Assembly (NCBI GenBank): GCA_023954495.1
Contig: JAMLIA010000010.1
Span: 1 to 60,780, forward strand
Source: Thermomicrobiales bacterium
Lineage (GTDB): Bacteria > Chloroflexota > Chloroflexia > Thermomicrobiales > CFX8
Length of the DNA stretch: 60,780 nucleotides
Direction of reading: 5' to 3'
Shown here one piece after another: positions 1 through 60,780 of the stretch. The first letter of the stretch is position 1, and each line of letters begins with the position of its first letter. A program made the translations under genes and the position numbers. Under the pieces are notes generated by a model, which was not told the DNA's origin, searched no databases, and saw nothing but the letters and a program-made list of their open reading frames with translations.

Positions 1-475
1 AGAGGGTGCCGGTTTCCTGATCGCGATGGGTGTGTTCGACCGCTCGCGCCCGATGATCGCCGCGATTGCGGTTGGCGTCATCCAGCGCTGTCTGGACGAA
101 TCGATCGCCTACGCGATGGAGCGCCAGACGATGGGACAGCCAATCATCCAGCACCAGTCGGTCGGCGACAAGATCGCGCAGATGGCGGTGCGCGCCGAGG
201 CGGCACGGTTGCTGACCTACCAGTCTGCCGCGCGCTACGACGCCGGAGAACGCAACACGCTGGAGTCGGCGTACGCCAAGGTGTTCGGTGCGGACAGCGC
301 AATGTGGGCGGCGACAGAGGCGGTGCAGGTCTTTGGCGGCAACGGCTATTCCGAAGAGTTCCCGGTCGCCAAGCTATTCCGTGACGCGAAGTTGCTGCAG
401 ATCTACGAGGGCACCAGCGAGATTCAGCATCACGTCATTCGCCGCGAGCTGATTCGCGCGCGCACGACGAAATGA
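1..475 (+). CDS. Acyl-CoA dehydrogenase, C-terminal part (cut by window edge)
   Basis: The reading frame is open from the first bases of the window, so the N-terminus lies outside; about 157 residues remain. This is the C-terminal helical domain of an FAD-dependent acyl-CoA dehydrogenase, which makes trans-2-enoyl-CoA in the first step of beta-oxidation. Visible family features are FGGNGYSEEFPVAKLFRDAK and, near the end, QIYEGTSEIQ, whose Glu is the catalytic base position in medium- and short-chain enzymes. The gene is followed after about 170 bases by a fadN-like gene and a thiolase, as in the Bacillus fadNAE set but in a different order, which supports a role in fatty-acid degradation. Chain-length specificity cannot be read from this fragment. 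Confidence 0.93.
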   Translation, partial: EGAGFLIAMGVFDRSRPMIAAIAVGVIQRCLDESIAYAMERQTMGQPIIQHQSVGDKIAQMAVRAEAARLLTYQSAARYDAGERNTLESAYAKVFGADSAMWAATEAVQVFGGNGYSEEFPVAKLFRDAKLLQIYEGTSEIQHHVIRRELIRARTTK

Positions 476-647
476 CGTGATTCACATAGGCGTTCTGCCA
501 AACCGTGCAGTACTATAGACCTACCTTTCTTCGAGAGTGATCGTGGCGGAAGACGCGATTCGCGGTGGCTCTGCCGCGCGATGACACGCCAGCGATCCGC
601 GACGATCCGGCCAGAGCGCCACATGTGGCGCGGACGGAGAGTTCGCC
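476..647 (+). promoter_or_regulatory. Spacer in front of the fadN-like gene; possible -10
   Basis: These 172 bases separate the acyl-CoA dehydrogenase from the fadN-like gene. A TATAGA hexamer at 514-519 could be a -10 element, but no good -35 sits at the right distance. I see no clear FadR-type palindrome. A GGAGAG ribosome-binding site lies just before the ATG at 648. The downstream genes may have their own promoter here or be read through from upstream. Confidence 0.25.
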
Positions 648-2954
648 ATGCGGATCAGGTCGATCGGCGTCGTCGGCGCAGGGACGATGGGTGGTGGTAT
701 CGCCGCGTTGGCGGCGTCGGTCGGCATTCCGGTCGTGCTGCTCGATGTCGCCGGAAATCGCGATCGCAACGAGCCGGCTAAGCGCGGCCTCGATCGGGCA
801 CTGAAATCTCGCCCGCCGTCGTTCCTGGATGCACGCAGCGCGCGGCTGATCACACTCGGCAACATCGAGGACGACCTGCCCTTGCTGGCAGGCTGCGACT
901 GGATCATCGAAGCGGTCGTCGAGCAGCCCGGGCCGAAACGCGCGCTCTATGCACAGCTTGAGCCGCTGCTGGGCGCAGACACGATCATCTCCTCGAACAC
1001 GTCCGGCATCCCGATGCAGGTGCTGACCGAAGGCCGCAGTCCGGCGTTCCGCAAGCGCTTCTTCGGCACTCACTTCTTCAATCCACCGCGCTACCTGCAC
1101 TTGCTGGAGATCATCCCCGGACCGGAGACCGACCCGGTCATCATCGAGACGGTCGAGCAGTTCGCCGATGTCGTGCTTGGCAAGGGCACGGTGCGGGCAA
1201 AGGACGTGCCCGGCTTCATCGGCAACCGACTCGGCGTCTACGGGATGCTGCAGGCGATCCGGCTGATGGAGCAGACCGGCCTGTCGATTGACGAGGTCGA
1301 CGCGCTGACTGGCCCGCTCATTGGCCGTCCGCGGTCGGCCACGTTCCGCACTGCCGACCTGACCGGACTGGATATTCTGCTGCATGTCGCCGACGGACTC
1401 TCCGAGGCGACCGGCGAAGACTACGGCTTGCCGGACTGGGTGCGCGCGCTCGTCGCTGACGGGCGGCTGGGTGAAAAGAGTGGGGCTGGCTTCTACAAGC
1501 GTGTCGGTCGCGACATCCTGACGCTCAACCCAACGACGATGGACTATGAACCGCGTGCGGCGGTCGAGTCGCCGGAGCTGGGGGCACTCGCTCGTCGACC
1601 GCTGGCGGAGCGCTTGCGCGGTGCGCTGGATCTGCCCGGCGCGCACGGCGAGTTCCTGCGATCCCTGTTCTTCACCACGAGCCATCAGACGCTGACGCTC
1701 ACGCCGCAGATCGCCTGGGATGTCCCGTCGGTCGATCACGCGCTGGAGTGGGGCTTCGCCTGGGAGATGGGTCCATTCCGGCAGATGGACGCCGTCGGGC
1801 TGGATGTCGTTCGCGACGGCCTGCGGAGTGCGGGGCTGGATGAGCCGACGCTGTTGCGCACTGCGGGCGAGCGCTTTTATGACGATGCTGACGGGTTGCC
1901 GTCGGCGCGAGCGCTGGATGGCACGCTACAGCCGCTGCGTGATCGCCCCGGTGTTGTGAGCCTGCCGACACGCAAGTCTGAAGGCCGCACGCTCATCGCA
2001 GGTGACGATGCGTCGGTGATCGATCTGGGCGATGGCGTGGCGATGCTGGAACTGCACTCCAGGCTGAACACGCTCGGCGAGCGGACGTTCTCGATCCTGC
2101 GGCAGGCGCTGGAGCTGGTCGACCAGCAGGGCTATGTCGGCCTGGTGATCGGCAGCGATGATGCGCGCGCGTTTTCGGCCGGCGCGAATCTGAACCAGAT
2201 CGCCAGCCTGGCCCGTGAGGGGGACTGGGCCGCAGCCGAACGTGATGTGGACACATTCCAGCAGGCCACGATGAGCCTGCGGCGTGCGCCGTTCCCGGTT
2301 GTGGCGGCGGCCTTTGGGTTGGCGCTCGGTGGTGGGGCCGAGGTCGCGATGCACAGCGACCATGTCCAGGCTGCCGCCGAGCTGAACATCGGCCTCGTCG
2401 AGGTCGGCGTTGGGCTGATACCGGCTGGTGGCGGGACGAAGGAGCTGTTGGTCCGCTTCACCCAGGAGCTTGAGCCATACATCGAAGCTGATCCGTTCGA
2501 GGCGGTCCGCCGCGCGTTCATGCCGATTGCGCTGGCGCAGACCAGCCAGAGCGCACACGAAGCGCGAGCGATCGGGTTTCTCCGTCCACACGACCGCATC
2601 ACGATGAATCGCGACCGACTGATCGGCGATGCTAAAGCGGCGGTGCTGGCGCTCGCGCCGGGCTACGTTGCCCCAGTCGATCGACGCATTCGGGCGCTGG
2701 GGCAGGAGGCGCTGGGCAATCTGCGCATGGCGCTCTGGACGTTCCGCGAGGCCGGGCAGGCCAGCGACCACGACGTGATCATTGGCGAGAAGCTAGCCTG
2801 GGTGCTGGCGGCCGGAGACGGACCGCCACGCGAGGTCAGCGAGCAGGATCTGCTCGACTTCGAGCGCGAGGCGTTCCTCAGTCTGCTCGGCACCCAGAAG
2901 ACGCAACAACGCATCGACCATATGCTGCAGACCGGCAAACCGCTCCGCAACTGA
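648..2954 (+). CDS. fadN: 3-hydroxyacyl-CoA dehydrogenase / enoyl-CoA hydratase fusion (FadN-like)
   Basis: The 768-residue protein should hydrate enoyl-CoA and oxidise 3-hydroxyacyl-CoA with NAD, steps two and three of beta-oxidation. The domain order is dehydrogenase first, hydratase last, as in Bacillus FadN and opposite to E. coli FadB. The NAD-binding loop GVVGAGTMGGG lies at about residues 7-17. FGTHFFNPPRYLHLLEI carries the dehydrogenase His and motif. The C-terminal crotonase part starts near residue 460 and shows FSAGANLNQI plus both expected Glu positions, in GGGAEVA and LVEVGVGLIPAGGG. The start has GGAGAG six bases upstream. The thiolase gene follows after 18 bases, so the two are surely co-transcribed and likely form a complex. 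Confidence 0.93.
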   Translation: MRIRSIGVVGAGTMGGGIAALAASVGIPVVLLDVAGNRDRNEPAKRGLDRALKSRPPSFLDARSARLITLGNIEDDLPLLAGCDWIIEAVVEQPGPKRALYAQLEPLLGADTIISSNTSGIPMQVLTEGRSPAFRKRFFGTHFFNPPRYLHLLEIIPGPETDPVIIETVEQFADVVLGKGTVRAKDVPGFIGNRLGVYGMLQAIRLMEQTGLSIDEVDALTGPLIGRPRSATFRTADLTGLDILLHVADGLSEATGEDYGLPDWVRALVADGRLGEKSGAGFYKRVGRDILTLNPTTMDYEPRAAVESPELGALARRPLAERLRGALDLPGAHGEFLRSLFFTTSHQTLTLTPQIAWDVPSVDHALEWGFAWEMGPFRQMDAVGLDVVRDGLRSAGLDEPTLLRTAGERFYDDADGLPSARALDGTLQPLRDRPGVVSLPTRKSEGRTLIAGDDASVIDLGDGVAMLELHSRLNTLGERTFSILRQALELVDQQGYVGLVIGSDDARAFSAGANLNQIASLAREGDWAAAERDVDTFQQATMSLRRAPFPVVAAAFGLALGGGAEVAMHSDHVQAAAELNIGLVEVGVGLIPAGGGTKELLVRFTQELEPYIEADPFEAVRRAFMPIALAQTSQSAHEARAIGFLRPHDRITMNRDRLIGDAKAAVLALAPGYVAPVDRRIRALGQEALGNLRMALWTFREAGQASDHDVIIGEKLAWVLAAGDGPPREVSEQDLLDFEREAFLSLLGTQKTQQRIDHMLQTGKPLRN

Positions 2955-2972
2955 GAAAGCAGGGAGACACCA

Positions 2973-4145
2973 ATGCGCGAGGCAGTCATCGTCAGTGCAA
3001 TGCGCAGTCCGACGGCGCGCGGGAAAGCCGACGGCGCTCTGGCCGGCGTCCACCCGGTCGAGCTCTCGGCGACGGTCATGCGCGCTGCCGTCGAGCAGGC
3101 TGGTGTCGCACCAGCCGACGTCGAGGATGTGGTCTGGGGCTGCGCGATGCCGGAGGCGGCACAGGGCCTCAACATCGCCCGTTTGGCGCTGTTGCGGGCC
3201 GGCATGCCGGTCGAGACGTCTGGCACGACCGTCAATCGATTCTGCTCGTCCGGGCTGCAAACGATCGCAATGGGTGCGCAGGCGATCATGACCGAAATGG
3301 CTGATGTGGTGCTGGCTGGTGGCGTCGAGATGATGAGCCAGGTGCCAATGACCGGCTACCACACGCGCATCAATCCCGAAGACATCGAGAGCTACATCGG
3401 CATGGGTTACACCGCCGAGCGCGTGGCCCAGCGCTGGGGCATCACCCGCGCGCAGCAGGACGAATACGCGTACAACAGCCAGCGCAAGGCTGCCGAAGCC
3501 TGGCAGCGTGACGCCTTCGCCGACGAGATCGTCACCGTACCGGTGCAGCGGATCGTCTGGCATGGCGCAGAGCGTGAGATCGAGGACGAGCCGGTGCGCC
3601 GCGACGAGACGATGCGGCCGGAAACGACGGTCGAGGGTTTGGCAAAGCTGCGGCCAGCGTTCAAGGCCAACGGCTCGGTGACTGCCGGCAACGCCAGCCC
3701 GTTTAGCGACGGTTCGGCGGCGGTTCTGCTAATGAGTCGGGAGGACGCCGAGGCGCGCGGCCTGACGCCGCTGGCGCGTTTCGTCAGCTTCGCGACCGCC
3801 GGTGTCGATCCGGACATCATGGGCATCGGGCCGGCGAAGGCGGTGCCGAAGCTGCTCGATCGGCTGGGCATGTCGCTGGACGACATCGACCTGATCGAAT
3901 TCAACGAAGCCTTCGCCGCTCAGGTGCTGGCAGTGATTCAGGAGATCAACCTGCCTGAGGAGAAGATCAACGTCAACGGCGGCGCAATCGCGCTCGGTCA
4001 TCCGCTCGGCGCGACCGGCGCGAAGCTGACGGCCAGCCTGATCCACGAGCTGCGGCGGCGCGGCGGCGGCAATGGGCTGGTGACGATGTGCGTCGGCGGC
4101 GGGATGGGTGCTGCCGCGGTTCTCGAGGTCTACGGGGCTGACTGA
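2973..4145 (+). CDS. fadA: Acetyl-CoA acyltransferase (thiolase)
   Basis: The 390-residue thiolase cleaves 3-ketoacyl-CoA with CoA in the last step of beta-oxidation. The nucleophile Cys is residue 91 in NRFCSSG. The conserved His lies in [15 protein letters not shown] and the second active-site Cys in [10 protein letters not shown] near the C-terminus. The length is normal for the family. Its position directly after the hydratase/dehydrogenase gene favours a degradative (FadA) role over a biosynthetic acetoacetyl-CoA thiolase. The ribosome-binding site AGGGAGA precedes the ATG. Confidence 0.94.
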
Positions 4146-4196
4146 ATCTCGCTCTCGCATGCAATCTCGATGTGCGATGTATCAGCAGGGAGGCTC

Positions 4197-5825
4197 ATGA
4201 TGCACGGTCTGATGATGGACTACCAGCTCACCCTCGATGCGATTCTCCGGCGGGCGGAAACGTTCTTCGCGCATAAGGAGATCGTCACCCGCATGCCGGA
4301 CCGCGACTTGCATCGATATACCTATGCCGACTTTGTGGGCCGCGCCAAGCAGCTCGCCATGGCGCTCGCCGAGTTGGGCGTTCAGCCGGGCGACCGCGTG
4401 GCGACGCTCGCCTGGAATCACTACCAGCACCTCGAAGCCTATTTCGGCATCCCGATCATGGGCGGCGTGCTGCATACGCTGAACCTGCGCCTGCCGCCAG
4501 AAGATCTCGTCTACATCGTTAACCACGCGGACGACCGTGTCCTGATCGTCGATCAGGCGCTGCTGCCGCTCGTCGAGCGCATTCGCAGCAACAGCAACAT
4601 CGAGCACGTCATCGTCATTGCGCCGGATGGCAGCGCGCCGGAGGGGATGACGAACTACGAGGACTTCATCGCCGGCCACGATGCGGCGGACTTCCGCCAG
4701 CCGGAGATCGACGAGGGCCAGGCGGCTGCGATGTGCTACAGCTCTGGCACGACCGGGCGGCCGAAGGGTGCGGTCTACTCGCACCGCGCACTGGCGCTGC
4801 ATTCGTTGGCATCCGCTGCGGCGGACACTTGCGGCGTTCAGGAGCGCGATGTCGTCCTTCCGGTCGTGCCGATGTTCCATGTCAATGCCTGGGGATTGCC
4901 ATTCACTTCAACGATGGTCGGCGCAACGCAGGTGATGCCCGGCCCGTTCCTCGATGCCCAGAGTCTGCTGGAGCTGTACCAGAGTGAGCGCGTCACCCTG
5001 ACCGCCGGTGTGCCGACGATCTGGCTGGGCCTTTTGCAGACGCTCGACAAGGACCCCGACGCCTGGGATCTCAGCAGCATGCGGACGCTGCTGGTCGGTG
5101 GACAGGCCGCGCCGAAGAGCATGATCCAGGGGTTCCGCGATCGCCACGGGCTGGAAGTTGTCCATGCCTGGGGCATGACCGAGACGACGCCGCTTGGCAG
5201 CGTTGCGATCCTCACCTCGGACATGGAGGATCTGCCGATCGCCGAGCAGGACAACTTCCGCGCCAAGCAGGGTCGCCCTGTCCCGTTCGTCGAGATTCGC
5301 GCCAGCGGCGAGGACGGTCTGGTGCCGTGGGACGGCAAAACGATGGGCGAGCTGGAGGTGCGCGGGCCGTGGATCGCCGGTCACTACTACGACAACCCGG
5401 ACGCGGAGGTGTCGTTCACCGAAGATGGCTGGTTCCGCACCGGCGACATCGTCTCCATTGATGCCCATGGCTTCATCCAGATTCAGGATCGCGCCAAGGA
5501 CGTCGTCAAGTCGGGCGGCGAGTGGATCAGCTCGGTGGCGCTGGAGAACGCGCTGATGGGCCACCCGGCCATCGTCGAGGCGGCGGCGTTCGCCGTGCCG
5601 CATCCGCGCTGGCTGGAGCGCCCGATGGCGGTTGTCGTCCTGCGCGATGGCGTGTCGGTCGATGCCGAAGAGCTACAAACCTATCTGGCCGAACAGTTCC
5701 CGAAGTGGTGGTTGCCGGACCGCATTGATGTCGTGGATGCTATCCCGCGCACCTCGACCGGCAAGTTTCAGAAGTCGGTGCTGCGCGAGCAGTACGCGGA
5801 TGCGTATGGCGGAGGAGTGAGCTAG
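4197..5825 (+). CDS. Long-chain fatty-acid-CoA ligase
   Basis: This 542-residue member of the acyl-CoA synthetase (AMP-binding) family activates fatty acids with ATP and CoA and so feeds the operon upstream. Visible motifs are the phosphate-binding [13 protein letters not shown], the AWGMTETTP motif, WFRTGDI, and the hinge [15 protein letters not shown]. The catalytic Lys is in [12 protein letters not shown] near the C-terminus. An in-frame ATG at 4170 exists, but GGGAGG at 4188-4193 serves the ATGs at 4197/4200, so I start there. It is the last gene of the beta-oxidation operon and ends 40 bases before a convergent gene. The exact substrate (long- or medium-chain) is inferred. Confidence 0.9.
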
Positions 5826-5865
5826 AGCGCTGCGCCGGTGCCGAATACGCACCTTTGTGAGCGGG

Positions 5866-6645
5866 CTACTCGTCGTCAGTCGGCGCTGACATCGCGTGGC
5901 CCCAGGTGCGGCCCTCGGCGGCGAGGGCCATCTTGCGTTCTGCCCAGTAGCGGTTCGTACGGTAGAGGCTCTCGAACGTGCCCGCGTCGCTCCAGAAGCC
6001 ATCGAGCTCGACCCAGCGGAGCTGCCCGGCGTTGAGGTAGAAGTTGTTGACGTCGGTGATCTCCAGCTCGCCACGGTCGGAAGGCTCGAGCTGACGGATC
6101 AGATCGAACACCTGCTCGTCGAAAATGTAGAGGCCGGTGACCGCGAAGTTGCTTCGCGGGTTCCGCGGCTTCTCCTCGATGGTAATGATGCGCTGCGGGT
6201 CGGCTTCGTCGAACACCGGGCAGCCGAAGCGTTGCGGATCGGGCACGGTCTTGAGGAACAGCAGTGCGCCGCCGTCGAACTCCTCGACGGCCGGCCGGAT
6301 GTCGGCGTCGGTCGTGTTGTCGCCGAGAATGACGCAGATCGGCTCGCCGTCGGCGAACTCCTCGCAGAGCCCGAGCGCCTCAGCGATGCCACCTTCGTTC
6401 TCCTGATAGGTGTATTCCAGATGGCGGACGCCGAACTTCCTGCCTGTCTGAAGGACCGGCAGGAAGTGCCCGGCATGTGGGCCACCGGTCACGACCATGA
6501 TCTCGTCGACCCCGGCCGAGACGAGTGTCGTGATCGGGTAGTAGACCATTGGCTGGTCGTAGACCGGCAGGAGATGCTTGTTGGTTGCGTGCGTCAGTGG
6601 GTAGAGCCGGCTGCCGAGTCCGCCGGCAAGGATGATCCCTTTCAC
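5866..6645 (-). CDS. Glucose-1-phosphate thymidylyltransferase-type nucleotidyltransferase
   Basis: This 259-residue sugar-phosphate nucleotidyltransferase resembles RmlA/RfbA, which makes dTDP-glucose from glucose-1-phosphate and dTTP. The N-terminus shows GIILAGGLGSRLYPLT followed by NKHLLPVYDQPMVYYPI, the nucleotide- and sugar-phosphate-binding signature. VILGDNTTD carries the metal-binding Asp, and IEEKPRNPRSN and FWSDAGTFESL also fit. It is shorter than typical 290-residue RmlA and lacks the usual C-terminal extension, so it belongs to the short branch. The start is GTG with GGGAGG six bases upstream. No other rml genes adjoin it, so the product may serve surface polysaccharide genes elsewhere. 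Confidence 0.88.
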   Translation of the reverse strand: MKGIILAGGLGSRLYPLTHATNKHLLPVYDQPMVYYPITTLVSAGVDEIMVVTGGPHAGHFLPVLQTGRKFGVRHLEYTYQENEGGIAEALGLCEEFADGEPICVILGDNTTDADIRPAVEEFDGGALLFLKTVPDPQRFGCPVFDEADPQRIITIEEKPRNPRSNFAVTGLYIFDEQVFDLIRQLEPSDRGELEITDVNNFYLNAGQLRWVELDGFWSDAGTFESLYRTNRYWAERKMALAAEGRTWGHAMSAPTDDE

Positions 6646-6664
6646 CGTCGCCTCCCGTTATCTG

Positions 6665-6865
6665 TCAGCCACGCTCGACGCGGCGCACGAGTCGATAGCC
6701 ACCGTACGTTATCGCCAGACCGATCAGGACGCCGAGCAGCTGCTTCCAGCCGAATCCGGTGCCCGGTCGGCCCAGGGCCAGCGGGTCAGCAAAGAGCGAC
6801 GCAAGCAGGATGAGCACGCCAATGACCAGCACGGCGTAGGCGGCAAACGCTATCTGTTCGCGCAT
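6665..6865 (-). CDS. Small two-helix membrane protein
   Basis: A 66-residue protein with two hydrophobic helices, about residues 5-26 and 40-60, linked by a short loop and ending in a basic tail (RLVRRVERG). The frame continues up to an ATG at 6895 and beyond, but AGGGGG nine bases before the ATG at 6865 favours this shorter start. It ends 19 bases upstream of the nucleotidyltransferase gene on the same strand, so the two may share a transcript. I do not recognise the family and propose no function. Confidence 0.55.
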   Translation of the reverse strand: MREQIAFAAYAVLVIGVLILLASLFADPLALGRPGTGFGWKQLLGVLIGLAITYGGYRLVRRVERG

Positions 6866-7016
6866 CGCCTGGTGCCCCCTGTCTGCCGTTGTCATCAACG
6901 AAAAGCCGGACTCAGCGCCGGCCGGAGTATAGCACCGGCGTACGGCCGACCAGACGCAGCGACGCCCCCACCTGGCCGGCAGGGGCGTCGCTGACGAGGT
7001 GCGCGAGGCGCACGAG

Positions 7017-9077
7017 CTACTGGTTGATCTTGATGACCTGACCCATGCCCGGGACAACGCCGAAGTTCGAGATATAGATCGAATCGTCGGATCCGATTGC
7101 CATGCCGGTTGGCATGACCAGCCCGTTGGACATGATCGTCGTCTGCGTGCCGTCCGATGCAACCTTGACGAGCGCGCCGGTCATCGTTGATGGATCATCC
7201 GGGTTGACTGCCAGCAGACCGTTCTGGGCCATCTCCAGCACGTACATGTTGCCGTGGCTGTCGAAGGCGATGTCGAGGATGTTGGTGAAGCCTTCTGCCA
7301 CAACCGACATGTCGTCCGGCCCGGCGATGCGCCAGACGCGAGCGGCACCGACCTCGAACGGGAAGCCGGTCAGCTCACCGACGTAGTACGCACCGTCCGG
7401 TCCCTGAACGATACCGGTCGGGACGCCCTGCATCGGGATCTGAACACCATCCGGCAGGCCGAGGAACGGTGGGGCATCGACCATGCGGTCATCGATGACG
7501 CCCAGCGTCTCGAAGGTGGTGTTGTCGCCGTCCGGATGGACGTTGACAATGCCGTTCATACCGGAGTCAGCAACGACGAAGCCGCTCTCAGTCAGGACGA
7601 GCGAGAACGGGTTGGAGTCGATTGCGCCACCGTCGGGGTTCGCCGAGGACTCGTAGGCGGAAACGTCAGCGATGCTGTCCCACGTGCCATCGTCGTTGAT
7701 TGCCAGGATGGTGCCGAATTCACTCGCCGCGTCGCCAACCAGTGCTGGGCCGACGGCGTCGCGGTTCTCGGCCGACGTGCCGAGGCCGATGATGGTGTAG
7801 AGCTGTCCCATGTCACCGACGACGACGTCGTGCGGGCCCGTGACATCTTCACCGAAGTTAACCGATGGCAGGCCGGTCACGACCTGCTCCTGCGTGCCGT
7901 TGGCGACGCGAGTGATCGCGCCACTGGTGCCAGCGCAGACCGTCACGGCGTCGTCGCCTTCGCCGATGGTGGCGCAGGCATCGCCGGCAGTGCCTGCTTC
8001 GGCGACGTAGACCGCGCCATCACTGGCAACGGTCAGGCCGCGTGGGCCCTGCAGACCGGTGGCTACGACAGCGACCGTTGAGGCGGCTGCACGCAGCTTG
8101 ACGATCTGGCCCATGCCCGGCATGACGCCGAAGTTGGCGACGTAGATGCCGCCGTTGTTGATCGTCATCCCAGTCGGAGCGATCAGGCCGTTGTCAGCGA
8201 GGACAGTATGTGAGCCGTCGGCCTCGACGCGGACGACCGCGCCGGCGAATGCGGCAGGATCTTCCGAGCTCTCAGCAGCCAGTAGACCGCCGGATGCGAT
8301 CTCGAGCGCGTAGAGGTGGCCGAGGTCGTCGAAGCCGAGATCGACGAGATTGGTGAAGCCGGTAGCAGCGACCGTCATCTCGCCATCTTCAAGTGCATCG
8401 CCATCGCCGTCATTGTCAGCAACGCGCCAGATGCGCGCCGAGCCAACATTGAACGGGAATCCGGTGAGCTCACTGACGTAGAACGCGCCATCCGGTCCCT
8501 GGGCAACCGAGGTTGGCACAGCTTCCATCGGGATCTGCGCGCCCGGATCGAGGCCGAGGAACGGTGGGGCGTCAACCATTTGTGGCGGGAAGACGGCGAA
8601 CGTGGAAACGTCGCCCTCTGCGGTCACGCTCAGCACGGCATTTGCACCGGCGTCAGCAACCAGGAAGCCGCCATCGACCATCGTGAACCCGTACGGGTTC
8701 GTGTCGATCGCGCCGCCGTCAGGATTGGCGTCGACTTCGTAGCCGGAAACATCGGCTACTTCAGTCCAGGTGTTGGTGTCGGTATCGACCTTGAGAATCG
8801 CACCGAAGCCGTTGGCCTTGTCACCAGCGATCGGGCGAACCTGCGAAGGATCGGCACCAAGGCCGGTCAGGACGTAGATTGTTCCGTCCGGAGCGATCTG
8901 GATGTCGGCGACCGTGCCGGGCAGGCCGGAGGCGACCGTCGTGGCGGTGCCATCAACGACCTTGATGACGGATCCGGAGTTGGTGAAGCAGACCGTCAGG
9001 TCGTCGGCCGGGTCGCCAACCTGGAGGCAGTCATCCGGTGATGCGGCGTCCGGTGAGCCGGCGTCGGTCAGATACAT
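7017..9077 (-). CDS. ScyD/ScyE-like beta-propeller repeats (3' part of a frameshifted exported protein)
   Basis: The 686-residue frame holds two long homologous halves, each starting with a PRG-x3-DxxGxxY strand pair and containing GAIDxNP, MVDAPPFLGL and YVxELTGFPF. This matches the ScyD/ScyE family of exported propeller-like proteins. There is no signal peptide. The coding sense continues upstream as PRGIAFDAAGAMYL, in the frame of this gene, directly after the point where the 9068-9820 frame (ending in NDGLEL) stops making sense. The two are therefore best read as one gene of about 935 codons interrupted by a -1 shift near 9100-9120. The ATG at 9077 is only the first ATG after the break. 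The substrate or role is unknown; ScyD/E proteins were named from scytonemin loci, but no such pathway is visible here. Confidence 0.8.
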   Translation of the reverse strand: MYLTDAGSPDAASPDDCLQVGDPADDLTVCFTNSGSVIKVVDGTATTVASGLPGTVADIQIAPDGTIYVLTGLGADPSQVRPIAGDKANGFGAILKVDTDTNTWTEVADVSGYEVDANPDGGAIDTNPYGFTMVDGGFLVADAGANAVLSVTAEGDVSTFAVFPPQMVDAPPFLGLDPGAQIPMEAVPTSVAQGPDGAFYVSELTGFPFNVGSARIWRVADNDGDGDALEDGEMTVAATGFTNLVDLGFDDLGHLYALEIASGGLLAAESSEDPAAFAGAVVRVEADGSHTVLADNGLIAPTGMTINNGGIYVANFGVMPGMGQIVKLRAAASTVAVVATGLQGPRGLTVASDGAVYVAEAGTAGDACATIGEGDDAVTVCAGTSGAITRVANGTQEQVVTGLPSVNFGEDVTGPHDVVVGDMGQLYTIIGLGTSAENRDAVGPALVGDAASEFGTILAINDDGTWDSIADVSAYESSANPDGGAIDSNPFSLVLTESGFVVADSGMNGIVNVHPDGDNTTFETLGVIDDRMVDAPPFLGLPDGVQIPMQGVPTGIVQGPDGAYYVGELTGFPFEVGAARVWRIAGPDDMSVVAEGFTNILDIAFDSHGNMYVLEMAQNGLLAVNPDDPSTMTGALVKVASDGTQTTIMSNGLVMPTGMAIGSDDSIYISNFGVVPGMGQVIKINQ

Positions 9078-9820
9078 CGCGCCAGCGGCGTCGAATGCGA
9101 TGCCGCGCGGCGAAGTTCCAGGCCGTCGTTGACGACATCGAACTGCGGCGTCATCGACTCAAGCAGCTCGGCACCGACGCGGCGGAGGAGCACCTTGTAC
9201 TGATCGTCATTGTTCGGGTGGTATTCGAACACCGCGCGCTCGAACCACTGGGTCAGCACGGTGTCGCCGTCGCTGTTGGTCTCCATGTCCGGCTCCGAAA
9301 TCGGATAGCCGAAGAGGAGCAGTGACTCGCGGAGGGAAATGCCCTCATCGCCGAAGTCGAGGCCGTGGCTGGACCAGTAGCCGATGAACTCTGGTGCGAT
9401 GGCGTGACCAGTTGTCTCGAAGAAGTTGTCGGAGCTCGGATCGGCCTGTGGGAAGGTCATCCAGTCGCGACCCTGCATGTCGAGAGTCTGGGCGCCGAGG
9501 CGTCCGAAGAGAACGTTATAGACAGTACCCGCATTCTCTGGATGCAACTCGAAGCGCTGGCGCTCGAAGTACTGCACCAGAAGGGTCTGCCCGGTGTCCG
9601 GGTTGACCTCATCGTGGGCGTCTGTTAGCGGATAGCCGAAGACCGGCAGTCCACCGTTGGCATTCCAGAAGTCGAGAAACTCATCGCAAATGCTGAAGCC
9701 GGTGACGTCGAACATCTCACACGAGTCGTCCGTCGAACCTTCTTCTGCGGCAGCTGCGAAAGGAACGAGCAAGCTCAACAGCGAAATTGCTGCAACGATG
9801 GTGGCGAACTTGCGCACCAT
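9068..9820 (-). CDS. Exported protein with tandem YFER-type modules (5' part of a frameshifted gene)
   Basis: A signal peptide covers residues 1-24 (hydrophobic core, AAA-E cleavage). Two copies of a roughly 100-residue module follow. Each has FW-x-NGGLPVFGYPLTD or its variant, then LVQYFERQRFELHPEN, then LLRRVGAELLE. The same module occurs at the C-terminus of the 27.7-30.3 kb protein and in distant form at 14.7-16.7 kb. The last 14 residues are out of frame with the ScyD-like part that should follow; see the downstream entry. The ATG has AAAGGACA upstream. The protein is predicted to act outside the membrane; its ligand is unknown. Confidence 0.82.
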   Translation of the reverse strand: MVRKFATIVAAISLLSLLVPFAAAAEEGSTDDSCEMFDVTGFSICDEFLDFWNANGGLPVFGYPLTDAHDEVNPDTGQTLLVQYFERQRFELHPENAGTVYNVLFGRLGAQTLDMQGRDWMTFPQADPSSDNFFETTGHAIAPEFIGYWSSHGLDFGDEGISLRESLLLFGYPISEPDMETNSDGDTVLTQWFERAVFEYHPNNDDQYKVLLRRVGAELLESMTPQFDVVNDGLELRRAASHSTPLARCI

Positions 9821-10240
9821 TTACTGTCCTTTCAACCAATTTAGACAACGCGACCGGGTCGAACATTGCACGTAGATACCCCTGCTACCCTCCCTCCACG
9901 CTGTTTCATGGCACGCTGGCGCACGAGTGCATACAACACACCCACAGGATCGGGTGAGATTGCGCGTGTGTCGCCGTCCCATCGGAGGCACGATGCCTGT
10001 ACTAGAGGACAGGTAGTCGTGTATGTTTCTACGCTACGCCTTGATGTTGCGACTGTCAATCCCTGCACGTGCATGTCCGCATATGTGCATGACATGTGCT
10101 GTAAGGATGAAAATTGATTGCTGGGGTTGCATGTTGCGGATACAGCCAATTGCGCAAGTGGTGGACGTGCTGGAATCCGGCACCAGCGGAGTTCGATGAA
10201 CGCTCGTGCGTGTCACCGTGATGGGGCAGCGGAGACCCGG
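9821..10240. other. 420-bp intergenic region with palindromes
   Basis: No convincing gene is seen. GC content is lower than in the neighbouring genes. It holds a perfect 10-bp palindrome TGCACGTGCA at 10064-10073 and a CATGTC/GACATG inverted pair just beyond it, next to a minus-strand promoter candidate described separately. Short open frames here have no ribosome-binding sites and atypical composition, so they were not called. Confidence 0.5.
10031..10059 (-). promoter_or_regulatory. Candidate promoter of the exported module gene
   Basis: On the minus strand TTGACA (10059-10054) is followed by 17 bases and TAGCGT (10036-10031). The -35 is perfect and the -10 weak. The palindrome TGCACGTGCA lies five bases upstream of the -35, where an activator could bind. 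The leader to the ATG at 9820 would be about 200 bases long. Confidence 0.35.
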
Positions 10241-10915
10241 CTAGTACGGTGACGCGGTGTCCAGTGCGACCGCGAGGAGATCGCTGAGGCTCGTCACGCG
10301 CAGCGGTGTGTCGGTGAGCGCGTTGACTTCCCAGCGGTCAATGAGGACCGGCGTCAGTCCGGCTGCGCGTGCCCCGACGACGTCGTTGTCCCACGAATCG
10401 CCGACGTAGAGCGCGCGCTGTGGTGCGATCTGCATCTGCGTGAGCGTGCTGGTGAAGATGCGCGGGTCTGGCTTACCGACGCCGAACGTGCGCGGCGAGA
10501 CGACGACCTCAACGAGATGGCGAACCTCAAGCTCGTGCAGTCGGTCTTCGGCTTCGTCGTTGTTCGAGATGATGCCGACGCGCATGCCGCGCTCGCGGAT
10601 CTCCGCCAGCGCGTCGAGCACGTCGTCGAAGAGCTGGAACGTCTTGATCGTGTCGCGCCGTTGATAACGCTCCAGGAAGGCATCAGCCTGTTGCGACGGG
10701 ACGCCGAGAGCCTGTGGCAGGCGAACAATGAACTCGCCCCAGGCACCGGCAGCGGAATCGCCGGCACGGACGAACGCGGCATAGACGTCGGCCATGTTCA
10801 GCGAAATACCAAACTCGGCGGCAACCTGCTGTGCGTAGACGAACCGATGCGGCTCAGCGCCGCAGAGCGTGTCGTCCCAGTCGAACAGCACCGCTTCCCA
10901 CTGCTGTGCGCTCAT
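10241..10915 (-). CDS. HAD-family hydrolase
   Basis: A 224-residue haloacid-dehalogenase-fold phosphatase. Motif I is FDWDDTL near residue 10, with the nucleophile and acid Asp residues. Motif II is the Ser of IISNND, motif III the Lys of GKPDPRIF, and motif IV is GDSWDNDVVGA. The cap domain between motifs I and II is helical, as in subfamily I (phosphoglycolate phosphatase-like). The gene overlaps the 3' end of hisIE by four bases (ATGA), so it is translationally coupled to a histidine gene. A histidinol-phosphate phosphatase role is possible from context, but the sequence alone does not show it. Confidence 0.88.
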   Translation of the reverse strand: MSAQQWEAVLFDWDDTLCGAEPHRFVYAQQVAAEFGISLNMADVYAAFVRAGDSAAGAWGEFIVRLPQALGVPSQQADAFLERYQRRDTIKTFQLFDDVLDALAEIRERGMRVGIISNNDEAEDRLHELEVRHLVEVVVSPRTFGVGKPDPRIFTSTLTQMQIAPQRALYVGDSWDNDVVGARAAGLTPVLIDRWEVNALTDTPLRVTSLSDLLAVALDTASPY

Positions 10916-11589
10916 CGTTCCTGCTTCCCGGCATGGCGCGTCTCCAGAACATTCCAGACCATGTCCAGCGGCAGGTCGCGTGCGCGCAGCATCACCAGCA
11001 GATGATAGAGCAGGTCGGCGGCTTCACCGGCCAGTGCATCGGGGTCGTCGTTCTTTGACGCAATGATGACTTCGGCGGCCTCTTCGCCGATCTTCTTGCC
11101 GATCTTGTCGACACCCTGCTCAAACAGATAGGTCGTGTAGGAGCCCTCCGGTCGCTCGGCGTGGCGCTCGTCAACCACCTTGGCGATGCGGCTAATGATG
11201 ACCGGGCCGTCGGCACGCTCGGCGGTCTGCGCGATCGGCGGGCTGAAGAAGCAGGACTGCTCGCCGGTATGGCAGGTCGGCCCGGCCGGGATCACGCGCA
11301 GCAGCAACGTGTCGCCATCACAATCGGGTCGGGCATCGACCAGTTGCAGGATGTTGCCGGACGTTTCGCCCTTTTTCCAGATGGTCTGGCGGGAGCGACT
11401 ATAGAAATGAACGATGCCGCTCTGGATGGTCAGGTCGAGCGACTCGGCGCTGAGGTAGCCCAGCATCCTGACCTCGCCGGTGCGCGCGTCCTGCACGATG
11501 CCGGGGATCAGCCCGTCGTCATCCCATTTGATCTGCTCAATCGTGATCGCCTGCTGTTCGTCGCCGGTCATCGCTTCTCCGTCCGCCAC
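10912..11589 (-). CDS. hisIE: Phosphoribosyl-AMP cyclohydrolase / phosphoribosyl-ATP pyrophosphatase
   Basis: This 225-residue bifunctional enzyme catalyses the second and third steps of histidine synthesis. The HisI domain (about residues 15-115) shows MLGYLSAESL, HFYSRSRQTIWKKGETSG, and the zinc/metal residues in DARPDCDGDTLL and CHTGEQSCFF. The HisE domain (about 120-220) shows SYTTYLFEQGVDKIGKKIGEEAAEVIIA and a helical DLLYHLLVML segment. It stands alone with a HAD hydrolase and no other his genes in the window, so the histidine genes are dispersed in this genome. The frame starts at an ATG or close alternative; residues 1-12 are variable. Confidence 0.93.
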   Translation of the reverse strand: MADGEAMTGDEQQAITIEQIKWDDDGLIPGIVQDARTGEVRMLGYLSAESLDLTIQSGIVHFYSRSRQTIWKKGETSGNILQLVDARPDCDGDTLLLRVIPAGPTCHTGEQSCFFSPPIAQTAERADGPVIISRIAKVVDERHAERPEGSYTTYLFEQGVDKIGKKIGEEAAEVIIASKNDDPDALAGEAADLLYHLLVMLRARDLPLDMVWNVLETRHAGKQER

Positions 11590-11672
11590 TCACCGCATCC
11601 CAGCGCTGAGTGTACAACCGCGAGACGGCCACCTCCGCTGCGAGTGGCGTACGTTGATCAGAGGAGGTGACG

Positions 11673-11885
11673 ATGATCGATCGTCAGTACTGCACGCGGT
11701 ATCGTCCGGCGATGCCGACGCAGTTCCCTGTTTCACCCCGCACGGATTTCGCCACGCTGCACGCTACGGTCGTCGACCGGCGCGATGCTCGCGAGCTTCT
11801 GTGCGACAGCAGCCATGACGGGCCGCATCGCTGGCCGGACGGCGAAGAAGTTGAGCGAACGACTGCTGCCGTTTCGCAGATGTGA
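11673..11885 (+). CDS. Small hypothetical protein with a strong ribosome-binding site
   Basis: A 70-residue frame that would be ignored except for GAGGAGG at 11661-11667, five bases before its ATG, an ideal initiation region. It is divergent from hisIE and convergent with the membrane-protein pair downstream, in a 300-base gap without any other gene. The product is polar, with two Cys and no membrane segment or known motif. It may be real or a decayed remnant. I do not recognise it. Confidence 0.4.
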   Translation: MIDRQYCTRYRPAMPTQFPVSPRTDFATLHATVVDRRDARELLCDSSHDGPHRWPDGEEVERTTAAVSQM

Positions 11886-11892
11886 GCCGTGC

Positions 11893-12369
11893 TCAGTCGT
11901 CGCGAGTTTCCCACCACGGTGCAGGTTCATCGTTGGAGCGCGGCTCCAGCTCCTGCCGGATGCCGACACCGATCATGTTTCCAGCGAACGCGCCAAGTGA
12001 CGCCGGCAGCATTGACCAGATGAAGACGAACATCGCCTGCTGTGTCGCGTAGTTCTGGAAGCTGACGACGCGGGCGATGGTGCCCTCCCAGGCCGGCGAG
12101 TAGATCGTCGCCCCGAAAATCGCCGCCGCTCCGAGGCAGAACAGGATCGTCAGCACGCCGAGGACGACGCCGCGTCGGACAGTCAGGCCGAGCAGGAACG
12201 AGCCGACCAGCGCCGTACCGAGGAAGAGCAGCGTTGATTGTGTCGGTGCGATGTACTTCTCCAGCGCGCGCGACGACCAGATGATCGCGGCCGCCTGCAT
12301 GAACGTCAGGGCGAGCCATTGCAGCGTGATGATGAGCCAGTAGGCGAGCGGCGAGAGCGGTCGTGTCAT
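11893..12369 (-). CDS. Four-helix membrane protein
   Basis: A 158-residue integral membrane protein with about four hydrophobic segments (near residues 10-30, 42-62, 65-90 and 115-140). It has an acidic, Trp-containing C-terminal tail ending in WWETRDD. The upstream in-frame ATG at 12384 lies inside the preceding gene; GAGGAG before the ATG at 12369 supports this start. It begins five bases after the stop of the 12374-12859 gene, so the two form a small operon. No catalytic motif is seen and the function is unknown. Confidence 0.7.
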   Translation of the reverse strand: MTRPLSPLAYWLIITLQWLALTFMQAAAIIWSSRALEKYIAPTQSTLLFLGTALVGSFLLGLTVRRGVVLGVLTILFCLGAAAIFGATIYSPAWEGTIARVVSFQNYATQQAMFVFIWSMLPASLGAFAGNMIGVGIRQELEPRSNDEPAPWWETRDD

Positions 12370-12373
12370 CGTG

Positions 12374-12859
12374 CTACTCCTCAACCCGATTGACGACGCC
12401 GACGCGATCTCCGATGTCGAGGGTGACCGTCCGGTCGAGATCGATGTAATCCAGCCGCATCCAGCCGTCGATGGTCAGGTTCGCCTCGCCGCCGCGCGGT
12501 TGCTGGCTGCCGGAGGTGACGGTGAAGGTGATTTCGACGACCTGCGTCTCATCCGGGCGCAGCGTGATCTTCTCGAACGGCTCGTAGGTTGCGCCGGCGA
12601 ACACGCCGTCAAAGCGCAGGAACATCTGCATCGCCTCGACGGTCGCCGTCGAAGGCGACCCATTCGTGAAGCGGATCTGGGCACGACCGCTGCTGAACGC
12701 GGGATCATTCCAGACGAAGGAATCGGGCACGTAGCGCACTTCCATCGACGCATAGGCGCGCAGCGTGCCGTTGTATTGCGAAATGCCCTCAGCGACCGCC
12801 CAGATGCCCGTGGCACCCAGCAGCCCGGAGATTCCGATGATGAGCCAGAACCAGCGCAT
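12374..12859 (-). CDS. Membrane-anchored protein with an immunoglobulin-like domain
   Basis: A 161-residue protein with one N-terminal hydrophobic helix (residues 3-24) followed by a beta-rich extracytoplasmic part. The pattern IRFTNGSPSTATVEAMQMFL then VVEITFTVTSG resembles an LEA14/Ig-like fold in which a difference of parallel strands carries alternating hydrophobics. GAGGGGAGA lies six bases before the ATG. It is the first gene of a two-gene unit with the four-helix membrane protein. The fold assignment is inferred only from the pattern. Confidence 0.65.
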   Translation of the reverse strand: MRWFWLIIGISGLLGATGIWAVAEGISQYNGTLRAYASMEVRYVPDSFVWNDPAFSSGRAQIRFTNGSPSTATVEAMQMFLRFDGVFAGATYEPFEKITLRPDETQVVEITFTVTSGSQQPRGGEANLTIDGWMRLDYIDLDRTVTLDIGDRVGVVNRVEE

Positions 12860-13156
12860 GTGTCTCCCCTCGGCAGGCGGCCAGCCTGCGCCCGAGAAAG
12901 GGTAGCCGAGGGCGGCGACTCTGGCTAGTCGGGTACGTCGACAGGTCGATGTCGGGAATCGCGCGGTCAGTTAGGCAACTATGTTCGGAATTTGGACCAA
13001 CCTGGTAGTACGTTCGCCACGTTCCACGCAGAAATTGAGGTTGACACCCCCCCCGGTGCAGTAGCATATCGGTATACGATCTATTGAGTGGTCGATCACA
13101 GGCTGACGGAGCATCAACGTGACGTGCCGGTGCTGCGGGCTCATTCAGGCAAGTGC

Positions 13157-14416
13157 ATGAACAACAACCAGGGCGAAGTGGAATCGGACTCTCGACCGAA
13201 GGCGGTGATCTGGGTCGCCGCAATGGTCATCATTGCTATCGGCGTGTTCCTTTTGTTTGCGGCATCACGGTCAGGATCGGGCCAGGCGTCGCAGCCGCCG
13301 ACCGCCGTTCCACCGACGCCGATGGCCGCACCGACCGTTACGACAAGCCCCGGCGCGGCAGATGCCAAGGCGACGGCGCTGCAGCAACAGGAGCTCGCCC
13401 GGCAGACTGCCGTCGCCAACCCCGCAAAGCCAACAAAGCCGTCCGAGCCGATGACACCAACGGCGGACAGCTTGAAGCCATCATTGCCGGAACTCGGCAT
13501 TCTCGACATGCACCAGAGCTCAGCGTCGATTCGCGGCTACTACGTCAGCAATCTCTGGCAGGGACAGATCGACGATCGACCAGCCTTCCTGCAGGTGAGT
13601 GCCGGAGCGACGAAGGCGGACACCGGCAGCCTGACCGATGTCGGCATCGTCGCGGTCGTGACGCTGGTACCGGACGATCATGGATACATCGTGCCGTTGG
13701 ATGATTTCGCGGTCTACGAGGCACCCGGCAACGTCGGCCCGCTGACGATCGCTTCTGTAGACGGCAACACCGTCTTGCTGACAACAGCCCAGGGCGACAC
13801 GATCACGTTCGATCTGACCAGCCGCGCGTTCCAGTCGCAGCAATCTTCGGCTGCGCCTGCCCCAACTGAGCCAGTCGACGTCGCGCAACCCGCCGCTCCT
13901 GCACCGGCTGACGAGTTGGTCGCCGATGAGCCAACCGACGCAGGCGTCGATACGAGTGACGCAGAGGCTGACTCAAGCGAGTCCGACGTTGATACGAGCG
14001 TAGCCGACGATCCAACTGAGGTCGCTGATGACGCGGTGGATGCAGACGATGGCACCTCGCATCTGCCGCCGGTCGGCATCCAGGATTCGCATCAGGGTGG
14101 CGCTGTTCCGTATGGCCTCTACGTCAGCAACTACTGGCAGGCACCAACCGATGACGGCGTGAACTACATCCAGGTGAATGCTGGCGCGCGAAAAGCGGAA
14201 ACCGGCGGTCCATCTAGCGTCGGCATCGTCGCGATCCTGACGCTCTCGCCCGATGACGATGGCTGGTACAGCTCGACTGGTGTTCCGGATGTCTACGAGG
14301 CACCCGGCGAAGTCGGCCCACTGACGATCGTCGATGTCGAGGGCACCACGATAATTCTGCAAACGGAAGATGGCGGCACGATCAACTTCGACCTCGTCAG
14401 CCTGTCCTTCAACTGA
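13157..14416 (+). CDS. Membrane-anchored protein with duplicated domain
   Basis: This 419-residue protein has a short cytoplasmic N-terminus, one transmembrane helix (about residues 16-36) and an external part. A Pro/Thr/Ala-rich stalk (about 40-110) leads to two copies of a roughly 110-residue domain, at about 115-225 and 305-415. Both copies show GIxDxHQ, YYVSN-x-W, ADTG/AETG, VGIVAxxTLxPDD, VYEAPGxVGPLTI and a final ITFDL or INFDL. An acidic linker rich in Asp, Glu and Ala separates them. The frame is open to 13088, but the ATG at 13157 gives a sensible N-terminus. The copies are clearly homologous, so this is an internal duplication; no known family name comes to mind. Confidence 0.72.
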   Translation: MNNNQGEVESDSRPKAVIWVAAMVIIAIGVFLLFAASRSGSGQASQPPTAVPPTPMAAPTVTTSPGAADAKATALQQQELARQTAVANPAKPTKPSEPMTPTADSLKPSLPELGILDMHQSSASIRGYYVSNLWQGQIDDRPAFLQVSAGATKADTGSLTDVGIVAVVTLVPDDHGYIVPLDDFAVYEAPGNVGPLTIASVDGNTVLLTTAQGDTITFDLTSRAFQSQQSSAAPAPTEPVDVAQPAAPAPADELVADEPTDAGVDTSDAEADSSESDVDTSVADDPTEVADDAVDADDGTSHLPPVGIQDSHQGGAVPYGLYVSNYWQAPTDDGVNYIQVNAGARKAETGGPSSVGIVAILTLSPDDDGWYSSTGVPDVYEAPGEVGPLTIVDVEGTTIILQTEDGGTINFDLVSLSFN

Positions 14417-14729
14417 TTCCCTCCACGCGGGAGCGCCGACCGCCAGAGCCCCACTCTGCAATGATCGGCGCTTTCGCACATGTACGCTCGTTGATTGAGA
14501 CTCAGTGCGCTGTCAGGGCTGAATTGTCTATTCGGCAGCATTCCATTTTCTCTGTCATTTCGAACCGCAGTGAGAAATCTCCTCTGCGTTTGACCGCATC
14601 GAACGTGTGGGAGATTTCTCGCGTTCGCGCTCGAAATGACAGGCTTCGAGGTTCGCTGTCGGACCGGGCTGTTTAGCTTGCTGACGCAGAAAGCCCGCGC
14701 GGCTTGCCAGCCTGAAGTTGACAGCCCAC
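14417..14729. other. Intergenic region with one palindromic repeat
   Basis: Between the convergent 13157-14416 gene and the CAP-domain gene there is no coding sequence. The only structure seen is the TGTCAT-ended inverted repeat at 14552-14642, annotated separately. The remaining bases show no promoter, tRNA or strong hairpin. Confidence 0.6.
14552..14642. repeat. TGTCAT-ended palindromic intergenic repeat
   Basis: A 91-base imperfect inverted repeat. The left arm begins CTGTCATTTCGAACCGCAG and contains GAGAAATCTCC; the right arm contains GGAGATTTCTCG and ends TCGAAATGACAG. The arms could form a long stem. Related arms occur at 51.9-52.2 kb, so this is a dispersed family. It may also terminate transcription between the converging genes. 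Confidence 0.8.
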
Positions 14730-15290
14730 TCAGCAGCCGGGGCCGTCGTTGCCGTTGCCGAAGTCCGTCACCCAGACGTTCTGATAGTACGCGTCAGGGT
14801 TCGACGCAGTGCCGATGCCGACTTGAGTGAACAGCGGGTTGAGGATCTTGTCGCGGTATGGCTGCGAGCTCATCCAGGCGTTCACGAGTGACTGTGCATT
14901 GGAGTAACCCCAGGCGATGTTCTCTCCAGCGGCCCAGCCGGTGGCGGGGAACGGGTAACCTGCGTCGCGCATGCGGTCGACCGGCGTTGGGCCGGACTGC
15001 CCGGTTGGGAGCGGTGCCTGCGTGTTCATGTTGTAGTAGTCGCGGGTGGTCATGTCGAGGCTGTGGGTGTAGGCGGAGATGTTCAGCGCGCGCGAGTTGG
15101 TCAACAGCGAGAGACCGGCATCCAGCCGGGCCGCATTCAGCAGTTGCAGGACTTCGCGCTCGATGCCACTGAGGCAGGCTGCTTCGCCGCCGGTGTCGCC
15201 GATCGGCGTCGGGGTTGGGTAGGCCGCCGTCATATTCCAGGTGCCACAGTTCTCTGAGCGGAAGTATGCATCGCCCGGCTCGATCGTCAC
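14730..15290 (-). CDS. CAP/SCP-domain protein (3' part of a frameshifted gene)
   Basis: The 186-residue frame ends in a CAP (cysteine-rich secretory/SCP) domain. Features are EREVLQLLNAARLDAGLSLL, SAYTHSLDMTTRDYYN with the characteristic His, AGENIAWGYSNAQSLVNAWM with the Glu, and NPLFTQVGIG near the end. In bacteria CAP proteins are exported and their role is mostly unknown. The same frame remains open upstream to about 15480 and encodes a GTWNVGEDIAAGTYRN domain seen in exported proteins. That domain connects to the 15332-16660 frame, so the two are one gene broken near 15440-15480. The start given is only the first start codon of this frame after the break. Confidence 0.8.
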   Translation of the reverse strand: MTIEPGDAYFRSENCGTWNMTAAYPTPTPIGDTGGEAACLSGIEREVLQLLNAARLDAGLSLLTNSRALNISAYTHSLDMTTRDYYNMNTQAPLPTGQSGPTPVDRMRDAGYPFPATGWAAGENIAWGYSNAQSLVNAWMSSQPYRDKILNPLFTQVGIGTASNPDAYYQNVWVTDFGNGNDGPGC

Positions 15291-15331
15291 GTCCTGAATG
15301 GTGTGGGCGAAGTTCTCGACGATGACGGAAT

Positions 15332-16660
15332 TCAGACTGACAAGCCGCTCCCAGTGGCAACCGGCCGACGAGTCGGTGTTGCGATAGGTTCCGGCAGCGA
15401 TGTCTTCGCCGACGTTCCAGGTGCCATCGGTGAACCAGCCGTCGCCGTGCTGCGGGCCGACGGTGCGGTGGGTAATGGCGTTGGTGTGCGCGTTGGCGTT
15501 GGCGTCTTCGTGGCGGTCGGCTGGGCTCCGCCGCCGCCGCTTGTGGCGGTGGGCGCGGTCGTGTTGCCTTCGCAGCCGAGACCGTCCTTGTCCGGGTCGA
15601 ATCCGTGTGGATCGGGCGACAGCACGGTGAAGTTGCCATACGGAATATCGGAGCAGTTGAGATCGGGAGGCGGCGGCGCAATGCAGATGTCGGGGTAGGC
15701 CGGATCGCAGCTTGGTGATGATGGCGGCACCGCGGTCGCTGTGCCCGGCTGCGTCGAAGGCTCGCCGCTAAGCCAGTCCAGATAGTGTCGGCCGACGTTG
15801 CCCGCTTCGGTCTGCCAGGCGGTCGGATTGGTCGGTGTCCAGGTCAGGCAGCGGCGCTCGAAGCACTGCATCAGCACATCGTGCGCGGTGCCGCCGACCC
15901 TCACCGTTGCCCAATATGCCTCGCTGATCGGCCGGCCGGTCGCGTAGTACGGGTTGACGAACAGCGGTGCCTGCACGAGCACACTGTTCTCGGACACCAG
16001 CCCGTCGGCTGTCATAAATGTCCAGAATGGTGCAGCGATTGTGTGATGCGTGATGTCGTCCAGCACGCCCGCCGTGGCGTTCCAGCCTGCGAGCAGCGGA
16101 TCGACGGATACGCTGCCATCACGCGCCAGTCGAGCAGTAATGATGCTGCCTTCAGCGGTCGGTGGCAGATCGAGAGCGTGAGAGAACGAGGCGTAGGTCG
16201 GGCCGTTCGGATCGTCGGCGTCGCCAGCGACATTGACGTTGGCTGGTATGCGTTGCTCGAACGAAGCATCGCCGATCTGACGCCGGCCGGTGACCATTTC
16301 GACCACCAGCAGACCGTTCGTGACATACCAGAGTCCGTCGTCCGGTGCGCCTGGCTGGCTGATCTCCATGCGCGACTTGTCGAAGTACTGGACGAGGCGC
16401 TGACTACCTGGCGATTCGGCGTACGGCTCGTAGCGAGCGTCAGCGACGGCCTCTGGTCCCCACATCCAGGTGCGGGCGACCTTGCCGGCCGCGATGGGTC
16501 CGTCCGTCCGCGACCAGACACGCTCGAATGCCGGCACGGCGATTGACGCGGCACGGGCATCCTGTGTTGTGCTGACACGGATCGCGAGGATCTGGGCGAC
16601 GATGAGCACGATTGCCGCCAACGCGATCAGCCGCCGTGGCGTAGACAGTGACACGCGCAA
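15332..16660 (-). CDS. Exported protein with YFE-like modules and an excalibur-like motif (5' part of a frameshifted gene)
   Basis: The 442-residue frame begins with a signal/anchor helix (about residues 7-28). The next part is related to the YFER modules: RLVQYFDKSRMEIS, ENSVLVQAPLF, and MQCFERRCLTWTPTNPTAW. A Cys-rich segment ends in DPDKDGLGCEGN, which fits the excalibur calcium-binding motif. A Pro/Thr-rich linker follows and then the frame loses sense, continuing in the frame of the CAP domain. An upstream TTG at 16750 lies inside the promoter. GGGAGG at 16665-16670 favours TTG 16660 or GTG 16654. The full protein would be an extracellular, wall-associated multidomain protein of about 640 residues. 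Confidence 0.75.
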   Translation of the reverse strand: MRVSLSTPRRLIALAAIVLIVAQILAIRVSTTQDARAASIAVPAFERVWSRTDGPIAAGKVARTWMWGPEAVADARYEPYAESPGSQRLVQYFDKSRMEISQPGAPDDGLWYVTNGLLVVEMVTGRRQIGDASFEQRIPANVNVAGDADDPNGPTYASFSHALDLPPTAEGSIITARLARDGSVSVDPLLAGWNATAGVLDDITHHTIAAPFWTFMTADGLVSENSVLVQAPLFVNPYYATGRPISEAYWATVRVGGTAHDVLMQCFERRCLTWTPTNPTAWQTEAGNVGRHYLDWLSGEPSTQPGTATAVPPSSPSCDPAYPDICIAPPPPDLNCSDIPYGNFTVLSPDPHGFDPDKDGLGCEGNTTAPTATSGGGGAQPTATKTPTPTRTPTPLPTAPSARSTATAGSPMAPGTSAKTSLPEPIATPTRRPVATGSGLSV

Positions 16661-17717
16661 CTCGCCTCCCTGACTGCCAGAGCGCGAAAAGAGTGTGGCC
16701 ACCTGTTGCTGTTGGATTTCCCCACGCACAGTATGTACGAGATGAGTCAACTGTCAAGTAGTGCGATACCCGAAAGCCCGCTGAATGAATATCCAGCGGG
16801 CTTTCGATCAATCGATTTGAGTGGTCGTTATCGGCGGCGTTTCGCACGCGGGCGGCCATCGCTTCGTCGACGCCACGCGGCCATTCACGACCGAGCGGGT
16901 CGTTGACATCAACGTTCAGCACGCCGACGCCTTCGATCTCCATCCGCACCTGATCGCCGTGCTGCAGCGCGCCGAGGCCTTGATGGTTCGTGCCGCAGAG
17001 ACTGACGTCGCCGGGAACGAGCGTCATGTAGCCGCTCAGGAAGGCCAGAATCTCGACCACCGAATACTCCATGTCGGCGGTTGTGTACTCCTGCCGCGCC
17101 TCCCCGTTGACCGACAGGGTGACGCGCAGGTTCTGCGGATCGGGTACCTCATCCGGCGTGACGATGGCTGGGCCGAGCGGGGTGAACGTGTCAAACGACT
17201 TGCCCATGCGGCTTGGCGGCATGCGACCGATGCCGCGTCCCGAGACGTCGATCGCACAGGTGTAGCCGGCCAGCGCCTCCAGCGCGCGGTCGTCGGCCGG
17301 CAGATCCTTCGCCCTCTGCCCGATGACCAGCGCCAGCTCGGCTTCGTGATGGAAGATCGTCGCCGGGTGGTTCGGCAGCACGACCGTGCTGCCCGGACCG
17401 GTGACTGAATCCGGGCTCTCCAGGAACATGTCCTGCTCCTGCCGCTCGCGGTCGGTCCCTTCCCGATAGTTGCCGAACGCCGCGATCAGCTTCGGCGGCC
17501 GCGGCACGGGCGCTTGCAACGCAACGAGCGGCGCCACAGTGCCGCTTGCTGCTGCTTCGGCAACCTGCTCGCGTCGATCATGCAGGGCAGCCAGCACACG
17601 CGGCATGCGGTCGGCGGCGGTGCGGTACTTCAGGTCAGCAAACGCTCCCGAGACATCGACGATCCCGTCGTCTTTAAGGACAGCGATGCGGTCGTCGCCG
17701 GTCAGTACGAGTCTCAT
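16440..17717 (-). CDS. Fumarylacetoacetate hydrolase-family protein, copy 1 (stop apparently lost)
   Basis: The first 295 or so residues form a complete FAH-family enzyme. AAFGNYREGTDRE, FHHEAELALVIG with metal-binding Glu residues, DVSGRGIGR, MGKSFDTFTPLGPAIVT and LCGTNHQGLG are all present. Family members are metal-dependent hydrolases, isomerases or decarboxylases of 2-oxo acids. The remaining 125 residues have no family resemblance. They are translated from the terminator-like hairpin, the next promoter and the start of the next gene in the wrong frame. A TAA in the adjacent frame at 16830-16828 lies just where homology to copy 2 ends, so a -1 shift near 16830-16850 probably removed the natural stop. 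The substrate is unknown. Confidence 0.82.
   Translation of the reverse strand: MRLVLTGDDRIAVLKDDGIVDVSGAFADLKYRTAADRMPRVLAALHDRREQVAEAAASGTVAPLVALQAPVPRPPKLIAAFGNYREGTDRERQEQDMFLESPDSVTGPGSTVVLPNHPATIFHHEAELALVIGQRAKDLPADDRALEALAGYTCAIDVSGRGIGRMPPSRMGKSFDTFTPLGPAIVTPDEVPDPQNLRVTLSVNGEARQEYTTADMEYSVVEILAFLSGYMTLVPGDVSLCGTNHQGLGALQHGDQVRMEIEGVGVLNVDVNDPLGREWPRGVDEAMAARVRNAADNDHSNRLIESPLDIHSAGFRVSHYLTVDSSRTYCAWGNPTATGGHTLFALWQSGRRVARVTVYATAADRVGGNRAHRRPDPRDPCQHNTGCPCRVNRRAGIRACLVADGRTHRGRQGRPHLDVGTRGRR
16728..16757 (-). promoter_or_regulatory. Promoter of the CAP-domain gene
   Basis: On the minus strand TTGACA (16757-16752) is followed by 18 bases and TACTGT (16733-16728). It lies about 70 bases before the GGGAGG-supported start, between the hairpin that ends the FAH gene and the coding region. 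The placement supports separate transcription of the exported gene. Confidence 0.5.
16771..16806 (-). terminator. Strong hairpin after the FAH gene
   Basis: A perfect 13-bp stem (CGAAAGCCCGCTG paired with CAGCGGGCTTTCG) and a 10-base loop. No long T tract follows on the minus strand, so termination efficiency is uncertain. It stands between the expected end of the FAH gene and the next promoter, and the FAH frame as it stands reads through it. Confidence 0.65.
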
Positions 17718-18649
17718 GACGCCTGCCCTCCGTTCGCCTGATGCTCCGGCTGTTGGGCCATCGCCTTCACTCGTTCGGCCATCTCCGTGTCGATCCCGCG
17801 CTGCCAGGCACGCTCCATATCGTCGCGGACGTGCAGCGTGAATGAACCGATGCTGTCGATTGCGGTGATAACCTCGTCGCCATCCTGCACCGCGCCAAGT
17901 CCCTGGTGATTGGTGCCGCAGCAGATGACATCGCCCGGGCGGAGTGTTGTGATCGACGACAGATACGTCATCAACTCGCTAATCGGACGCTCCATGTCAG
18001 CCGTCGTGTAGTCCTGGCGACGCTCGCCGTTGACATCGACCGTGATGTGCAGTGCCTGCGGATCGGGAACCTCATCGCGGGTGACGATCCAGGGGCCGAA
18101 ACCAGCAAACGTGTCGTGCGACTTGCCGAGGAAGCTGACGATCCCGGGGCGGCCTGTCCCGCGTGCTGAGATGTCCTCGAAAATCGTGTAGCCGAACACC
18201 GCATCCATCGCCGACTCCGGCGTCAGATCCTTTGCCTCTTTGCCAACCACGACGGCAATCTCCGCCTCGTGATGGAAGATGCTCGCCTGATGGCGCGGCA
18301 GGACGACGGTGTCGTTATGGCCGACGATCGCTTCTGGCGATTTGAAGAACACATCGAGAATCTGGAGCGGTCGATCGGTGCCCTCTCGATAGTTCCCGAT
18401 CAGGCAGATGAGCTTGGACGGGCGGGTGACTGGCGAGTGCAACTGAGCCTCGCCGGCCGGTGTCCCGCCTCCGGTTGCCGCGCGCTGTGTGAGGTCGTCT
18501 CTCAGCGCCTCGAAGTTATCGATCAGGTCGGGCAGCAGATGTTCAGGTCCTGGCGGATCAAATTGCTCAAGCAGGTCAGTGACATCAACGACGGTATCAT
18601 CCGCCGCGACGACGCCGATCCTGCTGTCGCCAAACATGGCAACGCGCAT
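17714..18649 (-). CDS. Fumarylacetoacetate hydrolase-family protein, copy 2
   Basis: This 311-residue protein is paralogous to the next gene downstream, with which it overlaps by four bases (ATGA). Shared motifs are IGNYREGTDR, FHHEAEIAVVVGKEAKDL, FEDISARGTGRPG, LGKSHDTFAGFGPWIVTRDEV, DYTTADM and CCGTNHQGLG. The Glu and Asp metal ligands of the FAH fold are present. The ATG follows GAGGAGG at ideal spacing. Tandem FAH genes often serve aromatic or sugar-acid degradation, but no companion dioxygenase or dehydratase lies nearby. The pair may form a hetero-oligomer or act on related substrates; that is inference. Confidence 0.88.
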   Translation of the reverse strand: MRVAMFGDSRIGVVAADDTVVDVTDLLEQFDPPGPEHLLPDLIDNFEALRDDLTQRAATGGGTPAGEAQLHSPVTRPSKLICLIGNYREGTDRPLQILDVFFKSPEAIVGHNDTVVLPRHQASIFHHEAEIAVVVGKEAKDLTPESAMDAVFGYTIFEDISARGTGRPGIVSFLGKSHDTFAGFGPWIVTRDEVPDPQALHITVDVNGERRQDYTTADMERPISELMTYLSSITTLRPGDVICCGTNHQGLGAVQDGDEVITAIDSIGSFTLHVRDDMERAWQRGIDTEMAERVKAMAQQPEHQANGGQAS

Positions 18650-18750
18650 GCGGCCTCCTCATCCCTCGATCAATCCGGGGGTCTATCGAATGGATACCTG
18701 GCCGCGATGTTCACATGGGAAGAGGGAGGATGTCAATTAGCTGGAGATGC

Positions 18751-18782
18751 TGCTGCCCCCGTCCACTTCGACGGGGGCAGCA
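18751..18782 (-). terminator. Hairpin after mrp
   Basis: A perfect stem, TGCTGCCCCCGTC paired with GACGGGGGCAGCA, around a short loop. It lies 19 bases beyond the mrp stop and before the FAH operon on the same strand. There is no T run, so it could be either a weak terminator or an mRNA-stabilising hairpin. Confidence 0.55.
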
Positions 18783-18800
18783 AGGAGTGTCGGTGAAGTG

Positions 18801-19892
18801 CTACTGCGCCTGCTTCAGCATGATCGTTGGGCGGCGCGGCTTTTCGACGGCGTCGACGGCGAGCTTGCGGGCGGCTTCGCGCGATGCGGCGCGGAATGCT
18901 TCGGCCGGCGGTGATTCCGGCTCGGAGACGACGATCGGGTGGCCGATGTCGCCACCCTGACGGATGGCGGTGTCGAGCGGGATGCGGCCCAACAGGGGTA
19001 CATCGTAACGCTCGGCGGTGCGTTCGCCGCCACCGTAGCCGAAGATCTCGGTGCGCTCGCCGCAGCCGGGGCAGACGAAGTAGGACATGTTCTCGACGAT
19101 GCCCAGGATCGGTGTCTTTACCTCCTGGAACATCTGGATGCCCTTGACCGCGTCGGCCAGCGCGACGTCCTGCGGCGTGGTGACGATGACCGCGCCGGAG
19201 AGCGGGATCTTCTGCACGAGGGTCAGCTGAACATCGCCGGTGCCAGGTGGCAGGTCGATGATCAGGTAGTCGAGCTCGCCCCAGTTGACCTCGTTGAGGA
19301 ACTGGTTGATGAGCTGGGCGACGAGCGGGCCACGCCAGATCAGGGCGCGGTTCGCGTCGAGCAGGAAGCCGATTGACATCAGCTTCACGCCGAAGGCCTC
19401 CAGCGGCACGATCTTGTTGTTGTTCATGAATGGTCGGGCGCTGGTGCCCATCATGAGCGGGATGCTTGGTCCGTAGACGTCGGCATCCAGCAGGCCGACG
19501 CGCGCGCCATCCTGGGCGAGCGCTGCGGCGAGATTGACGGCGACGGTCGACTTGCCGACGCCGCCCTTGCCGGAGGCGACGGCGATGGTGTTCTTGACGC
19601 CGGGAATCGGCGTCTTGTCCGGCGCGCCGCGACCGCTTGAGCGTACCCGCGAGGTGAATTCGATATCAACGTTGGTGAGCCCGGGGAGCGGCGCGGCGGC
19701 TTCCCGCAGGTCGCTCTCGATCTTGTCCTTCAATGGACAGGCCGGAGTGGTCAACTCAACGTGGATCGTGATGGCCCCGCCATCAATGTCAACACCTTTA
19801 ATCATGTTCAGTTCGACGAGGCTACGACGGAAGTCCGGATCCTGGACTGGCCGAATTGCCTCAATGACTTGTTCCTGGGTGAGTCCTGCCAT
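18801..19892 (-). CDS. mrp: Mrp/ApbC-type iron-sulfur carrier ATPase
   Basis: This 363-residue P-loop NTPase is of the Mrp/NBP35 family, which carries Fe-S clusters to apoproteins. An N-terminal MIP18/DUF59 domain covers about residues 1-95 (EAIRPVQDPDF, TTPACPLKDKIE). The deviant Walker A SGKGGVGKSTVAVNLA starts near residue 110. DADVYGPSIP and DLPPGTGD follow, then the cluster-binding CxxC in FVCPGCG. The frame runs on upstream to 21050, but that extension is antisense to the glycoside hydrolase gene. The start MAGLTQEQV at 19892 gives the normal family length. The gene is divergent from the hydrolase. Confidence 0.93.
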   Translation of the reverse strand: MAGLTQEQVIEAIRPVQDPDFRRSLVELNMIKGVDIDGGAITIHVELTTPACPLKDKIESDLREAAAPLPGLTNVDIEFTSRVRSSGRGAPDKTPIPGVKNTIAVASGKGGVGKSTVAVNLAAALAQDGARVGLLDADVYGPSIPLMMGTSARPFMNNNKIVPLEAFGVKLMSIGFLLDANRALIWRGPLVAQLINQFLNEVNWGELDYLIIDLPPGTGDVQLTLVQKIPLSGAVIVTTPQDVALADAVKGIQMFQEVKTPILGIVENMSYFVCPGCGERTEIFGYGGGERTAERYDVPLLGRIPLDTAIRQGGDIGHPIVVSEPESPPAEAFRAASREAARKLAVDAVEKPRRPTIMLKQAQ

Positions 19893-20035
19893 GCGGCTGT
19901 CTTTCCCTCCCGTGACCATCCGCTGTGGGTTCTGCCGAGCGGATTGTGGCATCGACCCGGGCGTTATGCCAATTCTGCCGCAGTTGAACACATTTCTCAA
20001 CCGCGACGTTGCGAAATGGCTGATGCGCGACGGAG

Positions 20036-20048
20036 TACACTCGCGCCG
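20036..20048 (+). promoter_or_regulatory. -10 element placed for a leaderless transcript
   Basis: TACACT at 20036-20041 is followed by seven bases and the ATG of the glycoside hydrolase. No Shine-Dalgarno lies at good distance. Transcription from this -10 would begin at or next to the start codon. The arrangement resembles that of the glycosyltransferase at 53941. No good -35 is seen. Confidence 0.35.
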
Positions 20049-21731
20049 ATGGCAACGAAACTGGACGAGCAACCTGGAGACGAGCGAACGAAGCGCCGCC
20101 GTCTGGGCGAGATGCGCCTGTTCGGCGTGCTGCGCGTTCTGTTGCACGTCGGCGCGCTCGTCGGGTTGGCGCTGGCCGTCGTTGCTTCCTCGTTCGCCCA
20201 GCCGTATTTCACTCGCGGTGTCGCGACCGGTAATGACTGGCATCCGATTCTCTGGACCGATGGGAATCCGATGGCGGTCAACACCTTCCTGAATGAGGAG
20301 CCCGATCCGGCAGTCGTCGAACAGTCGCTCGACATGATTCGCGATGGCGGGTTCGGGATGATCCGCCAGCTGTTCGGCTGGTTTGAGATCGAGCCGGAGC
20401 CGGGCGTCTTCGTTGATGCAGAGGGCAACTCGACCTGGGCGAAGTACGACCGCATCGTCGACGCCGCGTCCGAGCGCGGTATCCAGATTCTGGCGCGGCT
20501 GGAGAAGCCGCCAGCGTGGGCACTGGAGGGTCGGCCGAACCCGGAGATCGAGGGGCCGCCGGACGACCTGGACGACTACGGTGCGTTTGTCGAGCAGGTG
20601 GTCGAGCGCTATCGCGGCAGGGTGCAGTTCGTCCAGATCTGGAACGAGCCGAACCTGGAAGGTGAGTGGGGTGGTGGGCCGATCGATCCGGCTGCATATG
20701 TCGACTTGCTGAAGGTTGGCTACGAGGCGGCGAAGCGCGCTGATCCGACCGTCGTTGTCGTGATGGCCGGGCTTGCGCCGACCGATCAGCTGGGTCCGTC
20801 GAATCTGAGTGACCTGCTGTTCCTGCAGCAGATGTACGACGCCGGGGCCGCCGATTACTTCGATATCGCAGCGGCAATGGTCTATGGCTACGGCTACTCG
20901 CCCTACGACCGCCGGGTCGATTTCGGACGCAACAACTTTTCCCGACCGATCCAGACGCGCGAGATCATGGAGCGCAACGGCGATGCCGATACGCCGGTCT
21001 GGGCGGTCGAATACGGCTGGGTGTCGCTGCCGCAAAACTGGGACGGTCACGACTCGCCGTGGGGCACGCCGGTGTCAGAGGAGCAGCAGGCAGAGTACCT
21101 GGTCAACGGCTATCTGCGCGCGCAGCGCGAGTGGCCATGGATGGGGAAGATGGCGGTCTGGTCGTTCCGCTTCCCGCGTGGACCGGACGCGCCGGATCAG
21201 GTCGGCAACCCGACGCAGGGATTCGCGATCGTCGAGAACGACTTCACTCCGCGACCTGCCTATCTCGCGCTTCAGCGAGCGGCTGCGACCATTCAGGCCG
21301 CCGGGACTGGATCGTATCGCTTCTCCGACGCGCAGGTGGATGCGCTGAGCGCGGGCGATAGCGTCACGCTGCGAGTGCGCGGGCAGCGGGTTGACGTGCT
21401 GTCAGGGGGCGATGGTGCGTTTGTCGTCGAGATGGACGATGGCAAGGCGTCGACAGCGCCGCTCAATGCCGATGGCCGGGCGCGGGTGGCGGATGGGCCA
21501 GGCGGCAGAGTTCATGACATAACGCTGAGGTTGTCGGACGACACTGATGCGGCGCAGGTTGCGCCGATTGGCTTCATCGTGTCGAACGGCACAATCCATA
21601 GCTGGATCTATCCGTGGATCAATGCGGCGCTGGCGGTGGCTATTGCGCTCAATCTGGCGTCGGTCTGGTGGATGGTGTCGGATTATCGCGAGCGGAGGCA
21701 GCCGAAGGTGGAGTCAGTAGATAACGAATAG
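20049..21731 (+). CDS. Membrane-anchored clan GH-A glycoside hydrolase (GH5/GH39-like)
   Basis: This 560-residue protein has an N-terminal hydrophobic helix (about residues 28-48), a TIM-barrel hydrolase and a C-terminal transmembrane helix near residues 515-540, so the enzyme is displayed outside the membrane. The acid/base Glu is in QIWNEPNLEGEW and the likely nucleophile Glu in WAVEYGW, as in retaining clan GH-A enzymes. MIRQLFGWFEIEPEPGVF and ILARLEKPPAWA fit the barrel's early strands. A small beta domain follows the barrel. Upstream in-frame starts reach 19761 but overlap the mrp 5' end. The substrate cannot be told; plant or microbial polysaccharide is likely. Confidence 0.8.
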   Translation: MATKLDEQPGDERTKRRRLGEMRLFGVLRVLLHVGALVGLALAVVASSFAQPYFTRGVATGNDWHPILWTDGNPMAVNTFLNEEPDPAVVEQSLDMIRDGGFGMIRQLFGWFEIEPEPGVFVDAEGNSTWAKYDRIVDAASERGIQILARLEKPPAWALEGRPNPEIEGPPDDLDDYGAFVEQVVERYRGRVQFVQIWNEPNLEGEWGGGPIDPAAYVDLLKVGYEAAKRADPTVVVVMAGLAPTDQLGPSNLSDLLFLQQMYDAGAADYFDIAAAMVYGYGYSPYDRRVDFGRNNFSRPIQTREIMERNGDADTPVWAVEYGWVSLPQNWDGHDSPWGTPVSEEQQAEYLVNGYLRAQREWPWMGKMAVWSFRFPRGPDAPDQVGNPTQGFAIVENDFTPRPAYLALQRAAATIQAAGTGSYRFSDAQVDALSAGDSVTLRVRGQRVDVLSGGDGAFVVEMDDGKASTAPLNADGRARVADGPGGRVHDITLRLSDDTDAAQVAPIGFIVSNGTIHSWIYPWINAALAVAIALNLASVWWMVSDYRERRQPKVESVDNE

Positions 21732-21746
21732 CCTCTGTGGATCGGA

Positions 21747-22175
21747 CTACGTGTCTTCCTTATCAAGGAGAACGTAGGTCTGGTCCATTTGCCAGTCGGA
21801 TGCCGGGCCGAGCTCGATCTCAACGCGCGGGCGGAGCGGGTCGAGCTGCTTGGCGAGGGTGAGCGAGACGACGTAGCGGTCGTCGAGGCCGAGGCGTTCG
21901 CAGAGCGCGTCGAGCGAGATCTTCAGACCTCCGTCGAGGTCGCGCTTGAAGGGCGTTTCGAAGAAGAAGACGAGATCGCAGGCCAACGGCTGGCCGCGCA
22001 ACGTGTCCAGCCACGCTTCGGTGATTGCGCCGTCGGCGAGCAGGCGGTCGATGATGACACCAGCATCCTTGCGGAACACTTTCGCAGCGCGGCTGAGAAC
22101 CCGTCGCCGCCCGACCGTGACGTACTGGTTGTTCACACTGGGCGGCAGCGGCAACGTGACGCAGAGCGTCCTCAT
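21747..22175 (-). CDS. RusA-like Holliday junction resolvase
   Basis: This 142-residue protein resembles RusA endonucleases, which cut Holliday junctions in a metal-dependent way. It starts with TLPLPPSVNNQY, the RusA signature, followed by SRAAKVFRKDAGVI. The acidic cluster KRDLDGGLKISLDALCERL corresponds to the catalytic Asp residues of RusA (usually DxDN; here DLDGG, so the Asn is replaced by Gly). GGGAG before the ATG at 22175 favours that start over the ATG at 22187. RusA is usually phage-borne, but no phage genes are nearby; it sits divergent from purN, so it may be a domesticated or housekeeping copy. Confidence 0.75.
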   Translation of the reverse strand: MRTLCVTLPLPPSVNNQYVTVGRRRVLSRAAKVFRKDAGVIIDRLLADGAITEAWLDTLRGQPLACDLVFFFETPFKRDLDGGLKISLDALCERLGLDDRYVVSLTLAKQLDPLRPRVEIELGPASDWQMDQTYVLLDKEDT

Positions 22176-22243
22176 GGGCGCTCCCATGTATCATCGCGCC
22201 GGGGTACGCTGTGACGATACACGGAACGTGAGTGGGCGGGTGG

Positions 22244-22873
22244 ATGGCTGAAGACCGATTGCGCGTGGCGGTGCTGTTGTCCGGCTCTGGTCGGACGCTG
22301 GAGAACCTGATTGCGCTGCGAGATCTCGGAGAGCTGGCGATCGACATCCCGATCGTCATCTCCTCGCGCTCGACGGTGCGTGGCGTTGAGGTTGCTCGTG
22401 CTGCCGGGATCGAGACGCACGTCGTGTCGCGGCGGCAGTACCAGACGCCGGCCGAGCTCAGCGTCCGTATCGCCGCGCTGTTCGCGCCACATCAGGTTGA
22501 GCTGATTGTGCTGGCCGGGTTCCTCTCGCAACTCGACATCCTGCCGGAATGGGAAGGGCGGATGATCAACATCCACCCTTCGCTGCTACCTTTGTTTGGC
22601 GGTCATGGTCTGTATGGTGGTCGCGTTCACGAGGCGGTGCTGGCGTCCGGTATGAAGGTGTCCGGGTGCTCGGTCCATTTCGTGAATGCGGAGTACGACT
22701 CCGGCCCGATCATCCTGCAACGCTGCGTACCGGTGGCTGAGGACGACACGCCCGAATCGCTCGGCGCGCGTGTCTTTCAGGCCGAATGCCAAGCCTATCC
22801 CGAAGCGATTCGCCTGTTTCAGGCCGGGCGCTTGCGGATTGACGGTCGACGCGTGCACGTGCTGGATGCCTGA
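22244..22873 (+). CDS. purN: Phosphoribosylglycinamide formyltransferase
   Basis: This 209-residue enzyme transfers a formyl group from 10-formyl-THF to GAR in purine synthesis. LLSGSGRTLENL matches the N-terminal loop. The catalytic Asn and His are in INIHPSLLPLF and the Asp in NAEYDSGPII. The segment GGHGLYGGRVHEAVL differs from the E. coli form, but the same variant is found in other phyla. The frame begins at a GTG at 22232; ATG 22244 is chosen because the two are only four codons apart and the protein starts cleanly there. It stands alone, away from other pur genes. Confidence 0.9.
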   Translation: MAEDRLRVAVLLSGSGRTLENLIALRDLGELAIDIPIVISSRSTVRGVEVARAAGIETHVVSRRQYQTPAELSVRIAALFAPHQVELIVLAGFLSQLDILPEWEGRMINIHPSLLPLFGGHGLYGGRVHEAVLASGMKVSGCSVHFVNAEYDSGPIILQRCVPVAEDDTPESLGARVFQAECQAYPEAIRLFQAGRLRIDGRRVHVLDA

Positions 22874-22874
22874 T

Positions 22875-23237
22875 CTAGCCGAGGCGTCCGGTGAATTCCT
22901 TGACCTTGGCGACCAGCTTGTCGGACGCGGACTTCAGGTCTTCGACTGCTTCGTCAACGGTGTGCTTGGCTGCGTCACGCGGCTCCATGACCATACCCGC
23001 GTCCGACGGCATGACGATCGCAAGAACGATATAGAGCACAATCGTGGTGCCACCCAGAACAACACCGATGGCGAAGATCAGCCGCAGGATTGTTGGGTCA
23101 ATGTCGAAGTGCTCGCCAAGTCCGCCGCAGACACCCATTAGCATTTTGTTCGATGAGCTACGGTGCAGGCGCTTCGGACTGGATGATGAGGGACCGGGTG
23201 TTGGAGCATCAACGCTCGGAGGTAGCTGCTCGTCCAA
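22875..23237 (-). CDS. PspC-domain membrane protein
   Basis: This 120-residue protein has a PspC domain: KRLHRSSSNKMLMGVCGGLG, then EHFDIDPTILRLIFAIGVVLG and a hydrophobic helix. The polar N-terminus is Pro/Ser-rich, and a C-terminal helical tail (DEAVEDLKSASDKLVAKVKE) may be a coiled coil. PspC proteins sense or respond to membrane stress. The start codon is TTG at 23237, five bases after a perfect AGGAGG. The gene converges on purN with one base between stops. Confidence 0.85.
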   Translation of the reverse strand: MDEQLPPSVDAPTPGPSSSSPKRLHRSSSNKMLMGVCGGLGEHFDIDPTILRLIFAIGVVLGGTTIVLYIVLAIVMPSDAGMVMEPRDAAKHTVDEAVEDLKSASDKLVAKVKEFTGRLG

Positions 23238-23381
23238 GGGTTCCTCCTATTCAATGTACGTTTAGATGATACAACCGCAGAACCAGTTGGCTGTGGTTGC
23301 GCCTCGGCATGGTCGGATGTATACGTTCCCGAAGGCAGAGAGTAGGGAATGCCCCATGATGCAGCGGAATGAGAGCCGCTT

Positions 23382-24515
23382 GTGAGCCTTTCGGGACAGA
23401 TGACTCCCGGTACCGTCGTCAGGCGGCCGCTGGAGCGCGAGACGATCAGGGTTGGTGTAGTTGGAGCCGGATTCGGAGCGACTGTGCACGTCCCTGCCCT
23501 GCGTCGCGTGCCAGGCGTGGATGTCGTCGCGATCTGCAGCGCACACGCCGGGCGAGCGCGAGACGTCGCGTCCGACCTGGACATACCGACGTCGTTTACC
23601 GACTATCGCGAAATGTTCGAGTCCGGCTCGATCGACGCAGTGACGGTGGCCTCGCCTCCGCATCTGCACCACCCGATGGTGCTGGCGGCCTGCGATGCCG
23701 GCTTGCACGTGCTATGCGAGAAGCCGATGGCGCGCAGCGTCGCCGAGGCGCGCGACATGTTGCGCATGGCTCGTGAAGCCGGCATCTGCCACGCTGTCGC
23801 ACACCAGATGCGCCATGATCCGGCCCGACGTCGGTTCAAGGATTTGTATGACGAGGGGTTCATTGGCCGGCTGCATTCGGTGTCGGTCGTGGTCTTTCGC
23901 GCGGCGCTTTCTGATCCTGGCCGGCGGACACCGGCCTGGCTGGCCGACGCGTCCAGCGCCGGTGGTGTGCTGTCGGCGATCGGGTCGCACTACATTGACG
24001 CACTGCGTTGGTGGTTTGGTGACATTCACTGGGTTGCTGGTGCCGTCGAGACCGCCGTGCCGGAGCGCGCGATCAGTGGTCGCGAAGGCCAGGTAGCCGT
24101 GGACGCCGACGACAACACCGCGTTCGTCGTCCGTTTTGCCAACGGTGCGATTGGCTCGGTGCATATCTCGTACACGGCTGCCGCCGAGGTGGGCGAGCAG
24201 ATCCTCGCCACCGGCAGTGACGGTGTGCTGATCATCCAGGACAACGGCAAGCTCTTCGGCGCGCAGCACGGCGCACGCATCGAGAATCTGATGCCGGCCT
24301 ACATGCCGGGCAGCGGCAACCGCACCGGCTCGGCGCGGCACATTCGCGGGTTCTCAATCCTGGTTGGCGAGTGGGTGCTGGCGATGCGCACCGGCACCGA
24401 GGCCGAGCCGTCGTTCGACGACGGTGCCAAGGTCCAGGAGGTGCTGGACGCGGTGTCGCGGTCGCAGCAGCTCAGTCGCTGGATCGATCTCAGTGGAAAC
24501 AAGTGGCCGGTCTGA
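23382..24515 (+). CDS. Gfo/Idh/MocA-family oxidoreductase
   Basis: This 377-residue NAD(P)-dependent sugar or polyol dehydrogenase-like protein has the Rossmann motif GVVGAGFGATVH near residue 25. The family signature HVLCEKPMARS contains the catalytic Lys. The C-terminal domain has GGVLSAIGSHYIDALRWWFG, with the conserved His. The start is GTG; an ATG six codons downstream is also possible. A D-threonine-aldolase-like gene follows on the same strand after about 70 bases, but no transport or sugar gene points to the substrate. Confidence 0.9.
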   Translation: MSLSGQMTPGTVVRRPLERETIRVGVVGAGFGATVHVPALRRVPGVDVVAICSAHAGRARDVASDLDIPTSFTDYREMFESGSIDAVTVASPPHLHHPMVLAACDAGLHVLCEKPMARSVAEARDMLRMAREAGICHAVAHQMRHDPARRRFKDLYDEGFIGRLHSVSVVVFRAALSDPGRRTPAWLADASSAGGVLSAIGSHYIDALRWWFGDIHWVAGAVETAVPERAISGREGQVAVDADDNTAFVVRFANGAIGSVHISYTAAAEVGEQILATGSDGVLIIQDNGKLFGAQHGARIENLMPAYMPGSGNRTGSARHIRGFSILVGEWVLAMRTGTEAEPSFDDGAKVQEVLDAVSRSQQLSRWIDLSGNKWPV

Positions 24516-24583
24516 CAGCCGGAAATGCACCTGATCGGTGGCAATAGTTGGCGAGCGCTGCTCGCTGAATGAGGAGCGTGAGA

Positions 24584-25684
24584 ATGGGATACCGAGACGA
24601 GCTCGACACCCCGGCACTGGTCGTGCACGAGGAGATTCTTCAGCACAACTTGAGCCGCATGGCGGATTACGCTGCATCGAAGGGCATCGCGTTGCGTCCG
24701 CACTTCAAGACGCACAAGACAGCTGCGATTGCCGAACTGCAGAAGCAGGGCGGGGCGACCGGCATTACCTGCGCGAAGCTCGGCGAGGCTGAGGCGCTCG
24801 CTGATGCAGGTGTCTACAACGACTTCTTCATCGCCAACCAGATCGTTGGGCCGATCAAGCTGCGTCGCCTCGTTGCATTGATGGATCGCGCCAAGGTTCG
24901 CGTGGCCGTCGACACGCCCGAGGTTGCTGCTGGTCTGAACTCTGCGATGGGCGATGCGGGAAAGACGCTCGACGTCATTATCGAGCTGAACACCGGCCAG
25001 GATCGTGCCGGTGTCAAGCCGGGTGACGAGGCGTTGCGCCTGGCTGAAACCATCCGCGCCGACATGCCGAATCTGCGTGTCATCGGGCTGATGACGCACG
25101 AGGGTCAGGTGAACTCGACCGACGGCGTCGAAGGGATGACCGAGACGGCGCTCTCGGCCGGCCACGCGATCATCGACTCGGCCGAACTGCTGCGCGAGCA
25201 CGGCTTCGACATTCAGGTCGTCAGCGTCGGCTCGACGCCGGCGGCGTTTACGACGACGACGATCGACGGTGTCACCGAGATGCGGCCCGGCACCTACGTG
25301 TTCAACGACCGGGCCTACCTGCGCTTCGGACTCAGCCCGGACGACTGCGCGATGCGTATCCTCGCGACGGTGACGAGCCGCCCGGCACCGGATCGCGCGA
25401 TTGTCGATGCCGGGTCCAAGACGCTGACCAGCGACATGGCCCCCGGTGCGGCAGGTCACGGACTGATCGTTGACTACCCGGAGGCGGTGATCGTGCGCAT
25501 CAGCGAAGAGCACGGCGTCGTCGAGCTGCCGCCGTCTGCGCAAGGACTCAAGGTTGGCGACAAGGTCGAGATCATCCCGAACCACGTCTGCCCGACCGTG
25601 AACCTGCAGGACGAGATGTATGTCGTCCGCGACGGTGAGGTTGTCGAGACCTGGCCGGTCATTGCGCGCGGCAAGATACGCTAG
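24584..25684 (+). CDS. D-threonine aldolase / D-serine dehydratase-like PLP enzyme
   Basis: This 366-residue fold-III PLP enzyme (alanine racemase-like barrel) resembles D-threonine aldolase and DSD1. It opens with LDTPALVVHEEIL. The PLP Lys is in RPHFKTHKTAA. The PLP-phosphate region shows VVSVGSTPAA. The C-terminal metal site is seen as PNHVCPTVN, with the His and Cys ligands of the DTA/DSD family. GAGGAG eight bases before the ATG at 24584 sets the start. It probably cleaves D-threonine or D-3-hydroxy amino acids, or dehydrates D-serine; sequence alone does not decide. Confidence 0.88.
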   Translation: MGYRDELDTPALVVHEEILQHNLSRMADYAASKGIALRPHFKTHKTAAIAELQKQGGATGITCAKLGEAEALADAGVYNDFFIANQIVGPIKLRRLVALMDRAKVRVAVDTPEVAAGLNSAMGDAGKTLDVIIELNTGQDRAGVKPGDEALRLAETIRADMPNLRVIGLMTHEGQVNSTDGVEGMTETALSAGHAIIDSAELLREHGFDIQVVSVGSTPAAFTTTTIDGVTEMRPGTYVFNDRAYLRFGLSPDDCAMRILATVTSRPAPDRAIVDAGSKTLTSDMAPGAAGHGLIVDYPEAVIVRISEEHGVVELPPSAQGLKVGDKVEIIPNHVCPTVNLQDEMYVVRDGEVVETWPVIARGKIR

Positions 25685-25698
25685 CACATATGCCAATT

Positions 25699-25745
25699 CC
25701 CGCTCCGACACGTAGATGCGGTTGGCAGGAGCGGGCAATCAGTAA
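25699..25745. terminator. Hairpin before pepF
   Basis: CCCGCTCC (25699-25706) pairs with GGAGCGGG (25738-25745). It lies just after the stop of the D-threonine-aldolase-like gene and before the GGAGG of pepF. No T run follows. It could separate or attenuate expression of the two genes. Confidence 0.4.
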
Positions 25746-25757
25746 GACGGAGGAATC

Positions 25758-27575
25758 ATGCCCAACTCGACCCTGCCGAAACGATCCGAGGTAGCACCCG
25801 AGCAGACATGGGATGTCGAGAGTATCTTCGCCACTCCGTCCGACTGGGAAGCTGCATTCAACGCTCTGGCAAGCCGTCTCGGCGAACTGGATGAGTTCCG
25901 CGATCGGCTCGGCGAATCAGCTGCGACGTTGTATGCGGCGATCCAGCGCCTTGAGGACCTGATGAAGGCAGCCTGGGAACTGGAGCTGTACGCGCACATG
26001 CGTGTTGCCGAGGACGCGACCAATCCGGCCTCGCTCGCACTCGGTGATCGCGCCGACGGCATGTTCGCGCGCGTTGAGGCGGCGGCAGCGTTCGTCGAGC
26101 CAGAGATTCTGGCAATCGATCCCGAGACGCTGGCGTCATGGGTTGCGACGGACGACAACCTGAAACCGTATACGCACTACTTCGACAAGCTTGGACGGCG
26201 GCGTGATCACGTCCGCTCGGCTGAGGTCGAGCAGGTGCTGGCGATGGCGAGCGAACCGCTCTCCGTCTTCTCGTCGGTGCGCATGGCGCTCGCTGAAGCT
26301 GATCTCAAGCTCGGGTCAATCGATATCGGAACTGGTGAGACGGTCGAGCTCGGTCAGGGCAACCTCGACTCATTCATCCACAACGCCGACCGGAAGATCC
26401 GCCAGGCTGCCTGGGAGACATCCGCCGACGCCTACCTGTCGATGAAGAACACGTTTGCCGCCAACTACTCCGGCGCGGTCAAGCAGGCGGTGATGATGGC
26501 GCGGGTGCGGAACTACGACACTGCGCTGGAGGCGTCGCTGTCACCGAACGCCATCCCGCTGGAGGTCTTCCACAATCTGCTGGATACGGTCTGGAAGAAC
26601 TTCCCGACCTGGCAGCGCTACTTCAAGGTGCGGGCGAAGCTGCTCGGTGTCGAGCAGGCGCACGTCTGGGACATTTCGGAGTCGCCATTGCAGCCGGTCG
26701 GCGCGCCACCGCAGCGCAAGATCACGTTCAACGAGGGCATCGACATCGTCAGCGCGGCGGTCGCGCCGCTCGGCGAGGAGTACGTTCGTCAGGTCCAGCA
26801 GGGCATCGAGTGCCGCTGGGTCGATTACGCCGTGAATGCCGGCAAGGTCGGCGGCGCGTTCTCGACCGGTATGCCCGGCCATCACCCATTCATCATGATG
26901 AGCTGGCACGACGATCTGGGCAGCGTGTCGACGCTGATTCACGAGCTGGGCCACTCGCTGCACTCCTACTACACCTGGGAGACGCAGCCGCTCGCCTATG
27001 CCAACTACAGCATGTTCGTCGCCGAAGTGGCGTCCAACATGAATCAGGCGCTGATGGGCGCGCATCTGCTGGAGACCGTCGACGACCCGCACTTCCTGAC
27101 AACCGTGATCGAGGAGCGCATGGGCAACAACCTGCGCTACCTGTTCACGATGCCGATTCTGGCGAAGTTCGAGCTGGAGACGCACACGCTGGTTGAAAAC
27201 GGCGAGGCGCTGACGGCAGACGGCATGATCGACCTGATGGCGGACCTATACGCGCAGGCATACGGCGATGCCGTCGTGCTCGACCGGCCGCGCTCTGGCA
27301 TCACCTGGGCACGGTTCCCGCATCTCTTTGCGAACTTCTACGTCTTCCAGTACGCGACCGGTATCGCTGCGGCTGCTCAGCTCGCGCAGCAGGTGCGCGA
27401 GGGCGGACCGGAGGCAGCCGCGCGCTACATCGAGTTCCTCAAGACCGGCGACGGTGCGTATCCGGTCGAGGCGCTGAAGCTGGCCGGCATCGACATGAGC
27501 ACGCCCGCGCCAATTCAGGCTGCGTTCGATATTCTTGCCAGTTACGTGGATCGACTGGAGCAACTTGTGGGGTAG
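25758..27575 (+). CDS. pepF: Oligoendopeptidase F (M3 zinc metallopeptidase)
   Basis: This 605-residue cytoplasmic M3 peptidase cleaves short peptides. The zinc motif HELGHSLH starts at His395, and the third ligand Glu follows in VAEVASNMNQAL about 28 residues on. The N-terminal PepF domain (about residues 110-180) precedes the catalytic half. GKVGGAFSTG and FSTGMPGHHPFI are typical for the family. The start has GGAGG seven bases upstream. It stands alone before a strong terminator and so is likely monocistronic. Confidence 0.95.
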   Translation: MPNSTLPKRSEVAPEQTWDVESIFATPSDWEAAFNALASRLGELDEFRDRLGESAATLYAAIQRLEDLMKAAWELELYAHMRVAEDATNPASLALGDRADGMFARVEAAAAFVEPEILAIDPETLASWVATDDNLKPYTHYFDKLGRRRDHVRSAEVEQVLAMASEPLSVFSSVRMALAEADLKLGSIDIGTGETVELGQGNLDSFIHNADRKIRQAAWETSADAYLSMKNTFAANYSGAVKQAVMMARVRNYDTALEASLSPNAIPLEVFHNLLDTVWKNFPTWQRYFKVRAKLLGVEQAHVWDISESPLQPVGAPPQRKITFNEGIDIVSAAVAPLGEEYVRQVQQGIECRWVDYAVNAGKVGGAFSTGMPGHHPFIMMSWHDDLGSVSTLIHELGHSLHSYYTWETQPLAYANYSMFVAEVASNMNQALMGAHLLETVDDPHFLTTVIEERMGNNLRYLFTMPILAKFELETHTLVENGEALTADGMIDLMADLYAQAYGDAVVLDRPRSGITWARFPHLFANFYVFQYATGIAAAAQLAQQVREGGPEAAARYIEFLKTGDGAYPVEALKLAGIDMSTPAPIQAAFDILASYVDRLEQLVG

Positions 27576-27615
27576 TGGCGCAAGTGGCCCTCAACACCGC
27601 CCAAAGGGCACCCGG

Positions 27616-27650
27616 CCCCCTCTCCCAACGTTGGGAGAGGGGGTGTTTTT
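27616..27650 (+). terminator. Terminator built from a CCCTCTCCC-type palindrome
   Basis: A perfect 28-base palindrome (14-bp arms centred on AACGTT) followed by TGTTTTT. It ends pepF. The sequence CCCCCTCTCCC with GGGAGAGGGGG recurs in the 149-bp element at 32.8 kb, so this seems to be a repeat-family member used as a terminator. Confidence 0.8.
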
Positions 27651-27716
27651 GTAAATGCAAGCAATTGTTGATCTATGATGTTGGACATCGTGGATTAGTG
27701 GGGTGGAGGTGCAGGG

Positions 27717-30335
27717 GTGAGCGCGCGGCGGGTTGTCGTTGGGGTCTTGAGCGCTGTGCTGCTGTGCACGGCTATGTTGCCGACGGTTGGCTTTGGCGGT
27801 GTGGCATCGGCTGAGGCCGGCGAGGTTGTTGCGGCGTCGGGGATGATGGCGCGGACTGATGGCGAGTGGCTGGTCTGGGTTGAGGGCAGCGGTACAGCGT
27901 TCGAGGCATCGGCGCGGCTCTGGGCGCGGCGGGTGGACGGCGGCGAGCCGGTACTGCTGACTGAGTCGCTGAATGCACGCGGCTGGCCGTCGATCGATCG
28001 CGGGGTGGTTGTCTGGCTGGAGAATCGGCCAACTCGTGAGTGCCCTGTCTGCCGCGCTGCGATTGTCGGGCGCGATCTGGCGAGCGGGCGTGAGTTCGTT
28101 GTTGCCAACGATGTCGTGCTGGGCGCGCTGTATCAACCTTCCATCTCCGGCAATCTGGTGGTCTGGGCGACGACCGATACGGTCTGGATGCGTGACATCG
28201 CTTCGATGAGTCCGGCTGAGATTGTGGCGACGACGAACGGCGAGAGCTGCTACCAGCGGTTTGCGCCGGTGGTGAGCGGCGACCGCGTTGTCTGGATGGA
28301 GTGCTACGAGCCGGAAGTTCCCGACCCGAATGCCTACCCGAACTACCGCATTCTGACAAAGCGCTTCGGTGAGGCGTCTGCCACGGTTGCATTCGACGAG
28401 CCGGGCAATCCGACCGGCTTCGATCTCGATGGCGACCGGCTCATCGTGGCCGGCACGTTTCTCGATATCACGCTCATCGACGTTGCCAGCAGTGCCAGCC
28501 GAGTCATCGGTCAGGGGCGGCATCCGACGCTCGACGGCGAGGTTGCTATCTGGGAAGCGCCGCAAGCGGGACAGGTTGATCTCAAAGGATTTGACCTCGC
28601 GGCGAATGCAGCGGTGGATATTGACACGTCCCACACCTTCAACCTGCGGCCGGATGTTGCCAATGGTGTGCTCATCTGGCAACAACCTGACGCTGACATC
28701 TTCGGCGCTGATCAGCCGGGGCTGCTGCGCGCCGCGCGTGTCAGCGATGTGCTGATTGCTCCGACGTTCGGTACGTGGATCACAACGATCAAGTCCGCAG
28801 GTTCGGGGTACGCGACGGACGGTGAGTGGGTGATCTGGACGCAGCCGGCGACGGACGATTTGCACGGCCCCAGCGCCATCTTCGGCGCGCGCCTCGCGGA
28901 TCGCCAGTTTGTTTCGGTCGCGACCGGGCCGGGGAGTGCGGGCATCATCGGAATTGATGACGGCGTTGTGGTCTGGCGTGAGCTGACGACGTGGGCGGAT
29001 GGCTGTGCTGCCCATCTCTGCCTGCGTATTCTCAGCAAAGATCTGCGCAGCGGTGTTGTGACGAAGATCGACGCGGCGCAGGGTGATGTGACGCTGCCGA
29101 TTGGCGGGCTCGTCTATCGCGCCGGTCGGCTCGTCTATGTTGAGCAGCATGATGGCGAGTGGCGGCTGATGTTGCGTGATCTCGTGGCTGGTGCGGAGCC
29201 GGTTCTGCTGGCTGTCCTGCCGGACGAACTCAACGACCCGAGCGGCGTCGTGCATCTCTCGAACCTGATGTTCGACGGCCAGCGCCTTGTCTGGAGTGTC
29301 AACGACGGGCCAGCGCCGCCGTTGGTGGCAGGCTCGTCGACGGTGTACACGATGCTGGTCAGCGAGAGCAGTCCGGTGGTCGTCTCTGTTGGTGTGCTTG
29401 TCTCCGACATTGCCGTGTCCGGGGATGAAGTCATCTATCGCGAAGCGAAGACCGGCGCGATCGTCTCCTGGTCGGCGACGGACGGCTCGGTCGTGGCGCT
29501 CGGCGAGAGCGATGCGAGTTGGCTGAGCGCAGACGCGCAGTACGTTTTCTGGGCGCAGCGCGGTCGTGGCGTTGTAGGTGTCGATCTGGTGAACTGGAGC
29601 CGCTTCGATGCGCCGGGAGCGCCGACCTGGTTCGCATTGCAGGATCGGACGGTTGTCTCGGACATGGTGATCGGCGACGATATGCGTGAGGTGCACGCAT
29701 TTCCCCTGCGGCAACTGCTTCCGACTGCACCGCGAGCCGAGTCACCGTCAAACCCGAACGTGACCTGGCATCCCGAAACCGGGCACGGTGTCGGCTGGGG
29801 GTTCCGCGACTTCTGGGAGGCAAACGGTGGGTTGCCGGTGTTTGGGCATCCACTGACCGACGAGTTCACTCAGGCGCTCAACGAGGGCGACGGGCGTCCG
29901 GCGCAGTTCTTCGAGCGCCAGCGATTTGAGTGGCATGCCGAGAACGTGGGCACGCCGTACGAGGTGCTGCTGGGTCGGCTCGGCGCGGAGCTGCTGGTGA
30001 GTCAGGGGCGCGACTGGCGCGATCTGCCGCAAGCTGATCCGAGCGCACCACACTATCAGCCGGCCACTGGCCATGCGATTGACGAACGATTCTGGGCGTA
30101 CTGGTCTGGCCACGGGCTGGATCTCGGCGACGCGGGCGTTTCGTTCCGCGAGTCGCTGGCGCTCTTCGGCTATCCGCTGACTGAGCCGATGCTCGAAACC
30201 AATGCCGACGGCGACACGGTGTTGACGCAGTACTTCGAGCGCGCCGTGTTCGAGTGGCACCCCGAAAACCCGGCGGAATGGCAGGTTCTGCTGCGCCGCC
30301 TTGGGGCTGAGGAGGTTGCTCAGCGCGGCTGGTGA
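27717..30335 (+). CDS. Exported 872-aa protein: WD-like propeller plus tandem YFER modules
   Basis: A signal peptide covers residues 1-33, ending in VASAEAG. The N-terminal 670 residues carry repeated strands of the type DGxWVVW-x-E or GDRVVWMECYE, with regularly spaced Trp, like TolB/Kelch-type propeller blades. The C-terminal 190 residues are two YFER modules: FWEANGGLPVFGHPLTDE with QFFERQRFEWHAEN, then ALFGYPLTEP with QYFERAVFEWHPEN. They closely match those in the gene at 9.1-9.8 kb. The GTG start has GGAGG seven bases upstream. It is likely extracellular, with sugar or peptidoglycan binding possible; this is inference. Confidence 0.82.
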   Translation: MSARRVVVGVLSAVLLCTAMLPTVGFGGVASAEAGEVVAASGMMARTDGEWLVWVEGSGTAFEASARLWARRVDGGEPVLLTESLNARGWPSIDRGVVVWLENRPTRECPVCRAAIVGRDLASGREFVVANDVVLGALYQPSISGNLVVWATTDTVWMRDIASMSPAEIVATTNGESCYQRFAPVVSGDRVVWMECYEPEVPDPNAYPNYRILTKRFGEASATVAFDEPGNPTGFDLDGDRLIVAGTFLDITLIDVASSASRVIGQGRHPTLDGEVAIWEAPQAGQVDLKGFDLAANAAVDIDTSHTFNLRPDVANGVLIWQQPDADIFGADQPGLLRAARVSDVLIAPTFGTWITTIKSAGSGYATDGEWVIWTQPATDDLHGPSAIFGARLADRQFVSVATGPGSAGIIGIDDGVVVWRELTTWADGCAAHLCLRILSKDLRSGVVTKIDAAQGDVTLPIGGLVYRAGRLVYVEQHDGEWRLMLRDLVAGAEPVLLAVLPDELNDPSGVVHLSNLMFDGQRLVWSVNDGPAPPLVAGSSTVYTMLVSESSPVVVSVGVLVSDIAVSGDEVIYREAKTGAIVSWSATDGSVVALGESDASWLSADAQYVFWAQRGRGVVGVDLVNWSRFDAPGAPTWFALQDRTVVSDMVIGDDMREVHAFPLRQLLPTAPRAESPSNPNVTWHPETGHGVGWGFRDFWEANGGLPVFGHPLTDEFTQALNEGDGRPAQFFERQRFEWHAENVGTPYEVLLGRLGAELLVSQGRDWRDLPQADPSAPHYQPATGHAIDERFWAYWSGHGLDLGDAGVSFRESLALFGYPLTEPMLETNADGDTVLTQYFERAVFEWHPENPAEWQVLLRRLGAEEVAQRGW

Positions 30336-30399
30336 GCGGCCTGCCGGCGCGGCGCTTCCTGGTCATGCGGAGTACGATCGAGCGGAAGGGAGTGCTGCA

Positions 30400-31011
30400 A
30401 TGGCTGAGACACTGACTCGCAACTCCGATGACGGCGTGTCGCTCGGGCGTGCCGGAGCGTTGATCGGGATACTGGCCGGTGGCGGGCTGGGTTCGCTGCG
30501 GATGCTGCTTGATGGTTCGCCGGAGGCGTTCGGTCTGGGCAATGTCGCGTTCCTGCTCACCTTCGTCTTGCCGTTTGTCCTTGCGCTGAGTGCGCTGCGT
30601 CTGGATCGCTCGACGATGCGAGCGGCGATCTGGCTTGGAAGCGGCGCGTTGGGCATCGCCGGGTCGGTGATTGCGTTCTCCGGTGTGAGTCTGGTGCTGC
30701 TGATCCCCGGCGGCCTGCTCATTGCTGCGGCAATCGCGTCGTTGCGCGTCACCGATACCTCGCCGGAGTGGCCGGTGGTGCTGATTCCGATCTGGCTCTT
30801 CGTCATCGGCGTCTCAGCGTTCCTCGTCCTGTTCATGAACGACGACCCGCACTCATGGAGCACCCCGAACTCCTCGCACAGTTCGAGCGACTACATCACC
30901 GTCGCCGAAGGCGCTACGAGCCTGGCGATCTGGGCCGCTGGGCTGATTGTGCTGGGCACGGCGATCTGGCTCTGGTCGCTGGCCGCACAGCGGAGAGACG
31001 CTACGCGCTGA
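30400..31011 (+). CDS. Multi-helix membrane protein
   Basis: A 203-residue integral membrane protein with about six hydrophobic stretches, including LVLLIPGGLLIAAAIA and VVLIPIWLFVIGVSAFLVLF. A Ser/His-rich external loop (PHSWSTPNSSHSSS) lies before the last helix. The frame is open to 30301 but GGAAGGGAG before the ATG at 30400 defines the start. It lies 64 bases after the exported propeller gene and 55 bases before the acyl-CoA carboxylase beta gene. I do not recognise the family. Confidence 0.65.
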   Translation: MAETLTRNSDDGVSLGRAGALIGILAGGGLGSLRMLLDGSPEAFGLGNVAFLLTFVLPFVLALSALRLDRSTMRAAIWLGSGALGIAGSVIAFSGVSLVLLIPGGLLIAAAIASLRVTDTSPEWPVVLIPIWLFVIGVSAFLVLFMNDDPHSWSTPNSSHSSSDYITVAEGATSLAIWAAGLIVLGTAIWLWSLAAQRRDATR

Positions 31012-31066
31012 CGATGGCTGCTAGACTCTGGACTGTTGATCTCAGCGGGACCGGGGAGTAGTCAGC

Positions 31067-32635
31067 GTGGTGCAAACACCGGAAGAAACCGGCTCTCCTT
31101 CGCGAGCCGGACAGTACATCGAGCGGCACGACGAGCTGGAGCGCCAGAGCGCGACCGCTGCCGAAAAGCAGGCAGGGCGCGGCAAGCTGTCGGCGCGCGA
31201 GCGCGTCGAGCAGTTGCTCGATCCAGATTCGTTCGTTGAATATGACGCCTTCGTCCAGCATCGCTCGACCTACTTCGGCATGCAGGAGCGTCGGCCGTAC
31301 GGCGATGGCGTCATCACCGGCGTCGGCAAGATCGACGGCCGCGATGTCGCCGTGTTCTCGCAGGATTTCACCGTCTTTGGTGGCTCGCTCGGTGAAGCGT
31401 TTGCCGAGAAGATGGTCAAGATCATGGATCTGGCGCTGAAGATCGGCTGCCCGATCATCGGCATTAACGATTCGGCCGGGGCGCGCATTCAGGAGGGCGT
31501 TGAGGGGCTGGCCGGGTACGGCGAGGTCTTCTGGCGCAACGTACAGGCCAGCGGCGTCGTGCCGCAACTCTCGATCATCGCCGGGCCGTGCGCAGGCGGC
31601 GCGGTCTATTCCCCGGCCATGACCGACTTCGTCTTCATGGTGCAGGACATCTCGCAGATGTTCATCACCGGTCCTGATGTCATCAAGACCGTTACCGGCG
31701 AGGACGTCACCCACGAGCAGCTGGGCGGCGCGATGACGCACAACTCAGTCTCCGGCGTCGCGCATTTCGTGGGACACGATGAGGCTGACACGTTCGACCT
31801 CGTCCGGGCGGTGCTGTCGTACCTGCCGTCGAACAACCTCGATCGACTACCGACCTACGCGCCGAGCGACGATCCCGAGCGTGAGTCGCCGGAGCTTGAT
31901 TCGATCGTCCCGGAAGAGTCGACCAAGCCATATGACATGCACGATGTCATCCAACTGGTCGTCGACGATGGCGAGTTCCTGGAAGTGCAGCCGCTCTGGG
32001 CCGGCAACATCCTGATCGGCTTTGCTCGGCTGAATGGCTCGCCGGTCGGGATTGTGGCGAACCAGCCGCGGGTGCTGGCCGGGACGCTCGACATCGACGC
32101 GTCGGAGAAGGCCGCGCGATTCGTGCGCTTCTGTGATGCATTCAACATCCCGCTGGTGACGTTCGAGGACGTCCCTGGCTTCCTGCCGGGCGTCAATCAG
32201 GAGCACAGCGGCATCATCCGGCACGGCTCGAAGCTGCTCTACGCATATTGCGAAGCGACGGTGCCGAAGCTGACGGTCATCACGCGCAAAGCGTACGGCG
32301 GTGCCTACGTCGTCATGAACTCGCGCTCGATCCGCTCCGACTTCAGCGTCGCCTGGCCGACTGCGGAAATCGCCGTCATGGGCTCTGAGGCAGCCGTCCG
32401 TCTGATCTCACGCCGCGAGATCGCCGCGGCTGACGACCCCGCTGCGAAGGAGCGCGAGCTGATCGCTGCCTATCGCGAGCAGTTCGCCAGTCCGTGGCAG
32501 GCAGCCGGACGAGGATACATCGAGGCCGTCATCCCGCCGCGCGAGACGCGCCGCCAACTCATCCGTGCGCTGGAGATGCTGCGCAACAAGCGCGAGGATC
32601 GCCCGAAGCGCAAACACGGGAACATCCCGCTGTGA
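31067..32635 (+). CDS. Acyl-CoA carboxylase carboxyltransferase (beta) subunit
   Basis: This 522-residue protein is the carboxyltransferase of a propionyl- or acetyl-CoA carboxylase, transferring CO2 from carboxybiotin to acyl-CoA. Family features are [31 protein letters not shown]-type loops, [28 protein letters not shown], and AYGGAYVVM near residue 415. The gene overlaps the start of a 56-aa gene (GTGA), and the biotin carboxylase/carrier gene follows. The start is a GTG with GGGGAG nine bases upstream. Length and motifs fit PccB/AccD5-type subunits; which acyl-CoA is used is not decided. Confidence 0.92.
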
Positions 32636-32802
32636 GCCGCGACCCGCACGACGGCGAATTGTCCGAAGAGGTCGTCGCCGCCATCGTCGCCATCCTCGCG
32701 CGCCTAACTGCCGAGGCTGATGATGACGAGCCGGATGTTTCCGCGTGGGCGCGGTCGGGGCGTGTGGCCTGCGACTGGCGCGGCGATGGGGAGTGGGGCT
32801 GA
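32632..32802 (+). CDS. Small acyl-CoA carboxylase subunit (epsilon-like)
   Basis: A 56-residue protein starting at a GTG that overlaps the beta-subunit stop by four bases, so it is translationally coupled. It contains [16 protein letters not shown], a short amphipathic helix, and [13 protein letters not shown]. This matches the pattern (EE-x-AAI followed by S-x-W-x-x-x-GR) of small proteins found with PccB-type subunits and of oxaloacetate decarboxylase gamma tails. Such subunits hold the carboxylase complex together in Actinobacteria and Chloroflexota. The gene is short enough to be missed by automatic calling. The assignment rests on position and the helix-W-x-GR pattern. Confidence 0.65.
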
Positions 32803-32949
32803 CCTCACCCCCCCCGCCCCCTCTCCCGTGGGGAGAGGGGGAGATTGAGAATTGAGATACTGCAATTGCCATTGTTCGTATTGGCGACTAGCTAACATGA
32901 AACTTGACACCCCTTCTCCTCCGAGGAGAGGGGGCCGGGGGGTGAGGTC
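32801..32949. repeat. 149-bp element with 13-bp inverted ends and internal hairpins
   Basis: The ends GACCTCACCCCCC (32801-32813) and GGGGGGTGAGGTC (32937-32949) are perfect 13-bp inverted repeats. Inside, CCCCCTCTCCC pairs with GGGAGAGGGGG (32817-32841) and a second, bulged hairpin lies at 32910-32934. It starts in the stop codon of the small subunit gene and ends one base before the ATG of the biotin carboxylase gene, so it forms the whole spacer and provides the ribosome-binding region (GGGGTGAGG). It looks like a non-coding mobile or REP-type repeat. Confidence 0.75.
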
Positions 32950-32950
32950 C

Positions 32951-34693
32951 ATGCGCAAGGTGCTGGTGGCGAATCGGGGCGAGATTGCGATTCGGGTGAT
33001 GCGGGCTTGCCGTGAGGAGCGACTGGCCAGCGTGGCGGTCGTATCGTCCGGCGAGGGCGATCCGCGTCATGCGCGCTACGCCGATGAGGCCGTTACGCTC
33101 GATTCGACGCACCCGCTGCCGTATCTCGACATTGACGCCATCCTCCGCGCTGCGACCGCGACTGGCGCGGACGCGATCCATCCCGGCTATGGCTTTCTGG
33201 CTGAGAACGCCGGGTTCGCGCAAGCCTGTGCCGATGCCGGGTTTGTGTTCGTCGGTCCAGCGCCGTCGGCGATTTCGACGATGGGCGACAAGGTGCGAGC
33301 GCGTGAGGCTGCGCTGGCGGCTGGCGTGCCGGTCGTGCCGGGGACCGACGGCGAGGTCGATGCTGCCGGGGCGCGCGCGTTCGGCGATGAGATCGGCTAC
33401 CCGATCGCGATGAAGGCGACGGCCGGCGGTGGCGGTCGCGGCTTCCGCGTCGCCTGGTCTGCGGACGAGGTCAAGGATGCCTGGAATGGTGCGAGCGGTG
33501 AAGCGCAGCGCTACTTCAGCAATCCCGCTGTCTACGCCGAGCGCTACTTCGATCATCCGCGCCATATCGAGATTCAGGTGATGGCCGATGCGCACGGGAA
33601 TGTTGTCGGGCTGGGTGAGCGCGATTGCTCGATACAGCGGCGACATCAGAAGCTGGTTGAGGAGAGCCCATCACCGGCAATCGACGCGGCGATGCGCGCG
33701 GCGATGAATCAGACGGCCGAGGGGCTGGCTCGGGCAGTTGATTACGTTGGCGCAGGGACGCTTGAGTTCCTGGCGCAGGACGGCGAGTACTTCTTTCTTG
33801 AGATGAATACCCGCATTCAGGTTGAGCATCCAGTGACTGAACAGGTCACCGGCATTGACCTTGTGCGCGAGCAGTTGCGAGTGGCGGCCGGCAAGCCACT
33901 GTCGTTCGCCGCCGCACCGACGCTGTGGGGCCACGCGATCGAGTGTCGGATCAACGCCGAAGACCCGGCGGCTGATTTCAAGCCGACGCCCGGACCATTG
34001 AGAGCGTTCCGGCGGCCAGATGGGTTTGGCGTTCGCGTCGATACTGGCTTCGACGAGGGCGGCGAGATCGACCCGCGCTTCGATTCGCTGATCGCCAAGC
34101 TGATCGTCTGGGGGCGCGACCGCGACGAGGCGCTCTCGCGGCTGGGTCGGGCGCTAGAGGATTTTCAGGTCGAAGGCGTCGCGACGACGATCCCGCTCTT
34201 TCGTTCGCTGATCCGGACGCCGTGGTTCGCCGACGGCGACTACAACACGCGCTCGCTGGAGCAGTCGGGTCTGGCGGCGCGGCTGGCACCGTTCCAGATG
34301 CCGGAGCCGGTCGAGCAGGACGGCGCGGTACTGACGGTCGAGGTGAACGGCGCGAGCTATCGCGTGCGCCTGCCGGAGGGACTGAGTGTCGCTGCAGGTG
34401 GTCGCGCGGCGCGGCAGCCAGCACGGCGCAGCTCGGGCGGCGGCGCGGTTGTCGCGCCGACCGGCAATGCGCTGCGTAGCCCAATTCAGGGCACGGTGCT
34501 GTCTGTCGCGGTCGAGCCGGGCGCAACGGTCGAGCGTGGACAGCTCATCTGCGTCATTGAGGCGATGAAGATGGAGAACGAGATCACGGCCCATCAGTCG
34601 GGCGTCGTGACCGAAATCGGCGTGCAGGCCGGGGAGACGGTCCAGCCAGGCGCGACTGTGGCGGTTATCGAGCCGCAGGTGGCAGCGGAGTAG
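32951..34693 (+). CDS. Acyl-CoA carboxylase biotin carboxylase / biotin carrier (alpha) subunit
   Basis: A 580-residue protein with biotin carboxylase (about residues 1-445) and a C-terminal biotin carrier domain (about 505-580). It carboxylates its own biotin from bicarbonate and ATP and hands the carboxyl to the beta subunit. It starts KVLVANRGEIAIRVMRACRE. KATAGGGGRGFRVA is the ATP-grasp loop, and EMNTRIQVEHPVTE holds the metal ligands and catalytic region. The biotinylated Lys540 is in EAMKMENE. The frame extends upstream through the repeat element to 32852, but homology begins at the ATG at 32951. It is separated from beta and the small subunit by the 149-bp element. Confidence 0.95.
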   Translation: MRKVLVANRGEIAIRVMRACREERLASVAVVSSGEGDPRHARYADEAVTLDSTHPLPYLDIDAILRAATATGADAIHPGYGFLAENAGFAQACADAGFVFVGPAPSAISTMGDKVRAREAALAAGVPVVPGTDGEVDAAGARAFGDEIGYPIAMKATAGGGGRGFRVAWSADEVKDAWNGASGEAQRYFSNPAVYAERYFDHPRHIEIQVMADAHGNVVGLGERDCSIQRRHQKLVEESPSPAIDAAMRAAMNQTAEGLARAVDYVGAGTLEFLAQDGEYFFLEMNTRIQVEHPVTEQVTGIDLVREQLRVAAGKPLSFAAAPTLWGHAIECRINAEDPAADFKPTPGPLRAFRRPDGFGVRVDTGFDEGGEIDPRFDSLIAKLIVWGRDRDEALSRLGRALEDFQVEGVATTIPLFRSLIRTPWFADGDYNTRSLEQSGLAARLAPFQMPEPVEQDGAVLTVEVNGASYRVRLPEGLSVAAGGRAARQPARRSSGGGAVVAPTGNALRSPIQGTVLSVAVEPGATVERGQLICVIEAMKMENEITAHQSGVVTEIGVQAGETVQPGATVAVIEPQVAAE

Positions 34694-34721
34694 CGCGCGT
34701 CCGGCGACGGTTTCAGCGCAA

Positions 34722-34967
34722 TCAGGCCGCTTCCTGAGTGGGTGAGCGCTCCAGTTCGGCGTCTTCAGCGGCTCCAACATAGATCGTGTTGACCGCGACG
34801 TGCGCTGCCGGTCGGACATCCATCTCTTCAATATCCACGAGCTGCGACGGATTAACCAGCGCAATTGCCGGTAGTTGCCCGCGCTTGCGCTCATAGCGTC
34901 GCGCCGCAGCTGCGATCTTCTCCTGCATCGTCTTCTTCTTGTCAGGGTCATACCAGCCAAGAAACAT
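34722..34967 (-). CDS. 81-aa protein under a LexA-type operator
   Basis: An 81-residue soluble protein. The N-terminus MFLGWYDPDKKKTMQEKI leads into a basic helix (AAAARRYERKRGQLPAI) and a strand-rich part with LVNPSQLVDIEEMDVRPAA and NTIYVG. AAAGGAG six bases before the ATG sets the start; a TTG at 34973 is less likely. Its promoter contains a palindromic operator, annotated separately, so it is probably damage-inducible. It converges on the biotin carboxylase gene and is divergent from mraZ. I have seen proteins of this type in Chloroflexota, but know no function. Confidence 0.75.
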   Translation of the reverse strand: MFLGWYDPDKKKTMQEKIAAAARRYERKRGQLPAIALVNPSQLVDIEEMDVRPAAHVAVNTIYVGAAEDAELERSPTQEAA

Positions 34968-34988
34968 GTGCAACTCCTTTCAATGCTC

Positions 34989-35016
34989 ATTGTAACAGAA
35001 CATATGTTCTATACAA
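34989..35016 (-). promoter_or_regulatory. Promoter of the 81-aa gene
   Basis: On the minus strand TTGTAT (35016-35011), 16 bases, then TACAAT (34994-34989), which is close to the vegetative sigma consensus. The 16-base spacer is almost filled by a GAACATATGTTC palindrome. The -10 is 22 bases before the start codon. Confidence 0.7.
34998..35009. promoter_or_regulatory. lexA box: LexA-type operator GAACATATGTTC
   Basis: A perfect palindrome of the GAAC-N4-GTTC type, with one more matching base on each side. This is the LexA/DinR box of Firmicutes and Actinobacteria. It lies between -35 and -10 of the 81-aa gene, where a bound repressor would block RNA polymerase. Binding by LexA is inferred from the match. 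Confidence 0.6.
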
Positions 35017-35176
35017 GTGAAGCAAATATGCGTACGTACGCGGAATCCGTAAGTCGAAGATGCGAGGCCTGTGTGGTTCGATCGCCGTCTCGGGATTGCC
35101 CGACGCCGAGCGCACGAACGAAAGCCGGGGTCGTCAGCGACGAGCGCCGCCGCGAGGGCAAAAGCGGGGCTGGATC

Positions 35177-35205
35177 TTGTACGTACACCCCGTTCGTGTC
35201 ATACT
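35177..35205 (+). promoter_or_regulatory. Candidate dcw promoter (mraZ)
   Basis: TTGTAC (35177-35182), 17 bases, then CATACT (35200-35205). The transcript would start near 35212, inside the repeat array annotated next, about 100 bases before the GTG of mraZ. Confidence 0.5.
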
Positions 35206-35255
35206 GTGGACAACTGTGGGGGAAAGTGGGGATAAGTGGGGTGGTTTGTGGATAA
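35205..35255 (+). promoter_or_regulatory. GTGG repeat array: MraZ boxes with DnaA-box-like sites
   Basis: GTGG repeats start at 35206, 35216, 35226 and 35236, exactly 10 bases apart, and a fifth at 35248. The three central ones are GTGGGG. MraZ of E. coli binds direct TGGG repeats of this period just downstream of its own promoter, so this is the likely autoregulatory site. Three units also resemble DnaA boxes. TGTGGATAA (35247-35255) is the exact complement of TTATCCACA. TGTGGACAA (35205-35213) and TGGGGATAA (35227-35235) each differ from it at one position. Confidence 0.65.
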
Positions 35256-35309
35256 CTTCCACCCTGGCGTTGGACGATTCGGTACGTGACGGGATGAGGC
35301 AGGCGACCG

Positions 35310-35738
35310 GTGTTTCTCGGACGTCACCAGCACAATCTCGATGATAAGGGGCGACTGGCGTTGCCCGCCAAGTACCGCGACCAGTTGCAGGACGGTGTCG
35401 TCCTGACGCGCGGTTTCGACCGCTGCCTGCTGGTCTATCCGATGGCTGCCTGGATTCCGCTCGCCGAACGTGTTTCTGCATTGTCGATTGGCGACCCGGA
35501 TGGCAGAGTTCTACGCCGCATGCTGTTTGCGAACGCGGTCGACGCCCAGCTCGATCGGCAAGGTCGGATCCTGATTCCGTCTGAGCTACGAGACCATGCC
35601 GGGCTGGAGCGCGAGGCGGTTGTCGCGGGCATGCACACGTTTCTTGAGATTTGGTCGCCCGACGAATGGGCCGGGCAGGACGAGCTGGTCGAGCGCGATG
35701 GGGCGTCGATCGCTGAGCGGTTGGCGGCGCTCGTCTAA
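35310..35738 (+). CDS. mraZ: Transcriptional regulator MraZ
   Basis: This 142-residue protein with two SpoVT/AbrB-like DNA-binding repeats is the first gene of the dcw cluster. FLGRHQHNLDDKGRLALPAKYRD is the first repeat and DAQLDRQGRILIPSELRDHAGL the second, both with the D-x-K/Q-GR signature. It represses its own promoter in E. coli. Here the GTGG array lies 55-105 bases upstream. The start is GTG with GAGG upstream. It precedes rsmH by 45 bases. Confidence 0.94.
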   Translation: MFLGRHQHNLDDKGRLALPAKYRDQLQDGVVLTRGFDRCLLVYPMAAWIPLAERVSALSIGDPDGRVLRRMLFANAVDAQLDRQGRILIPSELRDHAGLEREAVVAGMHTFLEIWSPDEWAGQDELVERDGASIAERLAALV

Positions 35739-35783
35739 GTACTGCGTCGCGGTCTCGTTGCAGGCGGGACGCGACAAAGAAGC

Positions 35784-36797
35784 ATGAATGTGTACGACCT
35801 TGATCCTGACACGATCCAGCCGGGTGCGGCTGGGGCGGGCGAGTGTTTCTTGCCGTCTGAACCTGTGACGCAGAGTCACATCAGCGTGCTCGCTGACGAA
35901 GCTGTCGATGCGCTCGCCATTCGGAGCGACGGCGTCTACATCGATGGCACGTTCGGCGCGGGCGGTCACGCGCGGCGGATTGCTGAGTGCGTCGGAGATG
36001 CCGGGCGCGTTATCGGGATCGACCGCGACCCGGATGTTGCACCGTTCGCCGATGCCCTTGCAGCGGATTTCCCGGATGTCTTCACGTTCGTGCCTGGCTC
36101 ACATAGTGAGGCAGCCGCAATCGCCAACCGTCTCGGATTCGCGTCGGTCGATGGCATCTTGCTCGACCTCGGCGTGTCGTCGATGCAGCTGGATCGGGCG
36201 GATCGCGGGTTCAGCTTTCAGTCCGATGGGCCGCTGGATATGCGTTTCGACCCGACGCGCGGCGCGAGTGCCGCCGAGCTGATCGCGACAGCCGACGAGG
36301 CCGAGCTGGTGCGGATTCTGTTCGAGTACGGCGAGGAGTCGAAGGCGCGTCGGATTGTGCGGGCGATCGTCGCCGAGCGTGAGCGAGGGCCTATTGAGAC
36401 AACTGCAGCGCTGGCCGGGTTGGTCGAGCGCACGATCGGCCGACGGCCCGGCACGCGCATTCACCCAGCCACGAAGACATTTCAGGCGCTCCGCATTGCA
36501 GTGAACGACGAGCTTGATGAGGTCGAGAGCGGCGTTCAGGCCGGTATCGACCTGCTGGCGACCGGCGGCCGCATGGCTGTCATCACGTTTCACTCGCTTG
36601 AAGACCGGATCGTGAAGCGTGCCTTTGCCGATGCAGCGCGCGGCTGCATCTGTCCGCGGGATGTGCCGGTCTGCGTCTGCGGCCGAGTACCGACCGTCCG
36701 CCTCGTCGGCAAGGCGATCAAGCCGAGCGCCGATGAAATCGCCGCTAACCCGCGCTCGCGCAGCGCGAAGCTCCGCGTCGTGGAGCGTCTGCCATGA
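35784..36797 (+). CDS. rsmH: 16S rRNA (cytosine-1402 N4) methyltransferase
   Basis: This 337-residue methyltransferase, formerly MraW, modifies C1402 in the ribosomal P-site. QSHISVLADEAVDAL is the usual N-terminus. VYIDGTFGAGGHARRI is the SAM-binding loop, and DGILLDLGVSSMQLD, PLDMRFDP and FHSLEDRIVK are family motifs. About 30 residues precede the normal start; one of the later codons may be the real one, but the ATG given is the first with a purine-rich AAAGAAG. Its stop overlaps the ftsL-like start (ATGA). Confidence 0.95.
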   Translation: MNVYDLDPDTIQPGAAGAGECFLPSEPVTQSHISVLADEAVDALAIRSDGVYIDGTFGAGGHARRIAECVGDAGRVIGIDRDPDVAPFADALAADFPDVFTFVPGSHSEAAAIANRLGFASVDGILLDLGVSSMQLDRADRGFSFQSDGPLDMRFDPTRGASAAELIATADEAELVRILFEYGEESKARRIVRAIVAERERGPIETTAALAGLVERTIGRRPGTRIHPATKTFQALRIAVNDELDEVESGVQAGIDLLATGGRMAVITFHSLEDRIVKRAFADAARGCICPRDVPVCVCGRVPTVRLVGKAIKPSADEIAANPRSRSAKLRVVERLP

Positions 36798-37268
36798 ACC
36801 GTACGCAGCAGACGACAAGCTGGACGCCGGTCGAGACTGAGTCGCCTCCAATCCCCGAACGACCTGCTCCGCTGAACGCGCGTCCACGGCGGGTCAACAA
36901 CATGATGTTCGTTGACCATCTCGATCGTTGGGCTGCTCTATCACGATCCAGACCAGCCACGTCGCAAAGGCTCGGCTTCGCGAGTCAGCCGACTGGAGCG
37001 TAGCGCATGAACGCGCTGGAAAATCAGCGCGTTACCTGTCAGTCGCCCAGCGCGACAGTCGCTGCCCACGATTGAACAGATCGCCCGCGACCAGCTAGAT
37101 ATGCAGCCGATGGATGCGCACGTCTACCTGACCGTCCCGGCACCAGCGACCGAGCAGCTTGCGCTGCCGTCTCCGCAGGAGGGTCGCACGCGCTCGTTGG
37201 CAGAACGCATTCTGGATCGCCTGACCGGCGAGGCCGAGGCCAATCATCCAGTGGAGGGTGCGCCATGA
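36794..37268 (+). pseudogene. ftsL: FtsL-like division protein, coding pieces in three frames
   Basis: The locus starts by ATGA overlap with rsmH and ends by ATGA overlap with ftsI, as an intact gene would. The N-terminal 40 residues are in frame with the ATG at 36794. The membrane segment (LTISIVGLLYHD) is one frame over at about 36912-36947. Coiled-coil-like pieces (QTSHVAKARLR, VSRLERS, ALENQRVT) alternate between frames to 37045. From 37071 the C-terminus IEQIARDQLDMQPMDAHVYL runs open to the stop at 37268, the pattern typical of FtsL/DivIC. FtsL bridges FtsQ/DivIB and FtsW/FtsI in the divisome and is normally essential. Several indels are needed to explain the pieces, so decay, a sequence error or replacement elsewhere are all possible. 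Confidence 0.75.
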
Positions 37269-38980
37269 ATCAACACGCGGCGCCACACAACCGGATCACG
37301 ATCCTGTTCATCGTCTTCATGCTGCTGATGGTCCTGATCGGCTATCGAGTCGTCGCCGTCCAGGTCGTGCGATCGAGCGAATACAGCCAGTGGGCGGTCT
37401 CCGAGCGGATGCAGGAGGACATCGTCCCAGCGCGGCGCGGCGAGATCTATGACAGTCGCGGCGTTCGGCTGGCGACCAACGTCCCGGCGGTGCGGGTGTC
37501 GGCAATTGTCGATCAGATCGTCGATCGCAATGCTGCGTCCGCGCAGCTTGCGCCGCTGATCGGGCGTTCTGCGGCCGATATTCTGGATGCGCTGAACCAG
37601 CCCGGGATTGAGTGGGTCGTGCTCGCGCGCCATCTCGCGCCCGAGGTGGGCGATCAGATTACCAACCTCGCCCTTGCCGGTATCGTGCTGGATTCCGAGC
37701 CGAGCCGCGTCTACCCGTTCGGCGATTTCGCCTCGCAACTGCTCGGCTTCACCAATGATGCGCTGGTCGGGAACTATGGTGTAGAGGGTGAGTACGATTC
37801 ACTGCTGGCCGGAGAGCCGGGCGAGCTTGTTGGAGAGCGCGACGGCGAAGGCAACGTCATCGCGGTGACCGAATCGACCTGGAACCCACCGGTTGATGGC
37901 TCGGATGTGACGCTGACCATTGATAGTGCCGTACAGGAAACGATCGAGCGCATTCTGCAGGACACGATCAAGGAACAGCGCGCGATCGGCGGGACGATCA
38001 TTGTCCAGGATCCGAATACCGGCGCGATTCTCGGGATGGCCAGCGAGCCGGGCTACGATCCAAACGACTTCGCCGATGTCTCGAATCCATCGACCTATCT
38101 GAACCCGGCGATCTCGGCCGTCTACGAGCCAGGCTCGACGTTCAAGTCGGTCGTGATGTCGATCGGCATTGACTCCGGCGCGGTGACGCCGGAAACCACG
38201 CATAACGACGAGCCGGGCTATCTGGAATTGCCCGACGGCAGCCGGATCACGAACTTCGAGGGCGTCGTCTGGGGCACCGAGACGATGACGCAAGTTCTCC
38301 AGCGCTCGGCCAACCTCGGCGCGATCTTCGTGGCCGACAAGATCGGGCGCGAGAAGTTCTATGAGGGCTTGCAGGCGTTCGGGTTTGGCACACCAACTGG
38401 AGTCGATCTGCAGGGCGAGGAGCAGGGCATCCTGACGTTGCCCGGCGAAAGCGGCTGGAACGATGCGCTCTACGCGACCAACGCCTTCGGCCAAGGCATC
38501 GCCTGCACGCCGTTGCAACTGGTGAACGCTGTCTCGGCGATCGTCAATGGCGGCAAGCTGATGCAGCCGTACGTCGTCGCGCAGGTTCATTCGGACGATG
38601 GCACGACGGTTACTCAGCCGACGGTCGTGCGGCAGGTCATTTCAGAACAGTCATCGTCAACGATGCGGACAATGCTCGAAGATGTCGTTGACAATCCCGA
38701 TAGCCTCTATCCATCCGTCCCCGGTTATCGAATCGGGGCCAAGACCGGCACGGCGCAGATTCCTTCGCCGGCAGGTGGCTATATTGATGGCGCAACGATC
38801 GCGTCGATTGTCGGCTTCGGGCCGGTCGAGAATCCTCAGTTCAGCGTGCTGGTCAAGATCGACTGGCCGAAAGAGGAGGGCACTGGCCTGGAAGTCAGCG
38901 GACCGGTCTTGCAGAAGGTATTCGAGCAGCTGTTCCTGCTGTACGGGATTCCACCCGATGATCTGGAGGCGGCACCGTGA
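37265..38980 (+). CDS. ftsI: Penicillin-binding protein 2/3 (FtsI-type transpeptidase)
   Basis: This 571-residue class B PBP crosslinks septal peptidoglycan. It has one N-terminal transmembrane helix (about residues 11-31). The dimerisation domain includes ARRGEIYDSRGVRLATN. The transpeptidase has STFK with nucleophile Ser291, RSANLGA as the SxN box, and KTG from Lys493. No PASTA domain is present. The ATG overlaps the ftsL-like stop, and the stop overlaps murF (GTGA). The next gene is murF, not murE. Confidence 0.95.
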   Translation: MNQHAAPHNRITILFIVFMLLMVLIGYRVVAVQVVRSSEYSQWAVSERMQEDIVPARRGEIYDSRGVRLATNVPAVRVSAIVDQIVDRNAASAQLAPLIGRSAADILDALNQPGIEWVVLARHLAPEVGDQITNLALAGIVLDSEPSRVYPFGDFASQLLGFTNDALVGNYGVEGEYDSLLAGEPGELVGERDGEGNVIAVTESTWNPPVDGSDVTLTIDSAVQETIERILQDTIKEQRAIGGTIIVQDPNTGAILGMASEPGYDPNDFADVSNPSTYLNPAISAVYEPGSTFKSVVMSIGIDSGAVTPETTHNDEPGYLELPDGSRITNFEGVVWGTETMTQVLQRSANLGAIFVADKIGREKFYEGLQAFGFGTPTGVDLQGEEQGILTLPGESGWNDALYATNAFGQGIACTPLQLVNAVSAIVNGGKLMQPYVVAQVHSDDGTTVTQPTVVRQVISEQSSSTMRTMLEDVVDNPDSLYPSVPGYRIGAKTGTAQIPSPAGGYIDGATIASIVGFGPVENPQFSVLVKIDWPKEEGTGLEVSGPVLQKVFEQLFLLYGIPPDDLEAAP

Positions 38981-40374
38981 TTCGCGTCCATGACATCCTG
39001 GCTGGGACGGGCGGGCGCATGTTTGGCAGCATCTCGCGCAACGATCTGCTAAACCGCGTGGTCCACGACTCGCGTGATGTCGGTGAAGGTGATCTGTTTG
39101 TCGCGCTGCAGGGCGAGCGCGTGGATGCCCATCGCTTCGTGCCGGATGCGCTGGAGGCCGGAGCCGGGGCAGTGATGGTGAACGAGGAGTGGTTTCGCCG
39201 CTTCGACCTCGGCGATCTGCCGGTTATCGTCGTGCCGGACACACTGGTTGCGCTGCAATCGCTAGCGAAATATTGGCGCACACTGTTCAGTGATACGCAG
39301 GTGATCGGTATCACCGGCAGCATCGGCAAGTCGAGCACCAAAGAGGTGTTGTCGGCGGTGCTGTCGCAGCGCTATCAGGTGACGCGCAGCCGCAAGAGCT
39401 ACAACAACGAAGTCGGTCTGCCGATTTCGGTGCTGGAGATCACGCCCGACACCGACATATCCGTACTGGAGATGGGCGGTGCGTACGCATTCGGCGAGAT
39501 CACCCAACTGGCAACGATCGCCCAGCCGACGATCGGCGTCGTGACGAACGTCTCGCACTCCCACCTGGGCCGGATGGGTTCGCTGGATGCCATCGCCCAG
39601 ACCAAGACTGAGCTGGTCGAGGCGCTGCCGGCTGACGGCCTGGCCGTCCTCAACATCGACGATGAGCGCGTCCGCGCGATGGCCGAACACGCGTCCTGTC
39701 GGGTTGTCTACTACGGCATCGATCCGGAGGCTGAGTACTACGCGACCGATCTGGAGAGCCGTGGGATGGACGGTATCTCGTTCACCCTGCACCACGGCGA
39801 GGTCCAGAGCTACATCAGCGTGCCGCTGATGGGTCGCCACAGCGTCCACATGGCACTGGTCGGCATTGCGGTTGGCACTGAGCTTGGTCTCTCGCTGGCT
39901 GACATCTTGCGCGGTTTCCAGACGCCGGACATTCAGTTGAGGTTGCTGTTGCTGCCGGGCGTGAATGGCTCGACTGTGCTGGACGACAGCTACAACGCCA
40001 ACCCGGCCTCCTGCGTGGCCGCGCTGAATCTGCTTGTCGAGCTGGATGCGACACGCCGTGTCGCCGTCTTCGGGGACATGTACGAGCTCGGCTCGTATGA
40101 GGAAGAGGGCCACCGGCTGGTTGGTGGGCGCGCGGCTGAGACGGTCGATGCGCTTTACACGATGGGGCCGCGGGCGCGGCTGATCGCCGCCGAGGCAGTG
40201 CGGGCGAAGCCCAACCTGCCGGTCGAAATGTTTGATGACAAGCGCGCGTTGGAAGACGCATTGCGTCGGGACCTGAAACCGGGGGATCTGGTCTTGATCA
40301 AGGGATCACGGGGATTGGAGCTGGAGACGCTGGTAGCAGCGCTCCGGACGGAAACGACTGGGGATTCGGATTGA
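38977..40374 (+). CDS. murF: UDP-MurNAc-tripeptide-D-Ala-D-Ala ligase
   Basis: This 465-residue Mur ligase adds D-Ala-D-Ala to the UDP-MurNAc tripeptide. The HDSRDVGEGDLFVALQGERVD part is the N-terminal UDP-binding domain, and GSIGKSSTKE around Lys118 is the P-loop. LDDSYNANPASCVAAL is a MurF signature that separates it from MurE. The start is GTG in a GTGA overlap with ftsI, and the stop overlaps mraY. MurE (tripeptide ligase) would usually precede it but is absent here. Confidence 0.94.
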   Translation: MIRVHDILAGTGGRMFGSISRNDLLNRVVHDSRDVGEGDLFVALQGERVDAHRFVPDALEAGAGAVMVNEEWFRRFDLGDLPVIVVPDTLVALQSLAKYWRTLFSDTQVIGITGSIGKSSTKEVLSAVLSQRYQVTRSRKSYNNEVGLPISVLEITPDTDISVLEMGGAYAFGEITQLATIAQPTIGVVTNVSHSHLGRMGSLDAIAQTKTELVEALPADGLAVLNIDDERVRAMAEHASCRVVYYGIDPEAEYYATDLESRGMDGISFTLHHGEVQSYISVPLMGRHSVHMALVGIAVGTELGLSLADILRGFQTPDIQLRLLLLPGVNGSTVLDDSYNANPASCVAALNLLVELDATRRVAVFGDMYELGSYEEEGHRLVGGRAAETVDALYTMGPRARLIAAEAVRAKPNLPVEMFDDKRALEDALRRDLKPGDLVLIKGSRGLELETLVAALRTETTGDSD

Positions 40375-41429
40375 TAACGCCGGCCTATGCGGTCGAGCTC
40401 TTCGACTCGCTTCGTCACGGGGTGGTCACGAACTCGTTGCTGCCGCTCGACCCACTCGACAATCTGGCCATCTCGCTGGGTCTCTCCGGTGTCGCCTTCA
40501 TCATCGCGCTGGCGTTCGGCAGGCCGTACATCGATCTGTTGCGAGCGCGCGGGATCGGCAAGAAGATCCGGATTGATGGCCCGGAAGGGCACATGACCAA
40601 GACCGGCACGCCGACGATGGGAGGCGTGATCTTCATCGCGACCGTGATCGTGCTGACAATTGTGTTCAACCTCATCGGGCGGCTGTCCATGTTGTTGCCG
40701 CTTGGCGTGCTGACGTTCACCGCGGTGCTGGGCGGGATCGACGATCGGCTGAATCTGGTCGGCGGGCAGTCCACCGGACTGACGGCGCGGTTCAAGATGG
40801 TGTGGTTGCTGCTGTTCGCGGCGGTCAGTTCCCTGGTGCTCTATTTCCCGCTCGGATTGCACAGCATCTATATCCCGTTCATCGGGCAGTACAACATCGG
40901 CCTGCTCTACATTCCAATCGCGCTGTTCAGTATTTCCGGGACGGCGAACGCGGTGAACCTGACCGATGGGCTGGATACGCTGGCGGGCGGCACGGCAGCG
41001 GTGGCATTCACGGCCTACGGCATCATCGCCTTCCTGCAGGGGCAGGTACAGGTCGTCACCTTCTGCTTCACGATGGTTGGCGCGCTCTTCGGCTTCTTGT
41101 GGTTCAACGCGCACCCGGCGCAGGTCATTATGGGTGACTGTGGCGCGCTGGCGCTCGGCGCGTCGCTGGCGACAGTCGCGTTCATGACCGGGCAGTGGCT
41201 GTTGCTGCCGATTGTCGGAGCCGTGTTCGTCGCCGAGACGACGTCAGTCATGTTGCAGGTGGCGTGGTTCAAGCGCACCGGCGGTAAACGCCTGTTCAGG
41301 ATGACACCGCTCCATCATCACTTCGAGCTGCTCGGCTGGAGTGAGACGCAGGTAACCTTGCGCTTCTGGCTGGCCGGCATGATGGCCGGACTGCTCGGTG
41401 TCGCGCTGGCGGTCGGGGGACCGGCATGA
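40371..41429 (+). CDS. mraY: Phospho-MurNAc-pentapeptide transferase
   Basis: This 352-residue, ten-helix membrane enzyme moves phospho-MurNAc-pentapeptide to undecaprenyl phosphate, forming lipid I. Visible are KTGTPTMGGVIF, GGIDDRLNLVGGQSTGL with the Asp pair, NLTDGLDTLAGG, GDCGALALGA and TPLHHHFELLGWSE, all active-site motifs. The start is TTG in a TTGA overlap with murF; the stop overlaps murD. Lipid I made here needs MurG, which is not in this cluster. Confidence 0.95.
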   Translation: MITPAYAVELFDSLRHGVVTNSLLPLDPLDNLAISLGLSGVAFIIALAFGRPYIDLLRARGIGKKIRIDGPEGHMTKTGTPTMGGVIFIATVIVLTIVFNLIGRLSMLLPLGVLTFTAVLGGIDDRLNLVGGQSTGLTARFKMVWLLLFAAVSSLVLYFPLGLHSIYIPFIGQYNIGLLYIPIALFSISGTANAVNLTDGLDTLAGGTAAVAFTAYGIIAFLQGQVQVVTFCFTMVGALFGFLWFNAHPAQVIMGDCGALALGASLATVAFMTGQWLLLPIVGAVFVAETTSVMLQVAWFKRTGGKRLFRMTPLHHHFELLGWSETQVTLRFWLAGMMAGLLGVALAVGGPA

Positions 41430-42838
41430 ACGCCGCCCCGCTTGCCCTGCGCGGCAAGCGCGTCCTGCTGATCGGCCTTGGCGCACGCAAAGGCGGGGTC
41501 GGGGTCGCGCGGTATCTGATCGGGCAGGGCGCTGAGGTCCGCGTGACCGATCTGCGCAGCGCCGAACAGTTGGCCGCCTCGCTGGCCGATCTGGATGGCC
41601 TGCCGATCGGCTGGACGCTTGGTGAGCATCGCGAAGAGGACATCGACTGGGCCGACATCGTCGTGCGCAATCCGGCTGTCCCGGCGTCGTCACCGTGGCT
41701 GGCCCGTGCGCGCGACCAGGGCAAGCCGGTCGAGATGGAGATGACGCTCTTTTTCCGCGCCTGCCCAGCGCCGATCATCGGCGTCACCGGCACGAAGGGT
41801 AAGACGACGACGACGACGTTGCTGCACGCCATGCTGCGCGAGCATTGGCCAGAGGCGGTGCTGGCCGGCAATATGGGCGTCTCGGCACTGGCGCAACTGC
41901 CCGATCTGCGTGCCGAAGTGCCGATCACGTTGGAGCTGTCGTCGTTCCAGCTCGAAGGACTGGACGAGCACCATCTCGCCCCGCACGTGGCCGTGCTGAC
42001 CAATATCGCGCCCGATCATCTTGATCGCTACGACAGCTTCGATGAGTACGCCGCGACGAAAGCGACGATCTTCCGCTGGCAAACGCCGCGTGTGGACTTC
42101 GCCGTCTACGATCCGGGCGATCCACTGGTGAAGATGCTGACCAACGCTGCGCCTGGGCAGTGGGTGCTATTCGGCAGCGGCTACCGCCCCGGTCTCCATC
42201 CGGACGTGTGGGTCGAGGATGGCGAGTTTTGGGCTGCCTGGACTAACGAGCCGGTGAGTCTGGGTCCTGTCGATGCACTACAGGTCCCCGGCGAGCACGC
42301 GCAGCGCAATGCACTCGCTGCAGCGGCGGCAGCGCTGGCCGTCGGCGTGTCGGAAGCAGAGATCCGCCGAGCAATAGCTGGCTTCACCGGAGTTGCCCAT
42401 CGGCTTGAGCCTGTCGCCACGATCGATGGCGTGGCCTGGGTCAACGACAGCGCGGCGACTGCGCCATCGGCGGCTGTTGCCGCGCTGCGTGCCTATGCGG
42501 GGCGCGGCATCGTCGCGATCTCCGGTGGCTATGACAAGCTCCTGGCGATGGACGATGTCGCTGACGAGCTCGCTCGCTCTGCACGGGCTGTCGTGCTGCT
42601 GGATGGCACGGTCACGCCGCAGCTTACGAAGCTGCTGGCGGCGCGAGGTGTCGAGCCGGTTGGCGAACCGGCGATGTCGATGGATGAGGCGGTCGAACGC
42701 GCGGCGTCCCTGGCTCGTCCAGGCGACGTCGTTTTGCTGTCACCGGGATGCGCGAGCTTTGGGCTGTTCCGCGATGAGTTCCATCGCGGCGATGCCTTTC
42801 GTGAGGCTGTCGAGCGGCTGGCTGAGGACGCGTCATGA
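41426..42838 (+). CDS. murD: UDP-MurNAc-L-Ala-D-Glu ligase
   Basis: This 470-residue Mur ligase adds D-glutamate to UDP-MurNAc-L-Ala. VTGTKGKTTTTTLLHAML is the P-loop with the catalytic Lys. NIAPDHLDRYDSFDEYAATKA and AHRLEPVATIDGVAWVNDSAAT are family motifs, and AISGGYDKLLAMDDV follows in the C-terminal domain. The ATG overlaps mraY's stop and the stop overlaps ftsW, keeping the cluster coupled. Confidence 0.94.
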   Translation: MNAAPLALRGKRVLLIGLGARKGGVGVARYLIGQGAEVRVTDLRSAEQLAASLADLDGLPIGWTLGEHREEDIDWADIVVRNPAVPASSPWLARARDQGKPVEMEMTLFFRACPAPIIGVTGTKGKTTTTTLLHAMLREHWPEAVLAGNMGVSALAQLPDLRAEVPITLELSSFQLEGLDEHHLAPHVAVLTNIAPDHLDRYDSFDEYAATKATIFRWQTPRVDFAVYDPGDPLVKMLTNAAPGQWVLFGSGYRPGLHPDVWVEDGEFWAAWTNEPVSLGPVDALQVPGEHAQRNALAAAAAALAVGVSEAEIRRAIAGFTGVAHRLEPVATIDGVAWVNDSAATAPSAAVAALRAYAGRGIVAISGGYDKLLAMDDVADELARSARAVVLLDGTVTPQLTKLLAARGVEPVGEPAMSMDEAVERAASLARPGDVVLLSPGCASFGLFRDEFHRGDAFREAVERLAEDAS

Positions 42839-44175
42839 TGCGATGGCGTGCTCGGCAACAGCCGAAGACGAGTGTTCGCTATCATGATCCTGACTGGTGG
42901 CTCTTCGCCATTCTGCTGACGCTGGTGATGTTCGGCACGGTCATGATCTTCTCGGCTACCTTCCCGGAGACCGTCGGCGATGTCGGACTCAGTCAGTACA
43001 GCGGCCTGATACGCCAGCTTATCTACGTGCTGGTCGGCACAGCCGGGCTGTTGGTGGCGATGCAGGTGGATTACCACCGCTACGCGCGCTGGGCGGTGCA
43101 TGGCATGGCGGCGGTGCTGCTGGTGCTGGCGGCGCTGGTGCTGATCCCTGGGGTCGGCACTGAGGTGTATGGGGCGAAGGCGTGGATCTTCGTTGGACCG
43201 ATCTCAATCCAGCCGAGTGAGGTCGCCAAGTTGGCCATGATTCTCTACATGGCTGCCTGGTTCGCCGGCAAGGGCGGCAAGGTTCGCTCGGTGTCGTCGG
43301 GGCTGGCGCAGTTCTGCGTCGTCATGGGTTTGCTGATCGGGCTGTTGATGCTGGAGCCGGACCTCGGCACTGCATCGCTCGTGGCGACGATCGGCGTAGC
43401 GATGTTCTTCGTGGCCGGTGCAGCGCCAGTGCAATTTGCCGGGCTGCTGATTGTCGGTGCCATCGGCTTCCTGACGATGGCGCTGAGCGCGTCATACCGG
43501 CGCGACCGTCTGCTGCTGTTCCTCAATCCGGACTCTGACCTGAAGAATCTGGGCTGGCAGCTCTATCAGGCGCGCCTGGCGCTCGGTTCCGGCGGCCTGT
43601 TCGGTGTTGGTCTGGGAGCGAGCCGCCAGAAGTTTTCGTGGCTGCCCGCCGCACACAACGACGCGATCTTCGCCGTCATCGGCGAGGAGCTCGGGCTGAT
43701 CGGCTGCGCGGTTGTCGTCGGGCTCTTCGTGGCGCTGGGCTATCACGGCTACCGGATCGCGATGCGCGCGCCGGACACGTTCGGGACGCTGGTTGCGGTC
43801 GGCATTACAACCTGGCTGGTCTTCCAGGCGGCCTACAACATCGGCGGCGTGACGCTGGCGATCCCGTTCACCGGCATCCCACTGCCGTTCATTTCGGCAG
43901 GCGGCTCGTCACTTGTCGTGGCCATGACTGCCACCGGCATCCTGCTCAACATATCGAGACAGACGCTATCCGAGGCCGAGATGCGTCCGAGAGTGGTCGC
44001 TGTAGCTCAGCCAGTCGCGAATGTCCCAACGCCACCGACGCCGCAACCGCGTCGGCAGCATCCCGCACCGGCGCACTATCGCCGGGCGCGACGCACGACC
44101 AGTGTTGAGCGGCGACCGATAGAGGCGCGACCGCAACGGACGCAGGAGCGAGATTGGCCGGAGCCGTGGGAATGA
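42835..44175 (+). CDS. ftsW: SEDS-family lipid II polymerase FtsW
   Basis: This 446-residue SEDS glycosyltransferase works with FtsI at the septum. It has about ten hydrophobic segments. LGIGLGASRQKFSWLPAAHN-like loop 7, here GVGLGASRQKFSWLPAAHND, and FIGEELGLIG-type motif AVIGEELGLIG are present. GIPLPFISAGGSSL is the usual C-terminal signature. A Pro/Arg-rich cytosolic tail of about 65 residues follows. It overlaps murD and murC by ATGA. The next gene is murC; the murG normally between is absent. Confidence 0.93.
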   Translation: MMRWRARQQPKTSVRYHDPDWWLFAILLTLVMFGTVMIFSATFPETVGDVGLSQYSGLIRQLIYVLVGTAGLLVAMQVDYHRYARWAVHGMAAVLLVLAALVLIPGVGTEVYGAKAWIFVGPISIQPSEVAKLAMILYMAAWFAGKGGKVRSVSSGLAQFCVVMGLLIGLLMLEPDLGTASLVATIGVAMFFVAGAAPVQFAGLLIVGAIGFLTMALSASYRRDRLLLFLNPDSDLKNLGWQLYQARLALGSGGLFGVGLGASRQKFSWLPAAHNDAIFAVIGEELGLIGCAVVVGLFVALGYHGYRIAMRAPDTFGTLVAVGITTWLVFQAAYNIGGVTLAIPFTGIPLPFISAGGSSLVVAMTATGILLNISRQTLSEAEMRPRVVAVAQPVANVPTPPTPQPRRQHPAPAHYRRARRTTSVERRPIEARPQRTQERDWPEPWE

Positions 44176-45572
44176 GTCAGCGCGGACCATACGATCTGCA
44201 CGACGTTCAGTTGCCCGATCCACCGGCGCACGTCCATATGGTCGGCATCGGCGGGGTGGGTGTCAGCGGGCTGGCGCGCATGCTCGTCCGTCGTGGCTAC
44301 TCGGTGTCCGGCTCCGATATCAACGACTCGCCGATCGTTCGCGACTTGCGTGCCGAGGGGATACCTGTCGCAATCGGGCACGCCGCCGAGAATGTCGGTG
44401 ACGCTGATCTGGTTGTCATCACCGCAGCGCTAAAGCCGGATAATCCCGAACTGGTTGAGGCGGAGCGACATGGCATCCACGTCGTCAAACGTGCAGCAGT
44501 GCTGGGGTTGCTGGCGAATCCGGCTGTGTGTCTGGCCGTGGCGGGGTCGCACGGAAAGTCGACGACGTCCGGCATGGCTGCACTGGCGCTCGATCGCGCC
44601 GGCGTGCAGCCGTCGTTCGCCGTTGGTGCGACGGTGCGGGAGCTCGGCACGAACGCGCGACTGAGCGATGGACAGCATATCGTCGTCGAGGCTGATGAGT
44701 ACGATTACTCGTTCCTCTGGCTGCGCCCGCGTGTCGCGATCATCACCAACATCGAGCACGACCACCCCGACATCTTCGCTGACCTCGTCCAGATCCTCGA
44801 TGCGTTCGCTCGATTTGCGGACGGCATCGCACCCAACGGTACGGTGGTGCTTTCAGCCGAGGACGAAGGCTGTCGGGCGCTCCTGAAACGCATCGATCGC
44901 GACGCCTTCGCGCCCAGAATCGTGACATTTGGCGAGTCGGTTGGCGATTGGCGACTGAACACTGGAGCGGATGTTTCGACAGCGGTGTCGCCGTCCGGAC
45001 AGGTGTTCGAGTTGCGGCTGTCTGTGCCAGGTAGGCACAATCTGTTGAATGCGCTGGCGGTCCTGGCGTCTGCCGAGGGGCTTGGGCTGGAGCCGGATGC
45101 GCTGCTGGCGGGGCTGGCTGAGTTTGGCGGCGTCAGTCGTCGGTTCGAGGTGTGCCGGGACGACGAAATCGCGGTTGTGAGCGACTACGCGCACCACCCG
45201 ACCGAGATTGCGGCGACGATTGCGGCGGCGCGCGAACGCTTTCCAGATCGACGTATTGTCGCCGTCTTTCAGCCGCACACCTATTCGCGGACGCGCGCCT
45301 TGCTGGATGAGTTCGCCCACGCGCTCGACGCGGCTGATCAGGTGGTGCTGGCTGACATCTATCGAGCCAGAGAGGTTGATTCGCTCGGCGTCTCGTCGGG
45401 CGACATTGCGGCCAGGATGACGGCAGCGGTGCAAGTGGCGAGCGATCCAGCCGAGAGCGCGCAGGTGGTGCGCGAGATGCTGCGATCCGGAGATGTCGTG
45501 CTGGTCATGGGGGCCGGCGACATCTACCTGGCAGCCGAGACGCTGGCAGATACAGATACTTCACTCAACTGA
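44172..45572 (+). CDS. murC: UDP-MurNAc-L-alanine ligase
   Basis: This 466-residue Mur ligase adds L-Ala to UDP-MurNAc. HMVGIGGVGVSGLARMLVRRG is the N-terminal motif. VAGSHGKSTTSGMAAL is the P-loop, VEADEYDYSFL the family motif, and SDYAHHPTEIAATIAA contains the catalytic region. An in-frame TTG at 44154 lies inside ftsW; the ATG at 44172 makes the usual ATGA overlap. The following murB starts 50 bases downstream. Confidence 0.94.
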   Translation: MSQRGPYDLHDVQLPDPPAHVHMVGIGGVGVSGLARMLVRRGYSVSGSDINDSPIVRDLRAEGIPVAIGHAAENVGDADLVVITAALKPDNPELVEAERHGIHVVKRAAVLGLLANPAVCLAVAGSHGKSTTSGMAALALDRAGVQPSFAVGATVRELGTNARLSDGQHIVVEADEYDYSFLWLRPRVAIITNIEHDHPDIFADLVQILDAFARFADGIAPNGTVVLSAEDEGCRALLKRIDRDAFAPRIVTFGESVGDWRLNTGADVSTAVSPSGQVFELRLSVPGRHNLLNALAVLASAEGLGLEPDALLAGLAEFGGVSRRFEVCRDDEIAVVSDYAHHPTEIAATIAAARERFPDRRIVAVFQPHTYSRTRALLDEFAHALDAADQVVLADIYRAREVDSLGVSSGDIAARMTAAVQVASDPAESAQVVREMLRSGDVVLVMGAGDIYLAAETLADTDTSLN

Positions 45573-45622
45573 CCGGAGGATCACGCGACGCGACCTCTCC
45601 GGCGGAAGGCAGGCGAACGACA

Positions 45623-46591
45623 ATGAGCGCACGAGGGCGAGTCAAGGGCGCCCCGCCGATAGAGGTGACCGAGGGCGACGTAACCATCGCGATCCAGCCG
45701 GAAGCACGCACCGACCTGTACAACACGTTCCGCGTCGGCGGGCCGGCGGATTACCTGGTCCGGGCCGGCAGCGCCGAGCAGATCGGGCTCGCCTTGCGCT
45801 GGGCTCGCGAGCGGTCGCTGCCGATCACGATCTTCGGTGGTGGCTCGAACATGCTGGTGAGTGACCGCGGCATACGCGGTCTGGTCATCGTCGTCCGCCG
45901 TCCTGGTAAGGACGCTGAAGCGGGCCTGGAAGTGGTACAGGAGACGGACAACGACGTTCTCGTCCGCGTGCCGGCCGCCGCGCCGTCCAACTGGTTCGGA
46001 CGGACGGCAGCCGAGCGCGGCTGGGCCGGTCTGGCCTGGCTGGTGGGCCTGCCCGGCAACGTCGGCGGCGCTGTGGTCAACAACGCCGGTGCCCACGGCG
46101 GCGAGATCAAGGACTATCTCGTCTCGCTGCGGGTGGTCGGCGCAGACGGCGTACTGGTCGAGCACGATCGTGAGTGGCTCCAGCCGCGCTATCGCGGCAC
46201 GCGCCTGAAATATCCCGAGGACGACGATGTCCTGGTCGTCGTTGACGCGACATTCCGCTTCGCGAAGGGCTCACCGAACGAGCTGACGCGCGAAGCTGAC
46301 GAGTATGCCGACTACCGGCACCGGACGCAACCGACGGGCGCGTGTGCCGGATCGATCTTCAAGAACCCTGAAGGTGACTTCTCGGGTCGATTGATCGAGG
46401 CGGCTGGCTTGAAGGGCACGCGGGTTGGTGGTGCCACTGTCTCGACGAAGCACGCCAATTTCATCGTCAACGATGCGAAGGGTTCCGCCGCAGACATCGT
46501 CGAGCTGATCCGCGTTGTGCAGGCGGAAGTGCGGCGGCAGACCGGCGTGCAGCTCGACCCCGAGGTCGAGCGGATTGGAGACTGGACATGA
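45623..46591 (+). CDS. murB: UDP-N-acetylenolpyruvoylglucosamine reductase
   Basis: This 322-residue FAD-dependent reductase makes UDP-MurNAc. [13 protein letters not shown] and [21 protein letters not shown] are FAD-binding segments. [39 protein letters not shown] with the catalytic Ser, and [10 protein letters not shown] follow; this is a type II-like MurB. Its start lies 50 bases after murC, the first non-overlapping pair within the murein genes. The stop overlaps ddl (ATGA). Confidence 0.93.
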
Positions 46592-47718
46592 CCCAAGCCA
46601 GACGCGTTCGCGTCGGGGTTGTCTTCGGCGGTCGTTCGGGCGAGCACGACGTGTCACTGCGCTCGGCGCAGACGGTGATGGCGGCGCTTGAGGCTGCGGG
46701 ACACGACGTTGTGCCGATCGGCGTCAGTCGCCAGGGGGCCTGGCTCACCAGTGGCGACCCGATGGGTGAGCTGCAAGCCCAGTCGCCACTGTTTGCGCTG
46801 CCCTCCGGCGAGCGGCAGCGCGGCTCGGTTCTCGATGAGGTCGAGAACCTGGCGCTGTCGGCGCAGAAATCTGGCGAAGTTGCCGTAATCCCGGCCAACG
46901 GCTGGGCCGGCAGCATCGACGTCATCTTCCCCGTTTTGCACGGGCCGATGGGCGAGGACGGCACCGTTCAGGGCCTCTTCGAGCTGGCTGGTCTGCCCTA
47001 CGTCGGCGCGGGAGTGATGGCGTCTGCCGTAGCGATGGACAAGTCGGTCGCCAAGCAGATCATGGCGCAGTCCGGACTGCCGCAGGCACCGTGGCTGACG
47101 GTCCTGCGCAAGGAGTGGGCGCGTTTCCCGGATGCGGTCATCGCTGATGTTGAGCGTGAGCTGGGCTATCCCTGCTTCGTGAAGCCGGCGAACCTCGGGT
47201 CCAGCGTCGGCGTCTCGAAGGTCAACGACGTGAACGAGCTGGCCGCTGCGATGGCCGAAGCGGGTCGACACGATCGCAAGATCCTGATCGAGAAGGGCAT
47301 CAACGCGCGCGAGCTAGAGGTGTCGGTGCTGGGCAATGACGAGCCAGTCGCCTCAGTCGTTGGCGAGGTCATCCCTGGCCACGACTTCTATGACTACGAA
47401 GATAAGTACGTTGACGATTCTTCGCAGCTTCTCATTCCCGCGCCGATCCCGGACGAGGTGTCCGAAGAAGTGCGCGGGTTGGCTGTTCGTGCGTTCAAAA
47501 TGCTGGACTGCGCCGGTATGGCTCGCGTCGATTTCTTCCTCGAACGCGACACCATGCGGGTCCTGCTGAACGAGGTCAACACGATCCCCGGCTTTACCGG
47601 CATCAGCATGTACCCAAAGCTCTGGGAGGCGACCGGCGTGCCGATAGCGGATCTGGTGCGGCAGCTGGTTGATCTGGCAATCGAGCGCCATGAGGAGCAA
47701 CGGGGTGGCGGTGCCTGA
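46588..47718 (+). CDS. ddl: D-alanine-D-alanine ligase
   Basis: This 376-residue ATP-grasp enzyme makes the D-Ala-D-Ala used by MurF. VVFGGRSGEHDVSLRSAQ is the N-terminal signature. PCFVKPANLGSSVGVSKV binds ATP and NEVNTIPGFTGISMYP binds metal. FYDYEDKYVDDSSQL contains the Tyr that favours D-Ala over D-lactate. It overlaps murB by ATGA. FtsQ begins at GTG 47705 inside its 3' end. Confidence 0.94.
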   Translation: MTQARRVRVGVVFGGRSGEHDVSLRSAQTVMAALEAAGHDVVPIGVSRQGAWLTSGDPMGELQAQSPLFALPSGERQRGSVLDEVENLALSAQKSGEVAVIPANGWAGSIDVIFPVLHGPMGEDGTVQGLFELAGLPYVGAGVMASAVAMDKSVAKQIMAQSGLPQAPWLTVLRKEWARFPDAVIADVERELGYPCFVKPANLGSSVGVSKVNDVNELAAAMAEAGRHDRKILIEKGINARELEVSVLGNDEPVASVVGEVIPGHDFYDYEDKYVDDSSQLLIPAPIPDEVSEEVRGLAVRAFKMLDCAGMARVDFFLERDTMRVLLNEVNTIPGFTGISMYPKLWEATGVPIADLVRQLVDLAIERHEEQRGGGA

Positions 47719-48454
47719 GCCGCAGCCTGCTGCGGCGATGCCCGGCGCACCGGTGCGTGAGCGCAGTCCGCAGCGCATCGGCATGTTGCGCAGTGGTCGG
47801 ATTCCGGCTGCGGTCATCGTTGTCGCCTGCGGCATCCTGCTGTATGGCTTTCTGCTGTCGGGTGACTTCCTGGTGGCGTCGGTCGTGGTGCGCGGCGTGG
47901 AGCTGGGTGATCCGGCCGAGGTCGCGACGACTGCGGATGCCATCGGTGAGCCGATCTTCAGCATTGATGCCGGGGCGGCGGCGGACCGTGTTGCGCTGCT
48001 GCCGTATGTTGAGCACGTCAGCGTCCGGACGAGCTTTCCAGACAAGGTCACGATTGCCGTTATCGAACGCCAGCCGGTCGTCGCCTGGAAGACAGGCGAC
48101 AGCATCGCGCTGATCGATCAGCGCGGTCATGTCCTGACCGACAGTCGACCGCTCCCCGATGGTTTGCCCAGCGTCATCAACGAGCTGGAAGCACCGAGCG
48201 TGGGGCAGACGCTCGATCCAGCGATTGTCGCGTCCGTCATTGCCGCTGCCGATACGCTTGGTGAGGTTGCCGATGCGTTGCGCTGGACGACCGACGACGG
48301 CCTGGTCGCTGCCTTGCGCGACGATCGCCAGGTCATCTTCGGCTCGCCGGATCGTATGCCGATGAAGCTCGCCGTCTATCAGACCGTTGCAGCCGGTGGG
48401 TCGGTCTGGGAAGTCCTGGACTTGCGCGAACCGGACCGTCCGTACTATAAGTAG
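47705..48454 (+). CDS. ftsQ: FtsQ/DivIB-type division protein with POTRA domain
   Basis: This 249-residue protein has a short cytoplasmic head, one transmembrane helix (about residues 34-54) and a POTRA domain beginning VASVVVRGVELGD. PYVEHVSVRTSFPDKVTIAVIERQPVVAW is the typical FtsQ core. The stop comes early: only about 80 residues lie after the POTRA domain. GAGGAG at 47692-47697 precedes GTG 47705 by seven bases; earlier in-frame ATGs lie deeper in ddl. It interacts with FtsL in other bacteria, so a broken ftsL matters here. Confidence 0.85.
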   Translation: MAVPEPQPAAAMPGAPVRERSPQRIGMLRSGRIPAAVIVVACGILLYGFLLSGDFLVASVVVRGVELGDPAEVATTADAIGEPIFSIDAGAAADRVALLPYVEHVSVRTSFPDKVTIAVIERQPVVAWKTGDSIALIDQRGHVLTDSRPLPDGLPSVINELEAPSVGQTLDPAIVASVIAAADTLGEVADALRWTTDDGLVAALRDDRQVIFGSPDRMPMKLAVYQTVAAGGSVWEVLDLREPDRPYYK

Positions 48455-48589
48455 GGACAGTGTACGTACAGTGTGGTACGATGGTATCAGGCGGCTCTGT
48501 ACGAGGAATGGTGATGGGCATCATCGTCATGTGACGAAGGGAACGCATTTGCCCGTGCCGCGAAACGAGGAACGACCGGAGTAGCAGCC

Positions 48590-49930
48590 GTGCCTGACCA
48601 GTTTATCGTCGGTATCGACATCGGCTCGAGCAAGCTCTGCTCGGCCGTGGCGCTCCGCGATCCGGAGGGCGGGGTGCGGTACGTCGGCCATGGCAGTACC
48701 GCGTCCGGTGGATTGCGTGCCGGTGAAGTATCCGACCCCGAGTCCCTTGGCGCAGCATTGCGTCGCGCCGTTGAAGAGGCGCGCTATCTCATTGGCGTCA
48801 ATGTTGAGGATGTCGTCGCAACGATTGCTGGCGCTCGCATCCAGACGCTTGAGCGCATGGGCGGCGTCGACATCGACGGCAGCCGACCAGTTGCGGCACG
48901 CGATATTCGGCGTGCGCTGGACGATGCGCGCGGTCGTGATCCGGACGGCATGGCGACGATCCATCGGGTCGTGCGCGCGTTTGCTGTTGATGGCGAGCCG
49001 GTTGACGATCCGTCTGGACGCTACGGTCGGCGGCTGGATGTCTGGACGCGCGACTTCGCGGTGCAGACCGTAATCACCGAGGGGCTGCGTCGAGCTGCAG
49101 ATCTCGCTGGCATTCGCGTGCATACGCTCGTGCCGACTGGCGTTGCTGTTGCCGCCGCCGTGACATCCCAGACGGAGCGTGACGCCGGGATCGCCGTCGT
49201 CGATATCGGCAGCGCGACGACGGATATTGCTGCCTATCTCGGTGGTGAGCTGCAGCACCTGGTCTCGTTCCCGCTCGGTGGCCACCACATCACCGCCGAT
49301 GTTGCCTCGATTCTGGAGATCCCGATTGAGGAGGCCGACCGGCTGAAGATTGAGCACGGCGCGATCAGCGAAGACGTTGACGAAGAGCTGATCGACTGGT
49401 CGCCGCGCACGATCGCCGCGCTGCAACGGCAGGCGAAGTACGGCAATCTGCCTGGCTCAGCGGTGCGGTCGATCACTGCCGCCCGGACGGTGCAGATCAT
49501 CGATCAGGTCAAGGCGACGCTCGACGATCTGGACGACACACGGCGCTTGCGGGCCGGTGTTGTGCTGACCGGCGGTACGGCGCAGTTGACCGGCATCGTC
49601 GATATCACGCGGGCGATTATGGGGACGGCCGTGCGTGAGGGGCACGTGCTCCCGGGTGGCGGCTTCCCCAGTATTGGGGATCCCGGCGTCAGCTCTGCGG
49701 TCGGCCTGATCCGCTACGTGACTGGCAGATCGGTAGGGATGTCGCCGACGCGGCAACGGAGCCCGGCGACGGCCGGCATCGTGCATCCGCTGGTAATGAA
49801 TCCGCTCGCTGGAGGCGCTACAATTGACGTAACGCGCCGACAGCGAACACGGCAACCGAACCAGCGGGGCTGGGGCACGATTGTGAAGGGCTGGGTGCGA
49901 GAGTTTATTCCGGTCAGTCCGGCCGACTAA
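48590..49930 (+). CDS. ftsA: Cell division protein FtsA
   Basis: This 446-residue actin-like protein anchors FtsZ to the membrane. VGIDIGSSKLCSAVA is the phosphate-1 loop. AVVDIGSATTDIAAYLGG is phosphate-2, and VVLTGGTAQLTGIVDI the adenosine motif. The C-terminal GWGTIVKGWVREFIP is an amphipathic helix like the membrane-targeting sequence. A 135-base gap after ftsQ lies before its GTG, so it may have its own promoter (TACGAT near 48476 is a possible -10). ftsZ follows after 81 bases. Confidence 0.94.
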   Translation: MPDQFIVGIDIGSSKLCSAVALRDPEGGVRYVGHGSTASGGLRAGEVSDPESLGAALRRAVEEARYLIGVNVEDVVATIAGARIQTLERMGGVDIDGSRPVAARDIRRALDDARGRDPDGMATIHRVVRAFAVDGEPVDDPSGRYGRRLDVWTRDFAVQTVITEGLRRAADLAGIRVHTLVPTGVAVAAAVTSQTERDAGIAVVDIGSATTDIAAYLGGELQHLVSFPLGGHHITADVASILEIPIEEADRLKIEHGAISEDVDEELIDWSPRTIAALQRQAKYGNLPGSAVRSITAARTVQIIDQVKATLDDLDDTRRLRAGVVLTGGTAQLTGIVDITRAIMGTAVREGHVLPGGGFPSIGDPGVSSAVGLIRYVTGRSVGMSPTRQRSPATAGIVHPLVMNPLAGGATIDVTRRQRTRQPNQRGWGTIVKGWVREFIPVSPAD

Positions 49931-50011
49931 CACCACATCAAGCCGGCGCCAGGTGCGCCAACTGGATTGTGACCTGACCGAATGCGGCAGGGTAGCCCGG
50001 AGGGAAAGCGC

Positions 50012-51121
50012 ATGTTTGACGGGCACGAGGACGAATACGCAGCGAATTTCGCGAGGATTAAGGTTGTAGGCGTCGGCGGCGGTGGTGGCAACGCCGTTAA
50101 CCGCATGATCGAATCCGCAGTTGATGGCGTCGAGTTCGTCGCGATTAACACCGACGCGCAGATGCTGATCAACTCCAACGCGCCGATCACGCTGCGCATT
50201 GGCGACAAGCTCACGAAGGGGCTTGGCGCTGGCGGGCGGCCTGAGGTCGGCGAGCGCGCAGCCGAAGAGAGCATGGAGACGCTGGCCGAGGTCATTCGCG
50301 GCGCAGACATGGTCTTCATCACCGCCGGTATGGGCGGTGGCACCGGTAGTGGCGCATCACCGATCGTAGCCAAACTCGCTCGCGAGTCCGGCGCACTGAC
50401 GGTTGGCGTCGTGACCAAGCCGTTCGACTTCGAGGGTGCGAAGCGCCGTCGGGTCGCGGATGAGTCGATCGCTACGCTGCGCGAGCATGTCGATGCGTTG
50501 ATCACGATTCCGAACCAGCGCCTGATGCAGATGGTCGATCCGAAGACGCCCTTCTCGGAAGCCTTCCGCATCGCCGATGACGTGCTGCGGCAAGGTATCC
50601 AGGGCATCTCCGACCTGATCGTGAAGCCGGGCATGATTAACCTCGACTTCGCCGACGTCAAGACGATCATGCGTGACGCGGGTTCGGCGCTGATGGCGAT
50701 CGGCCACGGCGGCGGTGACAGCCGCACCACCGATGCTGCCCGGATGGCGATCGAGAGCCCGCTGCTGGAGATGAGCATCGACGGCGCAACCGGCGTGCTC
50801 TACAACATCGCCGCCAGCAGTGACCTGACGATCTCCGAGGTTGGCGAGGCGGCCGAGATCATCCGGCAGGCAGCAGACGACGACGCCGAAATCATCTTCG
50901 GTACGTCGATCGACGAGTCGCTAGGCCGCGATGTGACGATTACACTGATCGCGACCGGCTTCCAGGGAGCGCGACCGACGCGCCAGCGACCGCGCGAGGA
51001 GCGTTCCGAGCGCCGCTCGCAGCGAGCTCTGGAAGGCAGCGCGCCGCCACGAACGCCGGTGCTGCCGGACGACGAGTGGGCCGAGCCTGCTATTCTGCGA
51101 TTCCTGCGCGAGCGCCAGTAG
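50012..51121 (+). CDS. ftsZ: Cell division GTPase FtsZ
   Basis: This 369-residue tubulin homologue forms the division ring. [17 protein letters not shown] begins the GTPase domain. [10 protein letters not shown] is the tubulin signature (the usual T-A-A-P tail is S-A-S-P here). The C-terminal linker from about 318 is Arg-rich, and the last residues [13 protein letters not shown] form the conserved tail that binds FtsA. The open frame starts at 49982, but GGAGGG eight bases before the ATG at 50012 sets the start. No sepF or ylm genes follow. Confidence 0.95.
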
Positions 51122-51170
51122 GCTCGTTCGCGCGACGACGCGATGATATGAAGCGGACTGGAGCGTGGCG

Positions 51171-51233
51171 ATGATTGAGATCGCGATGATCTGGTTCGCT
51201 TCTTTCGTTATTCCCGGCGAGGGGGAGCAATGA
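51171..51233 (+). CDS. Possible 20-aa leader peptide coupled to nrdR
   Basis: An ATG after GGAGCG opens a 20-codon frame (MIEIAMIWFASFVIPGEGEQ) whose TGA overlaps the nrdR ATG as ATGA. The peptide is hydrophobic in its middle. Its own ribosome-binding site and exact overlap suggest translation could feed into nrdR. No regulatory amino-acid run is seen, and chance cannot be excluded. Confidence 0.3.
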   Translation: MIEIAMIWFASFVIPGEGEQ

Positions 51234-51706
51234 AGTGTCCGTTCTGTGGCAAACCGGACTCGCGCGTTGTCGATTCACGCGATGTACGCGAAGGCGAGTC
51301 CGTCCGCCGTCGCCGGGAATGTGCTGTCTGCGGTCGGCGCTTCACGACCTACGAGAAGGTCGAGGCGCGCGAGTTGATCGTCGTCAAGCGCGACGGTCGC
51401 CGCGAGCCGTTTTCTCCACGTAAGCTCACCGACAAGCTGCTGATCGCGCTAACTAAGCGGCCAGTGCCGATGGAGTCGGTCGAGAGCATCGTCCGCGAGA
51501 TCGAGACCGAGCTGCTCGACCGGAATGTCAGCGAGGTGTCGAGCACCGACATTGGCGAGCTGGTTCTGGCCAAGCTCAAGGAGCTCGACCACATCGCCTA
51601 CATCCGCTTCGCCTCGGTCTACCGCGAGTTCCGCGACCTCGATGACTGGCGGCGCGAGATGGCGTCGCTCGACACGGCACGTGGGGCGGTGGATGAGTCG
51701 GCCTGA
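51230..51706 (+). CDS. nrdR: Ribonucleotide reductase repressor NrdR
   Basis: This 158-residue repressor controls nrd genes. Zinc ribbon Cys residues are C3, C6, C31 and C34 (MKCPFCG, ECAVCGRRF). The ATP-cone domain follows from about residue 49, starting with VVKRDGRREPF. It senses ATP/dATP. GAGGGGGAG precedes the ATG. It lies downstream of ftsZ in an order common in Chloroflexota and Firmicutes, although it is not a cell-wall gene. Confidence 0.94.
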   Translation: MKCPFCGKPDSRVVDSRDVREGESVRRRRECAVCGRRFTTYEKVEARELIVVKRDGRREPFSPRKLTDKLLIALTKRPVPMESVESIVREIETELLDRNVSEVSSTDIGELVLAKLKELDHIAYIRFASVYREFRDLDDWRREMASLDTARGAVDESA

Positions 51707-51766
51707 CGGCCGACGCGCCCACGGCGGCCCGATAGGCAGTCGGATTGGGCACGACCGCCGCATCCA

Positions 51767-51832
51767 TTCCCCAAATTCCTGATTCCCGATCCTATACGGA
51801 TCAAGGAATCGGGAACTCAGGAACTTGGGGAA
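51767..51832. repeat. Palindromic repeat, left copy
   Basis: The arms TTCCCCAAATTCC...CCCGAT and ATCGGG...TTGGGGAA pair almost fully, around a CTATACGG centre. Within it, 51773-51817 matches the inverted copy at 52264-52308 at 41 of 45 positions. Confidence 0.75.
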
Positions 51833-51886
51833 CGACGCGATCCCGTGGTGCCGGACGACATCCCGGGTCGGTAGCCAACCTTTTGT

Positions 51887-52070
51887 CCTGTCATCTCGAG
51901 GCCGCAGCCGAGAGATCTCCCCCGGCCTCATACCGACGAGCGCAGCCTCGCCCCTGCCCCTTCCTCTGTCATCCTGAACGAAGTGAAGGATCCGCTCATC
52001 CCCGTCTGACAGCCTCAAACGAGTGGGAGATCTTTCGCTGCCGGGTGCCCTCCGGGCGACAGATGACAGG
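51887..52070. repeat. TGTCAT repeat pair with inner repeat
   Basis: The left arm starts CCTGTCATCTCGAGG at 51887 and contains GAGAGATCTCCC. The right arm contains GGGAGATCTTTCGC and ends AGATGACAGG at 52070. Nested between, CTGTCATCCTGAACGAAG with GGATC (51966-52012) is a related but distinct unit. The outer pair resembles the 14552-14642 repeat in layout. Confidence 0.7.
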
Positions 52071-52122
52071 ACAAATTGGTGGCTGCCGCCTTCAACGATC
52101 GGACAATCTGACGTTGACGACC

Positions 52123-52198
52123 CACTGAACGGAGTGAACGATCCGTTCCCCCGTCCGACCGCCGGGAGACTTCTCGCGTGCGCACTCGAAATGACAGG
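52123..52198. repeat. Further TGTCAT-family unit
   Basis: Starts CACTGAACGGAGTGAACGATC, resembling the inner unit, and ends CGGGAGACTTCTCGC...TCGAAATGACAGG, resembling the right arm of the 14552 repeat. It looks like a hybrid of the two arms, left by recombination or successive insertions. Confidence 0.6.
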
Positions 52199-52263
52199 AA
52201 GCGGGGGCTGGTGCATAGCCGAAACGCAGCACCTACGAACTGGCTCATGCTCCTGAATGCCAG

Positions 52264-52308
52264 AATTCCCGATTTCTTGATTCCTATAGGATCGGGAATC
52301 AGGAATTT
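52264..52308. repeat. Inverted second copy of the 45-bp unit
   Basis: The complement of this stretch begins AAATTCCTGATTCCCGATCC, identical to the unit at 51773 for its first 24 bases. Only four of 45 positions differ. The two copies are 446 bases apart in opposite directions and flank the TGTCAT-family repeats. Confidence 0.8.
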
Positions 52309-52383
52309 GCGTTTGTCAGTATTGGCGTCGCTGTGTCCGCGACCGTGTAGGATGTGGCGAAGAATCGGCCCTGCAGGAGGATG

Positions 52384-53442
52384 ATGGTGGCTGGCGAACC
52401 GCTGAATGCATTGCACATCACGCGCACCGGACTCGCGCCGACGAAGGTTGAAGGTGGCTGGATCGAGATCGACAGGTCGATGTTCGCGGCAGCCGACGTT
52501 GTTGGTGGACAGATCAGGGTGCCCAACGGTTGGGATGTCGAGACGCTTGGTGATGGCACGTGGGGCATTCGGCCGACGCGCCTGCACGTGCGGCGGGGCG
52601 CTGACGTTGTGCTTGTAGATGCCGATGGCGTGACGCGGGATTCCATCCGCGTGCCTGTCACCTACAACCTGCGCAGCTCGTTTGAGATCAAGCGCCATGC
52701 GTTTGGCAAGCCGAATAGCGCCGCTGCACTCGGCACGATCGATCCAGACCGCCGAATCTTTGACGCGACCTATGCCTCGATGCCGCAGGCCCTGAAGAAC
52801 ATCCTGTTTCGTGGTCTCTATTCCGACATCGTCTTCATTCGTCCGGGCGCGCGGACGGGCGGGTTATGTACCGGCATGGCGCGCTGGGCGATTGCGCGTG
52901 GGCTGGGTCGCGAGCCGGAGCCGGTGAATGAGGCGGTTGCGCTGGAGCGCATCGTCGTCTTCCATGGGCGACAACTGTTCGATCGCGCGCTACTGGCGGC
53001 GGCGGGCTGGTTCTTCCGCGCCTCGCCGCGGGCGGCGTTCTATGCGGTGCGCGACGATCTGCTGCGCAGCGGCACGACGGACCGGGCGCTGGACATTGCG
53101 GTGCCGAAGCCGTGGCGGCGCGACGTGCTGCAAGCAGTCGTCGAGCAGGGCCATACGGTCGTTCCGTATCACCTTGTCCAGGAGAGCGATGACTATGGCT
53201 GGATCGCGGTCTACGATCCGAACCGGCCCGATCTGATCGATTCTGACGAGCCACGGATGATCGAATTCGACCTGCGTCGGGATCGCTATGCCTATGGCAC
53301 GAAGGTGTCGTTCGATCAGGACAACGTCGGGATCGTCGCTGTCCGGCAGGATGTCTATATGGGGAAGCGATCGGCAGTTCTGGCGACGATTGGCTCGGCG
53401 CTAAAGTCGTTGCTGCGGGTGGGCGGCCGGCGAGACGGATGA
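52384..53442 (+). CDS. Putative papain-fold (C39-like) protein
   Basis: A 352-residue protein. The first 120 residues are beta-rich (PTRLHVRRGADVVLVDADGV). The rest has RTGGLCTGMARWAIARGLG with Cys162, GHTVVPYHLVQE with His258 and His263, and WIAVYDPNRPDL with Asp278. This Cys-His-Asp order and the GxCxGM and YDPN-P patterns fit C39/papain-like cysteine peptidase folds. No signal peptide is evident. AGGAGG at 52375-52380 precedes in-frame starts ATG 52381, ATG 52384 and GTG 52387. Proteolytic activity is a guess from the fold pattern. It has no obvious partner; thioredoxin converges downstream. Confidence 0.6.
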   Translation: MVAGEPLNALHITRTGLAPTKVEGGWIEIDRSMFAAADVVGGQIRVPNGWDVETLGDGTWGIRPTRLHVRRGADVVLVDADGVTRDSIRVPVTYNLRSSFEIKRHAFGKPNSAAALGTIDPDRRIFDATYASMPQALKNILFRGLYSDIVFIRPGARTGGLCTGMARWAIARGLGREPEPVNEAVALERIVVFHGRQLFDRALLAAAGWFFRASPRAAFYAVRDDLLRSGTTDRALDIAVPKPWRRDVLQAVVEQGHTVVPYHLVQESDDYGWIAVYDPNRPDLIDSDEPRMIEFDLRRDRYAYGTKVSFDQDNVGIVAVRQDVYMGKRSAVLATIGSALKSLLRVGGRRDG

Positions 53443-53449
53443 CGAAGAT

Positions 53450-53477
53450 GCTGCCCGGACGAGCTCGTCCGGGCAGC
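53450..53477. terminator. Bidirectional terminator hairpin
   Basis: A perfect 28-base palindrome (14-bp arms centred on GAGCTC) between the convergent papain-fold gene and trxA. No T tract is seen on either strand. It is positioned to stop both transcripts. Confidence 0.6.
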
Positions 53478-53506
53478 AGTGCATCCGATGTGGTGCAGAA
53501 ACGATC

Positions 53507-53830
53507 CTAGAGGTGCGGCTCGACCTTCTCGAGAATGCGTGGCTTCGGATAGGCACCGATGATCTTCTCGACCGGCTGGCCGTTCTTGTAGAGAATCATG
53601 GTCGGGATCGAGCTGATACCCAGCTGGGCCGCCATCTGGTTGTTCTCGTCAATGTTGACCTTGGCGATCTTCAGCTTGCCATCCTTCTCGGTCGCGATCT
53701 CTTCGAGAATCGGACCAACGATGCGGCAGGGGCCGCACCAGGATGCCCAGAAGTCGACAAGAACCGGCGTATCGGCGTTGATCACCTCTGTGTCGAACGT
53801 GGCATCGGTGACATCAACGGGCTTGGACAT
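53507..53830 (-). CDS. trxA: Thioredoxin
   Basis: This 107-residue thioredoxin reduces protein disulfides. The active site is WCGPC at residues 31-35 in [11 protein letters not shown]. The cis-Pro is in [12 protein letters not shown]. The ATG at 53830 follows AGGAGG at nine bases; the frame runs to 53878, but that extra part is unlike thioredoxin. It is divergent from the glycosyltransferase pair. Confidence 0.95.
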
Positions 53831-53926
53831 GAAATCAATCCTCCTGGTAATCTGATAGAGCGTCGCATGGGCGCTCAATGTATTCTAACGCAGCCCGGTT
53901 GTCAGCATTCCCAATAGCCCAATTGC

Positions 53927-53940
53927 TATACTCGCGTACT
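53927..53940 (+). promoter_or_regulatory. -10 element placed for a leaderless transcript
   Basis: TATACT at 53927-53932 lies eight bases before the ATG at 53941. No Shine-Dalgarno precedes the ATG. A TTGTCA at 53899-53904 is 22 bases away, too far for a standard -35. Transcription would begin at or beside the start codon. Confidence 0.4.
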
Positions 53941-55125
53941 ATGAGCGCCTCCTCGCGCGTTGGATTTGACGCGCTCTTCTTTGAGCAGCCAATGACCGGC
54001 GCTGGGCAGTACGCCACGCATCTGTGGCGGGCGCTGCGTGACATCCCCGGCGGCATTGAGCCAGTGCTCCTCGCGCCTTCTGACTGCGACCTCTCCGCAC
54101 ATACGATGCCGAGCGATGCAGTCGTCCGCGGGGCAATGCCGCGGCCTCGACTTCCTGGCAAGGCGCGCAAGCTGCTCTGGGAGCAGGTGGGCTTGCCATC
54201 TGCGACGCGGCAGGCGGATGTGCGGCTCGTGCATGTGCCGTATTTCTCCGCACCAATGCTGCAGCGAGTGCCGTATGTCGTGACTGTCCATGACGTGATT
54301 CCGCTCGTGTTGCCGGAATACGCCGGCTCGCGCCAGATGCGTAGCTACACGCGCCTGGTCAGCCGCGCGGTGCGCAATGCGGCGCTGATCCTGACCGACT
54401 CCGCCTATTCCAAATCCGACATCAGCGACCATCTGGGGATTGATCCCGAACGCATCCGCGTGACGCTGCTTGCCGCGCACGATGACATGCGTCCGGCGCA
54501 GACAGCCGCAGAGCAGGCGTCGGTCGATGAGGCGCTGACGCGGCTCGGTATTCGGCGGCCGTTCGTGCTGAACGTCGGCGGCTACGACATCCGCAAGCGT
54601 CTGCCGGAGCTTGTCAGAGGATTCGCGCGCGCGCTACCGTCGCTGCCGAGTGACTGCTCGCTCGTCATCACCGGCCGACCGCACACCGCAAATGCGCGTC
54701 TCAATCCGCCGCTGGACGGTCTGATTCGCGACCTGAGCCTGACCGACAGGGTGATTCAGACCGGCTTCGTCAGCGAGTCGGATAAGATCAACCTGTATCG
54801 CGCGTGTCATGTCTTCGCGTTCGTGTCTGCGTACGAGGGGTTCGGCCTCAATCCGCTGGAGGCGATGGCCTGTGGCGCACCGGTCATCTGCTCACGGATG
54901 ACGAGCCTGCCGGAGGTTGTCGGCAACGCTGGATTGTTGATTGATCCGGAGTCGGAGGCGATCGGACGGGCGTTGATCACGGTGTTTGCCGACCCGGCGT
55001 TGCGCGCGGATCTGGCGGCGCGGTCGCTGCGGCAAGCGGCGAAGTTCTCGTGGGGGCGGACGGCCGCCCAGACAGTTGAGGCGTATCGCGAGGTTCTGGA
55101 CGGGGGTAGCCAGTGCGCGTCCTGA
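53941..55125 (+). CDS. GT4-type glycosyltransferase, first of a pair
   Basis: This 394-residue GT-B glycosyltransferase of the mannosyltransferase/GT4 type has an N-terminal acceptor domain with MTGAGQYATHLWRAL and VTVHDVIPLVLPEY. NVGGYDIRKRLPELV marks the start of the donor domain. YEGFGLNPLEAMACGAPVI carries the E-x7-E motif, and SLPEVVGNAGLLIDP binds the donor. The substrate is unknown. The next glycosyltransferase overlaps its end by 13 bases, so the two are likely used in one pathway. Confidence 0.88.
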   Translation: MSASSRVGFDALFFEQPMTGAGQYATHLWRALRDIPGGIEPVLLAPSDCDLSAHTMPSDAVVRGAMPRPRLPGKARKLLWEQVGLPSATRQADVRLVHVPYFSAPMLQRVPYVVTVHDVIPLVLPEYAGSRQMRSYTRLVSRAVRNAALILTDSAYSKSDISDHLGIDPERIRVTLLAAHDDMRPAQTAAEQASVDEALTRLGIRRPFVLNVGGYDIRKRLPELVRGFARALPSLPSDCSLVITGRPHTANARLNPPLDGLIRDLSLTDRVIQTGFVSESDKINLYRACHVFAFVSAYEGFGLNPLEAMACGAPVICSRMTSLPEVVGNAGLLIDPESEAIGRALITVFADPALRADLAARSLRQAAKFSWGRTAAQTVEAYREVLDGGSQCAS

Positions 55126-56294
55126 TGCTGTCCAAGGCGCTTGTCACCGGCGTGTATCAGAAGAAGCTGGAGGAGATGGCGACTGCGCCGGATCTGGAGC
55201 TACTGGTCGTCGTACCGCCGAAGTGGATCGAGGGGCGGGTCGGCACGCTGGAGCTGGATCGGCTGTTCACGACCGGATACGAGCTTGAGGTGCAGCGGAT
55301 GAGATTCAACGGGCGCCATCATCTGCACTACTACCCGGATCTGAGTAAGGTCGTCGAGCGCTTTCAGCCGGAGCTGGTTCACATCGATGAGGAGCCGTAC
55401 AACTTCGTTGCTGCGCAGGCGACGCGGCTGGCCAAACGGGCCGGTGCGAAGACGATCTTCTTCACCTGGCAGAATCTCTACCGTCGCTACCCACCGCCAT
55501 TTCGGCTGTTCGAGCTGTACGCCTATCGCAACGCCGACGCTGCCATTGCCGGTAACGCCGACGCCGTTGATGTGCTGCGACGCAAGGGCTTTCGCAAGCC
55601 GGTCAAGATCATCCCGCAATTCGGCGTGGATCCGGACATCTTCTCGCCGCCGACCACGCCGCCGCCGAGTGATCAGCCGATCACGATCGGATACTACGGT
55701 CGGCTAGTGCCGGAGAAGGGCGTCGACACGCTGATCGACGCGATCGCGCTGCTGCCGCAGCATCCGCAACTCGTCATCGTCGGGGCCGGCGAGAGCCTGA
55801 ACGACTTGAAGGAAAGAGCAGTGCAGCGCGGACTCGGGGACAGGGTGACGTTTCGCGGCACGATGCCGAGCGCGCAGATACCCGCATTCCTCCATGAGCT
55901 GGATATCGTTGTTGTTCCGTCGCTCACCAGGCCGAACTGGAAGGAACAGTTTGGGCGCGTCATCATCGAGGCGATGTCGTGCGGCGTGGCCGTCGTTGGC
56001 TCCGACTCTGGTGAGATTCCGAATGTCGTCGGCGATGCCGGGCTGATCTTCCCTGAGGGGGATGTCGCGGCGCTGACGACGCAGCTGGGACGCTTGCTCG
56101 CTGATCCCGCACTGCTCTCGCACTACTCCAGCGCCGGACGGCAGCGCGTGCTCGACAACTACACGCAACGGCAGGTCGCGGCGCGCACCGTCGCGCTCTA
56201 TCGCGACGTACTGAAAGCCGGTATTCCGGAGCGCGATAGCGAGAATGCCGCCGATGCAGACGACATGTCGGGTGAATTAGCGCATGGCGAGTAA
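55113..56294 (+). CDS. GT4-type glycosyltransferase, second of a pair
   Basis: A 393-residue GT4 enzyme. It opens RVLMLSKALVTGVYQKKL. HIDEEPYNFVAAQ and IFFTWQNLYRRYP lie in the acceptor domain. IGYYGRLVPEKGVDTLIDA begins the donor domain, and EQFGRVIIEAMSCGVAVVG has the E-x7-E motif. The GTG start overlaps the preceding gene, and its end overlaps the flavin reductase-like gene by 11 bases. It probably builds a surface or lipid glycan. Confidence 0.88.
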   Translation: MRVLMLSKALVTGVYQKKLEEMATAPDLELLVVVPPKWIEGRVGTLELDRLFTTGYELEVQRMRFNGRHHLHYYPDLSKVVERFQPELVHIDEEPYNFVAAQATRLAKRAGAKTIFFTWQNLYRRYPPPFRLFELYAYRNADAAIAGNADAVDVLRRKGFRKPVKIIPQFGVDPDIFSPPTTPPPSDQPITIGYYGRLVPEKGVDTLIDAIALLPQHPQLVIVGAGESLNDLKERAVQRGLGDRVTFRGTMPSAQIPAFLHELDIVVVPSLTRPNWKEQFGRVIIEAMSCGVAVVGSDSGEIPNVVGDAGLIFPEGDVAALTTQLGRLLADPALLSHYSSAGRQRVLDNYTQRQVAARTVALYRDVLKAGIPERDSENAADADDMSGELAHGE

Positions 56295-56856
56295 GGTCGA
56301 GCGCGAGGGGATGGACGCCTTGCGGTTGCTGCAGCCAGGGCCGCTGGCGCTGGTGACCAGTCGGTTTCGTTCGACTGACAACATCATGACGGCAGCCTGG
56401 CTCGCGCCACTGAGCTTCGATCCGCCGCTGGTTGGCGTCGCAATTCACTCCGGTCGGCTGACGCACGAGCTCGTCACTGGCAGCGAGTTCTTCGCGCTGA
56501 ACATCCCGACGGCTGAGCTGCTCGTCGCAGTGCATCGCTGCGGAATGATGACTGGCCGCAATGGCGACAAGTTCGAGGCAGCCGGGTTGACGCCGGCAGA
56601 TGCTCAGGCGATCGAATCACCACTCGTCGAGGAGTGCGTCGCGCACATCGAGTGCGGCGTCGTTGGCCGACACACGATTGGCGACCACGATCTGTTCATC
56701 GGCCAGCCACTGGCTGTGTCCGCTGCTGCCGAGGCGTTCGATGGACGCTGGTTGGTTGAAACCGACGCCGGTCAGGTACTGCACCACTTGCGCGCCGACT
56801 ACTATGCGACGCTCTCACGCCCGTATCAGGCGCGGCTGGAGCTGGACGAGGAGTAG
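56284..56856 (+). CDS. Flavin reductase-family protein
   Basis: This 190-residue protein has the flavin reductase-like FMN-binding fold. LVTSRFRSTDNIMTAAW, LSFDPPLVGVAIHSGRLTHE and FFALNIPTAELL are the usual strands, with TGRNGDKFEAAGLT following. VECVAHIECGVVGRH, here EECVAHIECGVVGRH, is near the end. Such proteins (flavoredoxin type) bind FMN and use NAD(P)H or pass electrons. It overlaps the second glycosyltransferase but seems functionally unrelated. It converges on the helicase gene. Confidence 0.85.
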   Translation: MASKVEREGMDALRLLQPGPLALVTSRFRSTDNIMTAAWLAPLSFDPPLVGVAIHSGRLTHELVTGSEFFALNIPTAELLVAVHRCGMMTGRNGDKFEAAGLTPADAQAIESPLVEECVAHIECGVVGRHTIGDHDLFIGQPLAVSAAAEAFDGRWLVETDAGQVLHHLRADYYATLSRPYQARLELDEE

Positions 56857-56869
56857 GTCGGGAGCCCGC

Positions 56870-59803
56870 TTACTCGGGGTCGTCGGGCGTATCGACGTTG
56901 TCGTCGATCTCGGTCGTTGTCTCCTCGTCCTCGATCGGCAGGAAGCCGAGAGCGAGCGACTGGGCAACGATGTCGCGGCGGACGAGGCGCTCGGCCTCGC
57001 GCAGCGTCTCGCGGATCGGATGTGTCGGGTCGACGTGCGACAACATCTCCCGCACCTGGCGCATCAGGTCGATCGTCTTGTTGAACGTCAGGACCATGTC
57101 GCCTTCCGACAGCGCGATCGTCTCGGTGATATCCGCCATCGTCGCGCCGTGGCACCATGCGCGCATTGCGCCGTAGAACCCGACGTTGTGGCCGTGCGAG
57201 ATGAACAATCCGTTGCGACGTTCGGTGGCGAGGATCTGCTGCTCCATGTCTTCCAGACGGCGGCGCAGTAGGACGAGGTTGTTCGGCAGGCTGTAGTCGT
57301 TCGAAAAGCGCGAATCGCGATCGTAGGCGAACCACGAGAACACCTCGGCGGCATCGGCCGGGTCCAGCTTGTCCACCAGCCCACGGTCGATCATCTCGCA
57401 GACGACGAGGCCGTTTGAGTCGAACACGTCGGCCAGCAGGTCGGCCTTGGCCGTCGGGTAGCCGCGGTGCAGGTAGTTGAAGCGGTGCAGCACGTTGCGG
57501 ATGCCGTTGATGATCCCGCGAATGCGCTCCAGCTCCGCCTCGCGCTCCTCGTGCAGTTGCGCCTCCACGTGGGCACGCTCGCGCACCAGCACATCGACGC
57601 GACGCATATTGTTCTGATGCTCCTTGCGTCGCGGGCAGGCGTGGCAGGGGTGCGTGTTGCGAGTCTCGTGCAGCTCGCCGATTTGATCCTGGATTGCGGC
57701 GATGTCGGCTTCCATTCGCACGTGTGCGCGCTCGTGGCGTTCGAGCACCGCCGCGCGGTAGGCAGCCAGCTCGGCGTCGAGATCGGGGAGCGGCAGTGTC
57801 TCCAGCTCCTCGCGCAGGCTGGCGAATGCCTCTGGATGCGTTGTTGTCACGTCTCCGACCGGCTCGGTAATCGCGGCCAACTCAGCCGGTACCTCGACGC
57901 GGTATTGCGGATCGGGCATGTAGTCGATGAAGCGGTACTCGCTGATCGGCTCGATCGCGCGATCGAAGAGGAACAGACCGATGCCGCCGGACGGTGGCCG
58001 CCCAAGGAAGACGCCCCAGCCCTGATCGCGCGTGTGGACAACCATGCCCGGCTCAGCCGTACGGAACACACGGCGCAGCGCCTGCCGCCCCGGCTGCGGC
58101 CACGGCGGCGCGTCCTCGATGGCGGCGAGGCTGCGCATGTCCTGCTGGACGCTGCGCTCCTTGCTGCGCAGCGCGTCGATCGAGTGGTTGAGTCCCCGAT
58201 ACTCGTCCAGCAGCTCATCGCCCGCGTCGAGGCCGATCAGGCAGCCCTGCGGCAGCTCCTGTATACGGGTGCCGAGATCGACGATGTCATCCTCAAGCTC
58301 GCGAACGCGCCCAGCGGCCTGAAATTGCGAGAGCGACTGGTGCAGCATCTGGCGGACTCGGTTGCCGTGTGGCGGGTCCCAGAGGTTCAGCACCGTGTTG
58401 TAGCGGATGGCGAACGACGAGATAACCGGGTGCAGCTCGCCGGTCGCGATTGTCATCATCTCGGTGAAGCGAATCCAGGGCGAGTGCGGGACGATGACGT
58501 TGCCTTTGGCATCCATGCCGCGTCGACCGGCGCGACCCGCCATCTGCTGGAACTCGTTCGGCGTGAGCTGGCGACGGCTGCGCCCGTCCCACTTGGTCAT
58601 CCGACCAATCACGACCGAGCGGGCCGGCATGTTGACGCCCAGCGCCAGCGTGTCAGTGGCGAAGACGACCTGCATCAGCCCACGCCCGAACAGCACCTCG
58701 ACTACCTGCTTCAGGATCGGCAGCAGTCCGGCGTGATGAAAGCCGACGCCCTGCGTCGCCAGGGCGATGATCGAGCGCACCTGCTCCAATTCGCGATCCT
58801 CGGGGCGCATCGAGCCGATGTGGGCGTCGATGACGGACTGAATCCGGGCGCGCGTTTCGTCGTCGCGCACGAGGTTCGAGCGCATCATCGCGAAGCGCTG
58901 GGCGTAGTTCTCGCAGTCGCGGCGGGAGAACAGGAAGTAGATGGCCGGCAGCATCTCCTTGGCCGCCATCGCCTGCAGGATCTCCCACGGCTGCGGCTCG
59001 TCGAGCTCCGCCTTGCGACGTTGCTCGGCGCTCAACCCACCGCGCTGCATGCGACGGCGCACTTCGCCGCCCGCCTTCGGGTACTCGGCGACGATATCGC
59101 CGTTGTGGTCGATGACTGGGCGCAGCTTCTTGTCGAGGTAGTAGGACAGCGCCAGCGGCACCGCGCGTTCGGTGTGGGTGATGAGGCGGATCGGTCGGTG
59201 TGTGCGCGAGATCCAGTCTGCGATCTCCCCGGCGTTTGAGACCGTTGCTGAGAGGCAGATGAGCTGGATGTGATCCGGGCAGAGGATGATCGCCTCTTCC
59301 CAGGTCGTGCCGCGCTCGGGGTCGGCGATGTAGTGAACCTCGTCGAAGATGACGCAATCGACCGACTCCAGGTCCCAGGGGGTCTGGATCAGCATGTTGC
59401 GCAGCACCTCGGTTGTCATAACCACGACTGGAGCGGTCGCATTCTCGGACACATCGCCGGTCAGCAAGCCGACGCGATCGCCATACCAGGCGCGCAGGTC
59501 GCGGAACTTCTGGTTCGAGAGCGCCTTGATCGGTGTGGTGTAGATCACGCGCCCGCCGCGCCGCGACGCCTCGTAGACGCCGAATTCGGCAATGACGGTC
59601 TTGCCCGTGCCGGTTGGCGCGGCGACCATGACCGACTCGCCGCCGAGGAATGTCTCGATCGCCTCACGCTGAAAGCCATCCAGCGGGAACGGATAGAGCG
59701 TCGCGAATTGCGCGATCGTCTCCTCGTAGTCGACTGCTGCGTCACTCGATTGTTGGGCGGTCGTTGTCATGTCCTCGGTACCGGCGCTGTTATCGAAGCT
59801 CAT
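56870..59803 (-). CDS. Ski2/HelY-like superfamily 2 helicase
   Basis: This 977-residue SF2 helicase is of the Ski2/Mtr4 group; bacterial homologues such as HelY are presumed RNA helicases. FQREAIETFLGGESVMV is the Q-region and PTGTGKTVIAEF motif I. FDEVHYIADPERG is motif II (DEVH), LSATVSNAGEIADWI motif III, and FATDTLALGVNMPARSV and QMAGRAGRRGMD are motifs V and VI. HPCHACPRRKEH is a CxxC element often seen in bacterial members. The C-terminal helical part (about 830-950) fits a DSHCT domain. AGGGTGAT precedes the ATG. It probably acts in RNA turnover. Confidence 0.92.
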   Translation of the reverse strand: MSFDNSAGTEDMTTTAQQSSDAAVDYEETIAQFATLYPFPLDGFQREAIETFLGGESVMVAAPTGTGKTVIAEFGVYEASRRGGRVIYTTPIKALSNQKFRDLRAWYGDRVGLLTGDVSENATAPVVVMTTEVLRNMLIQTPWDLESVDCVIFDEVHYIADPERGTTWEEAIILCPDHIQLICLSATVSNAGEIADWISRTHRPIRLITHTERAVPLALSYYLDKKLRPVIDHNGDIVAEYPKAGGEVRRRMQRGGLSAEQRRKAELDEPQPWEILQAMAAKEMLPAIYFLFSRRDCENYAQRFAMMRSNLVRDDETRARIQSVIDAHIGSMRPEDRELEQVRSIIALATQGVGFHHAGLLPILKQVVEVLFGRGLMQVVFATDTLALGVNMPARSVVIGRMTKWDGRSRRQLTPNEFQQMAGRAGRRGMDAKGNVIVPHSPWIRFTEMMTIATGELHPVISSFAIRYNTVLNLWDPPHGNRVRQMLHQSLSQFQAAGRVRELEDDIVDLGTRIQELPQGCLIGLDAGDELLDEYRGLNHSIDALRSKERSVQQDMRSLAAIEDAPPWPQPGRQALRRVFRTAEPGMVVHTRDQGWGVFLGRPPSGGIGLFLFDRAIEPISEYRFIDYMPDPQYRVEVPAELAAITEPVGDVTTTHPEAFASLREELETLPLPDLDAELAAYRAAVLERHERAHVRMEADIAAIQDQIGELHETRNTHPCHACPRRKEHQNNMRRVDVLVRERAHVEAQLHEEREAELERIRGIINGIRNVLHRFNYLHRGYPTAKADLLADVFDSNGLVVCEMIDRGLVDKLDPADAAEVFSWFAYDRDSRFSNDYSLPNNLVLLRRRLEDMEQQILATERRNGLFISHGHNVGFYGAMRAWCHGATMADITETIALSEGDMVLTFNKTIDLMRQVREMLSHVDPTHPIRETLREAERLVRRDIVAQSLALGFLPIEDEETTTEIDDNVDTPDDPE

Positions 59804-60052
59804 ATCACCCTAAAGTTGCTGCGGCCAGGCTGGGCCACTGAGTGGGCCAGTGCGTTCGAGTATACGGGTTCGCGTCGTTATGGTTCGTTTTGGTGGCGCA
59901 ATGGGGGTGGTGGACTGGGGGTGATACTGGAAACCGATGCGTTGGACTCAGTCGTGAGACGCAGCCCAACGCGGGAGAGCGCCCGACTGCTCGAACTGTG
60001 GGCACCTCCGGCTGCGGAATCCAGTGGGCCGCTGATTGTTTCGTTGTGGCGA
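59804..60052. other. Gap without a recognised gene
   Basis: These 249 bases lie between the DUF385 gene and the helicase gene, both on the minus strand. Long open frames crossing here on the plus strand are shadows. I see GGCCCA/TGGGCC fragments but no convincing promoter or terminator. Confidence 0.5.
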
Positions 60053-60418
60053 CTAGCCCTCGGTGAACGTCACTTCCACCAGCGGCGAACTTTCGACCCA
60101 GGCGTCGACTTCACTTGCGCGATCCCAGTTGGCAGTGAATGTTGTCAGGATCTTGCGGCGTTCGGCGGTGTTGGTGATTGGGCGGGCGCGGGCTGGCAGG
60201 TCGGCCTGGACATCCTTCTTCAGATGGAACGTGAAATCGGGGTCGGCGACGAGGTTGGCGTACCAGTCGCGGCGTCCGGGAAAGCCGGAGATGTAGACCG
60301 TGCCGTCGATGTTCTGGAAAGCGATCTCGATACGCGTTGGATTACCGCTCTTGCGACCGGTGGTGGTGATGTCGATCGTGTGGCCCTGTTGAAGCTGGGC
60401 GCGAATTTGATCGTTCAA
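60053..60418 (-). CDS. F420/deazaflavin-type nitroreductase-family protein (DUF385)
   Basis: A 121-residue split-barrel protein of the deazaflavin-dependent nitroreductase family. ITTTGRKSGNPTRIEIAF is the phosphate-binding start. GTVYISGFPGRRDWYANLVADP is the family core and VQADLPARARPI the usual third strand. Members use F420 or bind FAD. The start is TTG with AGGAG eight bases upstream. F420 use fits Chloroflexota and Actinobacteria but is inferred. Confidence 0.85.
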   Translation of the reverse strand: MNDQIRAQLQQGHTIDITTTGRKSGNPTRIEIAFQNIDGTVYISGFPGRRDWYANLVADPDFTFHLKKDVQADLPARARPITNTAERRKILTTFTANWDRASEVDAWVESSPLVEVTFTEG

Positions 60419-60494
60419 TGAGTGGCTCCTGTCTCAGTCCGATGAGTTGATCGCGACACGCGGACGGTTGCACGTCATATCAGTGAGCGAAGTG

Positions 60495-60525
60495 TTGCCC
60501 ATTGCTGCACACGAAAGACTATGAT
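60495..60525 (+). promoter_or_regulatory. Candidate promoter of the last gene
   Basis: TTGCCC (60495-60500), 19 bases, then TATGAT (60520-60525). It overlaps the first ATG of the open frame downstream, which argues that translation starts later, near TTG 60584. Confidence 0.3.
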
Positions 60526-60583
60526 TATCCATGTTCGCATACACGCGCACAATTCATCTGGCAGGCTCGTCAGAATCTTTCCT

Positions 60584-60780
60584 TTGAACATTCGGAGCAT
60601 CGGCATCATCGCAGTTATCGGACTCCTCTTCGCTGCCTGTGGCTTGGCATCAGCTCAACGGGAAGCTGCCGTATCACCGGCATCAGTACGCTCCGATCTG
60701 ATTGCACCGGGCATGGTTGCAACGACAGCTGCTGCGCTTGTTTACCTGCGCCAACGTGAGGCGATTCGGAGTGGCGAGTC
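60584..60780 (+). CDS. Start of an exported or lipoprotein gene (cut by window end)
   Basis: The frame runs open to the window edge from TTG 60584 (or from ATG 60521). It begins with a basic-hydrophobic signal, NIRSIGIIAVIGLLFAACG, whose FAAC resembles a lipobox, followed by LASAQREAAVSPASVRSD. The mature part begins with helical LVYLRQREAIRSGE. Only 65 codons are visible, so no family can be assigned. No strong ribosome-binding site is seen, so the start is uncertain. Confidence 0.5.
   Translation, partial: MNIRSIGIIAVIGLLFAACGLASAQREAAVSPASVRSDLIAPGMVATTAAALVYLRQREAIRSGE

Follow-up and report, generated by a model that had tools for sequence, protein, structure and literature searches.

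The DNA analysed here, referred to below as the window, is a stretch of 60,780 nucleotides belonging to the 3.36-Mb assembly G000 of a Thermomicrobiales bacterium, and the feature under study comprises the promoter and the leader region of a complete dcw gene cluster. On the plus strand this cluster opens with mraZ (35310..35738; GTG start, 142 aa; Pfam PF02381, E 5.2e-37), which is followed by rsmH (mraW; 35784..36797; PF01795, E 7e-107) and by ftsI/pbpB encoding a penicillin-binding protein (37265..38980; PF00905 and PF03717). Further along the same strand there are murF, mraY, murD, ftsW, murC, murB, ddl and ftsQ (38977..48454), open reading frames named by inspection of their sequence only, then ftsA (48590..49930; PF14450, E 6.3e-23) and, after it in the cluster, the open reading frame of ftsZ. 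On the other side of the promoter, the sequence GAACATATGTTC at 34998-35009 resembles a LexA (SOS) box of the Gram-positive type and lies just upstream of a minus-strand ORF of 83 aa (34722-34973) for which no Pfam match was obtained; this neighbor of the dcw promoter is possibly an SOS gene.

The -10 element of the mraZ/dcw promoter, CATACT (35200..35205, plus strand, 4/6 matches to consensus), is followed directly by GTGG units in 10-bp phase and by three DnaA-type boxes. Its -35 counterpart, TTGTAC (35177..35182, plus strand), is weak, having 3/6 consensus matches and a 17-bp spacer to CATACT, and a simple promoter scan gives this pair no promoter score. The position of the -35 element is identical in the four family members possessing mraZ, and relatives carry TATAAT, TATACT, TATGCT and similar hexamers immediately 5′ of the array. 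The proposal of the earlier sequence-only reading that the array comes directly after a -10 is thereby borne out, a TATA-like -10 ending exactly at the start of the array in nearly all relatives. That reading had also located GTGG repeats in precise 10-bp phase (35206, 35216, 35226 and 35236) and a perfect complement of a DnaA box at 35247-35255, and inspection of the sequence confirmed both, since TGTGGATAA is the complement of TTATCCACA; the two boxes with one mismatch that it described correspond to TGTGGACAA at 35205-35213 and TGGGGATAA at 35227-35235. Its view of the repeats as an MraZ array stands for units 2-4, which have the GTGGGG core, and fails for the number of boxes, the first GTGG being a part of a DnaA-type element. 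We count three MraZ boxes rather than four because unit 1 and the GTGG at 35248 belong to the TGTGGAYAA type and not to GTGGGG.

Thus, on the plus strand, MraZ boxes 1 (35216..35221), 2 (35226..35231) and 3 (35236..35241) follow one another in 10-bp phase; the first and the third are kept in relatives, and the second is invariant in 25 genera with 2.0 bits per column. DnaA-type box 1, TGTGGACAA (complement TTGTCCACA; 35205..35213), contains the first GTGG unit at 35206 and has one base in common with the -10, whose last T is its first base. Box 2, TGGGGATAA (complement TTATCCCCA; 35227..35235), overlaps MraZ box 2 by five bases, while box 3, TGTGGATAA (35247..35255), reads as an exact TTATCCACA on the minus strand, lies 42 bp after box 1 and has its GTGG 12 bp after MraZ box 3, that is, outside the 10-bp phase. 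What is expected of an MraZ operator, namely placement at the promoter that precedes mraZ and at least three direct repeats with GTG(G) core in 10-bp phase, is found here, and recognition as DnaA boxes is supported by one exact match to TTATCCACA and two matches with one mismatch. With its first base being the final one of the -10, the array spans the expected start of transcription together with roughly the first 45 bases of the transcript.

Conservation was assessed in the same GTDB order and two neighboring families: 61 genomes of the order gave 39 with an MraZ match and 38 usable leaders, to which families f6 and f8 add three for a total of 41. A distance of exactly 42 bp separates the outer DnaA-type boxes in 38 of these 41 mraZ leaders, and the triple with 22- and 20-bp steps is complete in 35. 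The aligned leaders read TATAAT-TGTGGAYAAC-N-GTGGGG-NNAA-GTGGGG-AYAA-GTGGGG-N5-TGTGGATAAC, the -10 and the first box having one T in common, which ends the former and opens the latter. When each genus is represented by a single sequence (25 genera), information content amounts to 1.45 bits per column in the array versus 0.17-0.33 in its flanks; GTGG is followed by ATAA or ACAA at box 1 in 23/25 genera, GTGGGG by the same tails at box 2 in 22/25, and the middle box is of the AAAA type in 3/25, having one mismatch in the window genome. Two kinds of unit persist throughout the order, GTGGGG at units 2-4 and TGTGGA[T/C]AA(C) at units 1 and 5.

As TGTGG is common to the DnaA and MraZ motifs, part of the match to DnaA boxes is built in, and for this reason the comparison was made on the tails. 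ATAA, ACAA and AAAA, which are known or plausible variants of the DnaA box, follow TGTGG 35, 17 and 7 times, respectively, in the 38 leaders of the order, and six permuted tails together only once, whereas ATAA and ACAA tails are found in 0/33 leaders of Chloroflexia. At the variable position 7 of the box, most genera have either T or C in boxes 1 and 2, and the same two variants are present at oriC-like loci. On the strength of the tail control and of the contrast with Chloroflexia, DnaA-type boxes are conserved beyond what MraZ boxes would need. The sequence-only reading would have been refuted by lack of conservation of TGTGGATAA in related mraZ leaders; given the frequency of the 42-bp pair and the near absence of permuted tails, it passed this trial decisively. 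Leader counts are not independent events owing to kinship, a problem lessened by counting per genus and by recurrence in separate families. DnaA with its DNA-binding domain IV is present in every genome tested.

Genome-wide search of the 61 genomes for two TGTGGAYAA within 47 bp returned 41 matches, compared with one for the reversed pattern. Fifteen of them fall in mraZ leaders, about 24 in oriC-like loci, and single ones in G020 and on contig 239 of G033; the pair on contig 54 of G020 was set aside as an apparent repeat in a coding-like stretch. The oriC-like loci contain many boxes in an intergenic stretch with partly common neighboring ORFs, the same-strand boxes being placed at 20-22 bp steps, often as three at 21 and 20 bp (G053, G046, G047, G039 and G060) versus 22 and 20 bp at mraZ, and the outer-box variants TTATCCACA and TTGTCCACA are present there as well. 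Thus the mraZ array is similar to oriC DnaA box arrays in box variants, confinement to a single strand and near-equal steps, and differs from them in its location at a promoter, in the MraZ boxes lying between, in the middle box TGGGGATAA and in its position away from the GC-skew switch. An oriC-like box set is thus present in the mraZ leader.

The relation to the replication origin is best seen in G016, a genome of the same order complete in two contigs, the first of which (2,741,033 bp) we take to be chromosome 1 of Sphaerobacter thermophilus; given this completeness, a cultured representative of the order is likely available. Its 4 Mb contain no more than four exact TTATCCACA sites, two of them in the mraZ leader, and over eight genomes this location applies to 7 of 58 exact boxes. 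The sign of the GC skew in G016 switches somewhere between about 2.6 Mb and 0.2 Mb; around mraZ, at 2.22 Mb, the skew remains negative, and the oriC-like counterpart is likely to be the locus at 2.594 Mb, near the sign change. Location of oriC at the mraZ leader is ruled out by the GC skew, which does not switch there in G016, and by the oriC-like clusters found elsewhere. An origin beside dnaA was likewise rejected, no DnaA-box cluster being detected in 7-10 kb around dnaA in 13 genomes; in G028 a DnaA-box pair lies about 7.5 kb from dnaA. At L069 (contig 13 of the window genome) and other dnaA loci the gene stands apart from box clusters, with oriC-like loci situated elsewhere. The oriC of the window genome was not recovered via homology to G003, as the homologous contig ends before it.

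The survey was extended to 251 genomes of the phylum by pattern search and to an independent sample of leaders, E. coli being the only representative from outside. The interleaved operator was found in the order and in f6 and f8, and the distant families f34, f37, f39, f48 and f75 have the same design minus one 10-bp MraZ unit, so that the boxes are 32 bp apart. In f23, f30 and f49 a DnaA-box set is located upstream of the mraZ promoter in both orientations, two inverted boxes 11 bp apart being accompanied by one direct box about 25 bp on with nearly fixed spacing (L271, L272, L274, L278, L330 and L331 in f49; L301, L302 and L332 in f23; L289 and L291 in f30). This is a second architecture of the link between DnaA and mraZ, and since its boxes occupy a different place, the link is independent of the MraZ boxes. 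A third placement was noticed in f20 (L270, L273 and L283), where a single TGTGGATAA stands shortly before the mraZ start, beside MraZ-type repeats. The leader in Chloroflexia (f11-f14) typically consists of only three GTGGGG units with A-rich spacers and has no DnaA-type parts: the box pair was found in none of 33 mraZ leaders, many other families of the phylum are likewise without it, and in E. coli the mraZ leader contains three MraZ boxes (GTGG units) without the pair. Because Chloroflexia and E. coli have GTGG(G) boxes only, the MraZ operator and the DnaA-type parts are separable, and because one member of Chloroflexia (L233) has a DnaA-box cluster elsewhere in its genome, their absence at mraZ is not simply a matter of changed DnaA specificity.

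Among members of the order, L213, L214, L215 and L217 (from G058, G060, G059 and G050, respectively) are devoid of mraZ; in G059 and G050 the dcw cluster is rearranged, rsmH being adjacent to or overlapping with an upstream biotin-carboxylase-like gene and having murF as its immediate downstream neighbor. As a test of independence these genomes turned out to be uninformative, rsmH being joined to the upstream carboxylase-like gene with the whole leader gone. Since loss of mraZ removes the entire leader, there is no genome where DnaA boxes survive alone at the exact site.

These comparisons allow weighing the reading by which MraZ acts alone, TGTGGAYAA being specialised end boxes of the operator read by edge subunits of the MraZ ring and resembling DnaA boxes by accident. 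Such an assumption is compatible with the position of unit 1 in MraZ phase, with variation of the spacing by whole 10-bp units and with joint disappearance of the leader and MraZ, and we regard it as unlikely without discarding it. Leaders with three GTGG(G) boxes in Chloroflexia and E. coli do without such ends, the 12-bp offset puts DnaA-type box 3 out of phase, and the T/C variation together with the tail corresponds to DnaA boxes exactly; moreover, sets of the same elements recur at oriC-like loci, and other families have them in both orientations ahead of the promoter. Another possibility, for which we see rather little room, is that the boxes serve mainly as a DnaA sink or a chromosomal marker for DnaA titration or remodelling, like datA or DARS, with location at mraZ being secondary. 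A dense group of DnaA boxes which are rare elsewhere in the genome would suit this purpose, but the set keeps a base-exact position with respect to the -10 and the MraZ boxes, tracks the mraZ promoter in several families and, judging by the GC skew of G016, does not mark a replication origin.

Control of mraZ by a G-quadruplex of the G-rich strand, either as DNA or as RNA structure, has a published precedent in S. aureus (PMC11796246) and could exploit the GGGG runs of units 2-4. It seems highly improbable here, as there are only three runs of at least three G, units 1 and 5 have none, and neither the conserved AYAA tails nor the match to oriC-like boxes would be explained. As to chance, with up to two mismatches allowed one would expect 0.07 occurrences per window of the four-unit GTGG phase pattern, which is observed here without any mismatch, and three same-strand near-DnaA boxes within 51 bp appeared in 0/400 shuffles of the window and in 0/5000 shuffles of the leader. 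Single near-DnaA boxes show no enrichment across the window (5 observed, 3.8 expected); the evidential weight is carried by box clustering and conservation and not by the number of single near-boxes. That motifs containing TGTGG overlap by chance in a single genome, a view which this lack of enrichment would favor, is refuted by conservation over many families, with the shuffles also against it, and is hardly worth retaining.

With a probability of roughly 0.78 and in the absence of any binding or expression data, we consider the 51-bp array 35205-35255 to be a composite mraZ/dcw operator, in which the MraZ boxes are nested in a three-box DnaA set and the two proteins both repress and compete. 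The sites, their spacing, their conservation and the likeness to oriC-like box architecture are observed directly. The three GTGGGG boxes in 10-bp phase would then make up the operator through which MraZ represses its own operon, while the three DnaA boxes, all oriented alike and placed at steps of 22 and 20 bp, the first preceding the MraZ boxes, the second overlapping the middle one of these and the third following them, would be loaded with DnaA, probably in its ATP form, as happens at oriC with boxes of similar spacing. Given overlapping footprints, DnaA and MraZ are predicted to exclude each other or to add up to repression, the suggestion of repression by either protein and of mutual exclusion being based on the position of the array over the expected +1 and on the overlap of boxes. 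Transcription of dcw would accordingly be low when DnaA is abundant and free and might rise after initiation through DnaA inactivation or titration. Binding, competition, the direction and timing of the DnaA effect and expression following initiation are at present inference only. Since the layout is kept base for base in relatives, the division genes may have a direct connection to replication.

One more motif, the palindrome TGTACGTACA, overlaps the -35 element (35178..35187), where it is conserved in the four family members with mraZ, and is met again within the dcw cluster upstream of ftsA (48461..48470). It has 30 sites in the window genome versus none for the reversed control. These sites adjoin dnaA, nrdJ, thyX, two dCTP deaminase-like (dcd) genes and the genes for a dGTPase-like HD protein and a PHP-domain protein reading like DnaE, as well as those for a tyrosine recombinase, ftsK, ftsA, mraZ, bactofilin and several wall enzymes including hydrolases. 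In G001 and G053 the palindrome flanks the oriC-like locus, and orthologous promoters of G001 that carry it belong to thyX, dacA, rsfS, alaS/uvrC, miaB and the gene of a LysM protein. TGTACGTACA is the core of the operator of B. subtilis AraR, a regulator of the GntR family (PMC4218819), and this identity hints at a GntR-type regulator; among the publications searched that contain the string, none apparently deals with such a regulon, judging by title. The motif looks like an operator of an undescribed cell-cycle regulator, perhaps of GntR type. We only tentatively extend this to a dcw promoter operating as a three-input cell-cycle gate, with DnaA versus MraZ on the interleaved operator and the undescribed TGTACGTACA regulator, perhaps from the GntR family, at the -35, and rate this extension at somewhat less than an even chance; if true, that regulator would be the functional counterpart of CtrA/MtrA in Chloroflexota.

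Coupling of replication to division is still an open question, and a 51-bp operator that is retained across many families, reappears in different arrangements elsewhere in the phylum and would require the initiator and the dcw repressor to share bases offers a compact, directly testable case. MraZ is a dcw repressor, and in both E. coli and M. genitalium it acts on the operon that encodes it (PMC8475190); the operators of E. coli and Mollicutes are built of the same direct repeats with GTG(G) core, phased at 10 bp and located immediately after the mraZ promoter, three boxes GTGGGAAATTGTGGGGCAAAGTGGG in the former and (AAAGTGKN3)3 in the latter (PMC5282649). Unlike in these systems, the three MraZ boxes are nested here among DnaA-type boxes, the spacer that follows the second MraZ box being AYAA in most cases. 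DnaA regulates ftsZ in Caulobacter, and this gene and the ftsL operon of B. subtilis likewise have DnaA at a division-gene promoter. In B. subtilis DnaA was located at the ftsL promoter by ChIP (reviewed in PMC8203912; PMC11019786), and proteomics of 2024 found RsmH and PbpB of the ftsL operon unchanged after replication arrest, FtsL being undetected (PMC11019786). Interleaving of MraZ and DnaA sites has been described for neither the B. subtilis ftsL operon nor Caulobacter ftsZ, and the interleaved operator at the dcw promoter appears to be new.
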